64,000 nt of DNA from Sphingomonadales bacterium (GTDB lineage Bacteria; Pseudomonadota; Alphaproteobacteria; Sphingomonadales; Sphingomonadaceae), in NCBI GenBank assembly GCA_018971065.1, contig JAGWVC010000001.1:88378-152377 (forward strand), given 5' to 3'. The notes under the pieces were generated by a model, which worked only from the letters and a program-made list of their open reading frames with translations, had not been told where the DNA came from and searched no databases. This document shows, in pieces, positions 1 to 64,000 of this stretch (position 1 is the stretch's first letter; each line of letters starts with the position of its first letter). The position numbers and the translations under genes are program-made.

Positions 1-363
1 CGAGGCCTTGATATTCCGACCAAAATGTTGTTTCGGATCGCAGTGCGAGAGATAGAGTCTTGGATATTAGCTGACGCACGCGGGTTTTCCAAACTCTTAG
101 GCATACCGGTGGCACAAGTCCCAAAAAATCCCGATGACATACCTGATCCAAAAGAGACTCTGATCAATCTGGCCAAGCGTTCATCCAAGGGAGTTCGTAT
201 GGATTTGGTCGCCACGCGCGGTACTATTGCGTCACAAGGCATTGGATATAATAGAATAATATGTAGGTTTGTTGACGAAAATTGGAGCATTCGAGAAGCA
301 GCGGAAAATTCTGTGAGCTTATCGAAAGCCGTCGCCCGAATTCAGGAGTTAAATGAAACCTGA
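1..363 (+). CDS. 3' part of an unidentified accessory protein (5' end outside window)
   Basis: The frame is open from base 1, so this is the C-terminal part (about 120 residues) of a longer gene; the first internal ATG is at 25. Visible signature: VREIESWILAD, then a DPKETLINLA stretch, then a C-terminal GYN motif. I recall this pattern from small conserved hypothetical proteins of accessory islands, sometimes encoded beside AAA or OLD-type ATPases, but I cannot assign a family with confidence. Base composition is much poorer in G+C than everything to its right and TTT/ATA-type codons are used freely, which suggests horizontal acquisition. It is convergent with the LuxC-like gene. Confidence 0.6.
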   Translation, partial: RGLDIPTKMLFRIAVREIESWILADARGFSKLLGIPVAQVPKNPDDIPDPKETLINLAKRSSKGVRMDLVATRGTIASQGIGYNRIICRFVDENWSIREAAENSVSLSKAVARIQELNET

Positions 364-431
364 ATCGGCTTGCAGCAGATTAATACGAAGTATACAATTT
401 AGTCAATTCATAGAACTCCCTCGTTTACATC

Positions 432-1910
432 TCACGCGATCACCTGGATATCCGCCGACGTCGCCTCCCAGAACGGCTTGCGGGCCGGCGTGGGCTTCTC
501 GGAGATGATCCATTTCACAATCCGGCGCATCGGTTCGATGCCGTCCTGCGGGCCGATCAGGCCGGCGCCGTTGAATACATAGCCGAGTTCGACGAAGCGT
601 TGGCCGCCGTGGAGGGCGCCCTTGTGGCGCACCGTGTCGTGCAAACTCGCCGGCCAGATGCCCACGGTCTGGGTGTAGGCATCGACCACGTCCAGCACTT
701 CTTCCAGCGTATCGACCGGGATCAGGTTGATGGTGCGGTCGGCCAGGTATTCCCAGAAGTCCACCCGATCGGGCGTGTGGCTGACAATGACCGCGCCTTC
801 GCCTTCTTGCCCGCCGATAACGGTGTAGAAATCGTCGGAGAAGCGCAGGCCGTCGATGTGTTGTTTCAGGTCGGCATCGAAGCGCTTGGGTTTGGTGGTC
901 AGCACTTCGGGCAGGGTGAACATGGCGTCGTAAGTGGCCTGCCCCAGCTTCTTCAGCTTCTCGATGCCGTCGTCATCGCTGCCGCACAGCACATAGGCCA
1001 TGCGCGCGGCGGCGCAGGCGGTCTGGTTGCCGGTGGCGAAATCGCAGGCGAGGCGCTGGCCGGTGTTGCGGATGGCTTCGTCCGATTCGAGCGCTTCGGG
1101 CCCGATGATGGCGGCCGAGCGCTTGGGGTCGAGGCTGATCAGCTCGATGCCGGGCTGGATGTATTTCGTCACGTGCTTGACGCTGGCGAAGCCGCCCCAG
1201 GCGCAGATCTTCTCGATGTGGTGCGGCTGGTAGACCTTGCGCTCGATCGCCTCGTCACCGCCGCGCCAGTAGGCGACGGCGAGGTGCTTGGTGATCGGGT
1301 GATCGGGCGCCATGTCCACCATTGTCCGCGCGATGGCGCCGGTGGTGAACGGGTCGTTCGAGGGCACCTTGATCAGCGTGTCGCCCCGGGTGACGGCGCC
1401 GCGCAGCACGGTGAGCGCGCCCAGCACCGGGCCGTTGCCGGCGACGATGTGCAGGGTGCGGGCGCCATAGGCGCGGATGCCGGTGACGATGCCGTGGACT
1501 TCGCGCTCCACCCAGGATTCGAGGTAATCGACGCCGATGGTGAAATCGACCATGCCGCGAATGCGTTCCTTGTCGAACATGAACGGCATGTCGTGGAAGA
1601 AGTGGTCCATGATCGGCCGCGTGGTGGGCGCGGTGGCATAGGAGTATTCGCGCGCCTCGCGCATCCAGTCGTTGCGATCGACATGGAGGCGGTCGCCGAG
1701 TTCGGCGAGGTAGTCCAGAATGTCCTCGAAGCTCAATGTGTAGAGGTCTTCCATCAGGCGCGGGCTGGCGAGCGGGAGTTTATCGACGATCTTGGCCGGA
1801 TCGGGGGCAAGGAAGGCGAGATCGCCGCCGCGACCGCCGAATTCGATGAGGTCGCTGTCGATGACTTCACCGCGCAGCACGGCGTAGGAGATGGGGCGGG
1901 TGGCGAGCAT
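432..1910 (-). CDS. LuxC-family acyl-CoA reductase
   Basis: 492 aa, the usual length for the LuxC/acyl-CoA reductase family, which reduces an enzyme-bound acyl group to aldehyde with NADPH. The likely acyl-accepting Cys is residue 299 in QTAC (296-299), the position of the LuxC thioester cysteine; an aldehyde-dehydrogenase-like nucleotide-binding half precedes it (IVAGNGPVLGA at 155-165). The ATG follows the LuxE-like stop codon by one base, with GGAGG just before that stop, so the two genes are translationally coupled. No luxD, luxA or luxB is nearby, so this is not a light-emitting operon; a role in making a fatty or aromatic aldehyde is inferred. Confidence 0.85.
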   Translation of the reverse strand: MLATRPISYAVLRGEVIDSDLIEFGGRGGDLAFLAPDPAKIVDKLPLASPRLMEDLYTLSFEDILDYLAELGDRLHVDRNDWMREAREYSYATAPTTRPIMDHFFHDMPFMFDKERIRGMVDFTIGVDYLESWVEREVHGIVTGIRAYGARTLHIVAGNGPVLGALTVLRGAVTRGDTLIKVPSNDPFTTGAIARTMVDMAPDHPITKHLAVAYWRGGDEAIERKVYQPHHIEKICAWGGFASVKHVTKYIQPGIELISLDPKRSAAIIGPEALESDEAIRNTGQRLACDFATGNQTACAAARMAYVLCGSDDDGIEKLKKLGQATYDAMFTLPEVLTTKPKRFDADLKQHIDGLRFSDDFYTVIGGQEGEGAVIVSHTPDRVDFWEYLADRTINLIPVDTLEEVLDVVDAYTQTVGIWPASLHDTVRHKGALHGGQRFVELGYVFNGAGLIGPQDGIEPMRRIVKWIISEKPTPARKPFWEATSADIQVIA

Positions 1911-1911
1911 C

Positions 1912-3360
1912 TTAGCCTCCGAATCCGGTGAGGAAGTCCATCGCCTCGGCCTGGGCGGCGGGGGTGGCGGCGCAGCTGATCTTGTCGTCGCCGCCCTGAA
2001 GTTCGCTGACGCGGTTGATCTTCTTCTCCAGCGCCACGGAAGTGCGGCCGCAGGCGCATGGATGATCCCAGTCCACGGTGACGAGATCGCCGGTGATCAG
2101 CCCGCCCCAGCACGATTCCGCCGTCATGTCGAAGAAGGCGGCGCGGCCGGTCTGCCTGCCCCGGCGCGGCAGCGGTTGGCCGGTGTCGAGATCGAGCAGG
2201 TAGACGGTGACCCAGGGCAGCACGTGGTAATGGTCATGCTCGCACTGGACCGAGAACGAGTTCATCTCCGTCATGCCATAGGCGGAGATCATCCGTTCGG
2301 TGTTGAAGAACTTGCAGATCACCTCCTCGAGGTCGTCGGGCAGGGGAACGCCCTTGGCGCCGCCGCCGCCCATGAACACCGAATCGGGCGCGAACACGCC
2401 CGACAGGCCTTCCTCCAGCCCGCGTTTCGCTGCCGAATAAAGCAGGTTCGAGGTGCTCATCACGAACACGCGCTGGCCCAGCAATTCGTGAATCATGCGG
2501 TTGACGAAGGCGAGCTGCTGGTTGGGCATGTCCTTCTGCGATTGCTCCCACTCCTCACGCCGGGCGAGCAGCGAGGGCGGCACGTCCACCTTCGACACAT
2601 CGCCCTTGGCCTGCGCCGCGCGCAGGCGGGCGGCGAGCCACATCAGGTCGGAACTGAGCTTGAAATCGAAGCAGTAGTGCCAGAAATCGGGATCGCTTTT
2701 GCCGAACACCTCGCAACTGTACTTGCCGAACGCGCCCATCGAGGCGTGGCCGTCCTTGTAGAGCGGGATGATGGCGTGAATCTTGTCGGTCACGTCGCCG
2801 GGGCGCGGGTCCTGCCCGAACTTCTGGGCGAGCTGGACGCGCAGGCCGGTCATCGACAGGCGATAGTCGCGCTTCGACTTCGGGTAGAACGAGCAGGTGC
2901 CGCTGGAGCCAGAGGAGGCGCCGACGTCGAGCGCGGTTTCGTCGCGGATTTTCGTCAGCCAGCTATCGATCGAGTCACAGGCCGAAACATCGACACCCGA
3001 CAGGTCATGCCGGGTGAGGCGCGACAGCCAGGTGGTGAGCTGGGCGAAGCGCTGTTTGGCCAGCAACGAGACGGGGTAGGACTTGTAGATGTCGTGCGGG
3101 AGCAGCAGCGGGGCCATCGCGTCGAGCGAGGCGAGCGCGGTGATGCCCTGCCCGTCGGCCAGCTTCTGCAGCACCTGCACCTGCCCGCGCCGTTCCTCCA
3201 GCCGCAGGTTCATGGCGGCAAGCTGGACGGCGGCGACGTGGGCGGGATCGAGCGTGTGAATGCGGGTGTTGTGGTGGCCGAAGTGTTCGTAGGGGTCGTT
3301 CATCCACCGCTCGGCCTCGCGCTCGATCTCGGTGTCGTGGGCCGGGGCCATCGTCGCCAT
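1912..3360 (-). CDS. LuxE-like acyl-protein synthetase / adenylating enzyme
   Basis: 482 aa from the ATG at 3360, which has GGAGAG seven bases upstream; the frame stays open further upstream but that part is not protein-like. It carries the marks of an ANL-type adenylating enzyme: a Ser/Gly-rich loop SSGSSGT (149-155) and a YGMTE motif (361-365), as in LuxE, which activates a fatty acid as acyl-AMP and passes it to LuxC. Several Cys lie near the C-terminus (CGRTS). It is the first gene of a two-gene operon with the reductase and diverges from a TetR gene. The acyl substrate cannot be read from the sequence. Confidence 0.8.
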   Translation of the reverse strand: MATMAPAHDTEIEREAERWMNDPYEHFGHHNTRIHTLDPAHVAAVQLAAMNLRLEERRGQVQVLQKLADGQGITALASLDAMAPLLLPHDIYKSYPVSLLAKQRFAQLTTWLSRLTRHDLSGVDVSACDSIDSWLTKIRDETALDVGASSGSSGTCSFYPKSKRDYRLSMTGLRVQLAQKFGQDPRPGDVTDKIHAIIPLYKDGHASMGAFGKYSCEVFGKSDPDFWHYCFDFKLSSDLMWLAARLRAAQAKGDVSKVDVPPSLLARREEWEQSQKDMPNQQLAFVNRMIHELLGQRVFVMSTSNLLYSAAKRGLEEGLSGVFAPDSVFMGGGGAKGVPLPDDLEEVICKFFNTERMISAYGMTEMNSFSVQCEHDHYHVLPWVTVYLLDLDTGQPLPRRGRQTGRAAFFDMTAESCWGGLITGDLVTVDWDHPCACGRTSVALEKKINRVSELQGGDDKISCAATPAAQAEAMDFLTGFGG

Positions 3361-3427
3361 CGCATCTCTCCGGTTCGTGCCCCTGTGGCGGGGCCTTCGA
3401 GTCGCCAGCATGACAGGCTGCGTGGCA

Positions 3428-3456
3428 AAATCAACCGGATGGTTGGATGTGGTCAA
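3428..3456 (-). promoter_or_regulatory. Putative promoter with palindromic operator for the LuxE-LuxC operon
   Basis: Reading the minus strand, TTGACC (3456-3451) and TGATTT (3433-3428) are separated by 17 bases. Between and overlapping them is the inverted repeat CAACC-N4-GGTTG (3432-3445). The -10 lies about 65 bases from the luxE-like ATG. Placing an operator in the spacer is typical for TetR repressors, and a TetR gene starts on the other strand at 3498. This is inference from position and symmetry only. Confidence 0.4.
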
Positions 3457-3497
3457 GTTGCCTTGCCGCCGCAGCGCTGCTAGCCACCACGGCGCCG

Positions 3498-4157
3498 ATG
3501 ACCGACCAGACACCCCCGCCCGCCAAACGCGCAAAGGCCGCGCCCAAGGTCACCAGAAAGCGCGCCTATCTGCCGGCGGCGGAGCGGCGGCGGCTGATCG
3601 TCGAGGCGGCGCAGGAAGTGTTCGCGCGCAGCAACCTGCAAGGCGCGCGGACGCGGGATATTGCCGCTGCCGCGTCGGTGAACCAGGCGACGGTGTTCGA
3701 GCATTTCGAATCGAAGGAGGCGCTGTTCCACGCCGCCGTGGTGCAGCCGTTGATCGACGTTATGCGCGGGATGCATGAGCGGGTCAGCCAGTACGAGACG
3801 GCCGCCAGCCCCGATGAACTGGGCGCGATGGCGCACGGTTCGGCGCTGGCGAACCTGGCCGAGATGGTGGAAATCCTGCCGCTGATGACCGCCGCGCTGT
3901 TTTCCGACCAGGAGCTGGGGCGCAAATTGTATCGTGAGCATCTGGCGCCGCTGCTGCGCCAGCGCGGCGAGGTGCTGGCCCCCCTGACTCGCGACGGCGT
4001 GGACCCGCAGATGGTGGGGCTGGCCAACTTCGGGATGATGTTCGCGTTCGCGCTGGACAAGCGGTTCGGCGACCGGGAAACCTCGCTGGAGGATATGGCG
4101 ACGCAGTTGAACCGGCTGTCCACCGGGGGGTTTGCGCGGGGGGCTTCAAAGGACTGA
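3498..4157 (+). CDS. TetR/AcrR-family transcriptional regulator
   Basis: 219 aa from ATG 3498; an earlier in-frame ATG at 3447 would sit inside the shared promoter region. The N-terminal helix-turn-helix runs about 22-70 (ARTRDIAAAASVNQATVFEHF then SKEALF), the classical TetR DNA-binding unit. The rest is a helical ligand-binding and dimerisation domain with no recognisable specificity. It diverges from the LuxE-LuxC pair, which is therefore its most likely target. A run of basic residues precedes the domain. A strong hairpin terminator follows at 4255. Confidence 0.88.
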   Translation: MTDQTPPPAKRAKAAPKVTRKRAYLPAAERRRLIVEAAQEVFARSNLQGARTRDIAAAASVNQATVFEHFESKEALFHAAVVQPLIDVMRGMHERVSQYETAASPDELGAMAHGSALANLAEMVEILPLMTAALFSDQELGRKLYREHLAPLLRQRGEVLAPLTRDGVDPQMVGLANFGMMFAFALDKRFGDRETSLEDMATQLNRLSTGGFARGASKD

Positions 4158-4165
4158 AGGGATTT

Positions 4166-4191
4166 TGCAGGGGGAATCATTCCCCCCTGCA
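4166..4191. other. Imperfect hairpin between convergent genes
   Basis: TGCAGGGGGAAT and ATTCCCCCCTGCA form a long stem with one extra C and a one- to three-base apex, in the gap between the tetR end and the SDR end. There is no T-run after it; it may protect transcript ends. Confidence 0.5.
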
Positions 4192-4254
4192 CCCCCGGGA
4201 CCTTGGCGTTGTGCGGGACAGCGGGCGGTGCGCAACGCAAAGGTAAATGGGGGT

Positions 4255-4289
4255 CAAGGGGGCCTTCGGCCCCCTTGTTTCCTTTTCTT
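4255..4289 (+). terminator. Rho-independent terminator after the TetR gene
   Basis: A perfect 10-bp stem CAAGGGGGCC / GGCCCCCTTG with a TTC loop is followed on the plus strand by a T-rich tail (4278-4289). It abuts the stop codon of the convergent SDR gene. Confidence 0.75.
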
Positions 4290-5075
4290 CTAGCTGACGA
4301 ACGCCCCCAGGATCGCCTCCATGCGCGGCGCCACGTCGCGACGGCGGTCGCTGTGGGTCATGCAATAGGGTGCATTGGCGCGGATCGCCTCCAGCACCAT
4401 CGCACCGACGGCTTCGGGTTCGATGCCGCCGGGAAAGCCGCGCATCGAGCCGCCCTGCTTCGTCGCGCCGAGCTTGAACGACGTATCGCCAAGGTTGGTG
4501 AACACCAGACCGGGGCACAGCGCGGTGACGCCGACAGTGTCGCCCATTTCGGCGCGCAGCACGTCGCTGAGCATGACCACGCCGGCCTTGGCGGCGGAGT
4601 AGCCGCCGGTGCCGGGGCGGGGCGAGCAGATGCCGGCCATCGACGCGGTGTTGACGACGTGGCCCCTGCCCCGGCCTTGCATACGGCCTGCGAGCGCGGC
4701 GATGCCGTTGCGGACGCCGGTGAGGTTGATGGCGATCATCCGGTCCCACGATTCGTCGGTCATATCGGCCAGCGGGGTGCTGTCGGGCGAAATGCCGGCA
4801 TTGTTGACGAGGACATCGACCGGGCCGAACGCGGCCTCCGCCGCATCGGCCTCGCGCGCCCAACCGGCGCGGTCGCGGGTGTCCAGCACGGCGGCGCGAA
4901 AACGGGCAGGATCGCGCACGGCCAGCACGGTAGCCAGCGCGTCGGCATCGATATCGGCGAGGGTGACGCGGGCGCCGGCGGCAGCAAGTGCGTCACCGAT
5001 GGCCAGGCCGATGCCGCTGGCGCCGCCGGTGATGAAGGCGTGGCTTTGCGGGGTGATTTCCAAGGATACCTCCAT
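4290..5075 (-). CDS. Short-chain dehydrogenase/reductase (SDR)
   Basis: 261 aa from ATG 5075; the frame continues upstream but that extension is Arg/Ala-rich and unlike an SDR start. Classical SDR marks: TGGASGIGLA dinucleotide-binding motif, NNAG, and YSAAK with Ser upstream (NTASMAG). Such enzymes oxidise or reduce hydroxy/keto groups with NAD(P). The upstream neighbour on the other strand is a sulfotransferase-fold protein, a frequent partner in lipid and steroid catabolic islands; a shared pathway is only an inference. No strong ribosome site is visible before the ATG. Confidence 0.88.
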   Translation of the reverse strand: MEVSLEITPQSHAFITGGASGIGLAIGDALAAAGARVTLADIDADALATVLAVRDPARFRAAVLDTRDRAGWAREADAAEAAFGPVDVLVNNAGISPDSTPLADMTDESWDRMIAINLTGVRNGIAALAGRMQGRGRGHVVNTASMAGICSPRPGTGGYSAAKAGVVMLSDVLRAEMGDTVGVTALCPGLVFTNLGDTSFKLGATKQGGSMRGFPGGIEPEAVGAMVLEAIRANAPYCMTHSDRRRDVAPRMEAILGAFVS

Positions 5076-5218
5076 AATGCATCGGGCCGCATTGTCGCAT
5101 TCAGGCCGCAACCATGCCGCCGCTGCGCTCACCCGTCTTGACCGCACCGTGCCCGCGCCGCATCGGCGATGCAATCCGGCCGCGCAAACATCGCCGCACC
5201 GGGAGGGGAACCAAGCCA

Positions 5219-6370
5219 ATGCCCGTCACCACCGTCCAGGACGTTCTCGATGCCGCCCGCGCCCAGACCGGGCTCGACAACTTCACCGATGCCTATGCGC
5301 TGGGTGCGCTGGAACGGCTGCTGGACGGCTACAACAACGAGGCGAAGTTCACCGAGCGCGGGCACGGCATGGCGGTGAAGTCGCTGGTCGATGCGATGGC
5401 GACGCGGATGAAGATCGACGATTACCTGGCCCAGCGCCCCGAGCTGCTGGAACGGCCGATCGAGAAGCCGATGTTCGTGTTCGGCCTGCCGCGCACCGGC
5501 ACCACGCTGACCATCAACCTGCTGTCGTCGGACCCGGCGCGGCGTTCGTTCCTGCGCTGGGAGATCGCCAACCCGCTGCCGCCCGCCACGCGCGAGGAAC
5601 TGCACGCCGGGCCGCGCTTCGAGGCCGAGCAGGAAAAGAGCCGGATGGCGCTGCAATACATGCCGCAGATCGCCGCGATCCACTTCGAATGGGCCGACAG
5701 CCCGACCGAGTGCCAGTTCCTGATGACGCCCAGCTTCGTCAGCCAGGTCTATGAATCGCAGGCCTATATCCCGACCTATCGCGACTGGTTCCTGAACCAG
5801 GCCGATTATCACCCGGCGTTCGCGTTCCACAAGCGCATGTTGCAGGCATTGCAAACCACCACCGGCGGGCGCTGGACGCTGAAGAACCCGTGGCACCCGC
5901 TGTTCCTCGACGCGCTGACCGACACGTACCCCGATGCACAACTGGTGATGACTCACCGCGACCCGGCCGAAGTGCTGGGCAGCGCCTGTTCGCTGATCAA
6001 GACGGTGCGGCCGATCTATACCGAGCACGAGGACCTGCACGCGATCGGCCGGGATTTCCTGGAGACGTTCGAGGTGATGATCGCCCGCCAGCAGGCGTTC
6101 CGCGAGAAGCACGGGCAGGACGCGATCCACGACGTGCAGTATGCCGATACGCTGAAGGACCCGATCGGCGTGGTGCGCGGCATCTACAACCGGTTCGACG
6201 AGCCGTTCACGCCCGAGGCGGAAGCGGCGATGAACGCCTACATGACCGGCAACCAGCAGGGCAAGCACGGCAAGCACACGTACGCGCTGGAGGACTATGG
6301 CCTGAGCAAGGCGATGGTCCACGAGCGGTTTGCCGACTACATCGGACGGTACGATATTCCGGTGAAGTGA
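5219..6370 (+). CDS. Sulfotransferase-family protein
   Basis: 383 aa from ATG 5219, chosen because GGGAGGGG lies about ten bases upstream. The 5'-phosphosulfate loop is clear: GLPRTGTTLT at about 89-98, followed by the 3'-phosphate-binding region around THRDPAEVLGS. This matches the bacterial PAPS-dependent sulfotransferase type (Sulfotransfer_3-like), which moves a sulfuryl group to a small-molecule hydroxyl; many bacterial members have no known substrate. It diverges from an SDR gene across 143 bp and is followed closely by an ACT-domain gene. Confidence 0.85.
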   Translation: MPVTTVQDVLDAARAQTGLDNFTDAYALGALERLLDGYNNEAKFTERGHGMAVKSLVDAMATRMKIDDYLAQRPELLERPIEKPMFVFGLPRTGTTLTINLLSSDPARRSFLRWEIANPLPPATREELHAGPRFEAEQEKSRMALQYMPQIAAIHFEWADSPTECQFLMTPSFVSQVYESQAYIPTYRDWFLNQADYHPAFAFHKRMLQALQTTTGGRWTLKNPWHPLFLDALTDTYPDAQLVMTHRDPAEVLGSACSLIKTVRPIYTEHEDLHAIGRDFLETFEVMIARQQAFREKHGQDAIHDVQYADTLKDPIGVVRGIYNRFDEPFTPEAEAAMNAYMTGNQQGKHGKHTYALEDYGLSKAMVHERFADYIGRYDIPVK

Positions 6371-6384
6371 GGGTCGCCGAGGGC

Positions 6385-6819
6385 ATGGCCGGGCCGGTCG
6401 GCGATCTGCGGGCCATGCTGACCGGACTGGCGCCGGTGCTGGACGAGGCGCGATACGCATTCTGCACCAGCACCGATGCGGCCACCATCGCCGCCGCGCT
6501 GCCCGAGGCGCTGGGCAGCTTCCGCGAAGCGGAGGGCATGACGCTGATCCTGCCGGTTGTGCGGGCGGCGGCGCTAGGGTTTGATACGGCATTGCCGATG
6601 GCGCGGATCGTGCTGACGGTAAATTCGGCACTCGACGGCGTGGGGCTGACGGCGGCGGTGGCCACCGCGCTGGCGCAGCGGGGCATTGCCTGCAACATGG
6701 TGGCGGCATTCCATCACGACCATGTGTTCGTACCGGCCGACCGCGCGGACGAGGCGCTGGCGGTGCTGCAAGGCCTGCAAGCCGCCCCAGCGATCCCTCC
6801 GCAGCCCGCTTCCCCCTGA
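6385..6819 (+). CDS. ACT-domain protein
   Basis: 144 aa from ATG 6385; a GTG at 6367 overlapping the sulfotransferase stop (GTGA) is an alternative. The N-terminal half (VLDEARYAFCTS) and the C-terminal half (LAQRGIACNMVAAFHHDHVFVP) match small two-ACT-domain proteins, which usually bind amino acids or related ligands. Function is not known for these stand-alone forms. It is co-directional and essentially contiguous with the sulfotransferase gene, and the next gene (exporter) starts about 60 bases later, so they may share a transcript. Confidence 0.72.
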   Translation: MAGPVGDLRAMLTGLAPVLDEARYAFCTSTDAATIAAALPEALGSFREAEGMTLILPVVRAAALGFDTALPMARIVLTVNSALDGVGLTAAVATALAQRGIACNMVAAFHHDHVFVPADRADEALAVLQGLQAAPAIPPQPASP

Positions 6820-6880
6820 CGCGCGCTGTCGCTACCCTCCCACCAAGGGCACCATCCGCCCGGGAGAGAAACCCGTTTCC

Positions 6881-8418
6881 GTGTCGCCTGCCCCTACCCC
6901 CGTCCCGATGTCGATGACGCGCCGCGTGGCCGCGACCGGCGGCCTGATGCTGGCGACGCTGACCAACACCATCGACATGACCATCGCCAACGTCGCGCTG
7001 CCGCACATGCAGGGCAGCGTTTCGGCGTCGGCCGACCAGATGATGTGGGTGCTGACCAGCTATATCGTGGCGGGCGCGATCATGACGCCGTTCAGCGGCT
7101 GGCTGGCCGAGAAAATCGGCCGCAAGACCCTGTTCCTGTGGTCGCTGGCCGGGTTCATTTTTGCGTCGATGCTGTGCGGGCTGGCGGTGAACCTGACCCA
7201 GATCGTGCTGTTCCGCGTGCTGCAGGGGCTGGCCGGGGCATCGATGATGCCGCTTTCGCAAGCCGCGCTGCTGGACATGTGGCCGCGCGACAAGACCGCG
7301 CAGGTGATGGCGGTGTGGTCCACCGTGGTCACCGCCGCACCGGTGGTGGGGCCGACGCTGGGCGGCTACCTGACCGATGAATGGTCATGGCGCTGGGCGT
7401 TCTTCATCAACCTGCCGCTGGGCATCGTCGCGTTCCTGATCATCGTGGCAGCGGTGCCGCGCGACGACGGCGGCCGGCAGCGACCGTTCGACAAGCTGGG
7501 CTATCTGGCGCTGGTGATGTTCACCGTGGGCATCCAGCTCCTGTTCGATCGCGGGCCGGGCAAGGACTGGTTCGACACCACCGAAATCCGGGTGGAGGCG
7601 GCGATGGCGGCGGTGGGGCTGTACCTGTTCGTGGTGCAGATGTTCACCGCGCGCCATCCGTTCGTGCCGCGCGGCATCTTTGCCGATCGCAATTTCGCGG
7701 CATCGATGGTGCTGGGCGTGGCGATCTCGGCGATCATGTTCGCGTCGATCTCGCTGCTGCCCAACTTCATGCAGGTGCTGATGGGCTATACCGCGATCCA
7801 TTCGGGCATGGTGTCGGTGCCGCGCGGCGTGGGCGCGATCCTGGGGTTCATGGTGATCCCGCGCCTGGCGGTGGCGATCGGCCAGCGCCCGGCGATGGTG
7901 CTGGGCACGGCGATCTCCACCTATGCGCTGTGGCAGATGGCGCACTTCACCCTGACGATGACCGACGGGCCGATCAAGGTCGCCGGGTTCCTGCTGGGGT
8001 TCGGCTCCAGCCTGATGTTCAACCCGATGTCGGTGCTGAGCTATGCGACGTTGCCGACGGTCTATCGCAACGAGGCGGCGGTGTTCTCATCCACGCTGCG
8101 CAACATCGGCGGCAGCCTGGGCATCGCGGTGATGGTGGCGACGCAGACACACCAGAGCGCGACGGTCCACAGCCAGCTCGCCGCGAACATCGTGCCCAGC
8201 AATGCGGTGATCGACTGGCGCCTGCCCGACCTGGCGACAGCGGCGGGGAGCGTGCTGCCGGGGCTGAACTGGGAAGTGTTCCGGCAATCGCAGATGGTGT
8301 CTTACGATACCGCGTTCAGCTATCTGTGCCTGCTGAGCCTGGCGCTGTTTCCGCTGATCTGGCTGATGCGGCCGATGGTGCCGGGCGCCGGGGTGCGGCA
8401 GCCGGAAGTTTCGGGGCA

Positions 8419-8422
<4 letters not shown>
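6881..8422 (+). CDS. DHA2-family MFS multidrug exporter (EmrB/QacA type)
   Basis: 513 aa from GTG 6881; ATG 6908 is an alternative start (504 aa). The length, the many hydrophobic segments and the loop GWLAEKIGRKTLF place it in the 14-helix DHA2 proton antiporters. NTIDMTIANVALPHM in helix 1 and GPTLGGYLTDEWSWRWAFFI (motif C plus the WRW signature) are typical of EmrB. It would expel hydrophobic compounds across the inner membrane; no EmrA-type adaptor is next to it. Its stop codon overlaps the stop of recQ on the other strand by 4 bases. Confidence 0.88.
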
Positions 8423-10182
<1,760 letters not shown>

Positions 10183-10246
10183 GGCGCGCCCTATGGCAGA
10201 GACAGGCGCGCCCGTGCAAACCGCCCGGGTGCGCTTATCCGCCGTG

Positions 10247-11020
10247 TCAGGCGAAAACGTCGGTCAGATGGCCGCCGGTGCCGTCGTGCAGTTCCAGATA
10301 GAACGACGCCAGCAGCGCATCGACCACGAAGCCGAGGATCAGGCCCCACACTGCCGTGCCCACGGTAATCCCGATGGTCGGGGTGGCATACGACGACGCG
10401 CCGAATTCCTTGAAAGACAAACCGAACAGCCCCATTGCCAGCGCACCGCCGCCATAGACCAGCAGCGTAACCACCAGCAGCACCAGCAGGATCTTCCAGC
10501 GCGACCCTTTGGTAAGCGCCCGGCTGCGCCCGAATGCGCCGATCACGCCAACTTCCTCCAGTGCCAACGCCGGCGCCGCGACGGCCCACATCGCCAGCAG
10601 GATCAATCCCGGCACCAACAGCATCAGGAACCCAAGCCACAGACCCACCATCCACAGCAGCGACAGCGCAAACATGGGGACCGCCTTCGCGGCCCCGGCT
10701 GTGAAAAGATCGCCCACGCTGACGGTCTCCCCCCGGCCGATTCGCACCATGCCGGTCAGCGCGCCCGCCATTGCCACGGCCCCGACCGCGAACGAAACCA
10801 GCAGCATCAGCCAGTACCAGCCCGACTGGAACACCAGCAGCCCGGCGCGCGGGTTGGCGGCCAGCCCGGTCATGCTGGCCGCCAACCGGCCCTTCAGGAC
10901 GGCGGTGATGGCGGCGCTGACCACCTGGACGATGACGAGGAATATCCCGACGCTGGAAAGTGACGCGCCGACCAGCCCGCCCGTCCGCGAAAATGTGCGC
11001 CCGATGTCCAATCCCGCCAT
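10247..11020 (-). CDS. Multi-pass membrane protein of unknown function
   Basis: 257 aa from ATG 11020, chosen for the purine-rich GAGGGGGA just upstream. About six hydrophobic segments span the protein; the middle contains GRSRALTKGSRWKILLV, a pattern seen in membrane domains related to glycerophosphodiester phosphodiesterase membrane regions and similar uncharacterised proteins. No catalytic motif is visible. It is followed at 64 bp by recQ on the same strand and diverges from an SDR gene. I do not assign a function. Confidence 0.75.
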   Translation of the reverse strand: MAGLDIGRTFSRTGGLVGASLSSVGIFLVIVQVVSAAITAVLKGRLAASMTGLAANPRAGLLVFQSGWYWLMLLVSFAVGAVAMAGALTGMVRIGRGETVSVGDLFTAGAAKAVPMFALSLLWMVGLWLGFLMLLVPGLILLAMWAVAAPALALEEVGVIGAFGRSRALTKGSRWKILLVLLVVTLLVYGGGALAMGLFGLSFKEFGASSYATPTIGITVGTAVWGLILGFVVDALLASFYLELHDGTGGHLTDVFA

Positions 11021-11152
11021 GCCATCCCCCTCTTGTTGCGCCGGGCAGGCTATCGCACCCGCGATCCCTTGCCAAGTGCAAGAAATCGAGAGCAATTTTC
11101 ACCCTATCCGGCGGCGGCGCATGTTGCCAACGTGGCCGCGAAGGAGCTTGCC

Positions 11153-12010
11153 ATGACCCAGTCCGTTGCCGTTGTCACCGGGGCTTCCGCCGGGGTGGGG
11201 CTTGCCGCGGCGCGGGCGCTGCTGAAGCAGGGCTGGCGGGTGATTGCCACCGGGCGCAACCCGGCGCGGTGTGCGGCGGCCGAGGCCGAGCTGTCGGCAT
11301 TCGCGCAGCCCGGTCAGCTCAGCTTCCTGCGCGCCGATCTGGCGCTGCTGGGCGAGGCGCGGCGGCTGGCGGGCGAGATCGCCGGGCTGACCGACCGGGT
11401 ACACCTGCTGGCCAACAACGCCGGCGGGATGACCGATCATTTCGCGACCACCGCCGAAGGGCTGGAAGAGAACATCGCCGGCAACTACCTGGGCGCCTGG
11501 GTGCTGACCGAGGCGCTGCTGCCGCTGCTGCGTGCCGCGGCGAAGGATGCGGCGCCGGGCACGGTGCGCATCGTCAACACCTCGTCCGACGGCAGCGAGT
11601 TCATTCCCGGCATCAACCTCGACGACATGCAGAACCTGGCGGACTGGAACCCCGGCACCGCCTATTGCACCGGCAAGCTGGCCAATGTGCTGCACGCCCG
11701 CGCGCTGGCCGGAAGGCTGGCAGCGGATGGCATCGTCGCGCATTCGTTCCACCCGGGCACGGTCGATTCCAACTTCTTCAGCCACGTGCCGGAAACCACC
11801 AAGGCCTATACCGACGGGCTGGCCAAGATCACGATGGATGAAGGCGCCGATACGCTGGTGTGGCTGGCGACGTCGGTCGAGGGCGGGCAGTCCAGCGGCG
11901 GCTACTGGCACTGCCGCGCGCCGCGCGTGCCCAATCCGGTGGTGGACGACGCCGCCGTGGTGGCGCGGTTCGAGGACGAGACGCGCAAGCTGGTGGCCAG
12001 CGTCGCCTGA
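11153..12010 (+). CDS. Short-chain dehydrogenase/reductase, retinol-dehydrogenase-like
   Basis: 285 aa; ATG 11153 is preceded by AAGGAG. It has TGASAGVGLAAARALL (cofactor loop), NNAGG, and YCTGK as the catalytic Tyr-Lys pair, with NTSSDGSEF supplying the Ser. The order and the loop between Ser and Tyr resemble retinol-dehydrogenase/WW-oxidoreductase-like SDRs, usually NADP-dependent. The substrate cannot be inferred. It sits directly before dnaB, but a separate leader of about 120 bp lies between. Confidence 0.85.
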   Translation: MTQSVAVVTGASAGVGLAAARALLKQGWRVIATGRNPARCAAAEAELSAFAQPGQLSFLRADLALLGEARRLAGEIAGLTDRVHLLANNAGGMTDHFATTAEGLEENIAGNYLGAWVLTEALLPLLRAAAKDAAPGTVRIVNTSSDGSEFIPGINLDDMQNLADWNPGTAYCTGKLANVLHARALAGRLAADGIVAHSFHPGTVDSNFFSHVPETTKAYTDGLAKITMDEGADTLVWLATSVEGGQSSGGYWHCRAPRVPNPVVDDAAVVARFEDETRKLVASVA

Positions 12011-12130
12011 CCTTTATTTGATCCCCGCTATCCACAGCGTCGCGCGCTTGCGCGGACCGTAGCTTGCGCGCATCAGGGGCGGCTTCACCGCTTGCGAGGT
12101 TTTTGCCCGGCCATGCCCCAGGACGTTCTG

Positions 12131-13651
12131 ATGCTGCGTACAGGAAATGCCGGGGCCGACGCGGGCGCCGACGGCGCGCCGGGCAAGGCGCTGCCGTCGA
12201 ACGTCGAGGCCGAGGCCGCGTTCCTGGGCGCGCTGCTGATCGACAACCGGGTGCTGGAGGAACTGGGCGTGCCGCTGGCGGCCGAGCATTTCTTCGAGCC
12301 GATCCACGCGCGCATCTATCGCAAGGTGACCGAACTGCTGGACCGCAAGGCGGTGGTGACGCCGGTGACGCTGCGCCCCTATTTCGAGGCGGACGAGGCG
12401 CTGAAGGAACTGGGCGGCACCAGCTATCTGGCGCGGCTGACCGCCGACGGGCAGGGCCTGCTGGCACCGCGCACGCTGGCCGAGCAGATCTATGAACTGG
12501 CGCTGCTGCGCGAGCTGGTGGCGGTGGGGCGCAACCTTGTCACCGGGGCGATGGACACATCGCAAGACGTGGCGCCGATGGACCAGATCGGCCTGGCCGA
12601 AGCCGCGCTGTACAAGGTGGCCGAGGGCGCCGGACCCAACAACGAGGCGCAGAGCTTCGCGATGGCGACCCGCACCGCGATCCAGTCGATCGAGAAGGCG
12701 TTCAATTCGGGCGGGCACATCGCCGGCAAGACCACCGGCCTCGAAAGCGTCAATCACAAGATCGGCGGCCTGCACGACAGCGACCTTATCATTCTGGCGG
12801 GCCGCCCCGGCATGGGCAAGACCTCGCTGGTGACCAACATCGCCTATAACGCCGCCAGCCGCTATCTCGACGATATCGAGACGCTGAAGATGGACCCCGC
12901 GAAATCGGTGGGCGCGCCGGTGGCGTTCTTCAGCCTTGAAATGAGCGCGGACCAGTTGGCCACCCGCATCCTGGCCGAACAGTCGGGCATCAGTTCCGAA
13001 GCGCTGCGCGTCGGCCGGATCAGCCGCGAGGATTTCCAGCAGCTATCCTATGCCAGCCAGCGCCTGGCCAGCCTGCCGCTGTACATCGACGATACCCCGG
13101 CGCTGACCATCGCGGCGCTGCGCACCCGCGCGCGGCGGCTGAAGCGCAAGCACAACATCGGGCTGATCGTGGTGGACTACCTGCAGCTTCTGCAAGGCTC
13201 GGGCCGCGCCAGCGACAACCGCGTCAATGAAATCTCCGAGATCAGCCGTGGCCTGAAGACGCTGGCCAAGGAACTGTCGGTGCCGGTGATCGCGCTGTCG
13301 CAGCTATCGCGCGCGGTCGAAAGCCGCGAGGACAAGCGGCCGATGCTGTCGGACCTTCGCGAATCGGGCTCGATCGAGCAGGACGCCGACATGGTGTGGT
13401 TCGTGTTCCGCGAGGACTATTACCACGCCGCCAAGGAACCGAAGCTGGGCGACGGCGGCGATGCGGCGGTGGACGCCACCTATGACAAGTGGCGCGAGGA
13501 GATGGAGCGCATCCACGGCCTGGCCGAACTGATCATCGCCAAGCAGCGTCACGGCGCCACCGGCAAGGTGCGGCTGCGGTTCGAGGCGCGGATCACCCGG
13601 TTCAGCGATCTGGCCGGCGACGATCTGGCCAACGCCTACGAGAGCGAATAG
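12131..13651 (+). CDS. dnaB: Replicative DNA helicase DnaB
   Basis: 506 aa from ATG 12131 (AGGA eight bases upstream; ATG 12113 is an alternative). The N-terminal collar domain starts at PSNVEAEAAFLGALL; the RecA-like domain has Walker A GRPGMGKTSL, the Walker B strand LIVVDYLQLL and the RESGSIEQDAD region. DnaB is the hexameric 5'-3' helicase of the replication fork. Its last 16 bases overlap the 3' end of an MFS gene on the other strand. Confidence 0.96.
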   Translation: MLRTGNAGADAGADGAPGKALPSNVEAEAAFLGALLIDNRVLEELGVPLAAEHFFEPIHARIYRKVTELLDRKAVVTPVTLRPYFEADEALKELGGTSYLARLTADGQGLLAPRTLAEQIYELALLRELVAVGRNLVTGAMDTSQDVAPMDQIGLAEAALYKVAEGAGPNNEAQSFAMATRTAIQSIEKAFNSGGHIAGKTTGLESVNHKIGGLHDSDLIILAGRPGMGKTSLVTNIAYNAASRYLDDIETLKMDPAKSVGAPVAFFSLEMSADQLATRILAEQSGISSEALRVGRISREDFQQLSYASQRLASLPLYIDDTPALTIAALRTRARRLKRKHNIGLIVVDYLQLLQGSGRASDNRVNEISEISRGLKTLAKELSVPVIALSQLSRAVESREDKRPMLSDLRESGSIEQDADMVWFVFREDYYHAAKEPKLGDGGDAAVDATYDKWREEMERIHGLAELIIAKQRHGATGKVRLRFEARITRFSDLAGDDLANAYESE

Positions 13652-14946
13652 GCGGGTTCGGTGGTCGGCACGACGGGGGCCGGCTCCTCCTCCGCCTCCG
13701 CCACGGGCTGGCGCTCCAGCAGCAGGAACAGCAGCGCGCCGATCCCGCACGACGCGGCGGCGATCAGCATGTAATCGGCATAGCTGCCGCCCCGCGCCAG
13801 GATCAGCCCCAGGAACACGTTGCCCGAAGCCATCGCCGCGCCCACCCCGGCCGATTGCAGGCCCGATGCCGAACTGAACATCGCGCGCGGGAAATAGCGC
13901 GTGCACAAGTAGGGCACGACGTCGCCCTCCCCCCCGAACGCCATGCCCATCAGCACGATCGCCGCGCCCACGGCGATGACGCTGTGCGGGTGCGCGGCGA
14001 GCACCAGCAGCCCCGCCACCGGCAGCGCGAAGCTGACCGTGGCGACGCGGGTGGCGGGGAAATGATCGCAGGCGACGCCGCCGACAAGGCGCCCGGCGAT
14101 CGAGCCGATGGCGAAGGCCGAGACCATCAGCGCCGCCTGGGCGCTGGGCAGGCCCTGATCGAGCGCGACCATCTTCAACTGCATCGATGCCAGCGCGAAC
14201 GGCAGGTTCACCAGCACGGTGGCGCCGACGATGATCCACAGCGCCGGCATCGCCAGCATCCGCCGATAACTGCCCGGCGCCGCCGCCGATACCGCCAGCG
14301 GCCGGTGATTTCGGTCTTCGGTGCGCGGGGCCGGGCGGGTGCGTTCGGCGAGCGTGGCATCGCGCGGCAGCAGCGACATCATGCCAAGGCCGGACAGCAG
14401 CGACGTGGCGGCCATTGCCCAGTAGCCGGTCTGCCAGTCGGTCCGGTCGATCAGCGCGGTCAGCAGCGGGCTGGCCAGCGCGCCCATCAGCGGCGTGGCG
14501 GTGCCCATGATGCCGAACGCCATGCCGCGCCGGCGGCGGAACGTGGTGGCGATGACGCGGGCATAGACCACGGTGGTGGTGGTGGACGAGCACAGCACCA
14601 GCGCCACCTGCAGCCAGAAGAAATGGCGGATGTCGCCGTCGAGGAACGTCGAGGCGACCATGAAGCACGGGAACGCGATGCAGCCGAAGGTGGCGACGCG
14701 GCGCACCCCGAAGCGATCGGCCAGCCGCCCGGCGATGGGCAGCGTGACCATCACCAGGAACTGGATGACGCCCAGCATGGCCCATTGCGACCGCGACCAG
14801 CCGAACGCCTTGATCAGGTAGGGCGCGAAGATCGACAGCAGGTAGGTGTTCAGCGACAGCCCGGTGGACAGGCCCAGGCACGTGGCCAGCAGCGCGCGCC
14901 AGTGCCGGCGGAACTCGCCACCCGCCGAATCGGGGCCTGCTGCCAT
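13636..14946 (-). CDS. MFS transporter (monocarboxylate/oxalate-formate-antiporter-like)
   Basis: 436 aa from ATG 14946, nine bases after GGGAGA; GTG 14955 and ATG 14952 are alternatives. Twelve hydrophobic segments with the loop AGRLADRFGVRR after helix 2 mark the major facilitator fold; STTTTVVYARVIATTFRRRRGMA at the helix 4-5 region fits the MCT/OFA branch, which imports carboxylates. Its 3' end overlaps dnaB by 16 bases, an unusual tail-to-tail overlap of an essential gene and a transporter. Confidence 0.82.
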   Translation of the reverse strand: MAAGPDSAGGEFRRHWRALLATCLGLSTGLSLNTYLLSIFAPYLIKAFGWSRSQWAMLGVIQFLVMVTLPIAGRLADRFGVRRVATFGCIAFPCFMVASTFLDGDIRHFFWLQVALVLCSSTTTTVVYARVIATTFRRRRGMAFGIMGTATPLMGALASPLLTALIDRTDWQTGYWAMAATSLLSGLGMMSLLPRDATLAERTRPAPRTEDRNHRPLAVSAAAPGSYRRMLAMPALWIIVGATVLVNLPFALASMQLKMVALDQGLPSAQAALMVSAFAIGSIAGRLVGGVACDHFPATRVATVSFALPVAGLLVLAAHPHSVIAVGAAIVLMGMAFGGEGDVVPYLCTRYFPRAMFSSASGLQSAGVGAAMASGNVFLGLILARGGSYADYMLIAAASCGIGALLFLLLERQPVAEAEEEPAPVVPTTEPAYSLS

Positions 14947-15062
14947 GACCATCACTCTCCCGCCGGCGCGCCGTTATCGGCCTGCCCGCCATTGGAGCGG
15001 GTTTGCCGGGCGGGCGCAAGCGATGATGCGGCAGGGCCGAGTGACCGGGGCGGCGAGTTTCC

Positions 15063-15091
15063 TTGACTTTTACGGCCCCGGTCTCTAGCCG
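15063..15091 (+). promoter_or_regulatory. Possible housekeeping promoter of rpoZ
   Basis: TTGACT (15063-15068) and CTAGCC (15086-15091) are spaced by 17 bases and end 39 bases before the rpoZ start. The -35 is good and the -10 is weak, as often in this group. Confidence 0.35.
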
Positions 15092-15130
15092 CCTTGCCTT
15101 CCCGAGAGATTCTGGCTGACCGGAGTGCCC

Positions 15131-15475
15131 ATGGCGCGCGTTACCGTTGAAGATTGCGTAGACAAGGTTCCCAACCGTTTCGACCTGGTGCTGCTGGCAG
15201 CCCAGCGCGCGCGGGAGATTTCGGGGGGCGCGGAGCTGACCGTCGATCGCGATCGCGACAAGAACCCGGTGGTGGCGCTGCGCGAGATCGCCGACGAGAC
15301 GATTCGCCCCAAGGCCCTGCACGAAGCCGTGGTCACCTCGCTCCAGCGCGTTCTGCCCGACGATGACGACGAGGTGGATGAGATCGGCTCGCTCAGCCAG
15401 CAGGCCGAAGCGCTGCGCATCACCGCCGCGGCGCCGGTGCGCAACACCTCGATCGGCGGCGATTACGACGGCTAA
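15131..15475 (+). CDS. rpoZ: RNA polymerase omega subunit
   Basis: 114 aa from ATG 15131, with CGGAG seven bases upstream. [20 protein letters not shown] is the omega N-terminus almost universal in Alphaproteobacteria, and [15 protein letters not shown] is the second conserved block. Omega binds the beta-prime subunit and helps assemble RNA polymerase. The acidic tail beyond residue 75 (DDDDEVDE) is variable in the family. The gene is monocistronic: a strong terminator follows at 15501. No relA/spoT neighbour is present here. Confidence 0.95.
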
Positions 15476-15500
15476 TTTGGGTATCTTGCAGGTTTCAGGA

Positions 15501-15527
15501 AGGGCGGGGTTTCCCGCCCTTTTTGTT
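15501..15527 (+). terminator. Rho-independent terminator of rpoZ
   Basis: Perfect 8-bp stem AGGGCGGG / CCCGCCCT with a GTTT loop (15509-15512), followed by a run of T (15520-15524). Confidence 0.88.
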
Positions 15528-15571
15528 TGGCCAAGGCACGGGTATGCTGCCCGCTTCGCGTGGGGAGCAGC

Positions 15572-16696
15572 ATGGACAGTACCATTCAGGCGATAGGGTC
15601 GGTTGTCGATGGCGCATTGGCGGCGCGGGCGGTGGAGCCTGACGCCGGGGAAGACGCTGCGGAACAAGGGCATTTCCACGAGGCCGCCTGCCTGAACTGC
15701 GGCACCCAACTGGTGGGCCGGCACTGCCACAACTGCGGCCAGGCCGCGCATGTCCACCGCACGCTGGGCGCGTTCTTCCACGACCTGCTGCACGGCCTGT
15801 TCCATGTCGAGGGGAAGGTCTGGCGGACGATCCCGATGCTGGCATGGCAACCGGGGCAGATGACGCGCGAATATATCGACGGGCGGCGCGCCAGCTATGT
15901 TTCGCCGATCGCGCTGTTCCTGTTCAGCGTGTTCGTGACTTTCGCGGCGTTCCATCTGGGAGCCGCCCCGTTCCGCATCTATGGCATGCCGAAGGGCAAT
16001 ACCGTCTCGGCGGGCAACACCAGCCCGGCCGAAATGGCGGCAGCGAATGCCAGGCTGGACAAGGCGATCGCCACGCTGAAGGCACAGCGCGCGGCGGCGG
16101 TGGCGGCCAGACGCGGTGAGGACGCGATCGACGCGATCGATACGCAGATCGAGACCCTGCAGGATTCGCGCGAGGAGGCAAAGGCCGAGAAGCCGGTCAA
16201 CCTGCACACGCCAATCAACCTGCACACGAAAGTGAATGTCACCCGGTCGAGCCTGTTCGGCATGGATGTGACCGAGCGCGCCAACGCCGCCTGGCACCGG
16301 GCCAAGGCCAACCCCGAGCTGACCGCGCTGCGCATGGAAGAGAACGCGCACAAATATTCGTGGCTGCTGATCCCGCTGTCGGTGCCGTTCGTGTGGCTGA
16401 TGTTTCCGTTCAGCCGGCGGTTCCGGCTGTATGATCACACCGTGTTCGTGACCTATTCGCTGTGCTTCATGATGCTGTTGCAGGCGGCGATGGTGCTGGC
16501 GACGGCAAGCGGGGCGGGATGGCTGATCGGCATCCTGGTGTTCTATGTGCCGTTCCACATGCACCGGCAGTTGCGCGGCACCTATGCGCTGGGGCGGTGG
16601 GGCGCGGCCTGGCGGACGGGCTGGCTGCTGATGAGCGCCTTGCTGGCGCTGCTGTTCTGGGTGCTGGCGCTGACCGCGTTGCTGGTGGCCGAGTAA
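15572..16696 (+). CDS. DUF3667-type membrane protein with zinc ribbon
   Basis: 374 aa from ATG 15572 (GGGGAG upstream). The N-terminal part holds two CxxC pairs (CLNCGTQ and CHNCGQ), a zinc-ribbon module, then the block LLHGLFHVEGKVWRT and TREYIDGRRASYVSPIALF, characteristic of DUF3667 proteins. A first membrane span follows; a charged linker of about 100 residues separates it from three C-terminal spans. Function unknown. It is placed between rpoZ and a CoA-transferase gene with 67 bases to the latter. Confidence 0.85.
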   Translation: MDSTIQAIGSVVDGALAARAVEPDAGEDAAEQGHFHEAACLNCGTQLVGRHCHNCGQAAHVHRTLGAFFHDLLHGLFHVEGKVWRTIPMLAWQPGQMTREYIDGRRASYVSPIALFLFSVFVTFAAFHLGAAPFRIYGMPKGNTVSAGNTSPAEMAAANARLDKAIATLKAQRAAAVAARRGEDAIDAIDTQIETLQDSREEAKAEKPVNLHTPINLHTKVNVTRSSLFGMDVTERANAAWHRAKANPELTALRMEENAHKYSWLLIPLSVPFVWLMFPFSRRFRLYDHTVFVTYSLCFMMLLQAAMVLATASGAGWLIGILVFYVPFHMHRQLRGTYALGRWGAAWRTGWLLMSALLALLFWVLALTALLVAE

Positions 16697-16763
16697 CCCC
16701 GGTTCGATCAATCCATTGCGTCGGCAGGCGTGTATGCAGGCGGCACGGCAGACGGAGCAGGTG

Positions 16764-18083
16764 ATGGACTATCGGGCGCTGTATCGATCGAAGCGGGTTT
16801 CGGCGGAGGCGGCGGTGTCGGTCATCGCCTCGGGCATGAACGTGGCGATGGGCATGGCCGTGGCCGAGCCCCCTGCCCTGCTGGCGGCGCTGGCGCGGCG
16901 GGTGGAGGCGGCGGGGCTGTCCGAGCTGAAGCTGTGGTATTTCCATTCGCTGGAGGCGGCGGGGGCGACGGTGCTGCGCCGCGAATTGCTGGACCGGGTG
17001 CGGCCGCACTGCATGTTCCTGAGCGGGGTGGAACGCGCGCTGATCCGGGGGGACACATCGGGGCGCGCCTATGGCCCGGTGGAGTTCGTGCCAATCGCGT
17101 TTTCGGAATCACCCGCGCTGTTCGAGGGGCCGGTGGACCTGGACGTCTGCGTGACCACGGTTTCGCCGATGGACCGGCACGGCTGGTTCACGTTCGGCAC
17201 CAGCAACGATTATACGAGTACCGCCGCGCGGCGGGCGAAGCGGCTGATCGTGGAGGTGAACCCGGCGATGCCGCGCGTGTTCGGCGATTCGCTGCTGCAT
17301 GTCTCGGCAGTGGATGCCATCGTCGAGGCGCCGGGCCGGCTGGCCGAAGTCTCCTGCGGCGAGGCCAGCGCCGAGGAGCAGGCAATCGCGGCGATCATCG
17401 CCGGGATGATCGACGACGGCGCCTGCCTGCAGATGGGCATCGGCACGCTGCCGGCGGCGGTGTGCGGGCTGCTGCGCGACCGGCGTGACCTGGGCATCCA
17501 CACCGAACTGCTGACCCCGGCGCTGGCCGAACTGATCCGCTGCGGCGCGGTGACCAACAAGGCCAAGGCGACCTATCGCGGGCGCAGCGTGTTCACCTTC
17601 GCGATGGGCGACCGGGCGTTCTATGACTTCATCGACGACAATCCGGCGATGCATTCGCTGCCGGTCAACCTGGTCAACGACCCGCGCCACATCGCCAAGA
17701 ACGACAACGTGGTGTCAGTGAACGGCACGTTGCAGGTGGACCTGTCGGGCGCGTGCAATTCGGAGCATCTGCTGGGGCGGCAGTATTCGGGATCGGGCGG
17801 GCAACTGGATTTCGTGCGCGGGGCGCGGGCGTCGCGCGGGGGAAAATCGATCATCGCCTGCCAGTCCACCGCGGCGGGAGGCAAGGTCAGCCGGATCGTG
17901 CCGGTGCTGGACGGACCGGTAACGACGCCGCGCAACGACACGCAGATCGTGGTGACCGAATACGGCTTTGCCGACCTGACCGGGCTGTCGCTGAAGGAGC
18001 GGGCCGAGGCGCTGATCGGCCTGGCCCACCCCGATTTTCGCGATGCGCTGCGGGAGGGAGCGGCAGGCACCCTCCCCCGCTGA
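16764..18083 (+). CDS. Acetyl-CoA hydrolase / 4-hydroxybutyrate CoA-transferase family protein
   Basis: 439 aa from ATG 16764 with a GGAGCAGGT site upstream. It belongs to the family I CoA-transferase/acetyl-CoA hydrolase group: LQMGIGTLPAAVCGLL in the N-terminal half, HTELLTPALAELI, and in the C-terminal half GACNSEHLLGRQYSG, the region of the catalytic Glu, then IVVTEYGFADLTG. These enzymes move CoA between short acyl groups through a glutamyl-CoA intermediate. The tail-to-tail neighbour is a MaoC-type dehydratase (2 bases apart), consistent with acyl-CoA metabolism. Confidence 0.87.
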   Translation: MDYRALYRSKRVSAEAAVSVIASGMNVAMGMAVAEPPALLAALARRVEAAGLSELKLWYFHSLEAAGATVLRRELLDRVRPHCMFLSGVERALIRGDTSGRAYGPVEFVPIAFSESPALFEGPVDLDVCVTTVSPMDRHGWFTFGTSNDYTSTAARRAKRLIVEVNPAMPRVFGDSLLHVSAVDAIVEAPGRLAEVSCGEASAEEQAIAAIIAGMIDDGACLQMGIGTLPAAVCGLLRDRRDLGIHTELLTPALAELIRCGAVTNKAKATYRGRSVFTFAMGDRAFYDFIDDNPAMHSLPVNLVNDPRHIAKNDNVVSVNGTLQVDLSGACNSEHLLGRQYSGSGGQLDFVRGARASRGGKSIIACQSTAAGGKVSRIVPVLDGPVTTPRNDTQIVVTEYGFADLTGLSLKERAEALIGLAHPDFRDALREGAAGTLPR

Positions 18084-18085
18084 GA

Positions 18086-19249
18086 TCAGCCCGGCTTTTT
18101 CGGCAGGACGATTTCCGCCACGCCGTTGCACATCAGCGTGCCCTTCTGGTTCTTCATCACGTGCTTGACGTGGATCAGGGCGCGGCCTTCCTCGTCCACC
18201 GATTTATCGACCACTTCGGCGGTCTGGATGGTAATGTCGCCCGACAGCGCCGGGCCGCGATAGTTGGCGGTGGAGTGCAGCACCCAGCCGTGTTCGCCCG
18301 CCCAGCCGGTGAGGTAATCGGTGACCCAGGCGCCCATGCTGGCGCCATAGCCATAGGCGCGCGGCATCCCGATCTTGCGCGCGTACTTCGGGAACATGTG
18401 GCCGCGCGACGGGCCATAGTAGGCGCCATCGGTGATCTCGGGGTTGATGCGTTCCATGTGCGGATCGTTCTCGTGCCCGGCCATTTCCTTGGTGAAGCCC
18501 AGTGCTTCGAGGTCGAGTTCGCGGCGATCGAGCGTGCCCCAGATGGTGAACAGGTACGAACGCCATTCGGTGGCGAAGCTGACCACGCTGTGCGGGCCGA
18601 ACACGCGCTCGGGCAACTGGTCGCCGATGGCGACGTCGTCCCACCAGCGTTCCTTGTGACCAAGGTCGTGCATCATCTGCACCCAGGCGAACTTGCGCTC
18701 CTCCAGCGCCTCGATCTCGGCATCGGTCCATTCCGGCTCGTCGAATTCGGCGGTGTTGACGGTATCGGCACCGGCGTGCGCAAGGTAGCGGATCGCGGTG
18801 GAGCGCTGCTTGGCGATCAGCACGCCGTCCTGGTTGCGATAGAAATTGTCGCCACGCTGGAAGCAGGTGGGGCCGAAGCCCGTGTTCTTGACCGTATAGT
18901 CGAACGGAATCCGCTCATTGCTGATCACGTCGCCGCCATAGACGCGGGCGCCGGTGTGCCAGAACTCGTCCCCGCCGAACAGCAGGTGCGATTCGGCGAT
19001 GCGGCCCATGCACGACGACGAGGTGCCGTGGCTGTCGTCCATGACGATCGGGAAGCTCTGCGGCGCGACCAGCCTGCCCCACTTCGACGCGGCGGCATAG
19101 GCGGGATCGAAGTGCAGCAGGTTGGGATAGTGCATCGCCTGGACCCAGCGGCGGATGTCGTTGTTGCCCAGCGGTTCGCGCAGCGGCGAGGAATCGATGA
19201 CCGTGCCGAGGTACTGGTCGATGTCGGTGCAGTCGAACGGTTGGGACAT
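18086..19249 (-). CDS. FAS1-like/MaoC double-hotdog dehydratase
   Basis: 387 aa from ATG 19249 (AAAGG seven bases upstream). Two hotdog-fold halves: the first around the conserved PNLLHFDPAYAAASKWG, the second around the block YGPSRGHMFPKYARKIG and MPRAYGYGASMGAWVTDYL. This layout is that of MaoC-like enoyl-CoA hydratases/dehydratases common in actinobacterial and sphingomonad lipid catabolism. The reaction would be reversible hydration of an enoyl-CoA; the acyl chain is unknown. A double-hairpin repeat lies about 40 bases upstream, and a TetR gene on the same strand ends its own frame beyond it. Confidence 0.78.
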   Translation of the reverse strand: MSQPFDCTDIDQYLGTVIDSSPLREPLGNNDIRRWVQAMHYPNLLHFDPAYAAASKWGRLVAPQSFPIVMDDSHGTSSSCMGRIAESHLLFGGDEFWHTGARVYGGDVISNERIPFDYTVKNTGFGPTCFQRGDNFYRNQDGVLIAKQRSTAIRYLAHAGADTVNTAEFDEPEWTDAEIEALEERKFAWVQMMHDLGHKERWWDDVAIGDQLPERVFGPHSVVSFATEWRSYLFTIWGTLDRRELDLEALGFTKEMAGHENDPHMERINPEITDGAYYGPSRGHMFPKYARKIGMPRAYGYGASMGAWVTDYLTGWAGEHGWVLHSTANYRGPALSGDITIQTAEVVDKSVDEEGRALIHVKHVMKNQKGTLMCNGVAEIVLPKKPG

Positions 19250-19289
19250 GGCGCGGCCTTTCACGCAAGTGCGGGGAATGGGCGTTCTC

Positions 19290-19390
19290 TGGAGCATGAT
19301 GACGTTTCAGTGAAACGCCATCATGCTCCAGCTTTCTGTTGTCGTGCGATTTATCGACAAAAACCGGTTCCCACTTTTTTGTCATCGCAC
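19290..19390. repeat. Double-hairpin interspersed repeat, copy A
   Basis: Module 1 is a near-perfect inverted repeat (arms 19291-19309 and 19311-19329, one mismatch). Module 2 (19344-19390) pairs GTGCGAT with ATCGCAC and GACAAAAA with the T-run/GTC, with a 5-base bulge, around the loop CCGGTTCCCAC. Copy B at 55086-55186 has the same layout and is almost identical in module 2. The CGGTTCCCACTTTT core recalls palindromic repeats scattered through alphaproteobacterial genomes. Here it sits in the leader of the MaoC gene. Confidence 0.85.
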
Positions 19391-19449
19391 TTTAGCCTTT
19401 GCCGGCGGCCGGGCAACCCGAATTGCCCGGACAGCCGATCGCGCCCGCG

Positions 19450-20037
19450 CTATGCTGCGGCCGGTCCATCGACCAGATCCTGGAAGGCGCGGGCCAGCCA
19501 GTCGACCGTGCCCGCCGGCAGCCGGCGATTCTCGCTAAGGCGCAGCATCATCGTGAACCCGGTCATCAGCGCATAGACCGAGGTGGCGCGGGCGATGGCT
19601 TCAGGCTCCCCCAGCCATTCGATCAGCGGGCCGACGGTGTGCTGGGCGACGACACGGCGAACGACGGCTTCGGCTTCCGGATCGCCCAGCGCCAGCACCG
19701 TCATCGCGGTAAGCCGGGTGTCGCTTTCCTCGACCAGCAGCATCGCCATCTGGCGGCCGAAATCGGCCTTGTCGGCAATGAACAGCGCGCGGGTGTAGAG
19801 CGCATGGACCAGCGCGCGTTCGAACAGCGCGACCTTGCTGCCGAAATAGCGGATGACCAGCGACGAGGCGATTCCGGCCTTCTCGGCGATCTCGCGGATG
19901 CCGGCGCGCGAGTAGCCCTGTTCGGCGAAGCATTCGAACGCGGCTTCGAGAATGCGGTTGCGCGTGGCGACCGAATCACGCTTGCGCGCGGCTGTTTCCG
20001 GTTTGCGAGGTGCCGATTCGGCGTTGTCCAATCCCAT
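19450..20037 (-). CDS. TetR/AcrR-family transcriptional regulator
   Basis: 195 aa. HTH at about 25-70: TRNRILEAAFECFAEQGYSR, then IREIAEKAGIASSLVIRYFGSK, a textbook TetR reading head. The C-terminal part (FGRQMAMLLVEESDTRL) resembles the TetR_C domains found beside acyl-CoA metabolism genes. It is upstream of, and codirectional with, the MaoC gene, about 200 bases away with the repeat in between; control of that gene is plausible but not shown. Dut lies upstream on the same strand. Confidence 0.87.
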   Translation of the reverse strand: MGLDNAESAPRKPETAARKRDSVATRNRILEAAFECFAEQGYSRAGIREIAEKAGIASSLVIRYFGSKVALFERALVHALYTRALFIADKADFGRQMAMLLVEESDTRLTAMTVLALGDPEAEAVVRRVVAQHTVGPLIEWLGEPEAIARATSVYALMTGFTMMLRLSENRRLPAGTVDWLARAFQDLVDGPAAA

Positions 20038-20085
20038 CGGCAGCAGGCTAGAACGAAACGCGCGCGGTCACAACGATTGCGGAAA

Positions 20086-20556
20086 TCAATTGCCGAGCGC
20101 GGCGACGCCGCCGGTGGAACCGAAGCCGCCGGTGCCGCGCGCGGTTTCGTCGAGTTCGGCCACTTCCAGCCAGGCGGCGCGGGTGACGGGAGCGAGGACC
20201 AGTTGCGCGACGCGATCACCGCGACGGATTTCGAACGGATCGGCGCCGTGGTTGATCAGGATGACCTTGAGCTCACCCCGATAGTCGGAATCGATGGTGC
20301 CGGGGGTGTTGGGCACGGTGACGCCGTGCTTGAGCGCGAGGCCCGAGCGCGGGCGGACCTGGATTTCATGGCCCGCCGGGATGGCCAGCGCGAGGCCGGT
20401 GGCGACGGCGTGGCGCGCGCCGGGGGCCAGCGTGACATCCTCGGCAGCCACCACGTCCATGCCGGCGGCGCCGGCGGTGGCATAGACGGGCAGGTCCAAC
20501 CCGGCGCCGTGCGGCAGGCGGGTGACGCGGACGGGGATTTCACTGGCCGAGTGCAT
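20086..20556 (-). CDS. dut: Deoxyuridine 5'-triphosphate nucleotidohydrolase (dUTPase)
   Basis: 156 aa from ATG 20556, with AAGGA upstream; the start lies 17 bases inside the end of coaBC, so the pair is translationally coupled. The five dUTPase motifs are all seen: [42 protein letters not shown], and the Gly-rich C-terminal arm [10 protein letters not shown]. It hydrolyses dUTP to dUMP and keeps uracil out of DNA; the active form is a trimer. Confidence 0.95.
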
Positions 20557-21745
20557 CGATGATCCTTGCGACGAGCGCGGTGCCGACCGCGTCCTTGGGC
20601 ATTTCGGGAAGGCTTTCCACACCGGCGGCGGTGACGATGTGGACGGTGTTGGCGGCGCCGCCCATGACATCACCCGAAACGTCGTTGGCGACGATCCAGT
20701 CCACGGCCTTGCGCGCGCGCTTTTCGGTGGCGTGCTGCAGCACCTTTTCGGTTTCGGCAGCGAAGCCGATCAGCAGCGGCGGGCGCTGTGGCGATTTCGC
20801 CAGACCGGCGAGGATATCCGGGTTTTCGGTCAACTCCAGCATGGGCGGGCCGCTGCCGGCGGTTTTCTTGATCTTTTCATCCGCCGTTCCCGCCGTGCGC
20901 CAATCCGCCACGGCGGCGACGAGGATGGCGACATCGGCGGGCAACGCGGCTTCGACGGCGGCCGCCATCTCGCGCGCGCTTTCGACATCGACGCGGGTGA
21001 CGCCGGGCGGGGTGGGCAGGTGGACCGGGCCGGAAACCAGCGTGACGCGCGCGCCGGCGCGGGCGGCGGCGGCGGCGATGGCGAAGCCCTGCTTTCCGGA
21101 CGAGCGGTTGGCGATGTAGCGGACCGGGTCGATCGGCTCATGCGTGGGGCCGGCGGTGATGAGGACGTGTTTGCCGGCCAGAGAACCTTCGGACACCGGG
21201 CCGGGGATGGCCAGCGCGGATTCGATCGCGTCCAGCACGGCGGGCGGTTCGGGCAGGCGGCCGGGGCCGAATTCGCCGCAGGCCATCGCGCCCTCGTCGG
21301 GGTCCAGCACGGTGACGCCCGAGCCGCGCAGCACGGCGACGTTGCGCACGGTGGCGGCGTGCAGCCACATCCGCACGTTCATGGCCGGGACCGCCAGCAC
21401 CGGCTTGTCGGTGGCGAGCAGCAGCGTGGTGGCGAGATCGTCGGCAATGCCAGCGGCCATTTTCGCCATCAGGTCGGCCGTGGCGGGGCAGACGACGACG
21501 AGATCGGCCTGGCGCGAGAGCTGGATGTGGCCCATCTCCACCTCGTTCTTCAGGTCGAACAGGCTGGTGTGGACCGGGTTTTCGCTGAGCGCGGCCAGGG
21601 TCATCGGGGTGACGAACTGCGCGCCGCCCGCGGTGAGCACGCAGGTGACCGAGCCACCCGCCTTGCGGATCAGCCGGACGAGTTCGCACGACTTGTACGC
21701 GGCGATGCCGCCGCCGATGATGAGCAGGATGCGCTTGCCGAGCAT
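20540..21745 (-). CDS. coaBC: Bifunctional phosphopantothenoylcysteine decarboxylase / synthetase
   Basis: 401 aa from ATG 21745; the open frame extends upstream but the CoaC domain begins at [19 protein letters not shown]. The CoaC half has the FMN-binding start and PAMNVRMW; the CoaB half starts near [20 protein letters not shown] and has the SSGKQG dimer motif. The acceptor Cys is in [11 protein letters not shown]. Together they turn 4'-phosphopantothenate and Cys into 4'-phosphopantetheine for CoA. It is directly followed by dut, a very common gene pair in Proteobacteria. Confidence 0.95.
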
Positions 21746-21960
21746 GGGCGGGCTTTTGCCTTGGGTTGCGGGTTGGCGCAATGGGCGAAGCAGTGAGCGG
21801 GTGCCGACCCGATACGCAACCGCTTGAAGCGCGTCTTGCCGGACGACCAAGGAGCGCTTGCCTGTGACCGCACGGCAGCGCTGTGGAAAACACGGAATAA
21901 ATGTCTGGAATACCAAGCAATCTCGACCATATTGGCAGACCTGCTTGCGACAAAGCGAAA

Positions 21961-22019
21961 CCCCCGGAGGGCCTTTCGGCTGTCCGGGGGCTCTGTCTAG
22001 TCCGTGCGGCCTTTCGGCC
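21961..22019. other. Two hairpins in the 303-bp gap upstream of the Abi-like gene
   Basis: CCCCCGGA (21961-21968) pairs with TCCGGGGG (21983-21990); a smaller GGCC-TTTC-GGCC stem is at 22008-22019. Both apices contain the same CCTTTCGGC string. The rest of 21746-22048 shows no gene I can support. The hairpins could be a leader, a terminator without T-run, or an unrecognised small RNA. Confidence 0.45.
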
Positions 22020-22048
22020 CCGGCTCTCTATCGTGGAATTAACGACGC

Positions 22049-22729
22049 ATGCCGATCCGTCAAGACCCTATTCCAGACCTCCTTACTCCGGCGTTAAGCA
22101 CCGCGATGGCGCGGGCGATTTCACCGGAGAGGTGGAAAACGTACCAGATAGCCGCCGGTTTCAACGAGGCGACGGCGCACAAGTTGTACCTTTGGAATGC
22201 GGCTGTAGGACAGAGTTTTCATTTCCCCCTCCAAACGGTCGAGGTGGCGCTGAGAAACGTCATCCATCAGGCGCTTGTTGCGATCTATGGCGCGAACTGG
22301 ACGAGTAGCCCGGCCTGCCGATCGAGCCTTCTGCCTGACAAGGTGAACGATATCACGAAAGCGGAAACCCGTCATTATCGGATCTATGCCGCTGCCGCTT
22401 CCACACCGCAGATCGTGGCCTCGCTATCGCTGGGTTTCTGGGTGTCACTGCTTCGGCGCCACTACAATCGGTCGATCTGGGCGACACAGACTGCCACCGC
22501 CTTTCCTCATCTCAAGGCAACCGAAACCATTGTGGATGTGAGCCGGACAGCGACGACCATCCAGGATTTGCGCAACCGCATTTTCCACCAGGAGCCGCTG
22601 ATCGGCCAGGATCTGTCCCGGGAATATGCAGCGGTGCTACGTATGCTGGGATGGATATGCCCGGAGATGCGCGAATGGGTGCGAAAACTGTCTTCGGTTC
22701 CCCGGGTAATCCGTGAGCGGCCTCGGTAG
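22049..22729 (+). CDS. Abi-like (abortive-infection family) protein
   Basis: 226 aa. The pattern is that of the Abi_2/AbiD-F-like family: SPERWKTYQIAAG at the start, AVGQSFHFPLQTVEVALRN in the first third, SLSLGFWVSLLRRHYN in the centre, and LRNRIFHQEPL near the end. RNRIFH fits the RxxxxH signature of HEPN RNases. Such proteins are linked to phage-triggered growth arrest or toxin-antitoxin function; no antitoxin gene is visible next to it. Its G+C content is visibly lower than that of flanking coaBC and metW, so acquisition by transfer is likely. Confidence 0.75.
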   Translation: MPIRQDPIPDLLTPALSTAMARAISPERWKTYQIAAGFNEATAHKLYLWNAAVGQSFHFPLQTVEVALRNVIHQALVAIYGANWTSSPACRSSLLPDKVNDITKAETRHYRIYAAAASTPQIVASLSLGFWVSLLRRHYNRSIWATQTATAFPHLKATETIVDVSRTATTIQDLRNRIFHQEPLIGQDLSREYAAVLRMLGWICPEMREWVRKLSSVPRVIRERPR

Positions 22730-22791
22730 ACATCCGATGTCGCGAAGATTTCAAGATTTCGAATACGACTTGAATTCAACCCACGCCATTC

Positions 22792-23385
22792 TCAGCGGCG
22801 CAGCAGGAACACCGCGTGTTCGGCGCGCCAGTTGGCCAGCGCGCCGCTGAACACGCGATCACCCGCCAGATACCACGCCGCCTCGATGACGATACCGCGT
22901 GCCGCGACGAAATCGAGGAAATCGGCGATGGTCAGGTGGTGGATGTTCGGCGTTTCGTACCACGCGACCGGCAGCAGGCGGGTGACCGGCATCCGGCCGT
23001 TCCACAGCAGCGAGGCGCGCACGCGCCAATGCGCGAAGTTGGGGAAGCTGACGAACGCGCGGCGGCCGACGCGCAGCAGTTCCTCCAGCACCCTGTCGGG
23101 GCGCATCGTGGTTTGCAACGTCTGGCTGAGGATCGCGTAGTCGAGGCTTTGCGGCGGATAGAACGCGAGGTCCGTATCGGCGTCACCCTGGATCACCGAG
23201 AGGCCGCGCGCGACGCATTCGGCGACGTTGTGCGGATCGATCTCCATGCCGCGCGCGTCGCAGCCCCGCCGGTCGCGCAGGGCGGCCATCAGCGTGCCGT
23301 CGCCGCAGCCGATGTCGAGCACGCGGCTGCCGGGGGCGACATGATCGGCGATGATCGCGAGATCGGGGCGGAGCTGTGTGTTCAT
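22792..23385 (-). CDS. metW: Methionine biosynthesis protein MetW
   Basis: 197 aa, a class I methyltransferase-fold protein with the SAM-type loop [12 protein letters not shown] (23-34) and the MetW-specific block [20 protein letters not shown]. MetW accompanies MetX and activates homoserine acylation in several Proteobacteria. Its ATG overlaps the metX stop codon by 4 bases (ATGA). Confidence 0.93.
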
Positions 23386-24503
23386 CCCAGGAACCCGGCG
23401 ATGACGCGATCGAGCGCGGGAACGTCGAGCAGGAACGAATCATGCCCGAACGGCGCGCTGAGTTCCATGAAGCTGACCGGCGCGCCGGCGGCGTTCAGCG
23501 CGTGCGCGATCTTGCGCGATTCGGGGGTGGGATAGAGCCAGTCGGAATCGAAACTGACGACGCAAAACCGCGATTTCGTGCCGGCGAAGACGTCAGCGAG
23601 CAGCGCTTTCTCCCCGCCGCCGAACTTCTCCTCGACCAGATCGAAGTACGACATGGCGCGGGTAATGTAGAGGTAGCTGTTGGCGTCGAACCGGGTGGTG
23701 AAGGTGACGCCCTGGTGGCGCAGATAGGATTCGACCTGGTATTCGGCATCGAACCCGAAGGTCTTGGCGTCACGGTTCTGCAGGCGGCGGCCGAACTTCT
23801 CGTGCATCGAGGATTCGGACAGGTAGGTGATGTGCGCGGCCATGCGGGCGACCGACAGCCCGGCATCGGGCGCCTTGCCGGTGCCGTAGTAGGCGCCCTG
23901 CTGCCAGTCCGGATCGGCCATGATCGCCTGGCGGCCGACTTCCTGGAAGGCGATGTTCTGCGCGGGCATCGCCGCGGTGCAGGCGATGGCCAGCACCTTG
24001 TCGACCCGGCCGGGCCAGTTGGCGGCGAGGCTCAACGCCTGCATCCCGCCCATCGACCCGCCGACCACCGCCGCCAGCCGATCGATGCCGAGATGCTCGA
24101 GCAGGGCGACGTGGGCGCGGACCATGTCGCGGATGGTGATGACCGGAAAGCGCATCGCCCACGGCGCGCCGTCCGGATGCGGGCTGGCCGGGCCGGTGGA
24201 GCCCAGGCACCCGCCCAGCACGTTGGCGCAGATGACGAATAGGCGGTTCGTGTCGATCGGCAGGCCGGGGCCGACCATGCGCTGCCACCAGCCGGCCTTG
24301 CCGGTGCGCGGGTTGGTGCTGGCAACGTGCTGGTCGCCGGTGGTGGCGTGGCAGATCAGCACGGCGTTCGACTTCGCCGCGTTCAGTTCGCCATAGGTTT
24401 CCCACGCGATCTGCGCACCGGCAAGCGCCTGACCGCAATCGAGCGGCAAGGGTTCGGCAAGCTGGAGCGCGCTGGACTGGGTGAGGATTTCAGCAGAGGC
24501 CAT
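23382..24503 (-). CDS. metX: Homoserine O-acyltransferase MetX
   Basis: 373 aa from ATG 24503. Alpha/beta-hydrolase fold: nucleophile Ser150 in [11 protein letters not shown], the Asp in [12 protein letters not shown] and the His in FGHDSFLLD complete the triad. [20 protein letters not shown] is the MetX N-terminal block. It acylates homoserine as the entry to methionine; whether acetyl- or succinyl-CoA is used cannot be settled by eye, and MetX proteins paired with MetW can use succinyl-CoA. It diverges from hisC across 102 bp. I looked for a SAM-II riboswitch upstream and did not see one. Confidence 0.93.
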
Positions 24504-24605
24504 TTGGCGTAGGGAATTGGGCGGGCGCGGGCGCGGAGTCAATGGCCCGGTGTGTTGGCGGCGGGACTGTCAATTGGCCGTGCAGTGGGTTAAAGGCGCG
24601 TCACT

Positions 24606-25706
24606 ATGCGCAAAGTTCCCACTCCCAAGCCGTGGATCAGCGAAATCCACGCCTATGTTCCCGGCAAGAGCACCGGCGCCGACGGCCGGCCGTTGATCAA
24701 GCTGTCCGCAAACGAGAACCCGCTGGGGACCAGCGAACATGCGCTGGCGGCGCGGGCCACGGTGGCCGAGCCGTGCCGCTATCCCGATCCGGACAGCAAG
24801 GCGCTGCGCGGCGCGATCGGCGCCTTGCAAGGCATCGACGCGGCGCGGATCGTGATGGGCACGGGTTCGGACGAATTGCTCAATCTTGCCGCGCAGGGCT
24901 ATGCCGGGCCGGGGGACGAGGTGGTCTATGTCCGCTATGGCTTCTCGGTCTATGACATTGCCGCGCGGCGCTGCGGGGCGGTGCCGGTGGTGGCGCCCGA
25001 TGCCGATTACGGCACCGACGTCGATGCGCTGCTGGCGCTGGTGACCGCGCGGACGCGGGTGGTGTTCGTGGCCAACCCGAACAACCCGACCGGATCGTTC
25101 CTGCCCAAGGGCGAAATTGCGCGGCTGCACGCCGGCTTGCCGGGCGATGTGCTGCTGGTGCTGGACCAGGCGTATGGCGAATACGTGGCGGCCGAGGACG
25201 ACGACGGCGCGCTGGCCTTGGCGGAAGCGCACGACAACGTGCTGGTAACGCGGACGTTCTCGAAGATCTATGGCCTGGCGGGGGAGCGGATCGGCTGGGG
25301 CACCGGCGCGCCGCACATCGTCGATACGCTGAACCGCATTCGCGGCCCGTTCAACGTTTCCAGCACCGGGCAGGCAATGGCGCTGGCGGCGGTGGCCGAC
25401 CAGGCGTTCGTCGAGCAATCGCGCGTGCACAACCGCGACGAGCGGACACGGTTCGTGGCGGCGCTGGAGGCGATGGGCAACCACGGCTTGCGGCCGCTGC
25501 CCAGCCAGGCCAACTTCGTGCTGATCCTGTTCGAAGGCAAACTGACCGCCGAAACCGCGTACAACGGGCTGGCCGAACGCGGATACATCACCCGCTGGCT
25601 GCCCGGCCAGGGCCTGCCGCAGGCCCTGCGGATCACGATCGGAACGGGGGAGCAGATGGACGACATCATGGCGGGCCTGCGCGAACTGGCGGAAGCCGCG
25701 AAATGA
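24606..25706 (+). CDS. hisC: Histidinol-phosphate aminotransferase
   Basis: 366 aa. Fold-type I PLP aminotransferase: SANENPLG near the N-terminus, NPNNPTG (158-163), DQAY (187-190) and PLP Lys220 in [12 protein letters not shown]. The position directly before prephenate dehydrogenase (ATGA overlap) suggests that in this organism it also serves aromatic amino-acid transamination, as HisC-like enzymes next to tyrA often do. The AAAGG upstream supports the ATG at 24606. Confidence 0.92.
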
Positions 25707-26608
25707 GCGGGTTTCGCTCGGTCGCCATCATCGGGCTCGGGCTGCTCGGCGGCTCGATCGGCCTTGCGGTGCGCGAATACCTGCCCGGCGTGAAGACCAC
25801 CGGTTTCGACCTGTCCGCAGCCCACCGCGCCCGCGCGGCCGAACGCGGCCTCGTCGATGCGGTGTGCGACAACGCCGCCGATGCGGTGCGCGAGGCGGAT
25901 TGCGTGATCTTCTGCGTCCCCCCCGGCGTGATGGGTGAGGCCGCGGCGGCCGTAGCCGATGCCGTGCGCGCCGACGCCGTGGTCAGCGATGTCGGCAGTT
26001 GCAAGGTCTCGGTGGCGAAGGCGCTCTCCGACGCCCTCCCGGGCCGCCACGTGATCCCGGCGCACCCGGTGGCGGGAACAGAGAATTCCGGGCCGGATGC
26101 CGGCTTCGGCAGCCTGTTCCAGGGCCGCTGGTGCATCGTCACCCCGCCCGACGGCGCGGACGGCGCGAAGCTGCTGGCACTGGTGCGGTTCTGGGAAGGC
26201 ATCGGCGCCAAGGTCGAACTGATGGGCGCCGCGCACCATGACCGCGTGCTGGCCGTCACCAGCCACCTGCCGCACCTGATCGCCTACACCATCGTCGGCA
26301 CCGCCAGCGACCTTGAGGAAGTGACCCAGAGCGAGGTCATCAAATACTCCGCCGGCGGCTTCCGCGATTTCACCCGCATCGCCGCCAGCGATCCGACGAT
26401 GTGGCGCGACGTGTTCCTGTCGAACAAGGACGCGGTGCTGGAAATGCTGCAACGCTTCTCGGAAGACCTGACCGCGCTGCAGAAGGCCATCCGGGTGGGC
26501 GACGGCGATACCCTGTTCGAACACTTCACGCGGACGCGGGCGATCCGCCGCTCGATCATCGAGATGGGTCAGGACGACGCGCGGCCGGACTTCGGCAGAA
26601 AGCATTAG
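25703..26608 (+). CDS. Prephenate/cyclohexadienyl dehydrogenase (TyrA family)
   Basis: 301 aa. N-terminal Rossmann fold with [15 protein letters not shown] (10-24), then [14 protein letters not shown] containing the catalytic His and active-site loop, and the helical dimerisation domain with [11 protein letters not shown]. It oxidatively decarboxylates prephenate or arogenate on the way to Tyr. No ACT domain is fused at the C-terminus. It begins four bases inside hisC, so the two are co-translated. Confidence 0.92.
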
Positions 26609-26637
26609 GCGCACGGACGCCGCAACGGGAGGGTCAA

Positions 26638-26898
26638 ATGCTCAACGTGATCGGCGCGCTGATTTCCGGGTTCCTGATCGGAACGCTGGCGAAATGGTTC
26701 TATCCCGGCCACATCCCGCTCGGCTGGTGGATGACCTGCCTGCTCGGCATCGGCGGCTCACTGCTGGCCGGAACGGTGGTGTCCGCCTCGACCAAGCGCG
26801 GCATCAACGACGGCCTCAACCGCGCCGGCTGCCTCGCCTCGGTGCTCGGGGCGATGGCGCTGATCTTCCTCGGCCGGAACCTGAACCTGCACTGGTGA
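26638..26898 (+). CDS. GlsB/YeaQ/YmgE-family small membrane protein
   Basis: 86 aa; ATG 26638 follows GGGAGGG. Three hydrophobic segments: IGALISGFLIGTLAKW, then GWWMTCLLGIGGSLLAGTVV, then ASVLGAMALIFLG. This is the transglycosylase-associated/GlsB-type small protein, often stress-induced, with no proven biochemical role. It lies 29 bases after tyrA and 58 before the P450 gene. Confidence 0.82.
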   Translation: MLNVIGALISGFLIGTLAKWFYPGHIPLGWWMTCLLGIGGSLLAGTVVSASTKRGINDGLNRAGCLASVLGAMALIFLGRNLNLHW

Positions 26899-26926
26899 TT
26901 GACGTGTTCGCGCAATGCTGTACACC
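26899..26926 (+). promoter_or_regulatory. Possible promoter of the P450 gene
   Basis: TTGACG (26899-26904) and TACACC (26921-26926) separated by 16 bases, ending 30 bases before the P450 start codon. Assigned by eye only. Confidence 0.3.
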
Positions 26927-26956
26927 TGCCTAGCAATAAGCGTGCAGGAGGGTGCG

Positions 26957-28243
26957 ATGAGCGAAGCCGATCCGAACATCGATTACGACAACGCCGATGT
27001 GTTCCGCGACTATGGCATTGCCGCCAGGCCGCAGGCGTTCTTCGAACATCTGCGCAGCAAGGGGCCGATCGTGCCGCTGGGCTATCGCAATGTCATCGCG
27101 GTGACGGGGTACGACGAAGGCAACGCGGTGTTCCGCGACGACGAGAATTTCTCGGCCATCAACACCGTGACCGGGCCTTACCTGCCGCTGGATTACGACC
27201 CGCACCGGTCGATGGACGAACAGATCGACCAGTGCCGCGACGGCAATGCGTTCCTGTCGTCTGTGATGTCGGAGGACACCGCCGCGCACGAGAAATCGAA
27301 GGCGATCCTGAACGGCATCATCACCCCCGCCCGCATGAAGGCCAACGAGGCCTATATGTACGAAATGGCCGACCGGATCATCGACGGCTTCATCGACAAG
27401 GGCAGGTTCGACGTGGTCGGCGATTTCGGCAAGCCGTTCGCGCAGTTCGTCATTGCCGAACTGATCGGCGTGCCCGAGGCCGACCGCGCCACGGTGTGCG
27501 AGATGAAGGCTGACCCGAACCAGATGCCCGGCAACCTGGGCGGCGGCTTCGACATGTCGGCCAACCCGCTGATGCGGCTGGGGATGCAGTTCTACGGCTA
27601 TGTGCTGGACCGCCGCGCCAACCCGCAGGACGACGTGCTGACCCGGCTGTGCCAGCAGAAGTACGACGACGGCACCCTGCCCCCGCCCGAAGCGGTGGTG
27701 GCGGTGGCGACGTTCCTGTTCGGCGCCGGGCAGGACACCACCGTGCAGTTGTTTGCCGGGATGCTGCGGCTGCTGGCCGATAACCCCGGGCTGGAGGACA
27801 GGCTCCGCGCCGAACCGACGCTGATCCCCGACTTCGTGGACGAGGCGCTGCGGGTGGAAGGCGTGACCAAGAGCACGTTCCGCTATGTCCGCAACCGGGT
27901 GACGGTGGGCGATTTCACGTTCGAGCCGGGCCAGCACGTGATGATCAACATCGCCGCGATGAACCGCGATCCGCGCAAGTTCGAGAACCCCGGCGCGTTC
28001 GATGCCACCCGCAAGGGGGTGCGCCAGCACGTGGCGTTCGGGCGCGGCCTGCACGCCTGCGCCGGCGGGCCGCTGGCGCGTGCCGAAGGGCGCGTGGCGA
28101 TCGAGCGTCTGCTGGCGCGTTGCCGCAATTTCCGCATCGACGAGGGCAGCCACGGCCCGGCGGGCGACCGGCATTACGACTATCTGCCGAACTACTCGCT
28201 CTATGGCGTGCTGGAACAGCAGATGACGTTTGAGAGGGCCTGA
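26957..28243 (+). CDS. Cytochrome P450
   Basis: 428 aa from ATG 26957, which follows CAGGAGGG. Soluble bacterial P450: I-helix AGQDTT (257-262), ExxR at 296-299 (EALR), and the heme loop FGRGLHACAG with Cys368 as the iron ligand. No N-terminal membrane anchor. It is followed at once by its probable electron donor, a [2Fe-2S] ferredoxin; no ferredoxin reductase is present in the window. The substrate cannot be predicted, though sphingomonad P450-ferredoxin pairs often act on terpenes, steroids or aromatics. Confidence 0.93.
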   Translation: MSEADPNIDYDNADVFRDYGIAARPQAFFEHLRSKGPIVPLGYRNVIAVTGYDEGNAVFRDDENFSAINTVTGPYLPLDYDPHRSMDEQIDQCRDGNAFLSSVMSEDTAAHEKSKAILNGIITPARMKANEAYMYEMADRIIDGFIDKGRFDVVGDFGKPFAQFVIAELIGVPEADRATVCEMKADPNQMPGNLGGGFDMSANPLMRLGMQFYGYVLDRRANPQDDVLTRLCQQKYDDGTLPPPEAVVAVATFLFGAGQDTTVQLFAGMLRLLADNPGLEDRLRAEPTLIPDFVDEALRVEGVTKSTFRYVRNRVTVGDFTFEPGQHVMINIAAMNRDPRKFENPGAFDATRKGVRQHVAFGRGLHACAGGPLARAEGRVAIERLLARCRNFRIDEGSHGPAGDRHYDYLPNYSLYGVLEQQMTFERA

Positions 28244-28247
28244 GGCG

Positions 28248-28568
28248 ATGGTGAAGATCACGTTCGTCGAGCATGACGGCAGCGAAACCGTCGTCGATGC
28301 CAAACCCGGCCTGTCGCTGATGAAAAGCGCGGTGGCCGCCAGCGTGCCGGGAATCCTGGCCGAATGCGGCGGCAACTGCGCCTGCGGCACCTGCCGCATC
28401 TATTTCGACCCGCAGTGGGCCGCGCTGATGGGTACGCCACGGACAAGCGAGGTGGAAATGCTGGACTACTGGCACGAGGAAGGCGCCGGCGTGCGGCTGT
28501 CGTGCCAGGTGCTTGCCGTGGACGGTATGGACGGGATGACGGTGCGGATGCCCGAATCGCAAAACTGA
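28248..28568 (+). CDS. [2Fe-2S] ferredoxin (adrenodoxin/terpredoxin type)
   Basis: 106 aa from ATG 28248, four bases after the P450 stop codon. Three cluster Cys are spaced C-x5-C-x2-C in CGGNCACGTC, with the fourth in RLSCQV; this is the adrenodoxin-type pattern. It would pass electrons from an unlinked reductase to the P450 encoded just before it. Confidence 0.92.
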   Translation: MVKITFVEHDGSETVVDAKPGLSLMKSAVAASVPGILAECGGNCACGTCRIYFDPQWAALMGTPRTSEVEMLDYWHEEGAGVRLSCQVLAVDGMDGMTVRMPESQN

Positions 28569-28648
28569 AGCACGCCCCCAAGCGCAGCTTCACCCGGCCA
28601 AAGCCATTTTGACTCGCCTGTTGCGAGGGCTTCGCGCATGGGGGCGGC

Positions 28649-29446
28649 ATGAACATGCTGTCCCCCACGCGTGCGGAAGGTGAGCTGGCCCCGGGCAAGG
28701 TCTGGCTGGTTGGCGCCGGCCCGGGCGATCCTGACCTGCTGACGCTGCGCGCGGCGCGGCTGCTGATGCAGGCGCGGGTGATCGTGCATGACGGGCTGGT
28801 CGATCCGCGCATCCTGGCGATGGCGCCGCCGTCGGCGCGGCTGGTTTCGGTCGCGAAGCGCCGCAGCCGCCATTCGATGCCGCAGGAAGAGATCAACGCG
28901 CTGCTGGTTGCCGAGGCGCTGGCCGGGCGCGACGTGGTGCGGCTGAAGGGCGGCGATCCGTTCGTGTTCGGTCGCGGCGGCGAGGAGCTGGACGCCTGCC
29001 GCGCGGCGGGCGTGGCGTGCGAGGTTGTGCCGGGGATTTCGGCGGCGCTGGGCGCGGCGGCTTCGGCGCAAGTGCCGCTGACTCATCGTGACAGCGCCAG
29101 CGTCGTGTCGTTCGTGGCCGGGCAGTGCAAGGGCCTGTCCGAACAGGACTGGCGCGGGCTGGCCGGGCCGGGGCGAACGCTGGTGGTCTACATGGGCCTG
29201 GCCAATGCCGGGGCGATCGCCGGCAAGCTGATCGACGAGGGGCTGGCGCCCGATACGGCGGTGGCGGTGATCGAGAATGCCAGCCGTCCCGAGATGCGGG
29301 TGGTGCGTTGCCAGCTTGCCGGGCTGGACGCGGCGGTGGCGCAGCAGGGCGTGCGCGGGCCGGCGGTGATCGTGATCGGCGCGGTGGCGGCCCGTGACGG
29401 CAGTGAACTGGAATTGTGCGCTTTGGCGCTGGAGGGTGTGTCTTGA
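28649..29446 (+). CDS. cobA: Uroporphyrinogen-III C-methyltransferase
   Basis: 265 aa. The SUMT signatures are plain: VWLVGAGPGDPDLLTLRA near the N-terminus and VRLKGGDPFVFGRGGEE in the middle, with the SAM site in between. It makes precorrin-2, the precursor of siroheme needed by the sulfite reductase two genes downstream. No CysG-type oxidase/ferrochelatase domain is fused, so those steps must be encoded elsewhere. It heads a five-gene sulfate-assimilation cluster. Confidence 0.93.
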   Translation: MNMLSPTRAEGELAPGKVWLVGAGPGDPDLLTLRAARLLMQARVIVHDGLVDPRILAMAPPSARLVSVAKRRSRHSMPQEEINALLVAEALAGRDVVRLKGGDPFVFGRGGEELDACRAAGVACEVVPGISAALGAAASAQVPLTHRDSASVVSFVAGQCKGLSEQDWRGLAGPGRTLVVYMGLANAGAIAGKLIDEGLAPDTAVAVIENASRPEMRVVRCQLAGLDAAVAQQGVRGPAVIVIGAVAARDGSELELCALALEGVS

Positions 29447-29739
29447 AGATCCTGACGGGGAATGACCTGCGCAGCGGCGCGGTGGTGTGGTGGGACGGCC
29501 AGGGCTGGACCCTGCACGTGGCGCGGGCGGCGGACGTGGGCCATGACGGCGACACGATCGCCGCGCGCGAAGTGGCGGCCCGTACCGTGGTTTCGCCTTA
29601 CGTGATCGACGGCGTGAAGGACGGCGGCGAAGTGCGCCCCGCGCATATCAAGGACCGCATCCGCGCGCTGGGGCCGACGGTGCGGCTGGACCTTTCGTTG
29701 AAGCCGGCGGACCCCGCCGCTGGTGACTGGGTGATCTGA
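29443..29739 (+). CDS. DUF2849 protein of the siroheme/sulfite reductase cluster
   Basis: 98 aa starting at TTG 29443, which overlaps the cobA stop codon (TTGA) and has GGAGGG six bases upstream; no ATG or GTG fits. LKILTGNDLRSGAVVWW and the following AREVAARTVVSPYVIDGV match DUF2849, a small family found almost only between cobA and cysI in Alphaproteobacteria. Its role is unknown but must concern sulfite reduction or siroheme supply. Confidence 0.85.
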   Translation: MKILTGNDLRSGAVVWWDGQGWTLHVARAADVGHDGDTIAAREVAARTVVSPYVIDGVKDGGEVRPAHIKDRIRALGPTVRLDLSLKPADPAAGDWVI

Positions 29740-29740
29740 C

Positions 29741-31364
<1,624 letters not shown>

Positions 31365-31372
<8 letters not shown>

Positions 31373-31796
31373 CGTGCAGTTCCGTTTTCGCGATGACGAG
31401 CCGGTGGCCGATCCGGCCGTGACCGTCGATGCCTTCGCCGCCCAAGGCAATGCCGCCGCCGTGCGGATCGAGCCCGGCGACGATGCCGCGCTGCTGATCC
31501 CGCATCTGGACCGGCTGCGGCTGGTGGAAGTGAACTTCCCCGCGTGGACCGACGGGCGCGGCTATTCGGCGGCGCGCACCTTGCGTGAGGCCGGCTATGC
31601 CGGCGAACTGCGCGCGGTGGGCGATGTGCTGATCGACCAGCTCAACCAGATGCGCCGCTGCGGCTTCGACAGCTTCGCCCCGCAGGCGGAACTGGATGCC
31701 GACGATGCGGCGGCGGCGTTCGCGCGCTGGCCGCAGGTCTACCAGCAGACCGGCGACGGACGGCCCGCGATCTGGGCGCTGCGGCACGGGTACTGA
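31365..31796 (+). CDS. DUF934 protein
   Basis: 143 aa, overlapping the end of cysI by 8 bases. LVEVNFPAWTDGRGYSAA and DVLIDQLNQMRRCGFDSF are the DUF934 signatures. The family is found with cysI/cysH and is thought to act as an electron-transfer or assembly helper of sulfite reduction; no cofactor motif is visible. Confidence 0.9.
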
Positions 31797-31824
31797 ACGG
31801 CACGGGAACTGAAGGGCACGGGCA

Positions 31825-32661
31825 ATGTCTGGCGCGAAATTCCGCACGCATGGCAAGGATGCCGATCGGTCGAGTGCCAGAAGCATCGATCGCATCGACA
31901 CCACGCCGATCTTCTCCGAAGCCGACGCGGTGCGGCTGAACCGGCTGTACAAGGGCGCGGACACCCGCGAACTGCTGGCCGGCGTGCTGCTGGACCGGGT
32001 GGCGGGCGAGATCGCGGTGGTTTCGTCGTTCGGGGCGGAATCAGCGGTGCTGCTGCATCTGGTTGCCAGCGTGGCGCCGGCAACCCCGGTGCTGTTCCTG
32101 GAGACCGGCAAGCATTTCCCCGAAACGCTGGCCTATCGCGACCTGCTGGCCGAGCGGCTGGGGCTGACCAACCTGATCGACCTGACCCCCGATGCCGCGC
32201 TGCTGGCAAAGCGGGATGAAAGCGGCCTGCGCTGGTCTTACGACCCCGACGGCTGCTGCGAAATCCGCAAGGTGCGCCCGCTGGCGGCGGCGGTGGCCGG
32301 GTATGACGCGACGATCACCGGCCGCAAGGGCTTCCAGTCCAGCACCCGCGCCGGACTGCCGCGCTTCGAGATCGACAAGGTTGACGCCGCCGGGCGGCTG
32401 AAGGTGAATCCGCTGGCCGACTGGGATTCGGCGCTGCTGGCCGAATACTTCGCCGCCAACGACCTGCCGCCGCACCCGCTGGTGGCGCAGGGCTATCCGT
32501 CGATCGGCTGCATGCCCTGCACCAGCAAGGTGGCCGAGGGCGAGGACCCGCGTTCGGGCCGGTGGCGCGGGTGGGACAAGACCGAATGCGGCATCCACGT
32601 GCCGGGCGCCCCCGAAGCCGACGATGGCGAGCTGCCGCCAGGGTACGATCCGGTATTTTGA
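31825..32661 (+). CDS. cysH: APS/PAPS reductase with iron-sulfur cluster
   Basis: 278 aa. The adenylyl-sulfate-binding strand is VVSSFGAESAVLLHLV; the cluster-type Cys pairs are C144-C145 and C229/C232 (CMPC), and the catalytic Cys sits in the ECGIH tail. Two Cys pairs mean a [4Fe-4S] enzyme, which points to adenosine 5'-phosphosulfate as substrate rather than PAPS. It makes the sulfite used by cysI and closes the cluster. The first 25 residues look like a non-conserved extension. Confidence 0.92.
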   Translation: MSGAKFRTHGKDADRSSARSIDRIDTTPIFSEADAVRLNRLYKGADTRELLAGVLLDRVAGEIAVVSSFGAESAVLLHLVASVAPATPVLFLETGKHFPETLAYRDLLAERLGLTNLIDLTPDAALLAKRDESGLRWSYDPDGCCEIRKVRPLAAAVAGYDATITGRKGFQSSTRAGLPRFEIDKVDAAGRLKVNPLADWDSALLAEYFAANDLPPHPLVAQGYPSIGCMPCTSKVAEGEDPRSGRWRGWDKTECGIHVPGAPEADDGELPPGYDPVF

Positions 32662-32716
32662 TGCTCCATTTTTGATGCAGTGCAGCATATGCCAGCGTTT
32701 TCTGCGGCGTGTACCT

Positions 32717-32785
32717 ATGGCCGGGAAAGCCGGATATTAGCCATCGCGTGAGACCCCATAGCCAACAGGCTGGGGAATAACGCGA
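32717..32785 (+). promoter_or_regulatory. Structured leader of the GGDEF-EAL gene
   Basis: ATGGC (from 32717) can pair with GCCAT (to 32744) around an inner GCCGG-type stem. A second hairpin pairs CCCC-AGCC (32754-32763, 2-base bulge) with GGCTGGGG (32768-32775) and would cover the GGGG that is the likely ribosome site of the gene at 32786. It does not match a c-di-GMP riboswitch consensus that I know. Confidence 0.35.
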
Positions 32786-34900
32786 ATGTCACGTTTTGCA
32801 CGTTTGCCGGCCGGGACCGGAGCCGATGCGCCCCGGCTGGAACTGGCGGCGGCGCTGGCGGCCGCGCGGCAGGCCGAGGCGCGGCTGCGCGCGGCGATCG
32901 ACGTGCTTCCCGAAGGCGTGGTGTTCCTGGACGAGGACGACCGCTATGTTCTGTGGAACGCGCAATACGCCGAAATCTACGCAAAATCGGCCGACTTGCT
33001 GCAACCCGGCGCGAAGCTGGCGGATACCTTGCGCATCGGCGTGGCGCGGGGCGATTATCCCGAAGCGGCCGGGCGCGAGGCGGAATGGCTGGCGGAACGG
33101 CTGGCGCGGCTGGACAACCCCGGCGCCCCGCACGAACAGCGGCTGGCCAACGGCCGGCGCATCCTGATCGAGGAACGCAAGACCGCCGACGGCGGCACCA
33201 TCGGCCTGCGCGTCGACATCACCGAGATGCGCGAGCGCGAGGAGACGCTTTCGGCCATCTTCGAGGCGAACCCGGTGCCGCTGTTGCTGTACGATCCGGA
33301 AAGCGAGCAGATCCGCGCCGGCAACGAGGCGGCCTGCGGCCATTTCGGCTATACCGCGCGCGACTTCGCGGCGATGCCGGCCGATCGCCTGTTCGAGGCC
33401 GACGAATGGGCCGAGGCGCAACCGGCGCTGCGGCGCGACAGTTCGGAGAAGGACCGCTTCTGGCGCCAGCGCGCCGCCGACGGCACGCGGCTGGATTCGG
33501 TGCTGTTCACCCGGCAGATCCGCATTCGCGGCCGCGACGGGATCGTCATATCGGTGTTCGACGTGACCGAGCAGCGCCAGATCGAGGCGCGCATGGCCTA
33601 TCTGGCGCGGCACGACGAGTTGACCGGGCTGAACAACCGCGCGCATTGCCGCGAGCAATTGCACGATCTGGTCGGCGGCGCGTCCGAAGGCGGCCGGATG
33701 CCCAGCAGCGTCACCGTGGCGCTGGTCGATCTCGACCATTTCAAGGTGGTCAACGATACCTATGGCCATCAGGTCGGCGACATGCTGCTGGCCGAGGCGG
33801 CGCGGCGCATGGCCACCGAACTGCCGCGCGCGGCGACGCTGAGCCGGATCGGTGGCGACGAATTCGCGCTGGTGTTCCGCAAGAGCAGCGCGACGACCGT
33901 GGAAATGGTGTCGAAAGGCATCATCGCGGCGCTGAGCGAACCGTTCTTCGTGGGCGACCACCGCCTGCACATCGGCGCCACCGTGGGCGCGGCCACCGCG
34001 CCATTCGACTGCGATGACCCCGAGACGCTGATGCGCTATGCCGATCTGGCGCTTTACGCCGCCAAGGCCGAGCGGCGCGGCAGTTTCCGCCGGTTCGACA
34101 TCGCGATGGACGCCGCAGCACAGGCGCGATCGCGGCTGGAGGCCGATTTCCGCGATGCGGTGCGCGAGGGCGCGCTGGAAGTGCATTACCAGCCGATGAT
34201 CAACCTGATGTCGGGCGAGACCGAGGGTTACGAGGCACTGTTGCGCTGGAACCATCCGGTGCGCGGGGCGATCTCGCCCGAAGTGTTCGTGCCGCTGGCC
34301 GAGGAGATGGGGCTGATCGAGGTGCTGGGCGCGCAGGTGCTGCAGCGCGCCTGCCGCGACGCGATGGGCTGGCCCGAGACGATGGTGTTGTCGGTGAACG
34401 TATCGCCGCTGCAGTTCCGGAACGGCGGACTGCTGAACACCGTGCTTCAGGCGCTTTCCGCCTCGCGGCTGCCGGCCAACCGGCTGGAGCTGGAGATCAC
34501 CGAGGCGGTGCTGATGGACCGCTCCACCCGCACCGAAGCGACAATCCGTTCGCTGCGGGCGCTGGGCGTCGGGCTGTCGATGGACGATTTCGGCACCGGC
34601 TATTCGTCGCTGTCGTACCTGCTGTCGTACCCGTTCACCAAGATCAAGATCGACCGTTCGTTCGTGCTGAGCCTGGGCGCGGAAGAAAATTCGCGCGCGG
34701 TGGTGCGCGCGGTGGTGGGGCTGGGCAAGAGCCTGGGAATGACGGTGACCGCCGAGGGCATCGAGGACGAGACCGTGCGCGATTACCTGCGCGAGGTGGG
34801 CTGCTTCCAGGGCCAGGGCTACCTGTTCGGCAAGGCGCGGCCCGATGCCGAACTGGGCCACGGCACGGTTGACCGGGAGGACGCGCGGGACGTGGCTTGA
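32786..34900 (+). CDS. PAS-PAS-GGDEF-EAL cyclic-di-GMP signalling protein
   Basis: 704 aa, soluble. Two PAS-like sensor regions (about 33-150 and 155-265) precede a GGDEF domain whose motif GGDEF is intact at 356-360, and an EAL domain with EAL intact at 483-485, DDFGTGYSSL and KIDRSFV further on. It could therefore make and break c-di-GMP. I see no RxxD inhibitory site upstream of GGDEF. It is a single gene between cysH and an SDR; its nearness to a flagellar locus suggests a motile/sessile switch, but no link is proven. Confidence 0.93.
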   Translation: MSRFARLPAGTGADAPRLELAAALAAARQAEARLRAAIDVLPEGVVFLDEDDRYVLWNAQYAEIYAKSADLLQPGAKLADTLRIGVARGDYPEAAGREAEWLAERLARLDNPGAPHEQRLANGRRILIEERKTADGGTIGLRVDITEMREREETLSAIFEANPVPLLLYDPESEQIRAGNEAACGHFGYTARDFAAMPADRLFEADEWAEAQPALRRDSSEKDRFWRQRAADGTRLDSVLFTRQIRIRGRDGIVISVFDVTEQRQIEARMAYLARHDELTGLNNRAHCREQLHDLVGGASEGGRMPSSVTVALVDLDHFKVVNDTYGHQVGDMLLAEAARRMATELPRAATLSRIGGDEFALVFRKSSATTVEMVSKGIIAALSEPFFVGDHRLHIGATVGAATAPFDCDDPETLMRYADLALYAAKAERRGSFRRFDIAMDAAAQARSRLEADFRDAVREGALEVHYQPMINLMSGETEGYEALLRWNHPVRGAISPEVFVPLAEEMGLIEVLGAQVLQRACRDAMGWPETMVLSVNVSPLQFRNGGLLNTVLQALSASRLPANRLELEITEAVLMDRSTRTEATIRSLRALGVGLSMDDFGTGYSSLSYLLSYPFTKIKIDRSFVLSLGAEENSRAVVRAVVGLGKSLGMTVTAEGIEDETVRDYLREVGCFQGQGYLFGKARPDAELGHGTVDREDARDVA

Positions 34901-34923
34901 CCGCGCCGCACCACGCACTTAAG

Positions 34924-34943
34924 CGAGCGATTAAATTCACTCG
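34924..34943. promoter_or_regulatory. 20-bp near-palindrome before the SDR gene, possible operator
   Basis: CGAGCGA and TCACTCG (6 of 7 pairs) flank TTAAAT, ending 17 bases before the SDR start. A TetR gene lies downstream of that SDR and could bind here. Confidence 0.35.
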
Positions 34944-34960
34944 ACGAAAGGCTGGTTGCG

Positions 34961-35746
34961 ATGAAACTCGATTCTTCGGTTGCGGCGGTGGTTACGGGCG
35001 GCGCCTCGGGCCTGGGCGAAGCGACGGCGCGCGCGCTGGCCGCCAAGGGCGTGAAGGTTGCCATCTTCGACATGAACGCCGAGCGTGGCGAGATGGTCGC
35101 GGGCGAGATCGGCGGCGTGTTCTGCCAGGTCAACGTGGCCGACGACGCTTCGGTGGAGGCGGGCTTTGCCAAGGCGCGCGCCGCCAACGGGCAGGAGCGC
35201 GTGCTGGTCAACTGCGCCGGCATTGCCACCGCGATCAAGACGCTGGGCCGCGACCGCGAGACCGGCGCGATCAAGAAGCACCCGATGGACGCGTTCGAGC
35301 GCACCATCGCCATCAACCTCGTCGGCACCTTCCGCTGCATCATGAATTCGGCCGCCGGGATGATGGAGACCGACCCGGTGGACGCCGACGGCCAGCGCGG
35401 CGTCATCATCAACACCGCTTCGGTGGCGGCGCAGGACGGCCAGATCGGCCAGGCCGCGTACACCGCCTCGAAGGCCGGCGTGCTGGGCATGACCCTGCCG
35501 ATCGCCCGCGACCTGATGAGCGAGGGTATCCGCGTCAACACCATCCTGCCCGGCATCTTCGAGACGCCGATGATGAAGGGCCTTCCGGAAAAGGCGCAGC
35601 AGTCGCTGGCGCAGGCGGTGCCGTTCCCGAAGCGGCTGGGCAAGCCCGAGGAATACGCCAAGACCGCGCTGTTCCTGATCGACCATGACTATATCAACGC
35701 CGAATACATCCGCATGGATGGGGCGATCCGCATGGGGCCGAAGTAG
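34961..35746 (+). CDS. SDR, 3-hydroxyacyl-CoA dehydrogenase type-2-like
   Basis: 261 aa from ATG 34961. TGGASGLGEATARAL is the NAD loop, NCAG replaces the usual NNAG, and YTASK with NTASVAAQDG completes the catalytic set. The long insert after NCAGIATA and the C-terminal MKGLPEKAQQSL match type-2 (HSD10-like) 3-hydroxyacyl-CoA dehydrogenases, which act in fatty-acid, isoleucine and steroid side-chain oxidation. Start chosen because GAAAGG lies upstream. Confidence 0.88.
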   Translation: MKLDSSVAAVVTGGASGLGEATARALAAKGVKVAIFDMNAERGEMVAGEIGGVFCQVNVADDASVEAGFAKARAANGQERVLVNCAGIATAIKTLGRDRETGAIKKHPMDAFERTIAINLVGTFRCIMNSAAGMMETDPVDADGQRGVIINTASVAAQDGQIGQAAYTASKAGVLGMTLPIARDLMSEGIRVNTILPGIFETPMMKGLPEKAQQSLAQAVPFPKRLGKPEEYAKTALFLIDHDYINAEYIRMDGAIRMGPK

Positions 35747-35926
35747 GACTTCGGCCCCTGAGGGGAATTCCGCCCATGCTGGCCTGCAAACGCCGACCTG
35801 GCGCGCTTCCGGTGCTCACGGCCATTAAGGCCGCTGCGCTCCGGGTCGCGCCAGCTCGACGTTTTCGGCGAAGCCTGGGCGAAATTCGGGCGAGCGGAGA
35901 GGTTTTTGGCGGCGAGTTTTTCTCGC

Positions 35927-36553
35927 ATGGCTGAGGGCGATCTCAATGCGCCGCCGGGGGCGCGGGCGCAGTTGCTGGATACGGCCAGCGCGATCATGCG
36001 CGAAGAGGACATGGTTGACATCTCGCTGTCCGAACTGGCGGCGCGATCCGGCCTTAACTCGGCGTTGGTGAAGTACTACTTCGGCAACAAGGCCGGGTTG
36101 CTGAAGGCGCTGCTGGAGCGCGAGTGGACCGGGATCGTCGCCTCGGTCGATGCGTTGATGCGCAAGGACATCGATCCCGAAACCAAGCTGCGCATCCACA
36201 TGGCGGGCGTGGTCGATAACTTCTTCCGCACCCCCTATGTCCATCGCCTGCTGATGCGGATGATCCGCGAGGCCCCGGGCGACGAGGCGCAGCGGCTGGC
36301 CGATTCCTACCTGAAGCCGCTGCTGGACGCCTATGAGCGGCTAATCGGTGAGGGCGTCGCGGCCGGCGTGTTCCGCGCGGTGGACCCGCAACTGTTCTAT
36401 TTCACCGTGATCGGCGCGGCCGACCGGTTCTTTTCGGCACGGCTGGTGCTGAAGCATTGCAGCGAGACCGACGTGCTCGACGAGCGGCTGCGCGACCGTT
36501 ACCGTGCCCATCTCAACGATTTCGTGCTGGCGGGAATCCTCGTCCAGCGCTGA
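35927..36553 (+). CDS. TetR-family transcriptional regulator
   Basis: 208 aa from ATG 35927; an in-frame TTG at 35906 preceded by GGAGAGG is an alternative start. HTH: ISLSELAARSGLNSALVKYYFGNKAGLL, a TetR reading head; the C-terminal region (YERLIGEGVAAGVFR) is the usual effector domain. It lies 180 bp after an SDR gene and 12 bp before mtnP; either could be a target. Confidence 0.87.
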   Translation: MAEGDLNAPPGARAQLLDTASAIMREEDMVDISLSELAARSGLNSALVKYYFGNKAGLLKALLEREWTGIVASVDALMRKDIDPETKLRIHMAGVVDNFFRTPYVHRLLMRMIREAPGDEAQRLADSYLKPLLDAYERLIGEGVAAGVFRAVDPQLFYFTVIGAADRFFSARLVLKHCSETDVLDERLRDRYRAHLNDFVLAGILVQR

Positions 36554-36565
36554 CAGGAGAAGCGC

Positions 36566-37429
36566 GTGACGGCTTGGCATATCGGCGTGATCGGCGGCTC
36601 GGGGCTGGCCGAAGGCATCGGGCTGGAGGACGCGCAGGAAATTGCGGTGTCCTCGCCGTTCGGTGATCCGTCGGGGCCGGTGGTGCAGGGCACGCTGGCG
36701 GGGCGCCGCTTCACATTCCTGGCGCGGCATGGGGCCGGGCACGCGATCCCGCCGTCGGCGGTGAACTTTCGCGCCAACATCGATGTGCTGAAGCGCTGCG
36801 GGGTAAGCGACGTGGTCGCGCTGTCGGCGATCGGTTCGCTGCGCGAGGCGATGGCGCCGGGCCAGTTCGTGGCGGCGGACCAGTTCATCGATCGCACCGC
36901 CGGCCGCGCCAATTCGTTCTTCGGGCCGGGGCTGGTGGCGCATGTCAGCCTGGCCGATCCGGTCTGCGCCCGGCTGTCGGCGATGCTGGCCGATGCGGCC
37001 ACGGCGGCGGGCGGCACCGTGCACCGCGGCGGCTGCTATGTCGCCATCGAAGGCCCGCAATTCTCGACCCGGGCGGAAAGCGCGATGTACCGTCAGTGGG
37101 GCGCCGACGTGATCGGCATGACCGCGATGCCCGAGGCCCGGCTGGCGCGCGAGGCCGAGCTGCCTTACGCGATCCTGGGCATGGTGACCGACTATGACGC
37201 CTGGCGCGTGGCCGAGGCGGGCGTGGAAGCCAGCGAGGTGTTCGCGGTGATGGGCCGCAATGCCGCGCTGGCGCGGGCGGCGGTGCGGCGGCTGGCGGAA
37301 ACCCTGCCCGACGAGCGGGCGCCCTCGCCGCACGATACCGCGCTGGACCACGCGCTGGTGACCGCGCCGGCCAAGCGCGACGCCTGGCTGGTGGCCAAGC
37401 TGGATGCGGTGGCCGGGCGGGTGCTGTGA
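36566..37429 (+). CDS. mtnP: S-methyl-5'-thioadenosine phosphorylase
   Basis: 287 aa from GTG 36566 (CAGGAG upstream). Type-2 purine nucleoside phosphorylase fold: HIGVIGGSGLAE at the N-terminus, ARHGAGHAIPPSAVNFRANI, and the nucleoside site EGPQFSTRAES and GMTAMPEARLARE. It phosphorolyses methylthioadenosine to adenine and methylthioribose-1-phosphate for methionine salvage. It is convergent with flagellin across 139 bp. Confidence 0.9.
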   Translation: MTAWHIGVIGGSGLAEGIGLEDAQEIAVSSPFGDPSGPVVQGTLAGRRFTFLARHGAGHAIPPSAVNFRANIDVLKRCGVSDVVALSAIGSLREAMAPGQFVAADQFIDRTAGRANSFFGPGLVAHVSLADPVCARLSAMLADAATAAGGTVHRGGCYVAIEGPQFSTRAESAMYRQWGADVIGMTAMPEARLAREAELPYAILGMVTDYDAWRVAEAGVEASEVFAVMGRNAALARAAVRRLAETLPDERAPSPHDTALDHALVTAPAKRDAWLVAKLDAVAGRVL

Positions 37430-37440
37430 CGCCGGAACGC

Positions 37441-37474
37441 AAAAAAAGCCCGGCGGTCGGAGGAACCGCCGGGC
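37441..37474 (-). terminator. Rho-independent terminator of the flagellin gene
   Basis: Read on the minus strand: a perfect 10-bp stem GCCCGGCGGT / ACCGCCGGGC with a 7-base loop followed by seven T (37447-37441). Confidence 0.88.
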
Positions 37475-37511
37475 CAGTGTCCGACAGGGTCGGACGGGGG
37501 TAAGAACGTTC

Positions 37512-37557
37512 GCTCAAGGCGCGGGGGCCTTGAGCGGGTCCCGGCAGGCCGGGACCC
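37512..37557. other. Two further hairpins between mtnP and flagellin
   Basis: GCTCAAGGC (37512-37520) pairs with GCCTTGAGC (37527-37535), directly followed by GGGTCCCGG (37536-37544) with CCGGGACCC (37549-37557). They lie just after the flagellin stop codon and may stabilise this abundant transcript's 3' end. Confidence 0.6.
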
Positions 37558-37568
37558 GTCATCCGGGA

Positions 37569-38393
37569 TTAACGGAGCAGCGAGAGCACGCTCTGCTGGC
37601 TCTGGTTGGCCTGGGCGATCATCGCGCTGGAAGCCTGGCTGAGGATCTGCGCCTTCGACATCGCGGTCGATTCCGCCGAGTAGTCGGTATCGAGGATGCG
37701 GCTGCGGGCGTCGGCGAGGTTGGTCGAGTTCGAGGTCAGGTTGTTGACCGCCGAGCTGAGCTGCGATTCCGCCGCACCGAAGCCCGAGTTGGACTTGGCG
37801 ACATCCGACAGCGCCGAGTCGACCTTGCCGATCGTGGTCGTCGCGAGGGCGGCAGTCGAGACGTCGAGGGCGGTCGAGGTCAGGTTGGTGCCGTCGATGG
37901 CGTTGCCGGTCACCGTGATCGTGTCGGAGCTGTTCGCACCGGCCTGGATCACGAACGAGGTGTTGGTGCCCGAGGTGGTCGAGAACAGGGCGACGCCGTT
38001 GAACTTGGTGTTCGACAGGACCGAACCGATCTGGGTCTGCAGCGAGGTGACTTCCTGCTGCATGTTGTTGCGGTCGGAGGTCTGGTAGGTGCCCGACGAC
38101 GACTGCACGGCCAGTTCACGAACGCGCTGCAGCATGTTGGTGACTTCGTTCAGCGCGCCTTCCGCCGTCTGCGACAGCGAGATGCCGTCGTTGGCGTTGC
38201 GGACGCCCTGGTTCATGCCGTTGATCTGCGCGGTCATCGTGGTGGTGATGGCGAGGCCGGCGGCGTCGTCCTTGGCCGAGTTGATGCGCTTGCCGGTCGA
38301 CAGGCGCTGCATGGCCTGGCCCAGCATACCCGAAGCGGTGTTCGAAGCGTTGGCGGCGCGGGTGGCGGCAATATTGGTGTTGATGACAGTCAT
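37569..38393 (-). CDS. fliC: Flagellin
   Basis: 274 aa from ATG 38393, nine bases after GGGAG. The N-terminal D0/D1 helices ([18 protein letters not shown], then [19 protein letters not shown]) and the C-terminal one ending in [14 protein letters not shown] are conserved; the surface-exposed middle is short, giving one of the small alphaproteobacterial flagellins. It polymerises into the filament after export. Only one flagellin gene is in the window. It diverges from the FlbD-like activator gene; the TTGCCGG cluster lies between them. I found no correctly spaced sigma-54 site on its strand. Confidence 0.95.
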
Positions 38394-38499
38394 GGTCGTA
38401 AACTCCCGTTTCGTCCCGTGGGGTGCCAGCCAGGTCGAACCACTCGTCTCGGCTGTCGGGGCTAAGACCGGCAGAAAGCGGCAGGAATTAAGTGGCAGT

Positions 38500-38579
38500 C
38501 CGGCAAGAATGTGCCGGGGCTTGCCGGAAGCCTTGCCGGCATCGCTGCCGGCAGTTGCCGCCCGGATGCGATTTGCCGG
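38500..38579. promoter_or_regulatory. Phased TTGCCGG cluster between fliC and flbD (putative enhancer)
   Basis: Seven copies or near-copies of TTGCCGG, either orientation, begin at 38500 (reverse), 38511, 38521, 38533, 38545, 38555 and 38573: steps of 10-12 bases except the last. The first two form CCGGCAAGAATGTGCCGG. The cluster lies 34-113 bases upstream of the sigma-54-like site at 38613 and about 107 bases before the flagellin start. Helical phasing next to an activator gene suggests multiple FlbD-type binding sites. Confidence 0.55.
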
Positions 38580-38612
38580 ATTCGCACGGCGATCGATTGC
38601 CCCCTTCCCGGC

Positions 38613-38628
38613 TGGCACGATGCGTGCA
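38613..38628 (+). promoter_or_regulatory. Sigma-54-type promoter upstream of flbD
   Basis: TGGCACGATGCGTGCA matches the -24/-12 consensus TGGCACGnnnnTTGCA except for one base, with exact spacing. It faces the FlbD-like gene starting at 38823. The rest of 38394-38822 holds the enhancer-like cluster and no gene that I can support. Confidence 0.6.
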
Positions 38629-38822
38629 CACACGGGACGGGCGCCCCCGTGCGGGACGCGCGTGTTAAGAACTTTCTTCGCGCAGGCGCCCCACGCGGTC
38701 ATTTTAACCCGAAAAATCGACCGAATTAGGGGTTAATACGAGGGCTTAAATTTCCAAGAGCTTTGACGTTTGCGCGCCAAAACGGGCTTGCCAAGGATGG
38801 TTAACGCAAGAAAGCCCAAACG

Positions 38823-40165
<1,343 letters not shown>

Positions 40166-40169
<4 letters not shown>

Positions 40170-40552
40170 GCGCGATCGGCGGCATCGGCGGCGCTGGCGG
40201 CGGCTTTGCCGGCGCGGGCGGGATCAAGGAGATCCTGGCGCTGCGCCAGCAGATCATCGATCGTTCGCAGGTGCTGCAGCAGGTCCACGCGCCGGCCGCG
40301 CCCACCGCGACGACGCAGGCTGGCGGCCCGGCCGGCGGCTTTGCCGGCGCGCTGAAGTCGGCGCTGGACAGCGTGAACGGTGCGCAGAACCGCGCCGACG
40401 CGCTGAGCGACGGCTACGAAAAGGGCCAGGTTACCGACATCGCCAAAGTGATGCTGGCCCGGCAGGAGGCCAGCGTTGGCTTCGAGGCGACGTTGCAGGT
40501 GCGCAACAAGCTGCTGAATGCCTACCAGGACATCATGCGGATGGGGGTTTGA
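40166..40552 (+). CDS. fliE: Flagellar hook-basal body protein FliE
   Basis: 128 aa, starting four bases inside flbD. The C-terminal half has the FliE blocks FAGALKSALDSVN and KVMLARQEASVGFEATLQVRNKLLNAYQDIMRM. FliE joins the MS ring to the rod. The N-terminus is Gly/Ala-rich. Confidence 0.95.
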
Positions 40553-40555
40553 TAG

Positions 40556-42283
40556 ATGGCTGACCTTGTCCCCGCCGGCAATGCGCCGCCCGACATGGGC
40601 GGGCTGCCCGCCATGCAGCAGCCCTCGCTGCTGACCCCGCTGACCGATCCGGCCGGCGGCCCCTTGCCCGCGCGGCTGAAGGGCTTCTTCGGCCAGCCGG
40701 CGGTGAAGAAGACCCTGCCGTGGTTCGTCGGCGTCGCGGCGCTGGGCGCGGCGGCGCTGTCGTGGAATTCTATGGCCCCTGCCCCGCAGCGCGTGCTTTA
40801 CGCGCAGCTTGACGACAGCGAGCGCGCCACGATCGTCGCGGCGCTGGACAAGGCGCAGATCCATTACAAGATCGACAACCAGACCGGCACGCTGACGGTC
40901 GACGAGGACCAGCTTTACAAGGCGCGGATGACCGTGGCGCAGAACGGCGCGCTGGCCACGCCCGATACCGCTTCGGACGGGCTGGACAAGCTGCCGCTGG
41001 GTGCCAGCCGCACGCTGGAAGGCGAACGCCTGCGCGCCGCGCGCGAGCATGAGCTGATGCTGACGATCAAGGAGATCGACGGCGTGCAGTCGGTGCGGGT
41101 ACACTTGGCCGAGGGCGAGAAATCGGTGTTCGTGCGCGACAACACCGCACCATCGGCATCGGTGATGTTGCGGCTGGCCGATGGCCGCCAATTGAGCCAG
41201 GGGCAGGTGACGGCAATCGTCAACCTGGTCGCCGGATCGGTGCCGGGGCTGACCCCGGACGCGGTGCGGGTGATCGACCAGCACGGCCGCCTGCTGACCG
41301 ACAAGACCGTGGGCAATGCCGACAGCGACCGCTTCGAACTGCAATCGCGGATGGAAGCCAAGCTGCAGAACCAGGTGGCGACGCTACTGACGCCGATGGT
41401 GGGCGAAGGCAACTTCACCAGCGAGGTGCAGGTGGACCTGGACATGGACCAGGTAACCAGCGCGCGCGAGAGCTATGACAAGCAGGGCGTGCTGCGTTCG
41501 GAAACGCAGGCGCAATCGCAGACCACCGCGCCGGGGCAGGCCGCCGGGGTGCCGGGCACGCTGAGCAACACGCCGCCGCCGGCCGCGCAGGCATCGCCGG
41601 GCGCGCCGCAGGGCACGGCTTCTCCCGCGCCGGGGGCCAGCCCCAGCCCTTCGCCGTCGAACGGCGAAAGTTCGGCGACGCGCAACTATGAACTGGGCCG
41701 CGAGGTGGCGGTGTCCAACCAGGCGCCGGGCAAGATCAAGCGGCTGGGGGTGGCGGTGGCGCTGTCGTCGGCCGCGCTGAAGAACATGAAGCCTTCGGAC
41801 ATCGACCAGATCAAGCAACTGGTCAGCGCCGCGGTGGGGGCCGACACGACGCGCGGCGACCAGATCGCGGTGATCGTGCGCGCTTTCGACGCGACGCCCG
41901 ACAAGCCGGTGCCGTTCTACGAGCAGCCGTGGTTTGCGATGGCGGTGCGCTATGGCGTGGCGTTGCTGGCGGTGATCCTGACGCTGCTGATCGCGGTGCG
42001 GCCGCTGGTGCGCGCCGTGACCGGCGAGAAGAAGGCCAAGGGCAAGAAGGCGAAAGATGACGACGGCGCCGATGACGACATCGAGACGATCGAGGGCGAG
42101 CGCATTGACGGCCCGATGATCGCGGGCAACCGCACCGCGCTGCCGACGATGCCGAAGATCGACGCCGAACTGCTGGGTCGCCATGTCGGCCTGGTGCAGC
42201 AGATCGTGCTCGACAAGCCGGACAGCGCGCTGCTGGCCCTGCGCCAGATGCTGCAGCCCGCCAGCGAGGAGCCCGCGACGTGA
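40556..42283 (+). CDS. fliF: Flagellar M-ring protein FliF
   Basis: 575 aa. One N-terminal membrane span (about 52-70), the ring-building YscJ/FliF domain (VLYAQLDDSERATIVAAL, then EGERLRAAREHELMLTIKEI), a long Pro/Ala/Ser-rich periplasmic loop near 320-385, and the C-terminal span at about 459-483. The cytoplasmic tail, which binds FliG, ends the protein. Three bases separate it from fliE and it overlaps fliG by four. Confidence 0.95.
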   Translation: MADLVPAGNAPPDMGGLPAMQQPSLLTPLTDPAGGPLPARLKGFFGQPAVKKTLPWFVGVAALGAAALSWNSMAPAPQRVLYAQLDDSERATIVAALDKAQIHYKIDNQTGTLTVDEDQLYKARMTVAQNGALATPDTASDGLDKLPLGASRTLEGERLRAAREHELMLTIKEIDGVQSVRVHLAEGEKSVFVRDNTAPSASVMLRLADGRQLSQGQVTAIVNLVAGSVPGLTPDAVRVIDQHGRLLTDKTVGNADSDRFELQSRMEAKLQNQVATLLTPMVGEGNFTSEVQVDLDMDQVTSARESYDKQGVLRSETQAQSQTTAPGQAAGVPGTLSNTPPPAAQASPGAPQGTASPAPGASPSPSPSNGESSATRNYELGREVAVSNQAPGKIKRLGVAVALSSAALKNMKPSDIDQIKQLVSAAVGADTTRGDQIAVIVRAFDATPDKPVPFYEQPWFAMAVRYGVALLAVILTLLIAVRPLVRAVTGEKKAKGKKAKDDDGADDDIETIEGERIDGPMIAGNRTALPTMPKIDAELLGRHVGLVQQIVLDKPDSALLALRQMLQPASEEPAT

Positions 42284-43320
42284 GCCAGATGGACGCCCTG
42301 AACGCCGGCGCCGACAGCCCGGTGATTGCCGATGCCGAGGCGGCGGCGATCATGGTGATGCTGCTGGGCGACGAGCAGGCGGCGGCGATCCTGTCGGCGC
42401 TGGACCCGGGCGAGTTGCAATTGCTGGGCGAACGCATGGTGGCCCTGGGCGAAATCGCGCCCGAGGCGATCATCGAATCGGTCAACGGCTTCGTGCGGCG
42501 CACCGAGAAGCTGGGAATGCCCGCCGCCGACCGCACCCCGCAGGTGCGATCGCTGATGGCGCGCGCGGTGGGCCAGGTGAAGGCCGAGAACATGATGCAG
42601 CGCATCGTGCCCGATGCCGGGCCGGCCAGCTCGATCGAGCTGACGCGCTGGCTGAACGCATCGTCGATCGTGCCGATGGTGAAGGGCGAGCATCCGCAGG
42701 CGCTGGCCGTGCTGCTGGTGCAGCTTGACCCCGACGTGGCCGCGCAGGTGCTGCATTCGCTGCCGCAGAACGAGCAGGCGCAGATCGTCCACCGCGTGGC
42801 GACGATGGGGCCGGTTTCGGTGGAAGCGCTGGCGATGCTGGAAGAACTGCTGACCCGCCGCATCGGCGAGGTACATGGCGCGGCGATGCTGCAGATGGGC
42901 GGCCCGCGCCCGGCGGCGGAGATCATCAACAACGCCGGCAAGGCCACCGAGAAGCGGATCATGCCGGAGATCAGCAAGGCCGACAAGCTGCTGGCCCGCA
43001 AGATCGAGGAAGAGATGTTCAAGTTCGAGCATCTGTTCGTGCTGGACCCGCAGTCGATGGGCGCGCTGCTGCGCGAGGTGGAAAGCGAATCGCTGATCAA
43101 CGCGCTGAAGGGCATCGAGCCCGAGCAGCGCGACGTGTTCTTCCGCGCGATGTCGAGCCGCGCCGCCGACGGCGTCAAGGACGAGATCGCCAGCCTGGGT
43201 CGCCTGAAGATGGCCGAGGTGATGGAGGCGCAGCGCAGCATCATCGCCGCCGCCAAGCGCCTGGCCGCCGAGGGCGTGATCAGCTTCGGGTCGGGCGGTG
43301 GCGACGACGAATATGTCTAG
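42280..43320 (+). CDS. fliG: Flagellar motor switch protein FliG
   Basis: 346 aa in the usual three domains. The C-terminal torque domain has FEHLFVLDPQSMGALLREVESE with the charged residues that face the stator. ATGA-type overlap with fliF (42280-42283). Confidence 0.95.
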   Translation: MSQMDALNAGADSPVIADAEAAAIMVMLLGDEQAAAILSALDPGELQLLGERMVALGEIAPEAIIESVNGFVRRTEKLGMPAADRTPQVRSLMARAVGQVKAENMMQRIVPDAGPASSIELTRWLNASSIVPMVKGEHPQALAVLLVQLDPDVAAQVLHSLPQNEQAQIVHRVATMGPVSVEALAMLEELLTRRIGEVHGAAMLQMGGPRPAAEIINNAGKATEKRIMPEISKADKLLARKIEEEMFKFEHLFVLDPQSMGALLREVESESLINALKGIEPEQRDVFFRAMSSRAADGVKDEIASLGRLKMAEVMEAQRSIIAAAKRLAAEGVISFGSGGGDDEYV

Positions 43321-43912
43321 TTTCACCGCCTTGTCGGTGCCCAGCAGCGGCTTTGCGCCCGACGGGCGGTTCGTGCCGCGCGGGCCGGAGACGATGAGCG
43401 GCGCCGCCCAGCCCGATCCGGCGCTGGCCGCCGAGGAAGAAATCGATCCGCTGGACGTGGCGCTGGCGCAAGGGTTTGCCGAGGGCATGGCCCATGCGAA
43501 GTCCGAAGCCGAAGCTGCCGCGCGGCTGGCCGACGAAGCGCGCGACCGCTTTGCCTTCGCATTTTCGCGGCTGGATGCCGAACTGACCGAGGCGCTGCGG
43601 CAACGGCTGGTCGATACCGTGGTGGCGCTGTGCGAGGCGACGTTGCAGCCGCTGGCGCTGGACAAGCAGGCGCTGGCCGGCCGCGTGAAGAAGGTGGCCG
43701 ACATGTTCGTGCGCACCGATGACGAGCGCGTGTTCCGGCTGCATCCCGATGACATTGCCGTGGTGCAGCCGCTGCTGCCGCCCGAATGGACCTTCCTGCC
43801 CGATCCGGCGCTGACGCGCGGGACGATCCGGGTGGAAACGCAGGCGGGCGGGGCCGAGGATGGCCCCGAGACCTGGCGTCGCGCGATCGCGGAGGCCCTG
43901 AACCTGTGCTGA
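43313..43912 (+). CDS. fliH: Flagellar assembly protein FliH
   Basis: 199 aa from ATG 43313, overlapping fliG by 8 bases; GTG 43298 is an alternative. Low sequence conservation, but the pattern (DPLDVALAQGFAEGMAHAKSEAEA coiled coil, split here by reading, then a C-terminal domain binding FliI) and the place between fliG and fliI identify it. FliH regulates the FliI ATPase. Confidence 0.85.
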   Translation: MSSFTALSVPSSGFAPDGRFVPRGPETMSGAAQPDPALAAEEEIDPLDVALAQGFAEGMAHAKSEAEAAARLADEARDRFAFAFSRLDAELTEALRQRLVDTVVALCEATLQPLALDKQALAGRVKKVADMFVRTDDERVFRLHPDDIAVVQPLLPPEWTFLPDPALTRGTIRVETQAGGAEDGPETWRRAIAEALNLC

Positions 43913-45231
43913 AACTGTTCGAACCCCTGCTGGGCGACATGGCAGCGGTGCCGCTGGCGCTGGAACCGGCGCGATACGGGCTGGTGGCGGCGTGCGACGG
44001 CGGTTTGCTGGAGGTTTCGGGCCTGTCGATTCCGGTGGGGTCGATCTGCCGGATCGGGCAACGCGGCGATGAGCGACCGCTTTCGGCCGAAGTGATCGGC
44101 TTTCGCAATGGCCGCACGCTGATGATGCTGCTGGGCGATACCGTCAATCTGCGCCCGGGCGCGCGGGTCCATCCCGAGGGGCGGCCGGGGATGCTGCCGG
44201 TGGGCGAGGCGTTCCTGGGCCGCGCGGTCGATGGCGAAGGCCATCCGATCGACAATGCCGGGCCGCTGCACCCGCGCGAGCTGTGGCCGGCGGGGGGCGT
44301 GCGCACTTCGGCGCTGGACCGGTCGCCGGTGCGGCTGCCGTTCGACGTGGGCATCCGCGCGCTGAACGCGCTGACTACATTTGGCGTCGGCCAGCGCATC
44401 GGCATCATGGCCGGATCGGGCGTGGGCAAATCGGTGCTGCTGGACATGATTGCCCACGGGGCCGAGGCCGAAGTGGTGGTCGTCGGCCTGATCGGCGAGC
44501 GCGCCCGCGAGGTTTCCGACTTCGTCGAGCGGCACATGACCGGCGCGAAATTCGCGCACACGGCGGTGGTGGCGGTTCCCGCCGACCACGCGCCGAACCT
44601 GCGTCTGCGCGGCGCCTTGCTGGCGACTTCGATCGCCGAGCATTTCCGCGCGCAAGGGCGGCGGGTGCTGCTGATCATGGATTCGCTGACCCGCGTGGCC
44701 CATGCCGCGCGCGAGATCGGCCTGCTGCTGGGCGAGCCGGGCGCAGCGCGCGGCTATCCGCCCAGCGCGCTGGCGACGATCACCAAGCTGGTGGAGCGCG
44801 CCGGCAATTCGGCGGAAAGCGGCGGATCGATCACCGGGCTGTACACGGTGCTGGCCGATGGCGACAACCAGGACGACCCGGTGGTGGACACCGCGCGATC
44901 GATCCTCGACGGCCATATCGTGCTGAGCCGCGATCTGGCGCAGCGCGGGCAGTATCCGGCGATCGACATTGCCGCATCGCTGAGCCGCGTGATGAACGAC
45001 ATCGTGCCATCGGCGCACGAGAAACTGGCGCGGCAGTTTCGCGCGCTGATCGCCGGGTACGAAGCCAACCGCGACCTGGTGCTGATGGGCGCCTATCGCG
45101 CCGGGGCCGATCCGCAGCTAGACCGCGCGATCGAGATGCATCCCGCGCTGGTGGAGTTCCTGAGCCAGGAGCGCGGCAGCGTGGTGCCGATGGAACTGGC
45201 GGTGAACCAGCTTGCCGGCTTGCTGGGATAG
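43906..45231 (+). CDS. fliI: Flagellum-specific export ATPase FliI
   Basis: 441 aa from GTG 43906, which has GGAGG ten bases upstream and overlaps the end of fliH by seven. F1-beta-like: Walker A AGSGVGKS (169-176), GLIGERAREV, and DSLTRVAHAAREIGL. It energises export of rod, hook and filament subunits. A longer frame upstream reads through fliH and is not real. Confidence 0.94.
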   Translation: MLKLFEPLLGDMAAVPLALEPARYGLVAACDGGLLEVSGLSIPVGSICRIGQRGDERPLSAEVIGFRNGRTLMMLLGDTVNLRPGARVHPEGRPGMLPVGEAFLGRAVDGEGHPIDNAGPLHPRELWPAGGVRTSALDRSPVRLPFDVGIRALNALTTFGVGQRIGIMAGSGVGKSVLLDMIAHGAEAEVVVVGLIGERAREVSDFVERHMTGAKFAHTAVVAVPADHAPNLRLRGALLATSIAEHFRAQGRRVLLIMDSLTRVAHAAREIGLLLGEPGAARGYPPSALATITKLVERAGNSAESGGSITGLYTVLADGDNQDDPVVDTARSILDGHIVLSRDLAQRGQYPAIDIAASLSRVMNDIVPSAHEKLARQFRALIAGYEANRDLVLMGAYRAGADPQLDRAIEMHPALVEFLSQERGSVVPMELAVNQLAGLLG

Positions 45232-45237
45232 CGGGCC

Positions 45238-45663
45238 GTGAAGGAAGAGCTGAGGAAGCTGGCGCGATTGCAGCGGCTGGAGCGGGTGCGGGCGATCGCC
45301 AAGCAGACCGCCGCCACCGAGGCCGCGCGCGCCGAAAGCACGCTGGCACAGTTGCAGGCGCTGGCGACGCGGACCGGGGCGCTGGCCGCCGACTATGCGC
45401 TGCGCAGCGATGCGCGCGACGGCGCCGACCTGTTGCGGCTGACGCGGTTTCGCAGCGGCTTGCAGGGGGTGCGCGACCGGACGCTGGCCGATGCCGCGCG
45501 CGCGCAGAATGTCGCCGACGTGCGGCAGGCCGAGCTGGCGCAGGCCGAACGCAGCCGCGCGGCGGTGGAAGACCGCGCCATCGCGCAACGGAAAGAGCTG
45601 GCCGGCAAGGCGCAGATGGCGGTGCTGGGCGCGCGAAAGGCGCTGGGCAGCGACGCGGATTAG
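45238..45663 (+). CDS. fliJ: Flagellar protein FliJ
   Basis: 141 aa from GTG 45238, six bases after fliI. All-helical, charged, without strong motifs, as FliJ is: two long coiled-coil helices (LARLQRLERVRAIAKQTA; VADVRQAELAQAERSRAAVE). It couples FliI to the export gate. Position after fliI is the main evidence. Confidence 0.82.
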   Translation: MKEELRKLARLQRLERVRAIAKQTAATEAARAESTLAQLQALATRTGALAADYALRSDARDGADLLRLTRFRSGLQGVRDRTLADAARAQNVADVRQAELAQAERSRAAVEDRAIAQRKELAGKAQMAVLGARKALGSDAD

Positions 45664-45678
45664 CTGATTGTCCGAATT

Positions 45679-45694
45679 TGGCACGAACCTTGAA
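45679..45694 (+). promoter_or_regulatory. Sigma-54-type promoter upstream of fliK
   Basis: TGGCACGAACCTTGAA matches TGGCACG-N4-TTGCA except C to A in the -12 GC. Spacing is exact. It lies in the only sizeable gap (45664-45749) between fliJ and fliK and would start the fliK-flhB operon. Confidence 0.6.
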
Positions 45695-45749
45695 TAGTTA
45701 ACCGCAGAGCCAGTGGCGCCATGCCACGAAGCCCTGGGGAAACCATTCG

Positions 45750-47117
45750 ATGACCGCACCGCTTTCGCTGAACATGACCTCCGCCACGGCACCGGCGGCC
45801 GGCGGAATCAGCGATACCGGGGCTGCGGCGGTTGCCGGCCCGGGGTTCGACCAGGTGCTGGCCGCGCAGGCCGCACCGACCGCCGCCGATGCAGCCACTG
45901 CCGCGCCGATTGCCACCACTCTTGCCTCCGTCCTTGCCGTTGCCGGCAAATTGCCGGAAACCGGCAAGGCTTTGCCGGCAAACCTGTTGCCGGTTTTTGC
46001 CGGTGCGGCGGTGGACGCGGCACCCGACAGCGATCCTGCCGCGAAATCCGATGCCGACCAGGCCGACAGCAAGCCCGAAGCGCCGGTGGCCGATGCCGCC
46101 GCACAGCCGCTGGCGCTGCTGGCGGGCCTGCTGGCGCCGCTGAACCTGCCCGCCCCGGCCGCGAACGCCCCGGCAAAGCAGGCCGAAACCGTGCGCGCCG
46201 CCGCCGCCCAGCCCGCGCTGGTGACGCAGGCGACCGGGCAGGCCCCGCGCACCGTCGCCCCTGCCGCGCCCGCTCCTGCCGATGCCGCCGTGGTGCCGGC
46301 CGCCCTGCCGGGCCAGGTGGTGACGATGGCGGTGCTGTCGGCGGACGATTCCGCGCCCAGGGCTTCCGCCCCCACCAAGGCCCGCAACGCCGCGCAATCC
46401 CCTAAGGCCCCGGCGACGGCCGATTCAAGCTTTGCTGCGATAACGGCACCGTCTGCTTCCCCGAGTGGACAGTCAGGCGATGCCGGGCAAGGCCAACCTC
46501 CGATGGCCGACACCGCGACGTCGCCGGCGGGGTCGTTGGCGATCGCTTCCCCCGAGGCACCGCGCGATCCCGCCACCTTTGCCGCGCTGAACGCGATGCC
46601 CGCGCTGCCCGCCTCCGCCGCTGCGCCCGCGGTCACCACCGCCGCGATTTCCGCCCCGCACGACATGACCGCGCTGGTCGATCGGCTGGTCGAGGCACGG
46701 GCCGCCGCGCGCGGCTCGGCATCGGACGGCACCGTCGCCACGTCGGTGCGCCATGCCGAGTTCGGCCAGGTTTCGCTGCGCTTCGAGACCGGCGCCAATG
46801 GCCTCTCGGTGTCGATGGCCAGCAACGATCCCGGCTTCGCCCCCGCCGCGCAGGCCGCGCTGGCCGCCGCGCCGCAAGTGGCCGCATCGCAGGCCGGTGC
46901 GGGCGCCGACATGCGCCAGCAGGGCCAGTCGCAACAGGGCCAATCACAATCGCAGTCGTCGTTCGCCCAGTCGCAGGGCTGGTCGGGCAACGGCCAGCAA
47001 CAGCCGCGCCAGCAGGCGCCGGCCGCCGCCACCGGGTTCGCCGCCGCATCGCGCAGCGCGCCCGCCGCCACTTCCGGTGACGGCACCGCGCCGTCGCCCG
47101 CAGGCGTGTTCGCCTGA
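45750..47117 (+). CDS. fliK: Flagellar hook-length control protein FliK
   Basis: 455 aa, very rich in Ala and Pro, without signal peptide. The conserved C-terminal Flg_hook domain is at about 325-375 (RHAEFGQVSLRFETGANGLSV); a Gln/Ser-rich segment and Ala-rich tail follow it. FliK measures the hook and switches export specificity. Residues about 60-90 are encoded by the TTGCCGG cluster described separately, where Leu is written TTG although CTG dominates elsewhere. Confidence 0.88.
   Translation: MTAPLSLNMTSATAPAAGGISDTGAAAVAGPGFDQVLAAQAAPTAADAATAAPIATTLASVLAVAGKLPETGKALPANLLPVFAGAAVDAAPDSDPAAKSDADQADSKPEAPVADAAAQPLALLAGLLAPLNLPAPAANAPAKQAETVRAAAAQPALVTQATGQAPRTVAPAAPAPADAAVVPAALPGQVVTMAVLSADDSAPRASAPTKARNAAQSPKAPATADSSFAAITAPSASPSGQSGDAGQGQPPMADTATSPAGSLAIASPEAPRDPATFAALNAMPALPASAAAPAVTTAAISAPHDMTALVDRLVEARAAARGSASDGTVATSVRHAEFGQVSLRFETGANGLSVSMASNDPGFAPAAQAALAAAPQVAASQAGAGADMRQQGQSQQGQSQSQSSFAQSQGWSGNGQQQPRQQAPAAATGFAAASRSAPAATSGDGTAPSPAGVFA
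45940..46003. promoter_or_regulatory. Phased TTGCCGG cluster inside fliK (putative downstream enhancer)
   Basis: Six TTGCCGG sites in 64 bp begin at 45940, 45951, 45961 (reverse), 45972, 45987 and 45997, steps of 10, 11, 10, 15 and 10. Two are the full palindrome TTGCCGGCAA. The cluster lies about 250 bases downstream of the sigma-54-like site at 45679. Same motif and phasing as between fliC and flbD. Confidence 0.5.
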
Positions 47118-47145
47118 TTTCGTTCCGGACATCAAGGGGTAAGTC

Positions 47146-47733
47146 ATGAGCAAGGACAAAGTCGAAAAGGACGCCAAGCCGAAGGGCAAGGGCATGATCG
47201 TGATGGCCGGCATGGCCGTGGCGATGCTGGCGATCGGCGGCGGCGGCGCGTTCGCGCTGGTGAAGTTCGGCGTGATCGGCGGGCATGAAGCCAAGAAGGA
47301 GGATAATTCTCCGAAGTTGGTCCACAAGGGCGACGAGGACCCGTTCGCCCCCAAGGCCGAAGGCGGCAAGGAAGGCGAAGCCGGCAAGGAAGTCGAAGGC
47401 GAGGGCGGCAGCCCGTACAAGACCACCTACTTCACGTTCCCCGACGATTTCACATCCAACCTGCGCAATTCCAGCGCGCTGATCCAGGTGAGCCTGGCCT
47501 GCTCCACGCACCGCGACGGCCGCGTGCTGATGTGGCTGAAGAAGCACGAGTTGGCGATCCGTTCGGCGATGCTGGCGGTGCTGGCCGACACCCCCGAGGA
47601 AGACGTCAACACCATCGAGGGCAAGGACCGGCTGCAGAAGCGGCTGACCCAGGCGATCAACAAGGTGCTGATCGACACCGAAGGGTTCGGCGGCGTCGAT
47701 GCGGTCTATTTCAAGGCCTTCCTGGTGCAGTAG
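47146..47733 (+). CDS. fliL: Flagellar basal-body protein FliL
   Basis: 195 aa. Short basic N-terminus, one membrane span at about 18-42 (MIVMAGMAVAMLAIGGGG), a charged Lys/Glu-rich linker, then the FliL domain with TFPDDFTSNLRNS and LRSAMLAVLAD-like blocks. It supports stator function at the inner membrane. 28 bases after fliK. Confidence 0.9.
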   Translation: MSKDKVEKDAKPKGKGMIVMAGMAVAMLAIGGGGAFALVKFGVIGGHEAKKEDNSPKLVHKGDEDPFAPKAEGGKEGEAGKEVEGEGGSPYKTTYFTFPDDFTSNLRNSSALIQVSLACSTHRDGRVLMWLKKHELAIRSAMLAVLADTPEEDVNTIEGKDRLQKRLTQAINKVLIDTEGFGGVDAVYFKAFLVQ

Positions 47734-47786
47734 CGCCCCGCCGCGAACCGAAGCCCCCACTCCCCAGCATTCATCCGAAAGCCGCC

Positions 47787-48713
47787 ATGAAACCCGAACG
47801 CGCCTTCATCGCCGAACGTCCGCTGGCCCAGCACTGCGCAGAACTGCTGCGCACCGGGCCTGATCCGGTGGCCCTGCTGCCGCTGCTTGGCCGCATGGGC
47901 GAACGCCTGGCCCGCCGCCTTTCGGGCGCGCTGGCGCCGCTGATGGGCGGCGAGGCGCCGGTGGTGCGCTGCCAGAGCCCGCGCGAGGGCACGCTGGAAA
48001 CGCTGGCCGCCGCGGCGATGAGCCCGCTGGCCGCCAACAGCCTGATGACAATGGGCGCCGGCCGCGTACCGGTGCTGGTGTCGATCGACGCCGAGCCGGT
48101 GCTGCGCATCGTCGATCGCGCGTTCGGCGGCAAGGGCGACGCGCCGATGCCGCTGCCCGAGAAATTCCCGATGGCCGCCGACCTGATGATCGGCCGGCTG
48201 GAAGCGCTGGTCACCGCGCAGATCGCCATCGCGGTCGAGGCGGTGGCGCCCGAAGCCGCGCAGCGCGCGGGCGCGCTGGCGTTCGCCCCGGTGCGCCGCG
48301 ACGGCGCGCTGATGCAGCTTGAACCGTTCGAGGCCGACACGCCGCTGGCGATCCTGCCGCTGGAAGTGGAAGACGACGGCCTGCTGCCCTGGGCGCTGAC
48401 CTTCGCGCTGCCGCTGGCGGCGCTGCCGGCGCTGTTCGGGCAGGCCTCGGACGAGGCCCCTGCCCCGGTCCACCCGGTCGCCAACCCGTGGGATGCCCCG
48501 TTTGCCGAGCTGCCGCTGTCGGTGCGCGCGGTCATCGTCGATATGCGGATGCCGTTCTCGACGATTGCCGCGCTGGCCCCCGGCCAGGTCATTCCCGTCT
48601 CGGTGGCGCGCAGCGTGCCGTTGCAATGCGGCGGCGTGACGCTGGCCCACGGCGCCGTCGGCGCGGTGGACGAACGCGTCGCCATCCAGATCACCGAAGC
48701 CTTTTCCGCCTGA
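47787..48713 (+). CDS. fliM: Flagellar motor switch protein FliM
   Basis: 308 aa from ATG 47787. Middle CheC-like domain and C-terminal SpoA domain (PFSTIAALAPGQVIPVSVA) fit FliM. It is shorter than typical and the N-terminal CheY-binding peptide (LSQxEIDxLL) is not recognisable; the start MKPERAFIAERPLAQHCAEL resembles the weakly conserved alphaproteobacterial forms. Position before fliN supports the call. Confidence 0.85.
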   Translation: MKPERAFIAERPLAQHCAELLRTGPDPVALLPLLGRMGERLARRLSGALAPLMGGEAPVVRCQSPREGTLETLAAAAMSPLAANSLMTMGAGRVPVLVSIDAEPVLRIVDRAFGGKGDAPMPLPEKFPMAADLMIGRLEALVTAQIAIAVEAVAPEAAQRAGALAFAPVRRDGALMQLEPFEADTPLAILPLEVEDDGLLPWALTFALPLAALPALFGQASDEAPAPVHPVANPWDAPFAELPLSVRAVIVDMRMPFSTIAALAPGQVIPVSVARSVPLQCGGVTLAHGAVGAVDERVAIQITEAFSA

Positions 48714-48727
48714 AGGAGTCCCAAGAC

Positions 48728-49006
48728 ATGAACCTGCAACCCCGCGCCTTCGATTTCCTGGCCGACGTCGATGTCCGCCTTTCGGTCGAACTGGGCCGCA
48801 CCGACATGAAGCTGCGCGACGTGATGTCGCTGGGCGCCGAAAGCGTCGTGATGCTGGACCGGCTGACCGACGAACTGCTGGACGTGATGGTCAACGGCAA
48901 GGTCATCGCCAAGGGCGAGATCGTCGCGCAGGGCAACCGCTTCGGCCTGCGCATCGTCGAGATGGCCGATGGCCGCACCGCCGATGCCGTGTCGGCTGAC
49001 GCCTGA
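48728..49006 (+). CDS. fliN: Flagellar motor switch protein FliN
   Basis: 92 aa; ATG 48728 follows AAGGAG. A single SpoA domain: DVRLSVELGRTDMKLRDVMSL, then KGEIVAQGNRFGLRIVEM. It forms the lower C-ring with FliM. Confidence 0.94.
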   Translation: MNLQPRAFDFLADVDVRLSVELGRTDMKLRDVMSLGAESVVMLDRLTDELLDVMVNGKVIAKGEIVAQGNRFGLRIVEMADGRTADAVSADA

Positions 49007-49281
49007 TGGCCTGGTACATCGTCAAGCTGCTGTTCCTGCTGCCGCTGATCGGCGGGATGATCTGGGGGAGCCTGAAGCTCAGCCAGATCGTGCAGGCGCG
49101 GATGGGCAAGGTGGCCGGCGGCAACACGCGGTCGGTGAAGATCACCGAGACGGTGATGCTGTCGCCCACGCTGAAGCTGGCGGTGCTGGAATTCCACGGC
49201 CGCGAGATCCTCGTCTCGGTCTCGCGCGGGGGGCTGACGCGCCTTGCCGAGGCGCCGGCCCGGAGCGGATACGACCTGTGA
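49006..49281 (+). CDS. fliO: Flagellar biosynthetic protein FliO
   Basis: 91 aa, sharing one base with the fliN stop. One membrane span (LLFLLPLIGGMIWGSL) followed by a small cytoplasmic domain (SVKITETVMLSPTLKLAVLE). FliO helps assemble the FliP ring. Confidence 0.88.
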   Translation: MAWYIVKLLFLLPLIGGMIWGSLKLSQIVQARMGKVAGGNTRSVKITETVMLSPTLKLAVLEFHGREILVSVSRGGLTRLAEAPARSGYDL

Positions 49282-50066
49282 AGAAACTGCTTTCCCTGAT
49301 CGCCGCGCTGGGCGGCATCGGCCTTTCGGTGGCGGCGCACGCGCAGGCGGCGGCAACGCCGCTGGCCCCGGCCGGCGGCAGCGCCATTCCCGGCGCGCTG
49401 GACCGCGCCTTCCAGACCATGAACGGCGGCCCCGGCGGCGGCATGACCCTGTCGATGCAGTTGCTCCTGATCATGGGGCTGCTGACCATCCTGCCCAGCC
49501 TCGTGCTGATGATGACCAGCTTCACGCGCATCCTGATCGTGCTGTCGATCCTGCGGCAGGCGCTGGGGCTGCAACAGTCGCCGCCGAACCAGGTGCTGAT
49601 CGGGCTGTCGCTGTTCCTGTCGCTGTTCGTGATGGCGCCGACGCTGGAAAAGGTGAACGCCAACGCGATCACCCCCTATTCCGCCGGCAGCATCAACGCC
49701 ACGCAGGCGATCTCGGCGGCGGGGGTGGAATTCCACGCCTTCATGATCCGCCAGACGCGCACGCACGACCTGGCGATGTTCGCCGACATGGCGAAAGCGC
49801 CGAAGTTCGCCACGCCCACCGAAGTGCCGTTCTCGATCCTGCTGCCTGCCTTCGTGACCAGCGAACTGAAGACCGCGTTCCAGATCGGCTTCATGCTGTA
49901 CCTGCCGTTCCTGATCATCGACCTGGTCGTCTCTTCCGTGCTGATGAGCCTGGGCATGATGATGATGAGCCCGGCGCTGATCTCGCTGCCGTTCAAGCTG
50001 CTGCTGTTCGTGCTGGTCGATGGCTGGGCGCTGCTGATGGGCAGCCTTGTGGCCTCGTTCGGGTAG
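49278..50066 (+). CDS. fliP: Flagellar export gate protein FliP
   Basis: 262 aa from GTG 49278, which overlaps the fliO stop (GTGA). A cleavable signal peptide (KKLLSLIAALGGIGLSVAAH) and four membrane spans; MMTSFTRILIVLSILRQALG and the MMMSPALISLPFKLLLFV segment are FliP hallmarks. It forms the core of the export gate with FliQ and FliR. Confidence 0.95.
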   Translation: MKKLLSLIAALGGIGLSVAAHAQAAATPLAPAGGSAIPGALDRAFQTMNGGPGGGMTLSMQLLLIMGLLTILPSLVLMMTSFTRILIVLSILRQALGLQQSPPNQVLIGLSLFLSLFVMAPTLEKVNANAITPYSAGSINATQAISAAGVEFHAFMIRQTRTHDLAMFADMAKAPKFATPTEVPFSILLPAFVTSELKTAFQIGFMLYLPFLIIDLVVSSVLMSLGMMMMSPALISLPFKLLLFVLVDGWALLMGSLVASFG

Positions 50067-50085
50067 CGCGGAAGGACTCTGACTC

Positions 50086-50370
50086 ATGGACGAGACCACT
50101 TCCCTGCTTTCGCTGGCCGACCGCATGCTGTGGGTGGCCGCGCTGGTCGGCGCGCCCGTGCTACTGGCCAGCCTGGCCGTGGGCCTGGTGATCGGCGTGG
50201 TGCAGGCCGCCACCTCGGTTTCCGAAGCGACGCTGGCGTTCGTGCCCAAAGTGATCATCTGCGCCGCGGTGCTGGTGATCTTCGGCGCATCGATGATGGG
50301 CCTGATCGAGGATTTCCAGCGCGACATCTTTTCCGCGATCGCCGCGATAGGAAAAGGCGGCGTGCAATGA
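50086..50370 (+). CDS. fliQ: Flagellar export gate protein FliQ
   Basis: 94 aa with two membrane spans and the motif VGLVIGVVQAATSVSEATLA. Follows fliP by 19 bases. Confidence 0.95.
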   Translation: MDETTSLLSLADRMLWVAALVGAPVLLASLAVGLVIGVVQAATSVSEATLAFVPKVIICAAVLVIFGASMMGLIEDFQRDIFSAIAAIGKGGVQ

Positions 50371-51149
50371 TGCCGCTGAGCTTCGGCTTCGGCCCGCTGG
50401 AGGCCGAGTTCTGGCGCTGGGTGTTCCTGATGACCCGGATCGGCGCCGGGTTGCTGGCGGTGCCCATCTTCGGCGCGGCCAGCGTGCCGGCGCAAGTGCG
50501 GGTGATGATTGCCGCCGCCGTCGCAGCGCTGGTGGCGGGGTGGACCAATGCCCAGCCGCCCGCGCACCTGATGTCCGCTGCCGGCCTGATGTCGGTCGGC
50601 GGCGAAGTGCTGGTGGGGCTGACGCTGGGCTTCGTGCTGCAATTCGCCTTCGCCGCGCCGACCATCGCCGCCGAAGTGATCGGCGGCGGCATGGGGCTGT
50701 CGATGGCCTCCACCATCGATCCGCATTCGGGCGCTTCGTCGCCGGCGCTGGGCCAGTATTTCGCGGTGATCCTGACGCTGATCTTCCTGGGGCTGGGCGG
50801 GCACCTGCAGTGGATCGCGCTGGTGGTGAAAAGCTACAGCGTGTTTCCGCCGGGGCAGACCTGGCTGGGTGCCGAACGCTTCGCAATGGTGGCCGGGTTC
50901 GCCTCGGACATGCTGGCGGCGGGGGTGGTGATGGCGCTGCCGGTCACGCTGGTGCTGCTGCTGGTGCAGGTGCTGGCCGGCGTGCTGAGCCGTTCCGCCC
51001 CGGCGCTGAACCTGTTTTCGCTGGGCCTGCCCGCCGGCATCGTCGCCGGGTTCATGGCGCTGGTGATCTCGGCGCCGATGGTGTCCGACCGCATGGCGGA
51101 CCTGACCGCGCATGCCATCGCCACCGCCGGCAAGGTGATCGAGAAGTAG
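50367..51149 (+). CDS. fliR: Flagellar export gate protein FliR
   Basis: 260 aa from ATG 50367, overlapping the fliQ stop (ATGA). Six or more membrane spans; PIFGAASVPAQVRVMIA and the GLPAGIVAGFMALVIS segment fit FliR. Single-copy component of the gate, directly before flhB as usual. Confidence 0.94.
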   Translation: MMPLSFGFGPLEAEFWRWVFLMTRIGAGLLAVPIFGAASVPAQVRVMIAAAVAALVAGWTNAQPPAHLMSAAGLMSVGGEVLVGLTLGFVLQFAFAAPTIAAEVIGGGMGLSMASTIDPHSGASSPALGQYFAVILTLIFLGLGGHLQWIALVVKSYSVFPPGQTWLGAERFAMVAGFASDMLAAGVVMALPVTLVLLLVQVLAGVLSRSAPALNLFSLGLPAGIVAGFMALVISAPMVSDRMADLTAHAIATAGKVIEK

Positions 51150-51150
51150 C

Positions 51151-52293
51151 ATGGCCGAGACCGCCGGCGAGAAAACCTTTGCCCCAACCGAGAAGCGGCT
51201 GCGCGAGGCCGCGAAGAACGGCGATGTGCTGCGGTCCAAGGATCTGGGCAATGCCGTGGCGATGCTGGTGGGCGCGGCGTTCCTGCGCTTCGGCGGGCCG
51301 TGGCTGCTGAACGCGCTGGGCGGGGCGATGCGTTCCGGGCTGGTGTGGGACCGCGCCGCGATCGACGATTTCAGCCCGGGCCGCACCCTGCTGGCGCTGG
51401 GGGCGATGATGCTGCCGCCGGTGCTGGTGCTGGGCGGCAGCGTCGCCGTGGCGACGCTGATCTCGCAACTGACGTTCTCCTCGCAGGGGCGGTTCGTCGC
51501 CAGCAACATGGCGTTCAAGGGATCGAAGCTGAACCCGATGACCGGCCTGTCGCGCATGTTCGGCCCGCAGGGCTGGATCGAGGCGGGCAAGGGCATCCTG
51601 AAAGTGGGCCTGCTGGGCATGATCGCCTATGCCTGGAGCAAGGGGCGGATAGCCCGGCTGGAGGCGCTGACCGCCGAAAGCCTGTCCGGCCAGCTTTCGT
51701 TCGGGTGGGAGGCGCTGACCTCGCTGTTCCTGATGCTGTCGGTGGGGCTGGCCGGAATCGCGCTGGTGGACTTCCCGATCCAGTGGTGGCGCCGCCGCAA
51801 GCGGCTGATGATGAGCCTTCAGGAAGTGAAGGACGAGAGCAAGGAATCCGAAGGCAGCCCCGAGAACAAGCAGGCGATCCGCCAGCGCCAGCGCCAGGTG
51901 GCGATGAGCGCGGTGGCCGGCGCGATGCGCAACGCGCAGTTCGTCATCACCAACCCGACTCACTTCTCGGTGGCGATGACCTATGATGCCGACCTGGCCC
52001 CGGCGCCGGTGGTGCTGGCCAAGGGCAAGGGCGAGAAGGCGCTGGCGATGCGCGAACTGGCCGCCGAATATGGCGTCCCCTGCATCGAGATGCCGGCGCT
52101 GGCGCGTTCGGTCTATTACACCACGCGCGAGCGGCAGATGATCCGCGAGGAACTGTACCAGGCGGTGGCCGGTGTGCTGGCCTTCGTGTTCTCGCTGAAG
52201 CGCGGCGAGGCACGGCCGCTGCCCGCGATCGAGGTGCCGGTGGCGCTGCGCTTCGACGCCGAAGGCCGGCCCGATCCGAAAGCCGCGAAATGA
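51151..52293 (+). CDS. flhB: Flagellar export switch protein FlhB
   Basis: 380 aa, one base after fliR. N-terminal GEKTFAPTEKRLREAAKNGD, four membrane spans, and the cytoplasmic domain with the autocleavage site NPTH at 268-271. FlhB changes export from rod/hook to filament substrates together with FliK. flhA is not in the window. Confidence 0.96.
   Translation: MAETAGEKTFAPTEKRLREAAKNGDVLRSKDLGNAVAMLVGAAFLRFGGPWLLNALGGAMRSGLVWDRAAIDDFSPGRTLLALGAMMLPPVLVLGGSVAVATLISQLTFSSQGRFVASNMAFKGSKLNPMTGLSRMFGPQGWIEAGKGILKVGLLGMIAYAWSKGRIARLEALTAESLSGQLSFGWEALTSLFLMLSVGLAGIALVDFPIQWWRRRKRLMMSLQEVKDESKESEGSPENKQAIRQRQRQVAMSAVAGAMRNAQFVITNPTHFSVAMTYDADLAPAPVVLAKGKGEKALAMRELAAEYGVPCIEMPALARSVYYTTRERQMIREELYQAVAGVLAFVFSLKRGEARPLPAIEVPVALRFDAEGRPDPKAAK
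52208..52222 (+). promoter_or_regulatory. Weak sigma-54-type site before fliD
   Basis: AGGCACGGCCGCTGC has the GGCACG and TGC elements at the right spacing (two consensus T are missing). It lies inside the end of flhB, 130 bases before fliD. In DNA this rich in G+C a chance match is possible. Confidence 0.3.
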
Positions 52294-52351
52294 GCGCCGG
52301 GTTCCGCCGTTCCGGGCTTAACCCGCCCGCTGCCGGGACGTTCTAAGCGTC

Positions 52352-53836
52352 ATGGCCACTTCCGTATCCTCGACCACTTCGACCACGGCGACGACCCCGG
52401 TGACGGCGCCCGATTCGGCTTCGATCGGCTCGGCGCTGGCGACAGCGCTGGGCGGCGGCACCGGCATCGACATGACGCAGTTGGCCGGCAACCTGGCATC
52501 GGCCGAATTCATGGGCCGGCTCGGCACGCTGGACAGCAAGTCGAGCAAGCTGGACACGACGATCTCGCAGGCATCGCAGCTCAAGAGCGACCTGCTGGCG
52601 CTGTCCACCTCGCTGGGATCGCTGGTGCGCGGCGGCAGCCTGACGTCCACTCCCAGCGTGGCGAACACCACGGTGGCGACCGCCTCGCTGCCGACCGGAT
52701 CGAGCGGCGCCAGCGGCTCCTACAGCCTGGAGGTGACACAACTGGCATCGCCGCAGGTGCTGAATTCGCCGGCATACACGGCGGGCACCGCCACGACCGG
52801 ATCGGGCACGCTGACCCTGAACTTCGGCACGATCAGCGGCGGGGCGTTCACCGCCGATGCCAGCCATGCCGCAGTGAACGTGACCATCGCCGCCGGGGCA
52901 ACGCTGAACGACGTGGCCACCGCGATCAACCAGGCCGGGGCCGGGGTGAACGCCTATGTCGCCACGGGCGCCGACGGCGCGCACCTGGTGCTGAAAGGCC
53001 AGCAGGGCGCCGCCAACGCGTTCACGCTGAGCGCCACCGAAGCGCCGGGCGATCCCGGCCTTGCCAGCCTGGCGTGGGACCCGTCCACCGGCCCCGCGAG
53101 CCGGGTCGCGGCCAGTGCCAACGATGCGCAGTTCAAGCTGGACGGCATCAGCCGCACGGCATCGTCGAACACCGTGGCCAATGCCGCGCCGGGGCTGAGC
53201 CTGGTGTTGACCGGAACCAACAGCGGTGCGCCGACCACGATCAGCTACAGCGATCCGACCAGCGGCATCGGCAGCGCCATGCAGGACCTGACCACGGCGC
53301 TGAACTCGCTGGTCAGCGAGATCAACACCGATACGGATGCCACCGCCGGCGGATTGGGACAGGATCCGGCGACGCGGTCGATCCGGCGGCAACTGTCGCT
53401 GCTGACCAGCACGACGATCATGCCCAACGCCGGCGGCAGCGATCCGAAGACACTGTCAGACCTGGGGCTTTCGGTTTCCAAGGACGGCACGTTCTCGCTG
53501 GATACGACCAAGCTGACCGGGGTGCTGTCGAAGAACCCCAGCGGCGTCGCGGCGATGTTCACCACCGGGCTTTACGGCGTGTTCGGCACCGTGGACAGCA
53601 TGACCCGGACGATGACGTCGGGCACCGATCCCAGCGGGCTGGGCAGCGCGGTGACGAAGTACACCAAGATGAAGACCACGCTGGCCGACCAGCGCACCGC
53701 CCTGGTGGCCCAGCAGGACAAGCTGCGCACGCGCCTGATCAACCAGTTCGCCAAGGCCAATGCCAATGTCGCGGCGTCCAAGTCGACGCTGACGCAGCTC
53801 CAGGGGCAGATCGCCGCCTGGAACAAGACCAACTGA
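52352..53836 (+). CDS. fliD: Flagellar filament cap protein FliD
   Basis: 494 aa. N-terminal FliD domain at about 28-125 (GGTGIDMTQLAGNLASAEF, then TTVATASLPTG and YSLEVTQLASPQ), a Ser/Thr-rich centre, and the C-terminal FliD domain with DLTTALNSLVSEIN and the heptad-like tail. It caps the growing filament. A 58-base gap with no terminator separates it from flhB. Confidence 0.92.
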   Translation: MATSVSSTTSTTATTPVTAPDSASIGSALATALGGGTGIDMTQLAGNLASAEFMGRLGTLDSKSSKLDTTISQASQLKSDLLALSTSLGSLVRGGSLTSTPSVANTTVATASLPTGSSGASGSYSLEVTQLASPQVLNSPAYTAGTATTGSGTLTLNFGTISGGAFTADASHAAVNVTIAAGATLNDVATAINQAGAGVNAYVATGADGAHLVLKGQQGAANAFTLSATEAPGDPGLASLAWDPSTGPASRVAASANDAQFKLDGISRTASSNTVANAAPGLSLVLTGTNSGAPTTISYSDPTSGIGSAMQDLTTALNSLVSEINTDTDATAGGLGQDPATRSIRRQLSLLTSTTIMPNAGGSDPKTLSDLGLSVSKDGTFSLDTTKLTGVLSKNPSGVAAMFTTGLYGVFGTVDSMTRTMTSGTDPSGLGSAVTKYTKMKTTLADQRTALVAQQDKLRTRLINQFAKANANVAASKSTLTQLQGQIAAWNKTN

Positions 53837-53852
53837 GGAAGCAGACCCCGCC

Positions 53853-54233
53853 ATGCTCGCCCAACGCAACCCGCAAGCCGTCTATCGCCGCATCGAATTC
53901 GACGCGCGCGTGCAGGGCGCGGACCAGCAGCAACTGGTGGCGCTGTGCTACGAACAGTTGATCGGCGCGCTGGGCAGCGCCCAGTTCGCCTACGACAAGG
54001 GCGACAACAAGATGAAGAGCGAATCGCTGACCCGTGCGGTCTCGGCGCTGACCGCGCTGCACTTCGGCGTGACCGGCGAAGGCGGCGTGGCCGACGCGCT
54101 GCGCCACCTCTACATCTCGGCGCGCAAGTCGGTGCTGGACTGCGTGCTGGCGTTCGATCCGGGCACGATCGCGCACATCCGGCAGGATTTCATGGAAATC
54201 AGCCAGGCCCTGTCGCAGGCGCGACCAAATTGA
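53853..54233 (+). CDS. fliS: Flagellin chaperone FliS
   Basis: 126 aa, 16 bases after fliD. Helical protein with QLVALCYEQLIGALGSA and the start YRRIEFDARVQGAD typical of FliS; it binds the flagellin C-terminus before export. The stop codon sits in the first unit of a short tandem duplication (54218-54263). Confidence 0.87.
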   Translation: MLAQRNPQAVYRRIEFDARVQGADQQQLVALCYEQLIGALGSAQFAYDKGDNKMKSESLTRAVSALTALHFGVTGEGGVADALRHLYISARKSVLDCVLAFDPGTIAHIRQDFMEISQALSQARPN

Positions 54234-54263
54234 ACTTCGCCGGCGCGACCGAACTGAATTTCG
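54218..54263. repeat. Tandem 22-bp duplication at the 3' end of fliS
   Basis: 54218-54239 and 54242-54263 share GGCGCGACC-AA-TGAA-TTCG and differ at three positions (period 24). The fliS stop codon lies in the first unit. Confidence 0.7.
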
Positions 54264-54457
54264 AGAAACCACTTGAATTGCAGAATAATAAGTGTATTCC
54301 CGTACTTTAATTTCCCATGATTTCGGGCACTTGCGCAAGATCATTCGAAATCGGAGGGTTAGGACTGTCACATTGGAGCCAGTTCCGCGATACCCCTTAG
54401 GCACAAGCTGCTAGGCATATCTCCGTTGACGGACTTTGGTGCCGCAGGGGATTAGCG

Positions 54458-55060
54458 ATGAGCAATGCCACCAGCCTTTATCTGATCGATGGCGATTTCC
54501 GGCGCCGGGCCGCCATTTCGCACTGCCTGGCGGGCAGTGAAGTCCATGTCGAGCCGTTCGAGGACGCCAGCGAGCTCATCGCCCGCTGGCCACGCCACGG
54601 ACTGCTGCTGGTTCATGACGACGGTCGTTCGGTGGCCAACCTGCTGTCGCACATGGGCAGCTCGGGCCAATGGCTCCCGGTGATCGGCTTCTCGGAGACG
54701 CCGACGACGCGGATGGTGGTGCAATCGGTGCTGGACGGCGCGATCGACTATATCGCCTGGCCGTTCGAGCGCGACGACATCGTCAATGTTGTCACCGACG
54801 CCGAGCAGAAGGCGGAAACGCTGGGTTCGACCAAACTGCGCGAGGCGATGGCCCGCAGCCGGGTGGACCGCCTGACCAAGCGCGAGCGCGAGGTGCTGGC
54901 GGGCGTCGCCGGCGGCCTGTCCAACCGCCTGATCGGCGAGAAGCTGGCGATCAGCCCGCGCACGGTGGAGATCCACCGCGCCAACATGCTGACCAAGATG
55001 GGTGCCCACCACACCTCGGAAGCGATCCGCATCGCCATCGAGGCTTCGCTGGTGGAATGA
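54458..55060 (+). CDS. FixJ/LuxR-type response regulator-like protein
   Basis: 200 aa. The N-terminal 125 residues resemble a receiver (LYLIDGDFRRRAAI start; IGFSETPTTRMVVQSVLDGAIDYIAWPF end with the YIxxPF switch region), but the expected phospho-Asp strand reads LLLVHDDG, so the acceptor site is altered or shifted, and the usual Lys before PF is Trp. The C-terminal LuxR-type HTH is intact: LTKREREVLAGVAGGLSNR then GEKLAISPRTVEIHRANMLTKM. It stands alone after the flagellar genes with a 224-bp gap before it and may control flagellar or chemotaxis genes. Confidence 0.85.
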   Translation: MSNATSLYLIDGDFRRRAAISHCLAGSEVHVEPFEDASELIARWPRHGLLLVHDDGRSVANLLSHMGSSGQWLPVIGFSETPTTRMVVQSVLDGAIDYIAWPFERDDIVNVVTDAEQKAETLGSTKLREAMARSRVDRLTKREREVLAGVAGGLSNRLIGEKLAISPRTVEIHRANMLTKMGAHHTSEAIRIAIEASLVE

Positions 55061-55085
55061 TGCCCGGCGGCCAGTGCGCCGGTTC

Positions 55086-55186
55086 CAGAGCCTGATGACA
55101 TTGGATTGACCAATGTCATCAGGCTCCAGCTATTGTTGCCGTGCGATTTATTGACAAAAACCGGTTCCCACTTTTTGTCATCGCAC
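55086..55186. repeat. Double-hairpin interspersed repeat, copy B
   Basis: Module 1 is a perfect 17-bp inverted repeat (55088-55104 with 55110-55126). Module 2 (55141-55186) is the same bulged hairpin as copy A at 19344-19390: identical except for one C/T change in the bulge and a T-run one base shorter. It begins 26 bases after the regulator stop codon. Confidence 0.85.
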
Positions 55187-55206
55187 TCCAATTACGATGC
55201 GACCAC

Positions 55207-55242
55207 GAAAAGGCGGCGTGACCACGATGGTTGCGCCGCCTT
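55207..55242 (-). terminator. Probable terminator of the CheB-like gene
   Basis: AAGGCGGCG (55210-55218) pairs with CGCCGCCTT (55234-55242); on the minus strand the stem is followed by a short run of T. It lies 27-60 bases after the stop codon of the gene at 55269. Confidence 0.6.
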
Positions 55243-55268
55243 GTTCATGGGCCGGAAGCTTCGCGAAG

Positions 55269-56306
55269 TCAGGACTGGTTGCAGGCCGAGATGACCGCCG
55301 CACCCAGATCGCCCAGCGACAGGACCTTTTCCGCCGCGCCGGCCGCCTTGGCCGCCGCCGGCGCTTCGCCGACCGTGGCCGTCGCCGGGTCCTCGATGAA
55401 GGTCCGGCAACCGGCGTCGCGCATCATCTTCAGGCCCTTGGCGCCATCGGCCCCCATGCCGGTCAGCACCGCGCCGACCGCCGGGATGCCGGCGCGGGCA
55501 ATCGTGCCGAACAGCAGCGTGGCCGAAGGGCGCGCGCCATCCACCGGATCGCGCGCCACCAGGCGCAGCCGTCCGGGCTGGCCAGGCTCGAACACGACAT
55601 GCTGGTCGGGGTCGGCAGCGATGTGGATCACCCCCTGGGTCAGTTGCGCGCCATCCTTGGCATAGCGCACCGAGCATTTCAGCGTGTTGTCGAGGTGAGT
55701 CACGAACGTCTCGACCAGCGCCGGTTCGGCCTGGAGCGTGATCACCGTGGGCATGCAGTCTGCCGGCCAGTGCGCCAGCATCGTCGTCAGCGCGTCGACA
55801 CCGCCCATCGAAGCGCCGAACGCGGCGATGTGGCCGTTCCAGGCGAAGTGGGTTTCGGCAGTCTTGACCTCGCGGTTGACGTTGGCCTGCTTGCGATCCT
55901 TGAGGTTCGAATTGGCGGCGGCCAGCACGATCTTGCCCAGCTTGCCGACGGTCTTGTTGAACTGTTCGGGCGTGGCCTTCAGCGGCTTGGGAAAGCACTC
56001 GACCGCGCCCAGCTCATAGGCGCGAAGCGAGGTTTCGGTACCGGCCTGGGTCAGCGACGACAGCATGACCACCGGCATCGGGTTGCGCTCCATGATCTCC
56101 GCCAGGAAATCGATGCCGCTCATCCCCGGCATTTCGACGTCGAGCGTGATCACGTTCGGCTTGAGGTCGGCGATCTGGTCGCGGGCCTCGTCGGCATTGG
56201 CCGCGGTGCCGACGACGATGACGTTCCGCGATTGTTCGAGAACGTCGGAGAACAGGGCGCGCATCGCGGCCGAATCGTCGACTACCAGGACTCTTGCTTC
56301 ATGCAT
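55269..56306 (-). CDS. CheB-like receiver-methylesterase with altered active site
   Basis: 345 aa. The receiver is complete: D10, D11, phospho-Asp D56 (VITLDVEMPG). In the CheB_methylest domain the Ser (166, GASMGG) and Asp (287, LTGMGADGA) are present, but the catalytic His is missing: LQAEP (191-195) replaces the VQHVD-type segment seen in the second CheB of this window. A nearby conserved RPSVD is also changed to RPSAT. It therefore probably has no methylesterase activity and may act as a phosphorylation-controlled binding protein. It is transcribed alone, divergent from the mcp gene. Confidence 0.85.
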   Translation of the reverse strand: MHEARVLVVDDSAAMRALFSDVLEQSRNVIVVGTAANADEARDQIADLKPNVITLDVEMPGMSGIDFLAEIMERNPMPVVMLSSLTQAGTETSLRAYELGAVECFPKPLKATPEQFNKTVGKLGKIVLAAANSNLKDRKQANVNREVKTAETHFAWNGHIAAFGASMGGVDALTTMLAHWPADCMPTVITLQAEPALVETFVTHLDNTLKCSVRYAKDGAQLTQGVIHIAADPDQHVVFEPGQPGRLRLVARDPVDGARPSATLLFGTIARAGIPAVGAVLTGMGADGAKGLKMMRDAGCRTFIEDPATATVGEAPAAAKAAGAAEKVLSLGDLGAAVISACNQS

Positions 56307-56448
56307 GATCGGTTAACTCTCAACAATAACTGCGTTTCTTCGCGCCAATGCCCGTCGGGCTTCCCGCACGCGCCGATCATAGCCGGCCAAGCCGAAGCAA
56401 ATGCCACCGGGCCGATAAGTAACAGGACCTAGAAACCCCTTTCACAAA

Positions 56449-56496
56449 CCTTTGCACTGCTTGTTCAGATGTTTTGGGGCCGGCGCAGTGCAAAGG
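56449..56496. promoter_or_regulatory. 12-bp perfect inverted repeat between cheB-like and mcp
   Basis: CCTTTGCACTGC (56449-56460) and GCAGTGCAAAGG (56485-56496) are separated by 24 bases. It lies in the middle of the 402-bp divergent region 56307-56708. It may be an operator for a dimeric regulator or an RNA stem. No gene is visible in this gap. Confidence 0.6.
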
Positions 56497-56593
56497 CCTG
56501 CGTTCCGATCACCCGGCCCATCCCTCGAACGGGACGCCTCGTGAACCTGAAGCGCATGGCCGATCCCGCCCGCGCCGCCTGACCATTCACGTC

Positions 56594-56619
56594 CCCCTCC
56601 GGGCAAATCCGGAGGGGGC
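56594..56619. other. Perfect 10-bp hairpin in the mcp leader
   Basis: CCCCCTCCGG and CCGGAGGGGG flank a 6-base loop, 90 bases upstream of the mcp start. There is no T-run. It may be a leader structure or a terminator remnant. Confidence 0.6.
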
Positions 56620-56708
56620 AGTAAGGACCGGGTTTGCCATGCCGGGTCTACGACACTGACACACCCGGGTCCCTGGCAAGGCCCGCTCCCGCGAGAGGGA
56701 CGCAATCG

Positions 56709-58211
56709 ATGTTGGAATGGTTCGAGAAGGAAGCTCCGATTCGCACGAAGTTCCGGACCCTGCGCCTGGCGCTGTCCGGATTCGCCCTGGTGGCGCTGGC
56801 GGGCACCGCCCTGCTGGCCGCCGGGATGGTGCCCGGGTGGGTGGCCGTGTCGCTGGCGGTCGCCGCGCTGCTGGCGATCGTCGTGACGATCTCGACCGCA
56901 GCCTCGCTGATCTGCACGCCGTATGTGTCGATGGTGGAAAGCCTGGAAACGCTGGCCGCCGGCGATACCTCGCGGGCGATTCCCTATACGGAATACAACG
57001 ACTGCGTCGGCCGCCTCGCCCGCTGCATGGCAACGTTCCGTGCCAACAAGATCGAGAGCGACGAGGCCCGCGCCGACCAGCACAAGGTGGTCGAGGCGCT
57101 GACCAGCGCCTTGCGCGCCCTGTCCGAGAACCAACTGGACTGCCGGATCGAGCAGCCGCTGCCCGGCCCCTATGAACCGCTGCGGGCCAACTTCAACGCC
57201 GCCGTGACCTCGCTTTCGGGCGCGATTTCGTCGGTACGGTCGAGCGCCGATGCCGTGCTGAACGGCTCCAACGAGATTCGCGCCGCATCCGACGACCTGT
57301 CGCGCCGCAACGAGCAGCAGGCCGCCAGCCTGGAGGAAACCGCCGCCGCGATGAGCCGCGTGACCGAAGGCGTCAAGGAAACCGCCAAGCACGCCGGCGA
57401 CGTGAAGCGTTCGATCGCCGATGCCCACAAGGAAGCCAGCGAAGGCGGCGTGGTGGTCAGCCGCGCCGTGGAAGCGATGGCGGGAATCGAACGGTCCGCG
57501 CAGGAGATCAACCAGATCATCGGCGTGATCGACGGCATCGCCTTCCAGACCAACCTGCTGGCGCTGAACGCCGGCGTGGAAGCCGCCCGCGCCGGCGATG
57601 CCGGCAAGGGCTTCGCGGTCGTGGCCAATGAAGTGCGCGCGCTGGCGCAGCGCAGCGCCGACGCCGCCAAGGACATCAAGTCGCTGATCACCACCTCGAC
57701 CGAGCAGGTGACGTCGGGGGTGACGCTGGTGGGCGAGACCGGCACCCTGCTGTCGCGCATCGTCAACAAGGTGGGCGAGATCACCGACCTGATCACCGGC
57801 ATCGCCGAATCGGCCGAAGCACAGGCCGACAGCCTGGGCCACGTCAACACCGCCGTGGTCGAAATGGACCGGGTGACTCAGAAGAACGCCGCGATGGTCG
57901 AGCAGGCAACCGCCGCCTCGCGCAGCCTGGCCGAGGAAGCCCGCGACATGAACAGCGTGGTTGCCCGGTTCCGCACCGGCCCGGCCGACCGCGCCCAGGC
58001 ACCGGCGCCGCGATCCGCCGCCGCGAACCGTGCCCCCGCGCGCGCGGAAACCCCGCCGGCGCCGGTCCGCAAGGCCGTCCGCAAGCCCGACCCGGAACCC
58101 ACGCCGATTCCGCGCGCCACCCGGCCCGCAGCGCCGGCCCGCGCGTCTGCCCCGGCCACCAGCGGCGCGCTCGCGCTGAACGTGGACGAGGACGACTGGT
58201 CCGAATTCTAA
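56709..58211 (+). CDS. Methyl-accepting chemotaxis protein
   Basis: 500 aa from ATG 56709. Two N-terminal membrane spans lie close together (LALSGFALVALAGTALLAAG; VAVSLAVAALLAIVVTISTA), so there is hardly any periplasmic domain. HAMP-like linkers follow (AAGDTSRAIPYTEYND), then the signalling hairpin tip GIAFQTNLLALNAGVEAARA. The protein ends in DDWSEF after a Pro/Ala/Arg-rich tail; this fits the xWxxF tether that binds CheR or CheB. With no outside sensor it probably senses membrane or cytoplasmic cues. First gene of the che operon. Confidence 0.93.
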   Translation: MLEWFEKEAPIRTKFRTLRLALSGFALVALAGTALLAAGMVPGWVAVSLAVAALLAIVVTISTAASLICTPYVSMVESLETLAAGDTSRAIPYTEYNDCVGRLARCMATFRANKIESDEARADQHKVVEALTSALRALSENQLDCRIEQPLPGPYEPLRANFNAAVTSLSGAISSVRSSADAVLNGSNEIRAASDDLSRRNEQQAASLEETAAAMSRVTEGVKETAKHAGDVKRSIADAHKEASEGGVVVSRAVEAMAGIERSAQEINQIIGVIDGIAFQTNLLALNAGVEAARAGDAGKGFAVVANEVRALAQRSADAAKDIKSLITTSTEQVTSGVTLVGETGTLLSRIVNKVGEITDLITGIAESAEAQADSLGHVNTAVVEMDRVTQKNAAMVEQATAASRSLAEEARDMNSVVARFRTGPADRAQAPAPRSAAANRAPARAETPPAPVRKAVRKPDPEPTPIPRATRPAAPARASAPATSGALALNVDEDDWSEF

Positions 58212-58256
58212 CGCCCGATCCCATCCACAGCCTCATCCGACAGGACATCGACCTTC

Positions 58257-58532
58257 ATGACCGCGATAACGCTTCCTGCCCGCTGTGACCGGGCCGCCGC
58301 CGAGGCCCTGCTGCCCGAATTCCAGTCGGCGCAAGGGTCCGGCGTGCTGCATATCGATGCCAGCCAGACCACGCAGATCGGTCAGGCCATGCTGCAACTG
58401 CTGGTTGCCGCGCGGCGCGGCAGCGACGGCGCGGTGATCGTGCCCGGACCGGCGGTGCTGGATGCGGCGCGGCTGACCGGGCTGGAATCGCTTCTCTTCG
58501 ATTCGACTTATTCGGAACAGGTGGCAGCATGA
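58257..58532 (+). CDS. STAS-domain protein of the chemotaxis operon
   Basis: 91 aa, overlapping cheA by four bases (ATGA). VLHIDASQTTQIGQAMLQLLVAA is the STAS loop where anti-sigma-antagonist proteins carry a Ser; here Gln-Thr-Thr-Gln precede it. Small STAS proteins before cheA are known in Alphaproteobacteria, role unclear. Confidence 0.8.
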   Translation: MTAITLPARCDRAAAEALLPEFQSAQGSGVLHIDASQTTQIGQAMLQLLVAARRGSDGAVIVPGPAVLDAARLTGLESLLFDSTYSEQVAA

Positions 58533-60634
58533 CCAGCGAGGAAATCCAGGCGATCTTTTTCGTCGAGTGCGAGGAATCGCTGGCTGCCGCCGAAGCCGGG
58601 CTGGCCGCATGCAAGGCCGGCACGCAGGACGACGATACCATCAACGCGGTGTTCCGCGGTGTCCACTCGATCAAGGGTGGCGCCGGGGCGTTCGGGTTCG
58701 GCGCGCTGCAGGCCTATACCCACATCTTCGAAACGCTGCTTTCAGACGTGCGCGAGAACCTCGTGCCGCTGACGCCGCAACTGATCGACCTGCTGCTGAT
58801 CGCGCTGGACACGCTGGCCGATCACGTCAACGCCGCCCGCGAAGCCACCCCGCCGCCCGACGACGTCGCGCTGCTGGCCGACCTGACCGCCGCGCAGGCC
58901 GCGAATCAGGGCGCTGCCGATGCCGCTCCGGAACCGGCACCGGAAGTGGCCGGCACGTTCGACGACGACGAATTGACCAGCGACTTCGACCTTTCGGCAA
59001 TGCTGGACGGCCTGACCGCGCCCGCCCCCGCCGCCGAGGCGAAGCGCTGGGAAGTCCACCTGCGCCCGCGCGCCGGCGCCATGCGCAACGGCGGCGAACC
59101 GCTGCTGATGCTGCGCGAACTGGTCGAACTGGGCGGCCGCTGCGAGCAGTGCGACACCGGCCCCATCCCGCCGCTGGACGAGCTTGACCCCTGCCAGGGC
59201 TATCTGGGCTGGACGTTCTCGTTCCCCGGCAACATCACCGAAGCGCAAGTGCGCGACGTGTTCGACTTCGTCGGCGACGATTGCCCGATCAGCATCGGCG
59301 ATGCCCCCATGCCGGCGCCGTTGCTGGAAACCCCGCCCCCGCCGCCCACCGCCGCACCGGTGGTGGCATTGCCGACGGCCGCTTCCGCCGCCGCGCAACC
59401 GGCCGCCGCAGCCGCCGCGCCGCAAGGCTCGGCCCCGCCGGCGGCCCCTGCCCCGGGCCAGTCGATCCGCATCGATCTGGTCAAGCTGGACAAGCTGATC
59501 GACACCGTCGGCGAGCTGGTGATCGCGCAGGCCATGCTGGTGCAGCGGCTGACCTCGGACAACGTCGCCGCCAGCGAGGAACTGGCGATGCTGGAAGGGC
59601 TGACCCGCGACATCCAGGAATCGGCGATGGCGATCCGCGCCCAGCCGATCGGATCGGTGTTCAGCCGCGTGCCGCGCATCCTGCGCGAACTGGCCGGATC
59701 GACCGGCAAGCACGTCAAGCTGGCGGTCTCGGGCGAGACCACCGAGCTGGACAAGACCGTGATCGAGCGGCTGGGCGAGCCGCTGACTCACCTGATCCGC
59801 AACGCGGTGGACCACGGCATCGAAAGCGCCGACGTGCGCCTGGCCGCCGGCAAGAGCGCCGAGGGCACGCTGACCTTGTCGGCCGAGCACCGTTCCGGCC
59901 GCATCCTGATCCGCATCGGCGACGACGGCGCCGGCATCAACCGCGCCCGCGTGCTGGCGAAGGCCGTTGAAAAGGGACTGGTCAGCGCCGACGCCCAGCT
60001 TTCGAAGGAAGATATCGACAACCTGATCTTCGCCCCCGGCTTCTCCACCGCCAGCACCGTCACCAACGTCTCCGGGCGCGGCGTCGGCATGGACGTGGTG
60101 CGCCAGAACGTGAAGGATCTGGGTGGCCGCATCACCATCGAGAGCGAGGAAGGCAAGGGCACCACCTTCACGCTGACCCTGCCGCTGACGCTGGCGATTT
60201 CGGACGGCATGATCGTCAAGGTGGGCGACCAGACCCTGGTGGTGCCGCTGACTCACGTGGTCGAGAGCCTGCGGCCCAACCCGGACGACGTGCAGGGCAT
60301 GGGCGCGCAGCGCAGCATGCTGAACGTGCGCGGCCGCTTCATCCCGGTGGTTCCGGTGGCGAAGACCGTGGGCGCGATCGGCGCCTGCGAGAAGCCGGAA
60401 AACGGCGTGCTGATCGTGGTCGATACCGAGGCGGCCGGGCAGGCGGCGCTGCTGGTGGACAACATCTGGGATCAGCGCCAGTTCGTGATCAAGAGCCTGG
60501 AGACCCATTACCGCTCGGTCGAGGGCGTGGCCGGCGCCACCATCCTGGGTGACGGGCGCGTGGCGCTGATCCTGAACGTCGATGCGATGGTGTCCAGCGC
60601 GGTCGCCGCCGGCTATCGCAAGGAAGCCGCATGA
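58529..60634 (+). CDS. cheA: Chemotaxis histidine kinase CheA
   Basis: 701 aa. P1 HPt domain with phospho-His46 (VHSIKGGAGAFGF), a variable acidic/Ala-Pro middle, then P3 dimerisation (IRIDLVKLDKLIDTVGELVI), the P4 kinase (HLIRNAVDHGIE; GDDGAGIN; SGRGVGMDVV), and the CheW-like P5 domain at the end. An Ala/Pro-rich linker lies near 270-315. It phosphorylates CheY and CheB in response to receptors. Confidence 0.95.
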   Translation: MTSEEIQAIFFVECEESLAAAEAGLAACKAGTQDDDTINAVFRGVHSIKGGAGAFGFGALQAYTHIFETLLSDVRENLVPLTPQLIDLLLIALDTLADHVNAAREATPPPDDVALLADLTAAQAANQGAADAAPEPAPEVAGTFDDDELTSDFDLSAMLDGLTAPAPAAEAKRWEVHLRPRAGAMRNGGEPLLMLRELVELGGRCEQCDTGPIPPLDELDPCQGYLGWTFSFPGNITEAQVRDVFDFVGDDCPISIGDAPMPAPLLETPPPPPTAAPVVALPTAASAAAQPAAAAAAPQGSAPPAAPAPGQSIRIDLVKLDKLIDTVGELVIAQAMLVQRLTSDNVAASEELAMLEGLTRDIQESAMAIRAQPIGSVFSRVPRILRELAGSTGKHVKLAVSGETTELDKTVIERLGEPLTHLIRNAVDHGIESADVRLAAGKSAEGTLTLSAEHRSGRILIRIGDDGAGINRARVLAKAVEKGLVSADAQLSKEDIDNLIFAPGFSTASTVTNVSGRGVGMDVVRQNVKDLGGRITIESEEGKGTTFTLTLPLTLAISDGMIVKVGDQTLVVPLTHVVESLRPNPDDVQGMGAQRSMLNVRGRFIPVVPVAKTVGAIGACEKPENGVLIVVDTEAAGQAALLVDNIWDQRQFVIKSLETHYRSVEGVAGATILGDGRVALILNVDAMVSSAVAAGYRKEAA

Positions 60635-61512
60635 ACGCGATTGCGCCCGTTTCTGCCGCCTTCGGCGAAGGGATGCCCGGGGTCAGCCCCGGCGTCTACG
60701 ACGAGCGGGATTTCCACGCCGTTGCCGCCATCGTGCGCGATGAGGCGGGAATCATGCTGCCGCCGGGCAAGGCGATGCTGGTCTATTCGCGACTGGCGCC
60801 GCTGGTGCGCAATTCGGGCCGGGGCACGTTCTCGTCCTACCTCGAACTGGTGCGCGCCGATGCCGAGGAGCGCCGCAAGGCGGTCTGCGCGCTGACCACC
60901 AACCACACCTTCTTCTATCGCGAACAGCACCATTTCGAGCATTTCGCCGCCGAGGCGCGCCCGCGCATCCTGACGGCGCTGTCGGCCCGCCAGCCAGTGC
61001 GGCTGTGGTCGGCGGGCTGCTCGTCGGGCGAGGAAACCTGGTCGCTGGTGATGACCCTGCTGGGCGCCGACAAGCGCGAGGGCCAGGGAATCGCGCGGGC
61101 CGACCTGCGCGTGCTGGCCAGCGACATTGCCGATCACGCGCTGGCGAAGGCCAAGGCCGCCCGCTATGCCGCGCGTGACCTCGAAGCGGTGCCGAAACCG
61201 CTGACCGACGCCTGGACCCGGCGCTGCGGCACCGAAGAAGCCGAAATCGTCGAGGATGCGCGCAATCTGGTGCAGTTCCGCCGGCTGAACCTGCACGGCG
61301 ACTGGCCGATCAAGCGCCGCTTCCCGGTGATCTTCTGCCGCAATGTCATGATCTATTTCGACCAGCCCGCCAAGGAGCGGCTGATCGCCCGTTTCGCGCA
61401 GCAGCTCGAGCCGGGCGGGTTCCTCTACATCGGCCATTCCGAACGCGTCAGCGGCCCCGCCGAGGACCTGCTGCAGCCGGTCGGCCCCACCATCTACCGC
61501 AGGAGCAACTGA
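60631..61512 (+). CDS. cheR: Chemotaxis protein methyltransferase CheR
   Basis: 293 aa, overlapping cheA by four bases. N-terminal helical domain (VRDEAGIMLPPGKAMLVYSR), SAM site LWSAGCSSGEETWSL, and FCRNVMIYFD. It methylates receptor Glu residues. No TPR domain is attached. Confidence 0.95.
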   Translation: MNAIAPVSAAFGEGMPGVSPGVYDERDFHAVAAIVRDEAGIMLPPGKAMLVYSRLAPLVRNSGRGTFSSYLELVRADAEERRKAVCALTTNHTFFYREQHHFEHFAAEARPRILTALSARQPVRLWSAGCSSGEETWSLVMTLLGADKREGQGIARADLRVLASDIADHALAKAKAARYAARDLEAVPKPLTDAWTRRCGTEEAEIVEDARNLVQFRRLNLHGDWPIKRRFPVIFCRNVMIYFDQPAKERLIARFAQQLEPGGFLYIGHSERVSGPAEDLLQPVGPTIYRRSN

Positions 61513-62522
61513 TGCCGGTACGGGTCCTCATCATCGACGATTCCGCAACGATGCGCGCCATCCTGGCGGCACGGCTTTCGGGCGTGTCCGACATCCTGGT
61601 GGTCGGCATGGCCAGCAACGCCGCCGAAGGGCGCCAGCTCATCAAGGAGCTGGAACCCGACGTCGTGACGCTGGACATCGAGATGCCGGGGATGAACGGG
61701 CTCGATTTCCTCGACAAGATCATGACGCTGCGGCCCACCCCGGTGATCATGGTCTCCAGCCTGACCCAGGCGAACAGCGACCAGACCGCCCGCGCATTGG
61801 CGCTGGGTGCGGTCGATTGCTATTGCAAGACCGACTTCTCGGGCAGCGCGATGGACGACAACGGCAAGCTGGCCGGCATGGTGCGCGAGGCCAGCCGCGT
61901 GCGGGTGCGCCGCCGCGCGCCCGAACTGGCGCAGATGGCGATGCCGGTGAAGGCCGCCAATCGCGAAACCCGCGTCATCGCCATCGGCTCGTCCACCGGC
62001 GGCGTGGAAGCGCTGCAGGTGCTGCTGGGGCACTTCCCCGAGGATTGCCCGCCGACGGTGATCGTCCAGCATGTCGATGCCCGGTTCGCCCCGGCAATCG
62101 CCCGCACGCTGGACAGTTCGTCGCGCGCGCATGTCGTGCTGGGCGAGGCCGACATGCCGCTGAAGCGCGGCACCGTCTACCTGGCGCCTGGCGGCGACCG
62201 GCACATGCTGGTGGCGGGCGGTGCGATGCCGCACATCAAACTGCGCGCCGGCGATCCGGTTTCGGGCCACCGGCCCAGCGTCGATGCGCTGTTCCATTCG
62301 GTGGCGGGATCGATCGGCGCTGATGCCGTGGGCATTCTGCTGACCGGCATGGGCGCCGACGGCGCGCACGGCCTGCTGGCGATGTCGAAGGCCGGGGCGC
62401 ACACGATCGCCCAGGACGAGGCAAGCTGCACGGTGTTCGGAATGCCGCGCGTGGCGATCTCGCTGGGCGCCGCCAACGTCGTCGCGCCGATCGGCGCCAT
62501 CGCGCAACACGCCCTCGGCTGA
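61512..62522 (+). CDS. cheB: Chemotaxis response regulator methylesterase CheB
   Basis: 336 aa, sharing one base with cheR. Receiver with D55 as phospho-acceptor; methylesterase triad complete: S161 (GSSTGG), H187 (VQHVD) and D283 (LTGMGADGA). The contrast with the other CheB-like protein at 55269 is the best internal control for the loss of His there. It removes receptor methyl groups. Confidence 0.95.
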   Translation: MPVRVLIIDDSATMRAILAARLSGVSDILVVGMASNAAEGRQLIKELEPDVVTLDIEMPGMNGLDFLDKIMTLRPTPVIMVSSLTQANSDQTARALALGAVDCYCKTDFSGSAMDDNGKLAGMVREASRVRVRRRAPELAQMAMPVKAANRETRVIAIGSSTGGVEALQVLLGHFPEDCPPTVIVQHVDARFAPAIARTLDSSSRAHVVLGEADMPLKRGTVYLAPGGDRHMLVAGGAMPHIKLRAGDPVSGHRPSVDALFHSVAGSIGADAVGILLTGMGADGAHGLLAMSKAGAHTIAQDEASCTVFGMPRVAISLGAANVVAPIGAIAQHALG

Positions 62523-62535
62523 AGGACCGGCGATC

Positions 62536-63090
62536 ATGTCGTATGAATCACCCCCGCCGATTTCGCCGATAACGCGGATCAACATCCTGCAAGGGCAGGC
62601 ACGCGTCAGCGCCGGGCCGCGCGTGGAATTTTCCACCGTGCTCGGCTCGTGCGTGGCCACCTGCCTGTTCGATCCGCAGGTCGAAGTGGGCGGCATGAAC
62701 CACTTCCTGCTGGCCGAACCGGGCGCCAACGTCGCCGCGGGCGATGTCGATGAACACTACGGCGTCTACCTGATGGAAGTGCTGATCAACGAGATGCTGG
62801 CACACGGCGCCGCCAAGCAGCGGTTGCGCGCGCACCTCTATGGCGGTGCCAACCTCAATTCGCATTTCGCGCGGATCGGCACCGCCAACGGCGATTTCGC
62901 CCGCAACTTCCTGGCGCGCGAACGCATCGCCATCGTGCGCGAGGATCTGGGCGGCACCCAGGCCCGCCGCGTCGATTTCCGCCCGGCGCGCGGCCAGGTC
63001 CGCTGCCGCGTCGTTCCCGACACGATGGCGCCCGACGAGCGGCTGGATACCCGCCCGGCCCGCGCCACCGGCGATGTCGAACTGTTCTGA
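62536..63090 (+). CDS. cheD: Chemoreceptor glutamine deamidase CheD
   Basis: 184 aa. TVLGSCVATCL carries the nucleophilic Cys, GGMNHFLL the His, and HLYGGANLN the third conserved block. It deamidates receptor Gln residues and tunes adaptation. 13 bases after cheB. Confidence 0.94.
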   Translation: MSYESPPPISPITRINILQGQARVSAGPRVEFSTVLGSCVATCLFDPQVEVGGMNHFLLAEPGANVAAGDVDEHYGVYLMEVLINEMLAHGAAKQRLRAHLYGGANLNSHFARIGTANGDFARNFLARERIAIVREDLGGTQARRVDFRPARGQVRCRVVPDTMAPDERLDTRPARATGDVELF

Positions 63091-63137
63091 AATCCCGACC
63101 CCCACTTCTCTAACGTCCAAGGAAAGCGAGCAAAGAT

Positions 63138-63509
63138 ATGGACAAGACCACCCGGATACTCACTGTGGACGACAGCGCGTCGATGCGCGCGCTGCTCAAC
63201 CACGCCCTCACCTCCCAAGGGTTCGACGTCGCCCAGGCCGAGGACGGCGAAGTCGCGCTGGAATGGCTGGCGCTGAACGAGGTCGATGTCGTCATCACCG
63301 ACATCAACATGCCCCGGCTCGACGGCTTCGGCCTGATCGAGAAGCTGCGGGCCGGTTCGCGCCATCGCGATCGCCCGATCCTGGTGCTGACCACCGAGAG
63401 CTCGGACGAGAAGAAGGCACGCGCCCGCTCCGCCGGCGCGACCGGCTGGATCGTCAAGCCGTTCGACCCGGAAAAGCTGGTCGCCGCGGTTCGCCGCGTC
63501 GCCCACTGA
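63138..63509 (+). CDS. cheY: Chemotaxis response regulator CheY
   Basis: 123 aa, one receiver domain: DDSASMRALL at the acidic pocket, VVITDINMPRLDGF with the phospho-Asp, and the conserved Lys in WIVKPFDPEKL. It signals from CheA to FliM. Confidence 0.95.
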   Translation: MDKTTRILTVDDSASMRALLNHALTSQGFDVAQAEDGEVALEWLALNEVDVVITDINMPRLDGFGLIEKLRAGSRHRDRPILVLTTESSDEKKARARSAGATGWIVKPFDPEKLVAAVRRVAH

Positions 63510-63537
63510 TTCCCGCCTGTTGTTAAGGAGTAGACCC

Positions 63538-63978
63538 ATGCATCGCGAACTCATCACCTTCGAAGTCGGCGGCCAGGTGTTCGGCCTCGACATCATGGCG
63601 ATCCGCGAGATCCGCGCGTGGACGCCCACCACCCGCCTGCCCCGCGTGCCGCACTATGTGGCCGGCGTGGTCAACCTGCGCGGCACCGTGCTGCCGGTGA
63701 TCGACCTGGCCGCGCGGCTGGGCTGGGAGCCGACCGAGGCCAGCCCGCGCCACGCGATCATCGTCGCGCAACTGGGCAGCCAGACCTGCGGGCTGATCGT
63801 CGAATCGGTCAGCGACATCGTCACGCTGCCCAGCGACGCGCTGCAGCCGCCGCCGGTGACCGCGAACGATTCGATCATCGCCTTCCTCGAAGGCCTGGCC
63901 GCGATCGACGACCACATGGTCATGGTGCTCAACCTGTCCGCGCTTGGCGATGGCGGGGAATTCAGCGAGGCCGCATGA
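63538..63978 (+). CDS. cheW: Chemotaxis adaptor CheW
   Basis: 146 aa from ATG 63538 (AAGGAG upstream). LITFEVGGQVFGLDIMAIREI, NLRGTVLPVIDLAARLG and CGLIVESVSDIV are the CheW blocks. It couples receptors to CheA. Confidence 0.95.
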   Translation: MHRELITFEVGGQVFGLDIMAIREIRAWTPTTRLPRVPHYVAGVVNLRGTVLPVIDLAARLGWEPTEASPRHAIIVAQLGSQTCGLIVESVSDIVTLPSDALQPPPVTANDSIIAFLEGLAAIDDHMVMVLNLSALGDGGEFSEAA

Positions 63979-64000
63979 TCAACGCCCAGACGCCGTCGCA
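63975..64000 (+). CDS. Start of the next che-operon gene (truncated by window)
   Basis: An ATG at 63975 overlaps the cheW stop (ATGA) and the frame stays open to the window end (8 codons). The coupling suggests one more operon gene; identity unknown. Confidence 0.45.

Follow-up and report, generated by a model that had tools for sequence, protein, structure and literature searches.

The fliK gene of the window, by which we mean the whole 64,000-nt stretch of Sphingomonadales DNA analysed here, contains a dense array of TTGCCG/CGGCAA half-sites around a conserved palindrome, CGGCAA-N4-TTGCCG. As judged from sequence comparisons, the array very likely serves as a transcriptional enhancer within the coding part of fliK, through which an FlbD/FlrC-like activator would act on the sigma-54 promoter at 45679–45693. 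The motif is under selection beyond that acting on the protein, is constantly accompanied by a sigma-54 promoter and flbD, and recurs near other flagellar sigma-54 promoters.

The locus

The window covers a sphingomonad flagellar locus with the gene order fliC(−) / flbD-like / fliE F G H I J K L M. By FliG, the closest relative found is a Sphingomonadales MAG (87%), followed by another MAG and Novosphingobium spp. (58–69%). We use the name fliK because of synteny, the open frame lying between fliJ and fliL: the window's fliK gave no Pfam or NCBIfam match, and among 10 fliK members searched against Pfam, 9 had no match at E ≤ 1 and the remaining one had a weak match to Flg_hook (E 0.075). A gene for a LuxR/FixJ-type regulator whose receiver match is weak (54458–55060) lies directly after the fliD and fliS genes. 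The features considered below are as follows.

37569–38393, minus strand: fliC, flagellin gene divergent from flbD, identified by eye from its translation, with syntenic matches in relatives
38500–38579, no strand assigned: second half-site array, in the fliC–flbD intergenic region, with a one-mismatch palindrome at 38501–38516
38613–38627, plus strand: sigma-54-like site TGGCACGATGCGTGC with one mismatch, beside the intergenic array; chance also gives such a match
38823–40169, plus strand: FlbD/FlrC-like sigma-54 activator, the proposed binder, with AAA+ (PF00158, E 3e-65) and Fis-type HTH (PF02954) domains
45238–45663, plus strand: fliJ, named by synteny; the sister clade carries palindromes at fliJ instead
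45679–45693, plus strand: sigma-54 (RpoN) promoter TGGCACGAACCTTGA, 15 bp after the fliJ stop, the sole exact TGGCACGNNNNTTGM match in the window
45750–47117, plus strand: fliK, open frame between fliJ and fliL, with the array at codons ~62–85
45934–46003, plus strand: array of TTGCCG/CGGCAA half-sites inside fliK, 9 hexamers within 80 bp
45962–45977, no strand assigned: core palindrome CGGCAAGGCTTTGCCG (CGGCAA-N4-TTGCCG), the conserved unit, sole exact copy in the window

An array of half-sites inside fliK

The six TTGCCGG sites that an earlier note on this DNA had counted in 64 bp (45940–46003) were confirmed. They start at 45940 (+), 45951 (+), 45961 (−), 45972 (+), 45987 (+), and 45997 (+), so that the steps between starts are 11, 10, 11, 15, and 10 rather than the 10, 11, 10, 15, and 10 first given. 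Two of the six positions are palindromic (TTGCCGGCAA), which gives 8 strand-specific matches in the 64 bp, and an extra TTGCCG hexamer (centre 45936.5) lies immediately upstream. The array lies within a reading frame (open from 45750 to 47117), as had been claimed, and the sigma-54-like site at 45679, proposed to be about 250 bases upstream, was measured at 261 bp before 45940.

In 200 first-order Markov simulations of the window, there were at most 3 hexamers per 80 bp, compared to 9 observed. Synonymous-codon shuffles of the window's fliK (40,000 runs) reached a maximum of 7. The array is thus genuine and far beyond chance. The locally odd codons pointed out earlier were found where expected: Leu is written TTG three times (45951, 45972, and 45987) and Lys AAA once (45948), while CTG and AAG dominate elsewhere (in the whole gene, Leu is CTG 19 times and TTG 4 times, and Lys is AAG 5 times and AAA twice). 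Over the whole window, TTGCCGG occurs 60 times against 19.1 expected, an approximately threefold excess. This excess extends beyond the two arrays.

In 15 of the 19 near fliK genes assessed, the densest 80 bp was richer in hexamers than under the synonymous null (P ≤ 0.05), and dense extra half-sites (5 to 7 hexamers per 80 bp) were present in 9 of the 18 genes other than that of the window. Between the window and locus L001, 40 of 42 bases are identical in the 14 core codons, compared to 815 of 1227 in the rest of the alignable fliK; where the two share a residue, the codon is identical in 12 of 13 cases in the core and in 156 of 222 elsewhere.

A conserved palindrome across fliK genes

The earlier note had treated tandem TTGCCGG as the unit. 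Half-site arrangements were scanned in 26 kb of the window and in 21 loci, and the tandem reading was dropped since an inverted repeat with a 4-nt spacer, CGGCAA-N4-TTGCCG, often doubled, proved to be the common unit. In the window, this core palindrome lies ~280 bp downstream of the sigma-54 site. All 20 near loci reaching the region, the window included, have the palindrome (17 exact and 3 with one mismatch); in L003, L011, L012, L019, and L021 it is located deep in fliK, at +560 to +683. No exact palindrome was found outside fliK in the 421 kb scanned, the lone "other" count coming from L013, whose fliK is cut.

A wider set consisted of 100 regions obtained via an order-level FliG search. 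These are the better-scoring of 195 genomes with FliG; 12 similar-scoring ones were skipped and the remote rest was omitted. Loci without a whole fliK (L002, L013, and L020) were left out, L013 being counted solely in the scan of half-site arrangements; from the 100 regions, L143 and L175 (no fliL) and L194 and L195 (no fliK called) were omitted. The resulting set of 19 + 96 = 115 fliK genes is somewhat redundant: L008 and L107 are apparently one genome, and L166/L167, L179/L180, and L181/L182 are near-copies.

Within the first 760 bp, 69 of the 115 genes carry the exact palindrome and 90 carry it with at most one mismatch. Upon synonymous permutation of the same genes (100 runs), the exact palindrome appeared in a mean of 1.88 genes (maximum 5) and the palindrome with at most one mismatch in a mean of 14.45 (maximum 25), i.e., a one-mismatch palindrome is expected by chance in ~14 of 115 fliK genes. 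With other spacers of 0 to 10, the exact palindrome was present in just 0 to 3 of the 115 genes, and the reversed motif gave no exact match in them at any spacer.

In one clade of the FliG tree (SH-aLRT 99; a quick LG+G4 tree with long branches), the element is present in fliK of 87 of 95 rows, 68 exact and 19 with one mismatch; four rows are without it and four are not scorable. FliG identity to the window's FliG falls to ~40% within the clade. Hits in L173, L189, and L191 lie outside the clade and are excluded from the 87. The four clade genomes that lack the palindrome despite having flbD carry copies with 2 to 3 mismatches that appear by eye to be 21 bp apart, a weak resemblance.

The palindrome is frequently paired. 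In 45 of the 87 genomes, the best site has a companion copy (at least 9 of 12) 20, 21, or 24 bp to either side, compared to 4, 0, 2, and 3 of 87 for four control sets of six offsets, the offsets 20, 21, and 24 having been chosen after pairs had been seen. Twenty-four of 46 second copies are at 20 bp, which is out of frame, and 18 are at 21 bp. The spacing therefore tracks two turns of the helix and not the codon. Tandem dimer sites on one helix face, as expected of a sigma-54 enhancer, are thereby present.

Promoter and flbD accompany the palindrome

The site at 45679 is the only exact TGGCACG-N4-TTGM match in the window; one-mismatch matches occur at the chance level (4 versus 3.99 expected). 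A sigma-54 promoter pattern is present near the fliJ/fliK junction in 85 of the 87 genomes, L016 and L099 being without it by the strict pattern. In the same 85 of 87, a candidate activator site thus lies in cis to a −24/−12 promoter, the arrangement characteristic of sigma-54 enhancers. The distance from the −12 element to the palindrome centre has a median of 261 bp (quartiles 236.5 to 301.5, range 168 to 742) and is 278 bp in the window. The −24 element at the fliK promoter is CGGCACG, not TGGCACG, in L137, L144, L147, most of L149–L169, and L172.

The flbD gene adjoins in all 68 palindrome genomes scored, and rpoN was found in 22 of 22 tested genomes. In 15 genomes flbD is adjacent, yet fliK is without the palindrome at up to one mismatch; therefore, flbD is insufficient. 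Seven regions with a called fliK and no flbD hit had no exact palindrome, and one of them, L191, had a one-mismatch copy.

In a sister clade (L178, L183, L187, L189, and L190), palindromes with at most one mismatch are located within a long open frame that occupies the fliJ position. They are mostly paired, 24 bp apart, and, in the four genomes with a promoter match, precede the promoter by 204 to 225 bp. Position independence of an enhancer would allow such a placement; alternatively, the RQ residues shared by FliJ proteins could reflect protein constraint.

The palindrome at other flagellar loci

The fliC–flbD intergenic region is the only other place in the window where near copies of the palindrome and the promoter occur together. 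Its counterpart in L004–L009 and L018 contains half-sites, several of them 11 bp apart, at near-fixed positions.

We also considered 18 further regions with palindromes elsewhere, taken from genomes among the matches listed and so not representing a whole-genome rate. The palindrome was held by 17 of them (L249 had none). In 8 of the 17, it is located 45 to 402 bp upstream of a sigma-54 match (L233, L234, L236, L240, L241, L243, L247, and L250), 8 are without such a match within 500 bp, and L244 is another fliK. Pfam neighbours include FHIPEP and SLT in L233, SLT and MotA_ExbB in L240, SLT in L243, and FlgD in L236; the flagellar context of L234, L241, L247, and L250, as well as the labels flgN-like and motA-like, were assigned by eye.

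In L233, L240, L243, and L250, the palindrome is within a small gene, flgN-like by eye, 271 to 402 bp upstream of the sigma-54 match. An SLT gene follows the flgN-like gene in L233, L240, and L243, and in L233 FHIPEP (flhA) comes next. The palindrome in this gene is a second coding-embedded site.

The candidate activator

The product of the gene at 38823–40169 has the features by which a bEBP is recognized: an AAA+ domain, the GAFTGA loop in the window, and a Fis-type HTH. Among 111 flbD rows, the sigma-54 contact loop G[AS][FY]TGA is present in 110, including the window (the exception is L015), the exact word GAFTG being missing from 35 rows. The recognition helix SERTLRYR is found in all 111 and SERTLRYRLA in 110 (the exception is L121); 20 canonical FlbD loci have SIRTLRNKL in this helix. 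The best NCBIfam match is FlbD (NF050807), at 349 bits versus the curated cut-off of 750 and over residues 89–432 only.

A search for a receiver domain in the activator returned no Pfam match, and the FlbD model aligns only from residue 89. The 100 N-terminal residues are predicted to form a compact alpha/beta fold (pLDDT mostly 75 to 90) in which no alternation of strands and helices is seen by eye; a far degenerate receiver is possible there. FliX (PF10768) was found in none of 22 relatives, while the Caulobacter control was positive. FliX has been reported in Sphingomonas sp. WG (PMC8921679), and its absence may accordingly not extend to all sphingomonads.

The nearest solved chains are those of FlrC, both by sequence and by fold search (54 to 59% identity over the AAA+ part). 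The model of the activator is poor (mean pLDDT 59, less than 50 in the AAA+ part), so the fold matches add little beyond sequence. Overall, the activator looks as if it works like FlbD/FlrC, though its score, the lack of a receiver hit, and the lack of FliX in the relatives searched set it apart from FlbD.

Probably a DNA signal rather than a peptide motif

The FliK N-terminal part might need a G[KN]xLP peptide that the DNA repeat merely encodes. Indeed, when up to one mismatch is allowed, 96 of the 113 palindrome hits are in the frame able to give xG[KN]xLP. The other 17 are in the frame that gives RQxxA, and none of the 113 uses the third frame, where a Cys would be required. In 11 genomes, paired palindromes 20 or 22 bp apart are in different frames. 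Synonymous permutations retain the peptide and yet rarely yield the DNA palindrome. The Leu of G[KN]xLP is encoded by TTG in 71 of 88 copies (CTG in 13 and CTT in 4), compared to 182 of 732 for other LP (Fisher p 1.3e-24), and the codon preceding Gly has C as its third base in 87 of 88 copies versus 197 of 341 for other G[KN]. Where the DNA spacer is free, Lys (65) and Asn (23) interchange, with any third base (AAG 47, AAA 18, AAT 14, and AAC 9). Finally, fliK is without G[KN]xLP in 9 of 87 genomes, three of which (L126, L144, and L169) have an exact palindrome.

A purely peptide-level explanation is thus quite unlikely. The earlier note had proposed that the DNA, and not only the protein, is under selection, and the synonymous-shuffle nulls and the TTG preference of the motif Leu bear this out, further backed by the use of two reading frames, the frame-breaking second copies, and the palindrome genomes that lack the peptide. 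It had also named the observation that would speak against it, relatives keeping the peptide and losing the DNA motif. Such cases are limited to one genome, L138, where the peptide is retained and the palindrome is absent, and, in part, to the 17 of 88 G[KN]xLP copies that survive with CTG or CTT. Because 96 of the 113 hits share one frame, mostly giving G[KN]xLP, and L138 keeps the peptide alone, a peptide role may coexist with the DNA role.

Proposed mechanism and alternative explanations

In the scheme we favour, dimers of the activator would bind CGGCAA-N4-TTGCCG at 45962–45977, together with the half-sites that flank it along one face of the helix, and oligomerise there. The DNA between the start and approximately +260 would loop back, the AAA+ ring would remodel the sigma-54 RNA polymerase waiting at 45679–45693, and fliK would begin to be transcribed along with the genes that follow it. 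Here, binding by the FlbD-like protein, looping, activation instead of repression, and the identity of the target operon are what we infer. The interpretation offered in the earlier note is thus supported as regards selection on DNA, enhancer function and the binding protein being deduced.

The same protein, bound in fliK, might instead repress or road-block transcription, in the manner reported for FlbD at ftr4 on fliF. Sequence alone does not distinguish activation from repression. However, transcription from a sigma-54 promoter depends on an activator, the distance of 168 to 742 bp shows variation of a kind that enhancers tolerate, and the pair located 204 to 225 bp upstream of the promoter in the sister clade is unsuited to a roadblock; negative control is therefore unlikely. 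An ordinary upstream enhancer serving a promoter farther down, at fliL or within fliK, would agree with the upstream position of the palindrome relative to its sigma-54 match elsewhere in this analysis. Yet in none of 68 genomes did the stretch from the last 400 bp of fliK to fliL contain the sigma-54 pattern, and the junction promoter is the one repeated sigma-54 match in the fliJ–fliK stretch, which makes this reading very improbable. Just as improbable is an RNA hairpin acting on translation, decay, or pausing. The palindrome could form a 6-bp stem with a tetraloop in fliK mRNA, but among 522 cells the best sites had 17 broken pairs, 2 G-U pairs, and 0 compensatory changes (these sites were picked by consensus and are biased to no change), and 53 second sites had 81 broken, 24 G-U, and 5 compensatory of 318. 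Tandem copies spaced by two helical turns and copies upstream of promoters also argue against a hairpin. The threefold excess of TTGCCGG in the window could suggest a dispersed genomic word (an uptake, modification, or repeat signal) clustering by accident. This is scarcely credible: exact palindromes number 0 to 7 per genome of the family, among genomes listed and not chosen for flagella, and both the synonymous nulls and the Markov simulation contradict it.

The enhancer reading can be extended to a dual-coding element, an activator site kept within fliK across a large clade, where the launched polymerase would cross the site and so produce a self-limiting pulse, and which would have switched promoter sides (to fliJ in the sister clade) and reading frames. 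We advance this extension tentatively, as a possibility that may well prove wrong. On the enhancer reading itself, a bacterial enhancer appears to have become fixed within protein-coding sequence over deep divergence. Overlapping regulatory and protein codes in bacteria would then have a clean natural example, CGGCAA-N4-TTGCCG would provide a ready motif for the sphingomonad flagellar regulon, and at this locus one could ask directly whether a sigma-54 promoter is limited by transcription that passes through its own enhancer. No description of an enhancer inside fliK was found in the literature searched (titles and abstract openings, thin on subscription journals).

Comparison with known systems

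The target of the Caulobacter FlbD sites ftr2 and ftr3 reportedly bears the gene name flaNQ. These two sites are 3′ enhancers (Gober and Shapiro 1992; Mullin and Newton 1993; both cited in PMC3096577), and FlbD is reported in a review to repress fliF through ftr4 (PMC3930126). The Caulobacter FlbD-ftr system and the one described here share a flagellar bEBP, a sigma-54 promoter, and an enhancer 3′ of the promoter. In contrast to Caulobacter, the activator here gave no receiver hit, FliX was found in 0 of 22 genomes, the recognition helix is SERTLRYR instead of the SIRTLRNK of the 20 canonical FlbD loci, and the enhancer lies deep inside coding sequence. In 18 canonical-FlbD genomes, the palindrome is mildly in excess (37 versus 20 for the reversed pattern, as totals irrespective of place).

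According to PMC6504787, FlrC of Vibrio typically has its sites downstream of the start, these sites still work as true enhancers after being moved upstream, and the promoter of fliKLMNOPQRflhB belongs to Class III. Downstream enhancers are common to both systems, and FlrC chains are the nearest solved structures to the activator described here. FlrC differs in being phosphorylated by FlrB, and conservation inside coding sequence is unmentioned in the passages of PMC6504787 considered. Pseudomonas FleQ also has sites downstream of RpoN sites (Jyot 2002, cited in PMC6120874); a downstream enhancer and flagellar sigma-54 promoters are shared, while the activator is another one. Sigma-54 binding sites within genes of E. 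coli are conserved (PMC4591121). They resemble the present case as conserved regulatory DNA of the sigma-54 system in genes and differ from it in being promoter sites, not activator enhancers. Overall, downstream flagellar enhancers are already known from FlbD ftr, FlrC, and FleQ, and what is new here is the deep conservation inside coding sequence.
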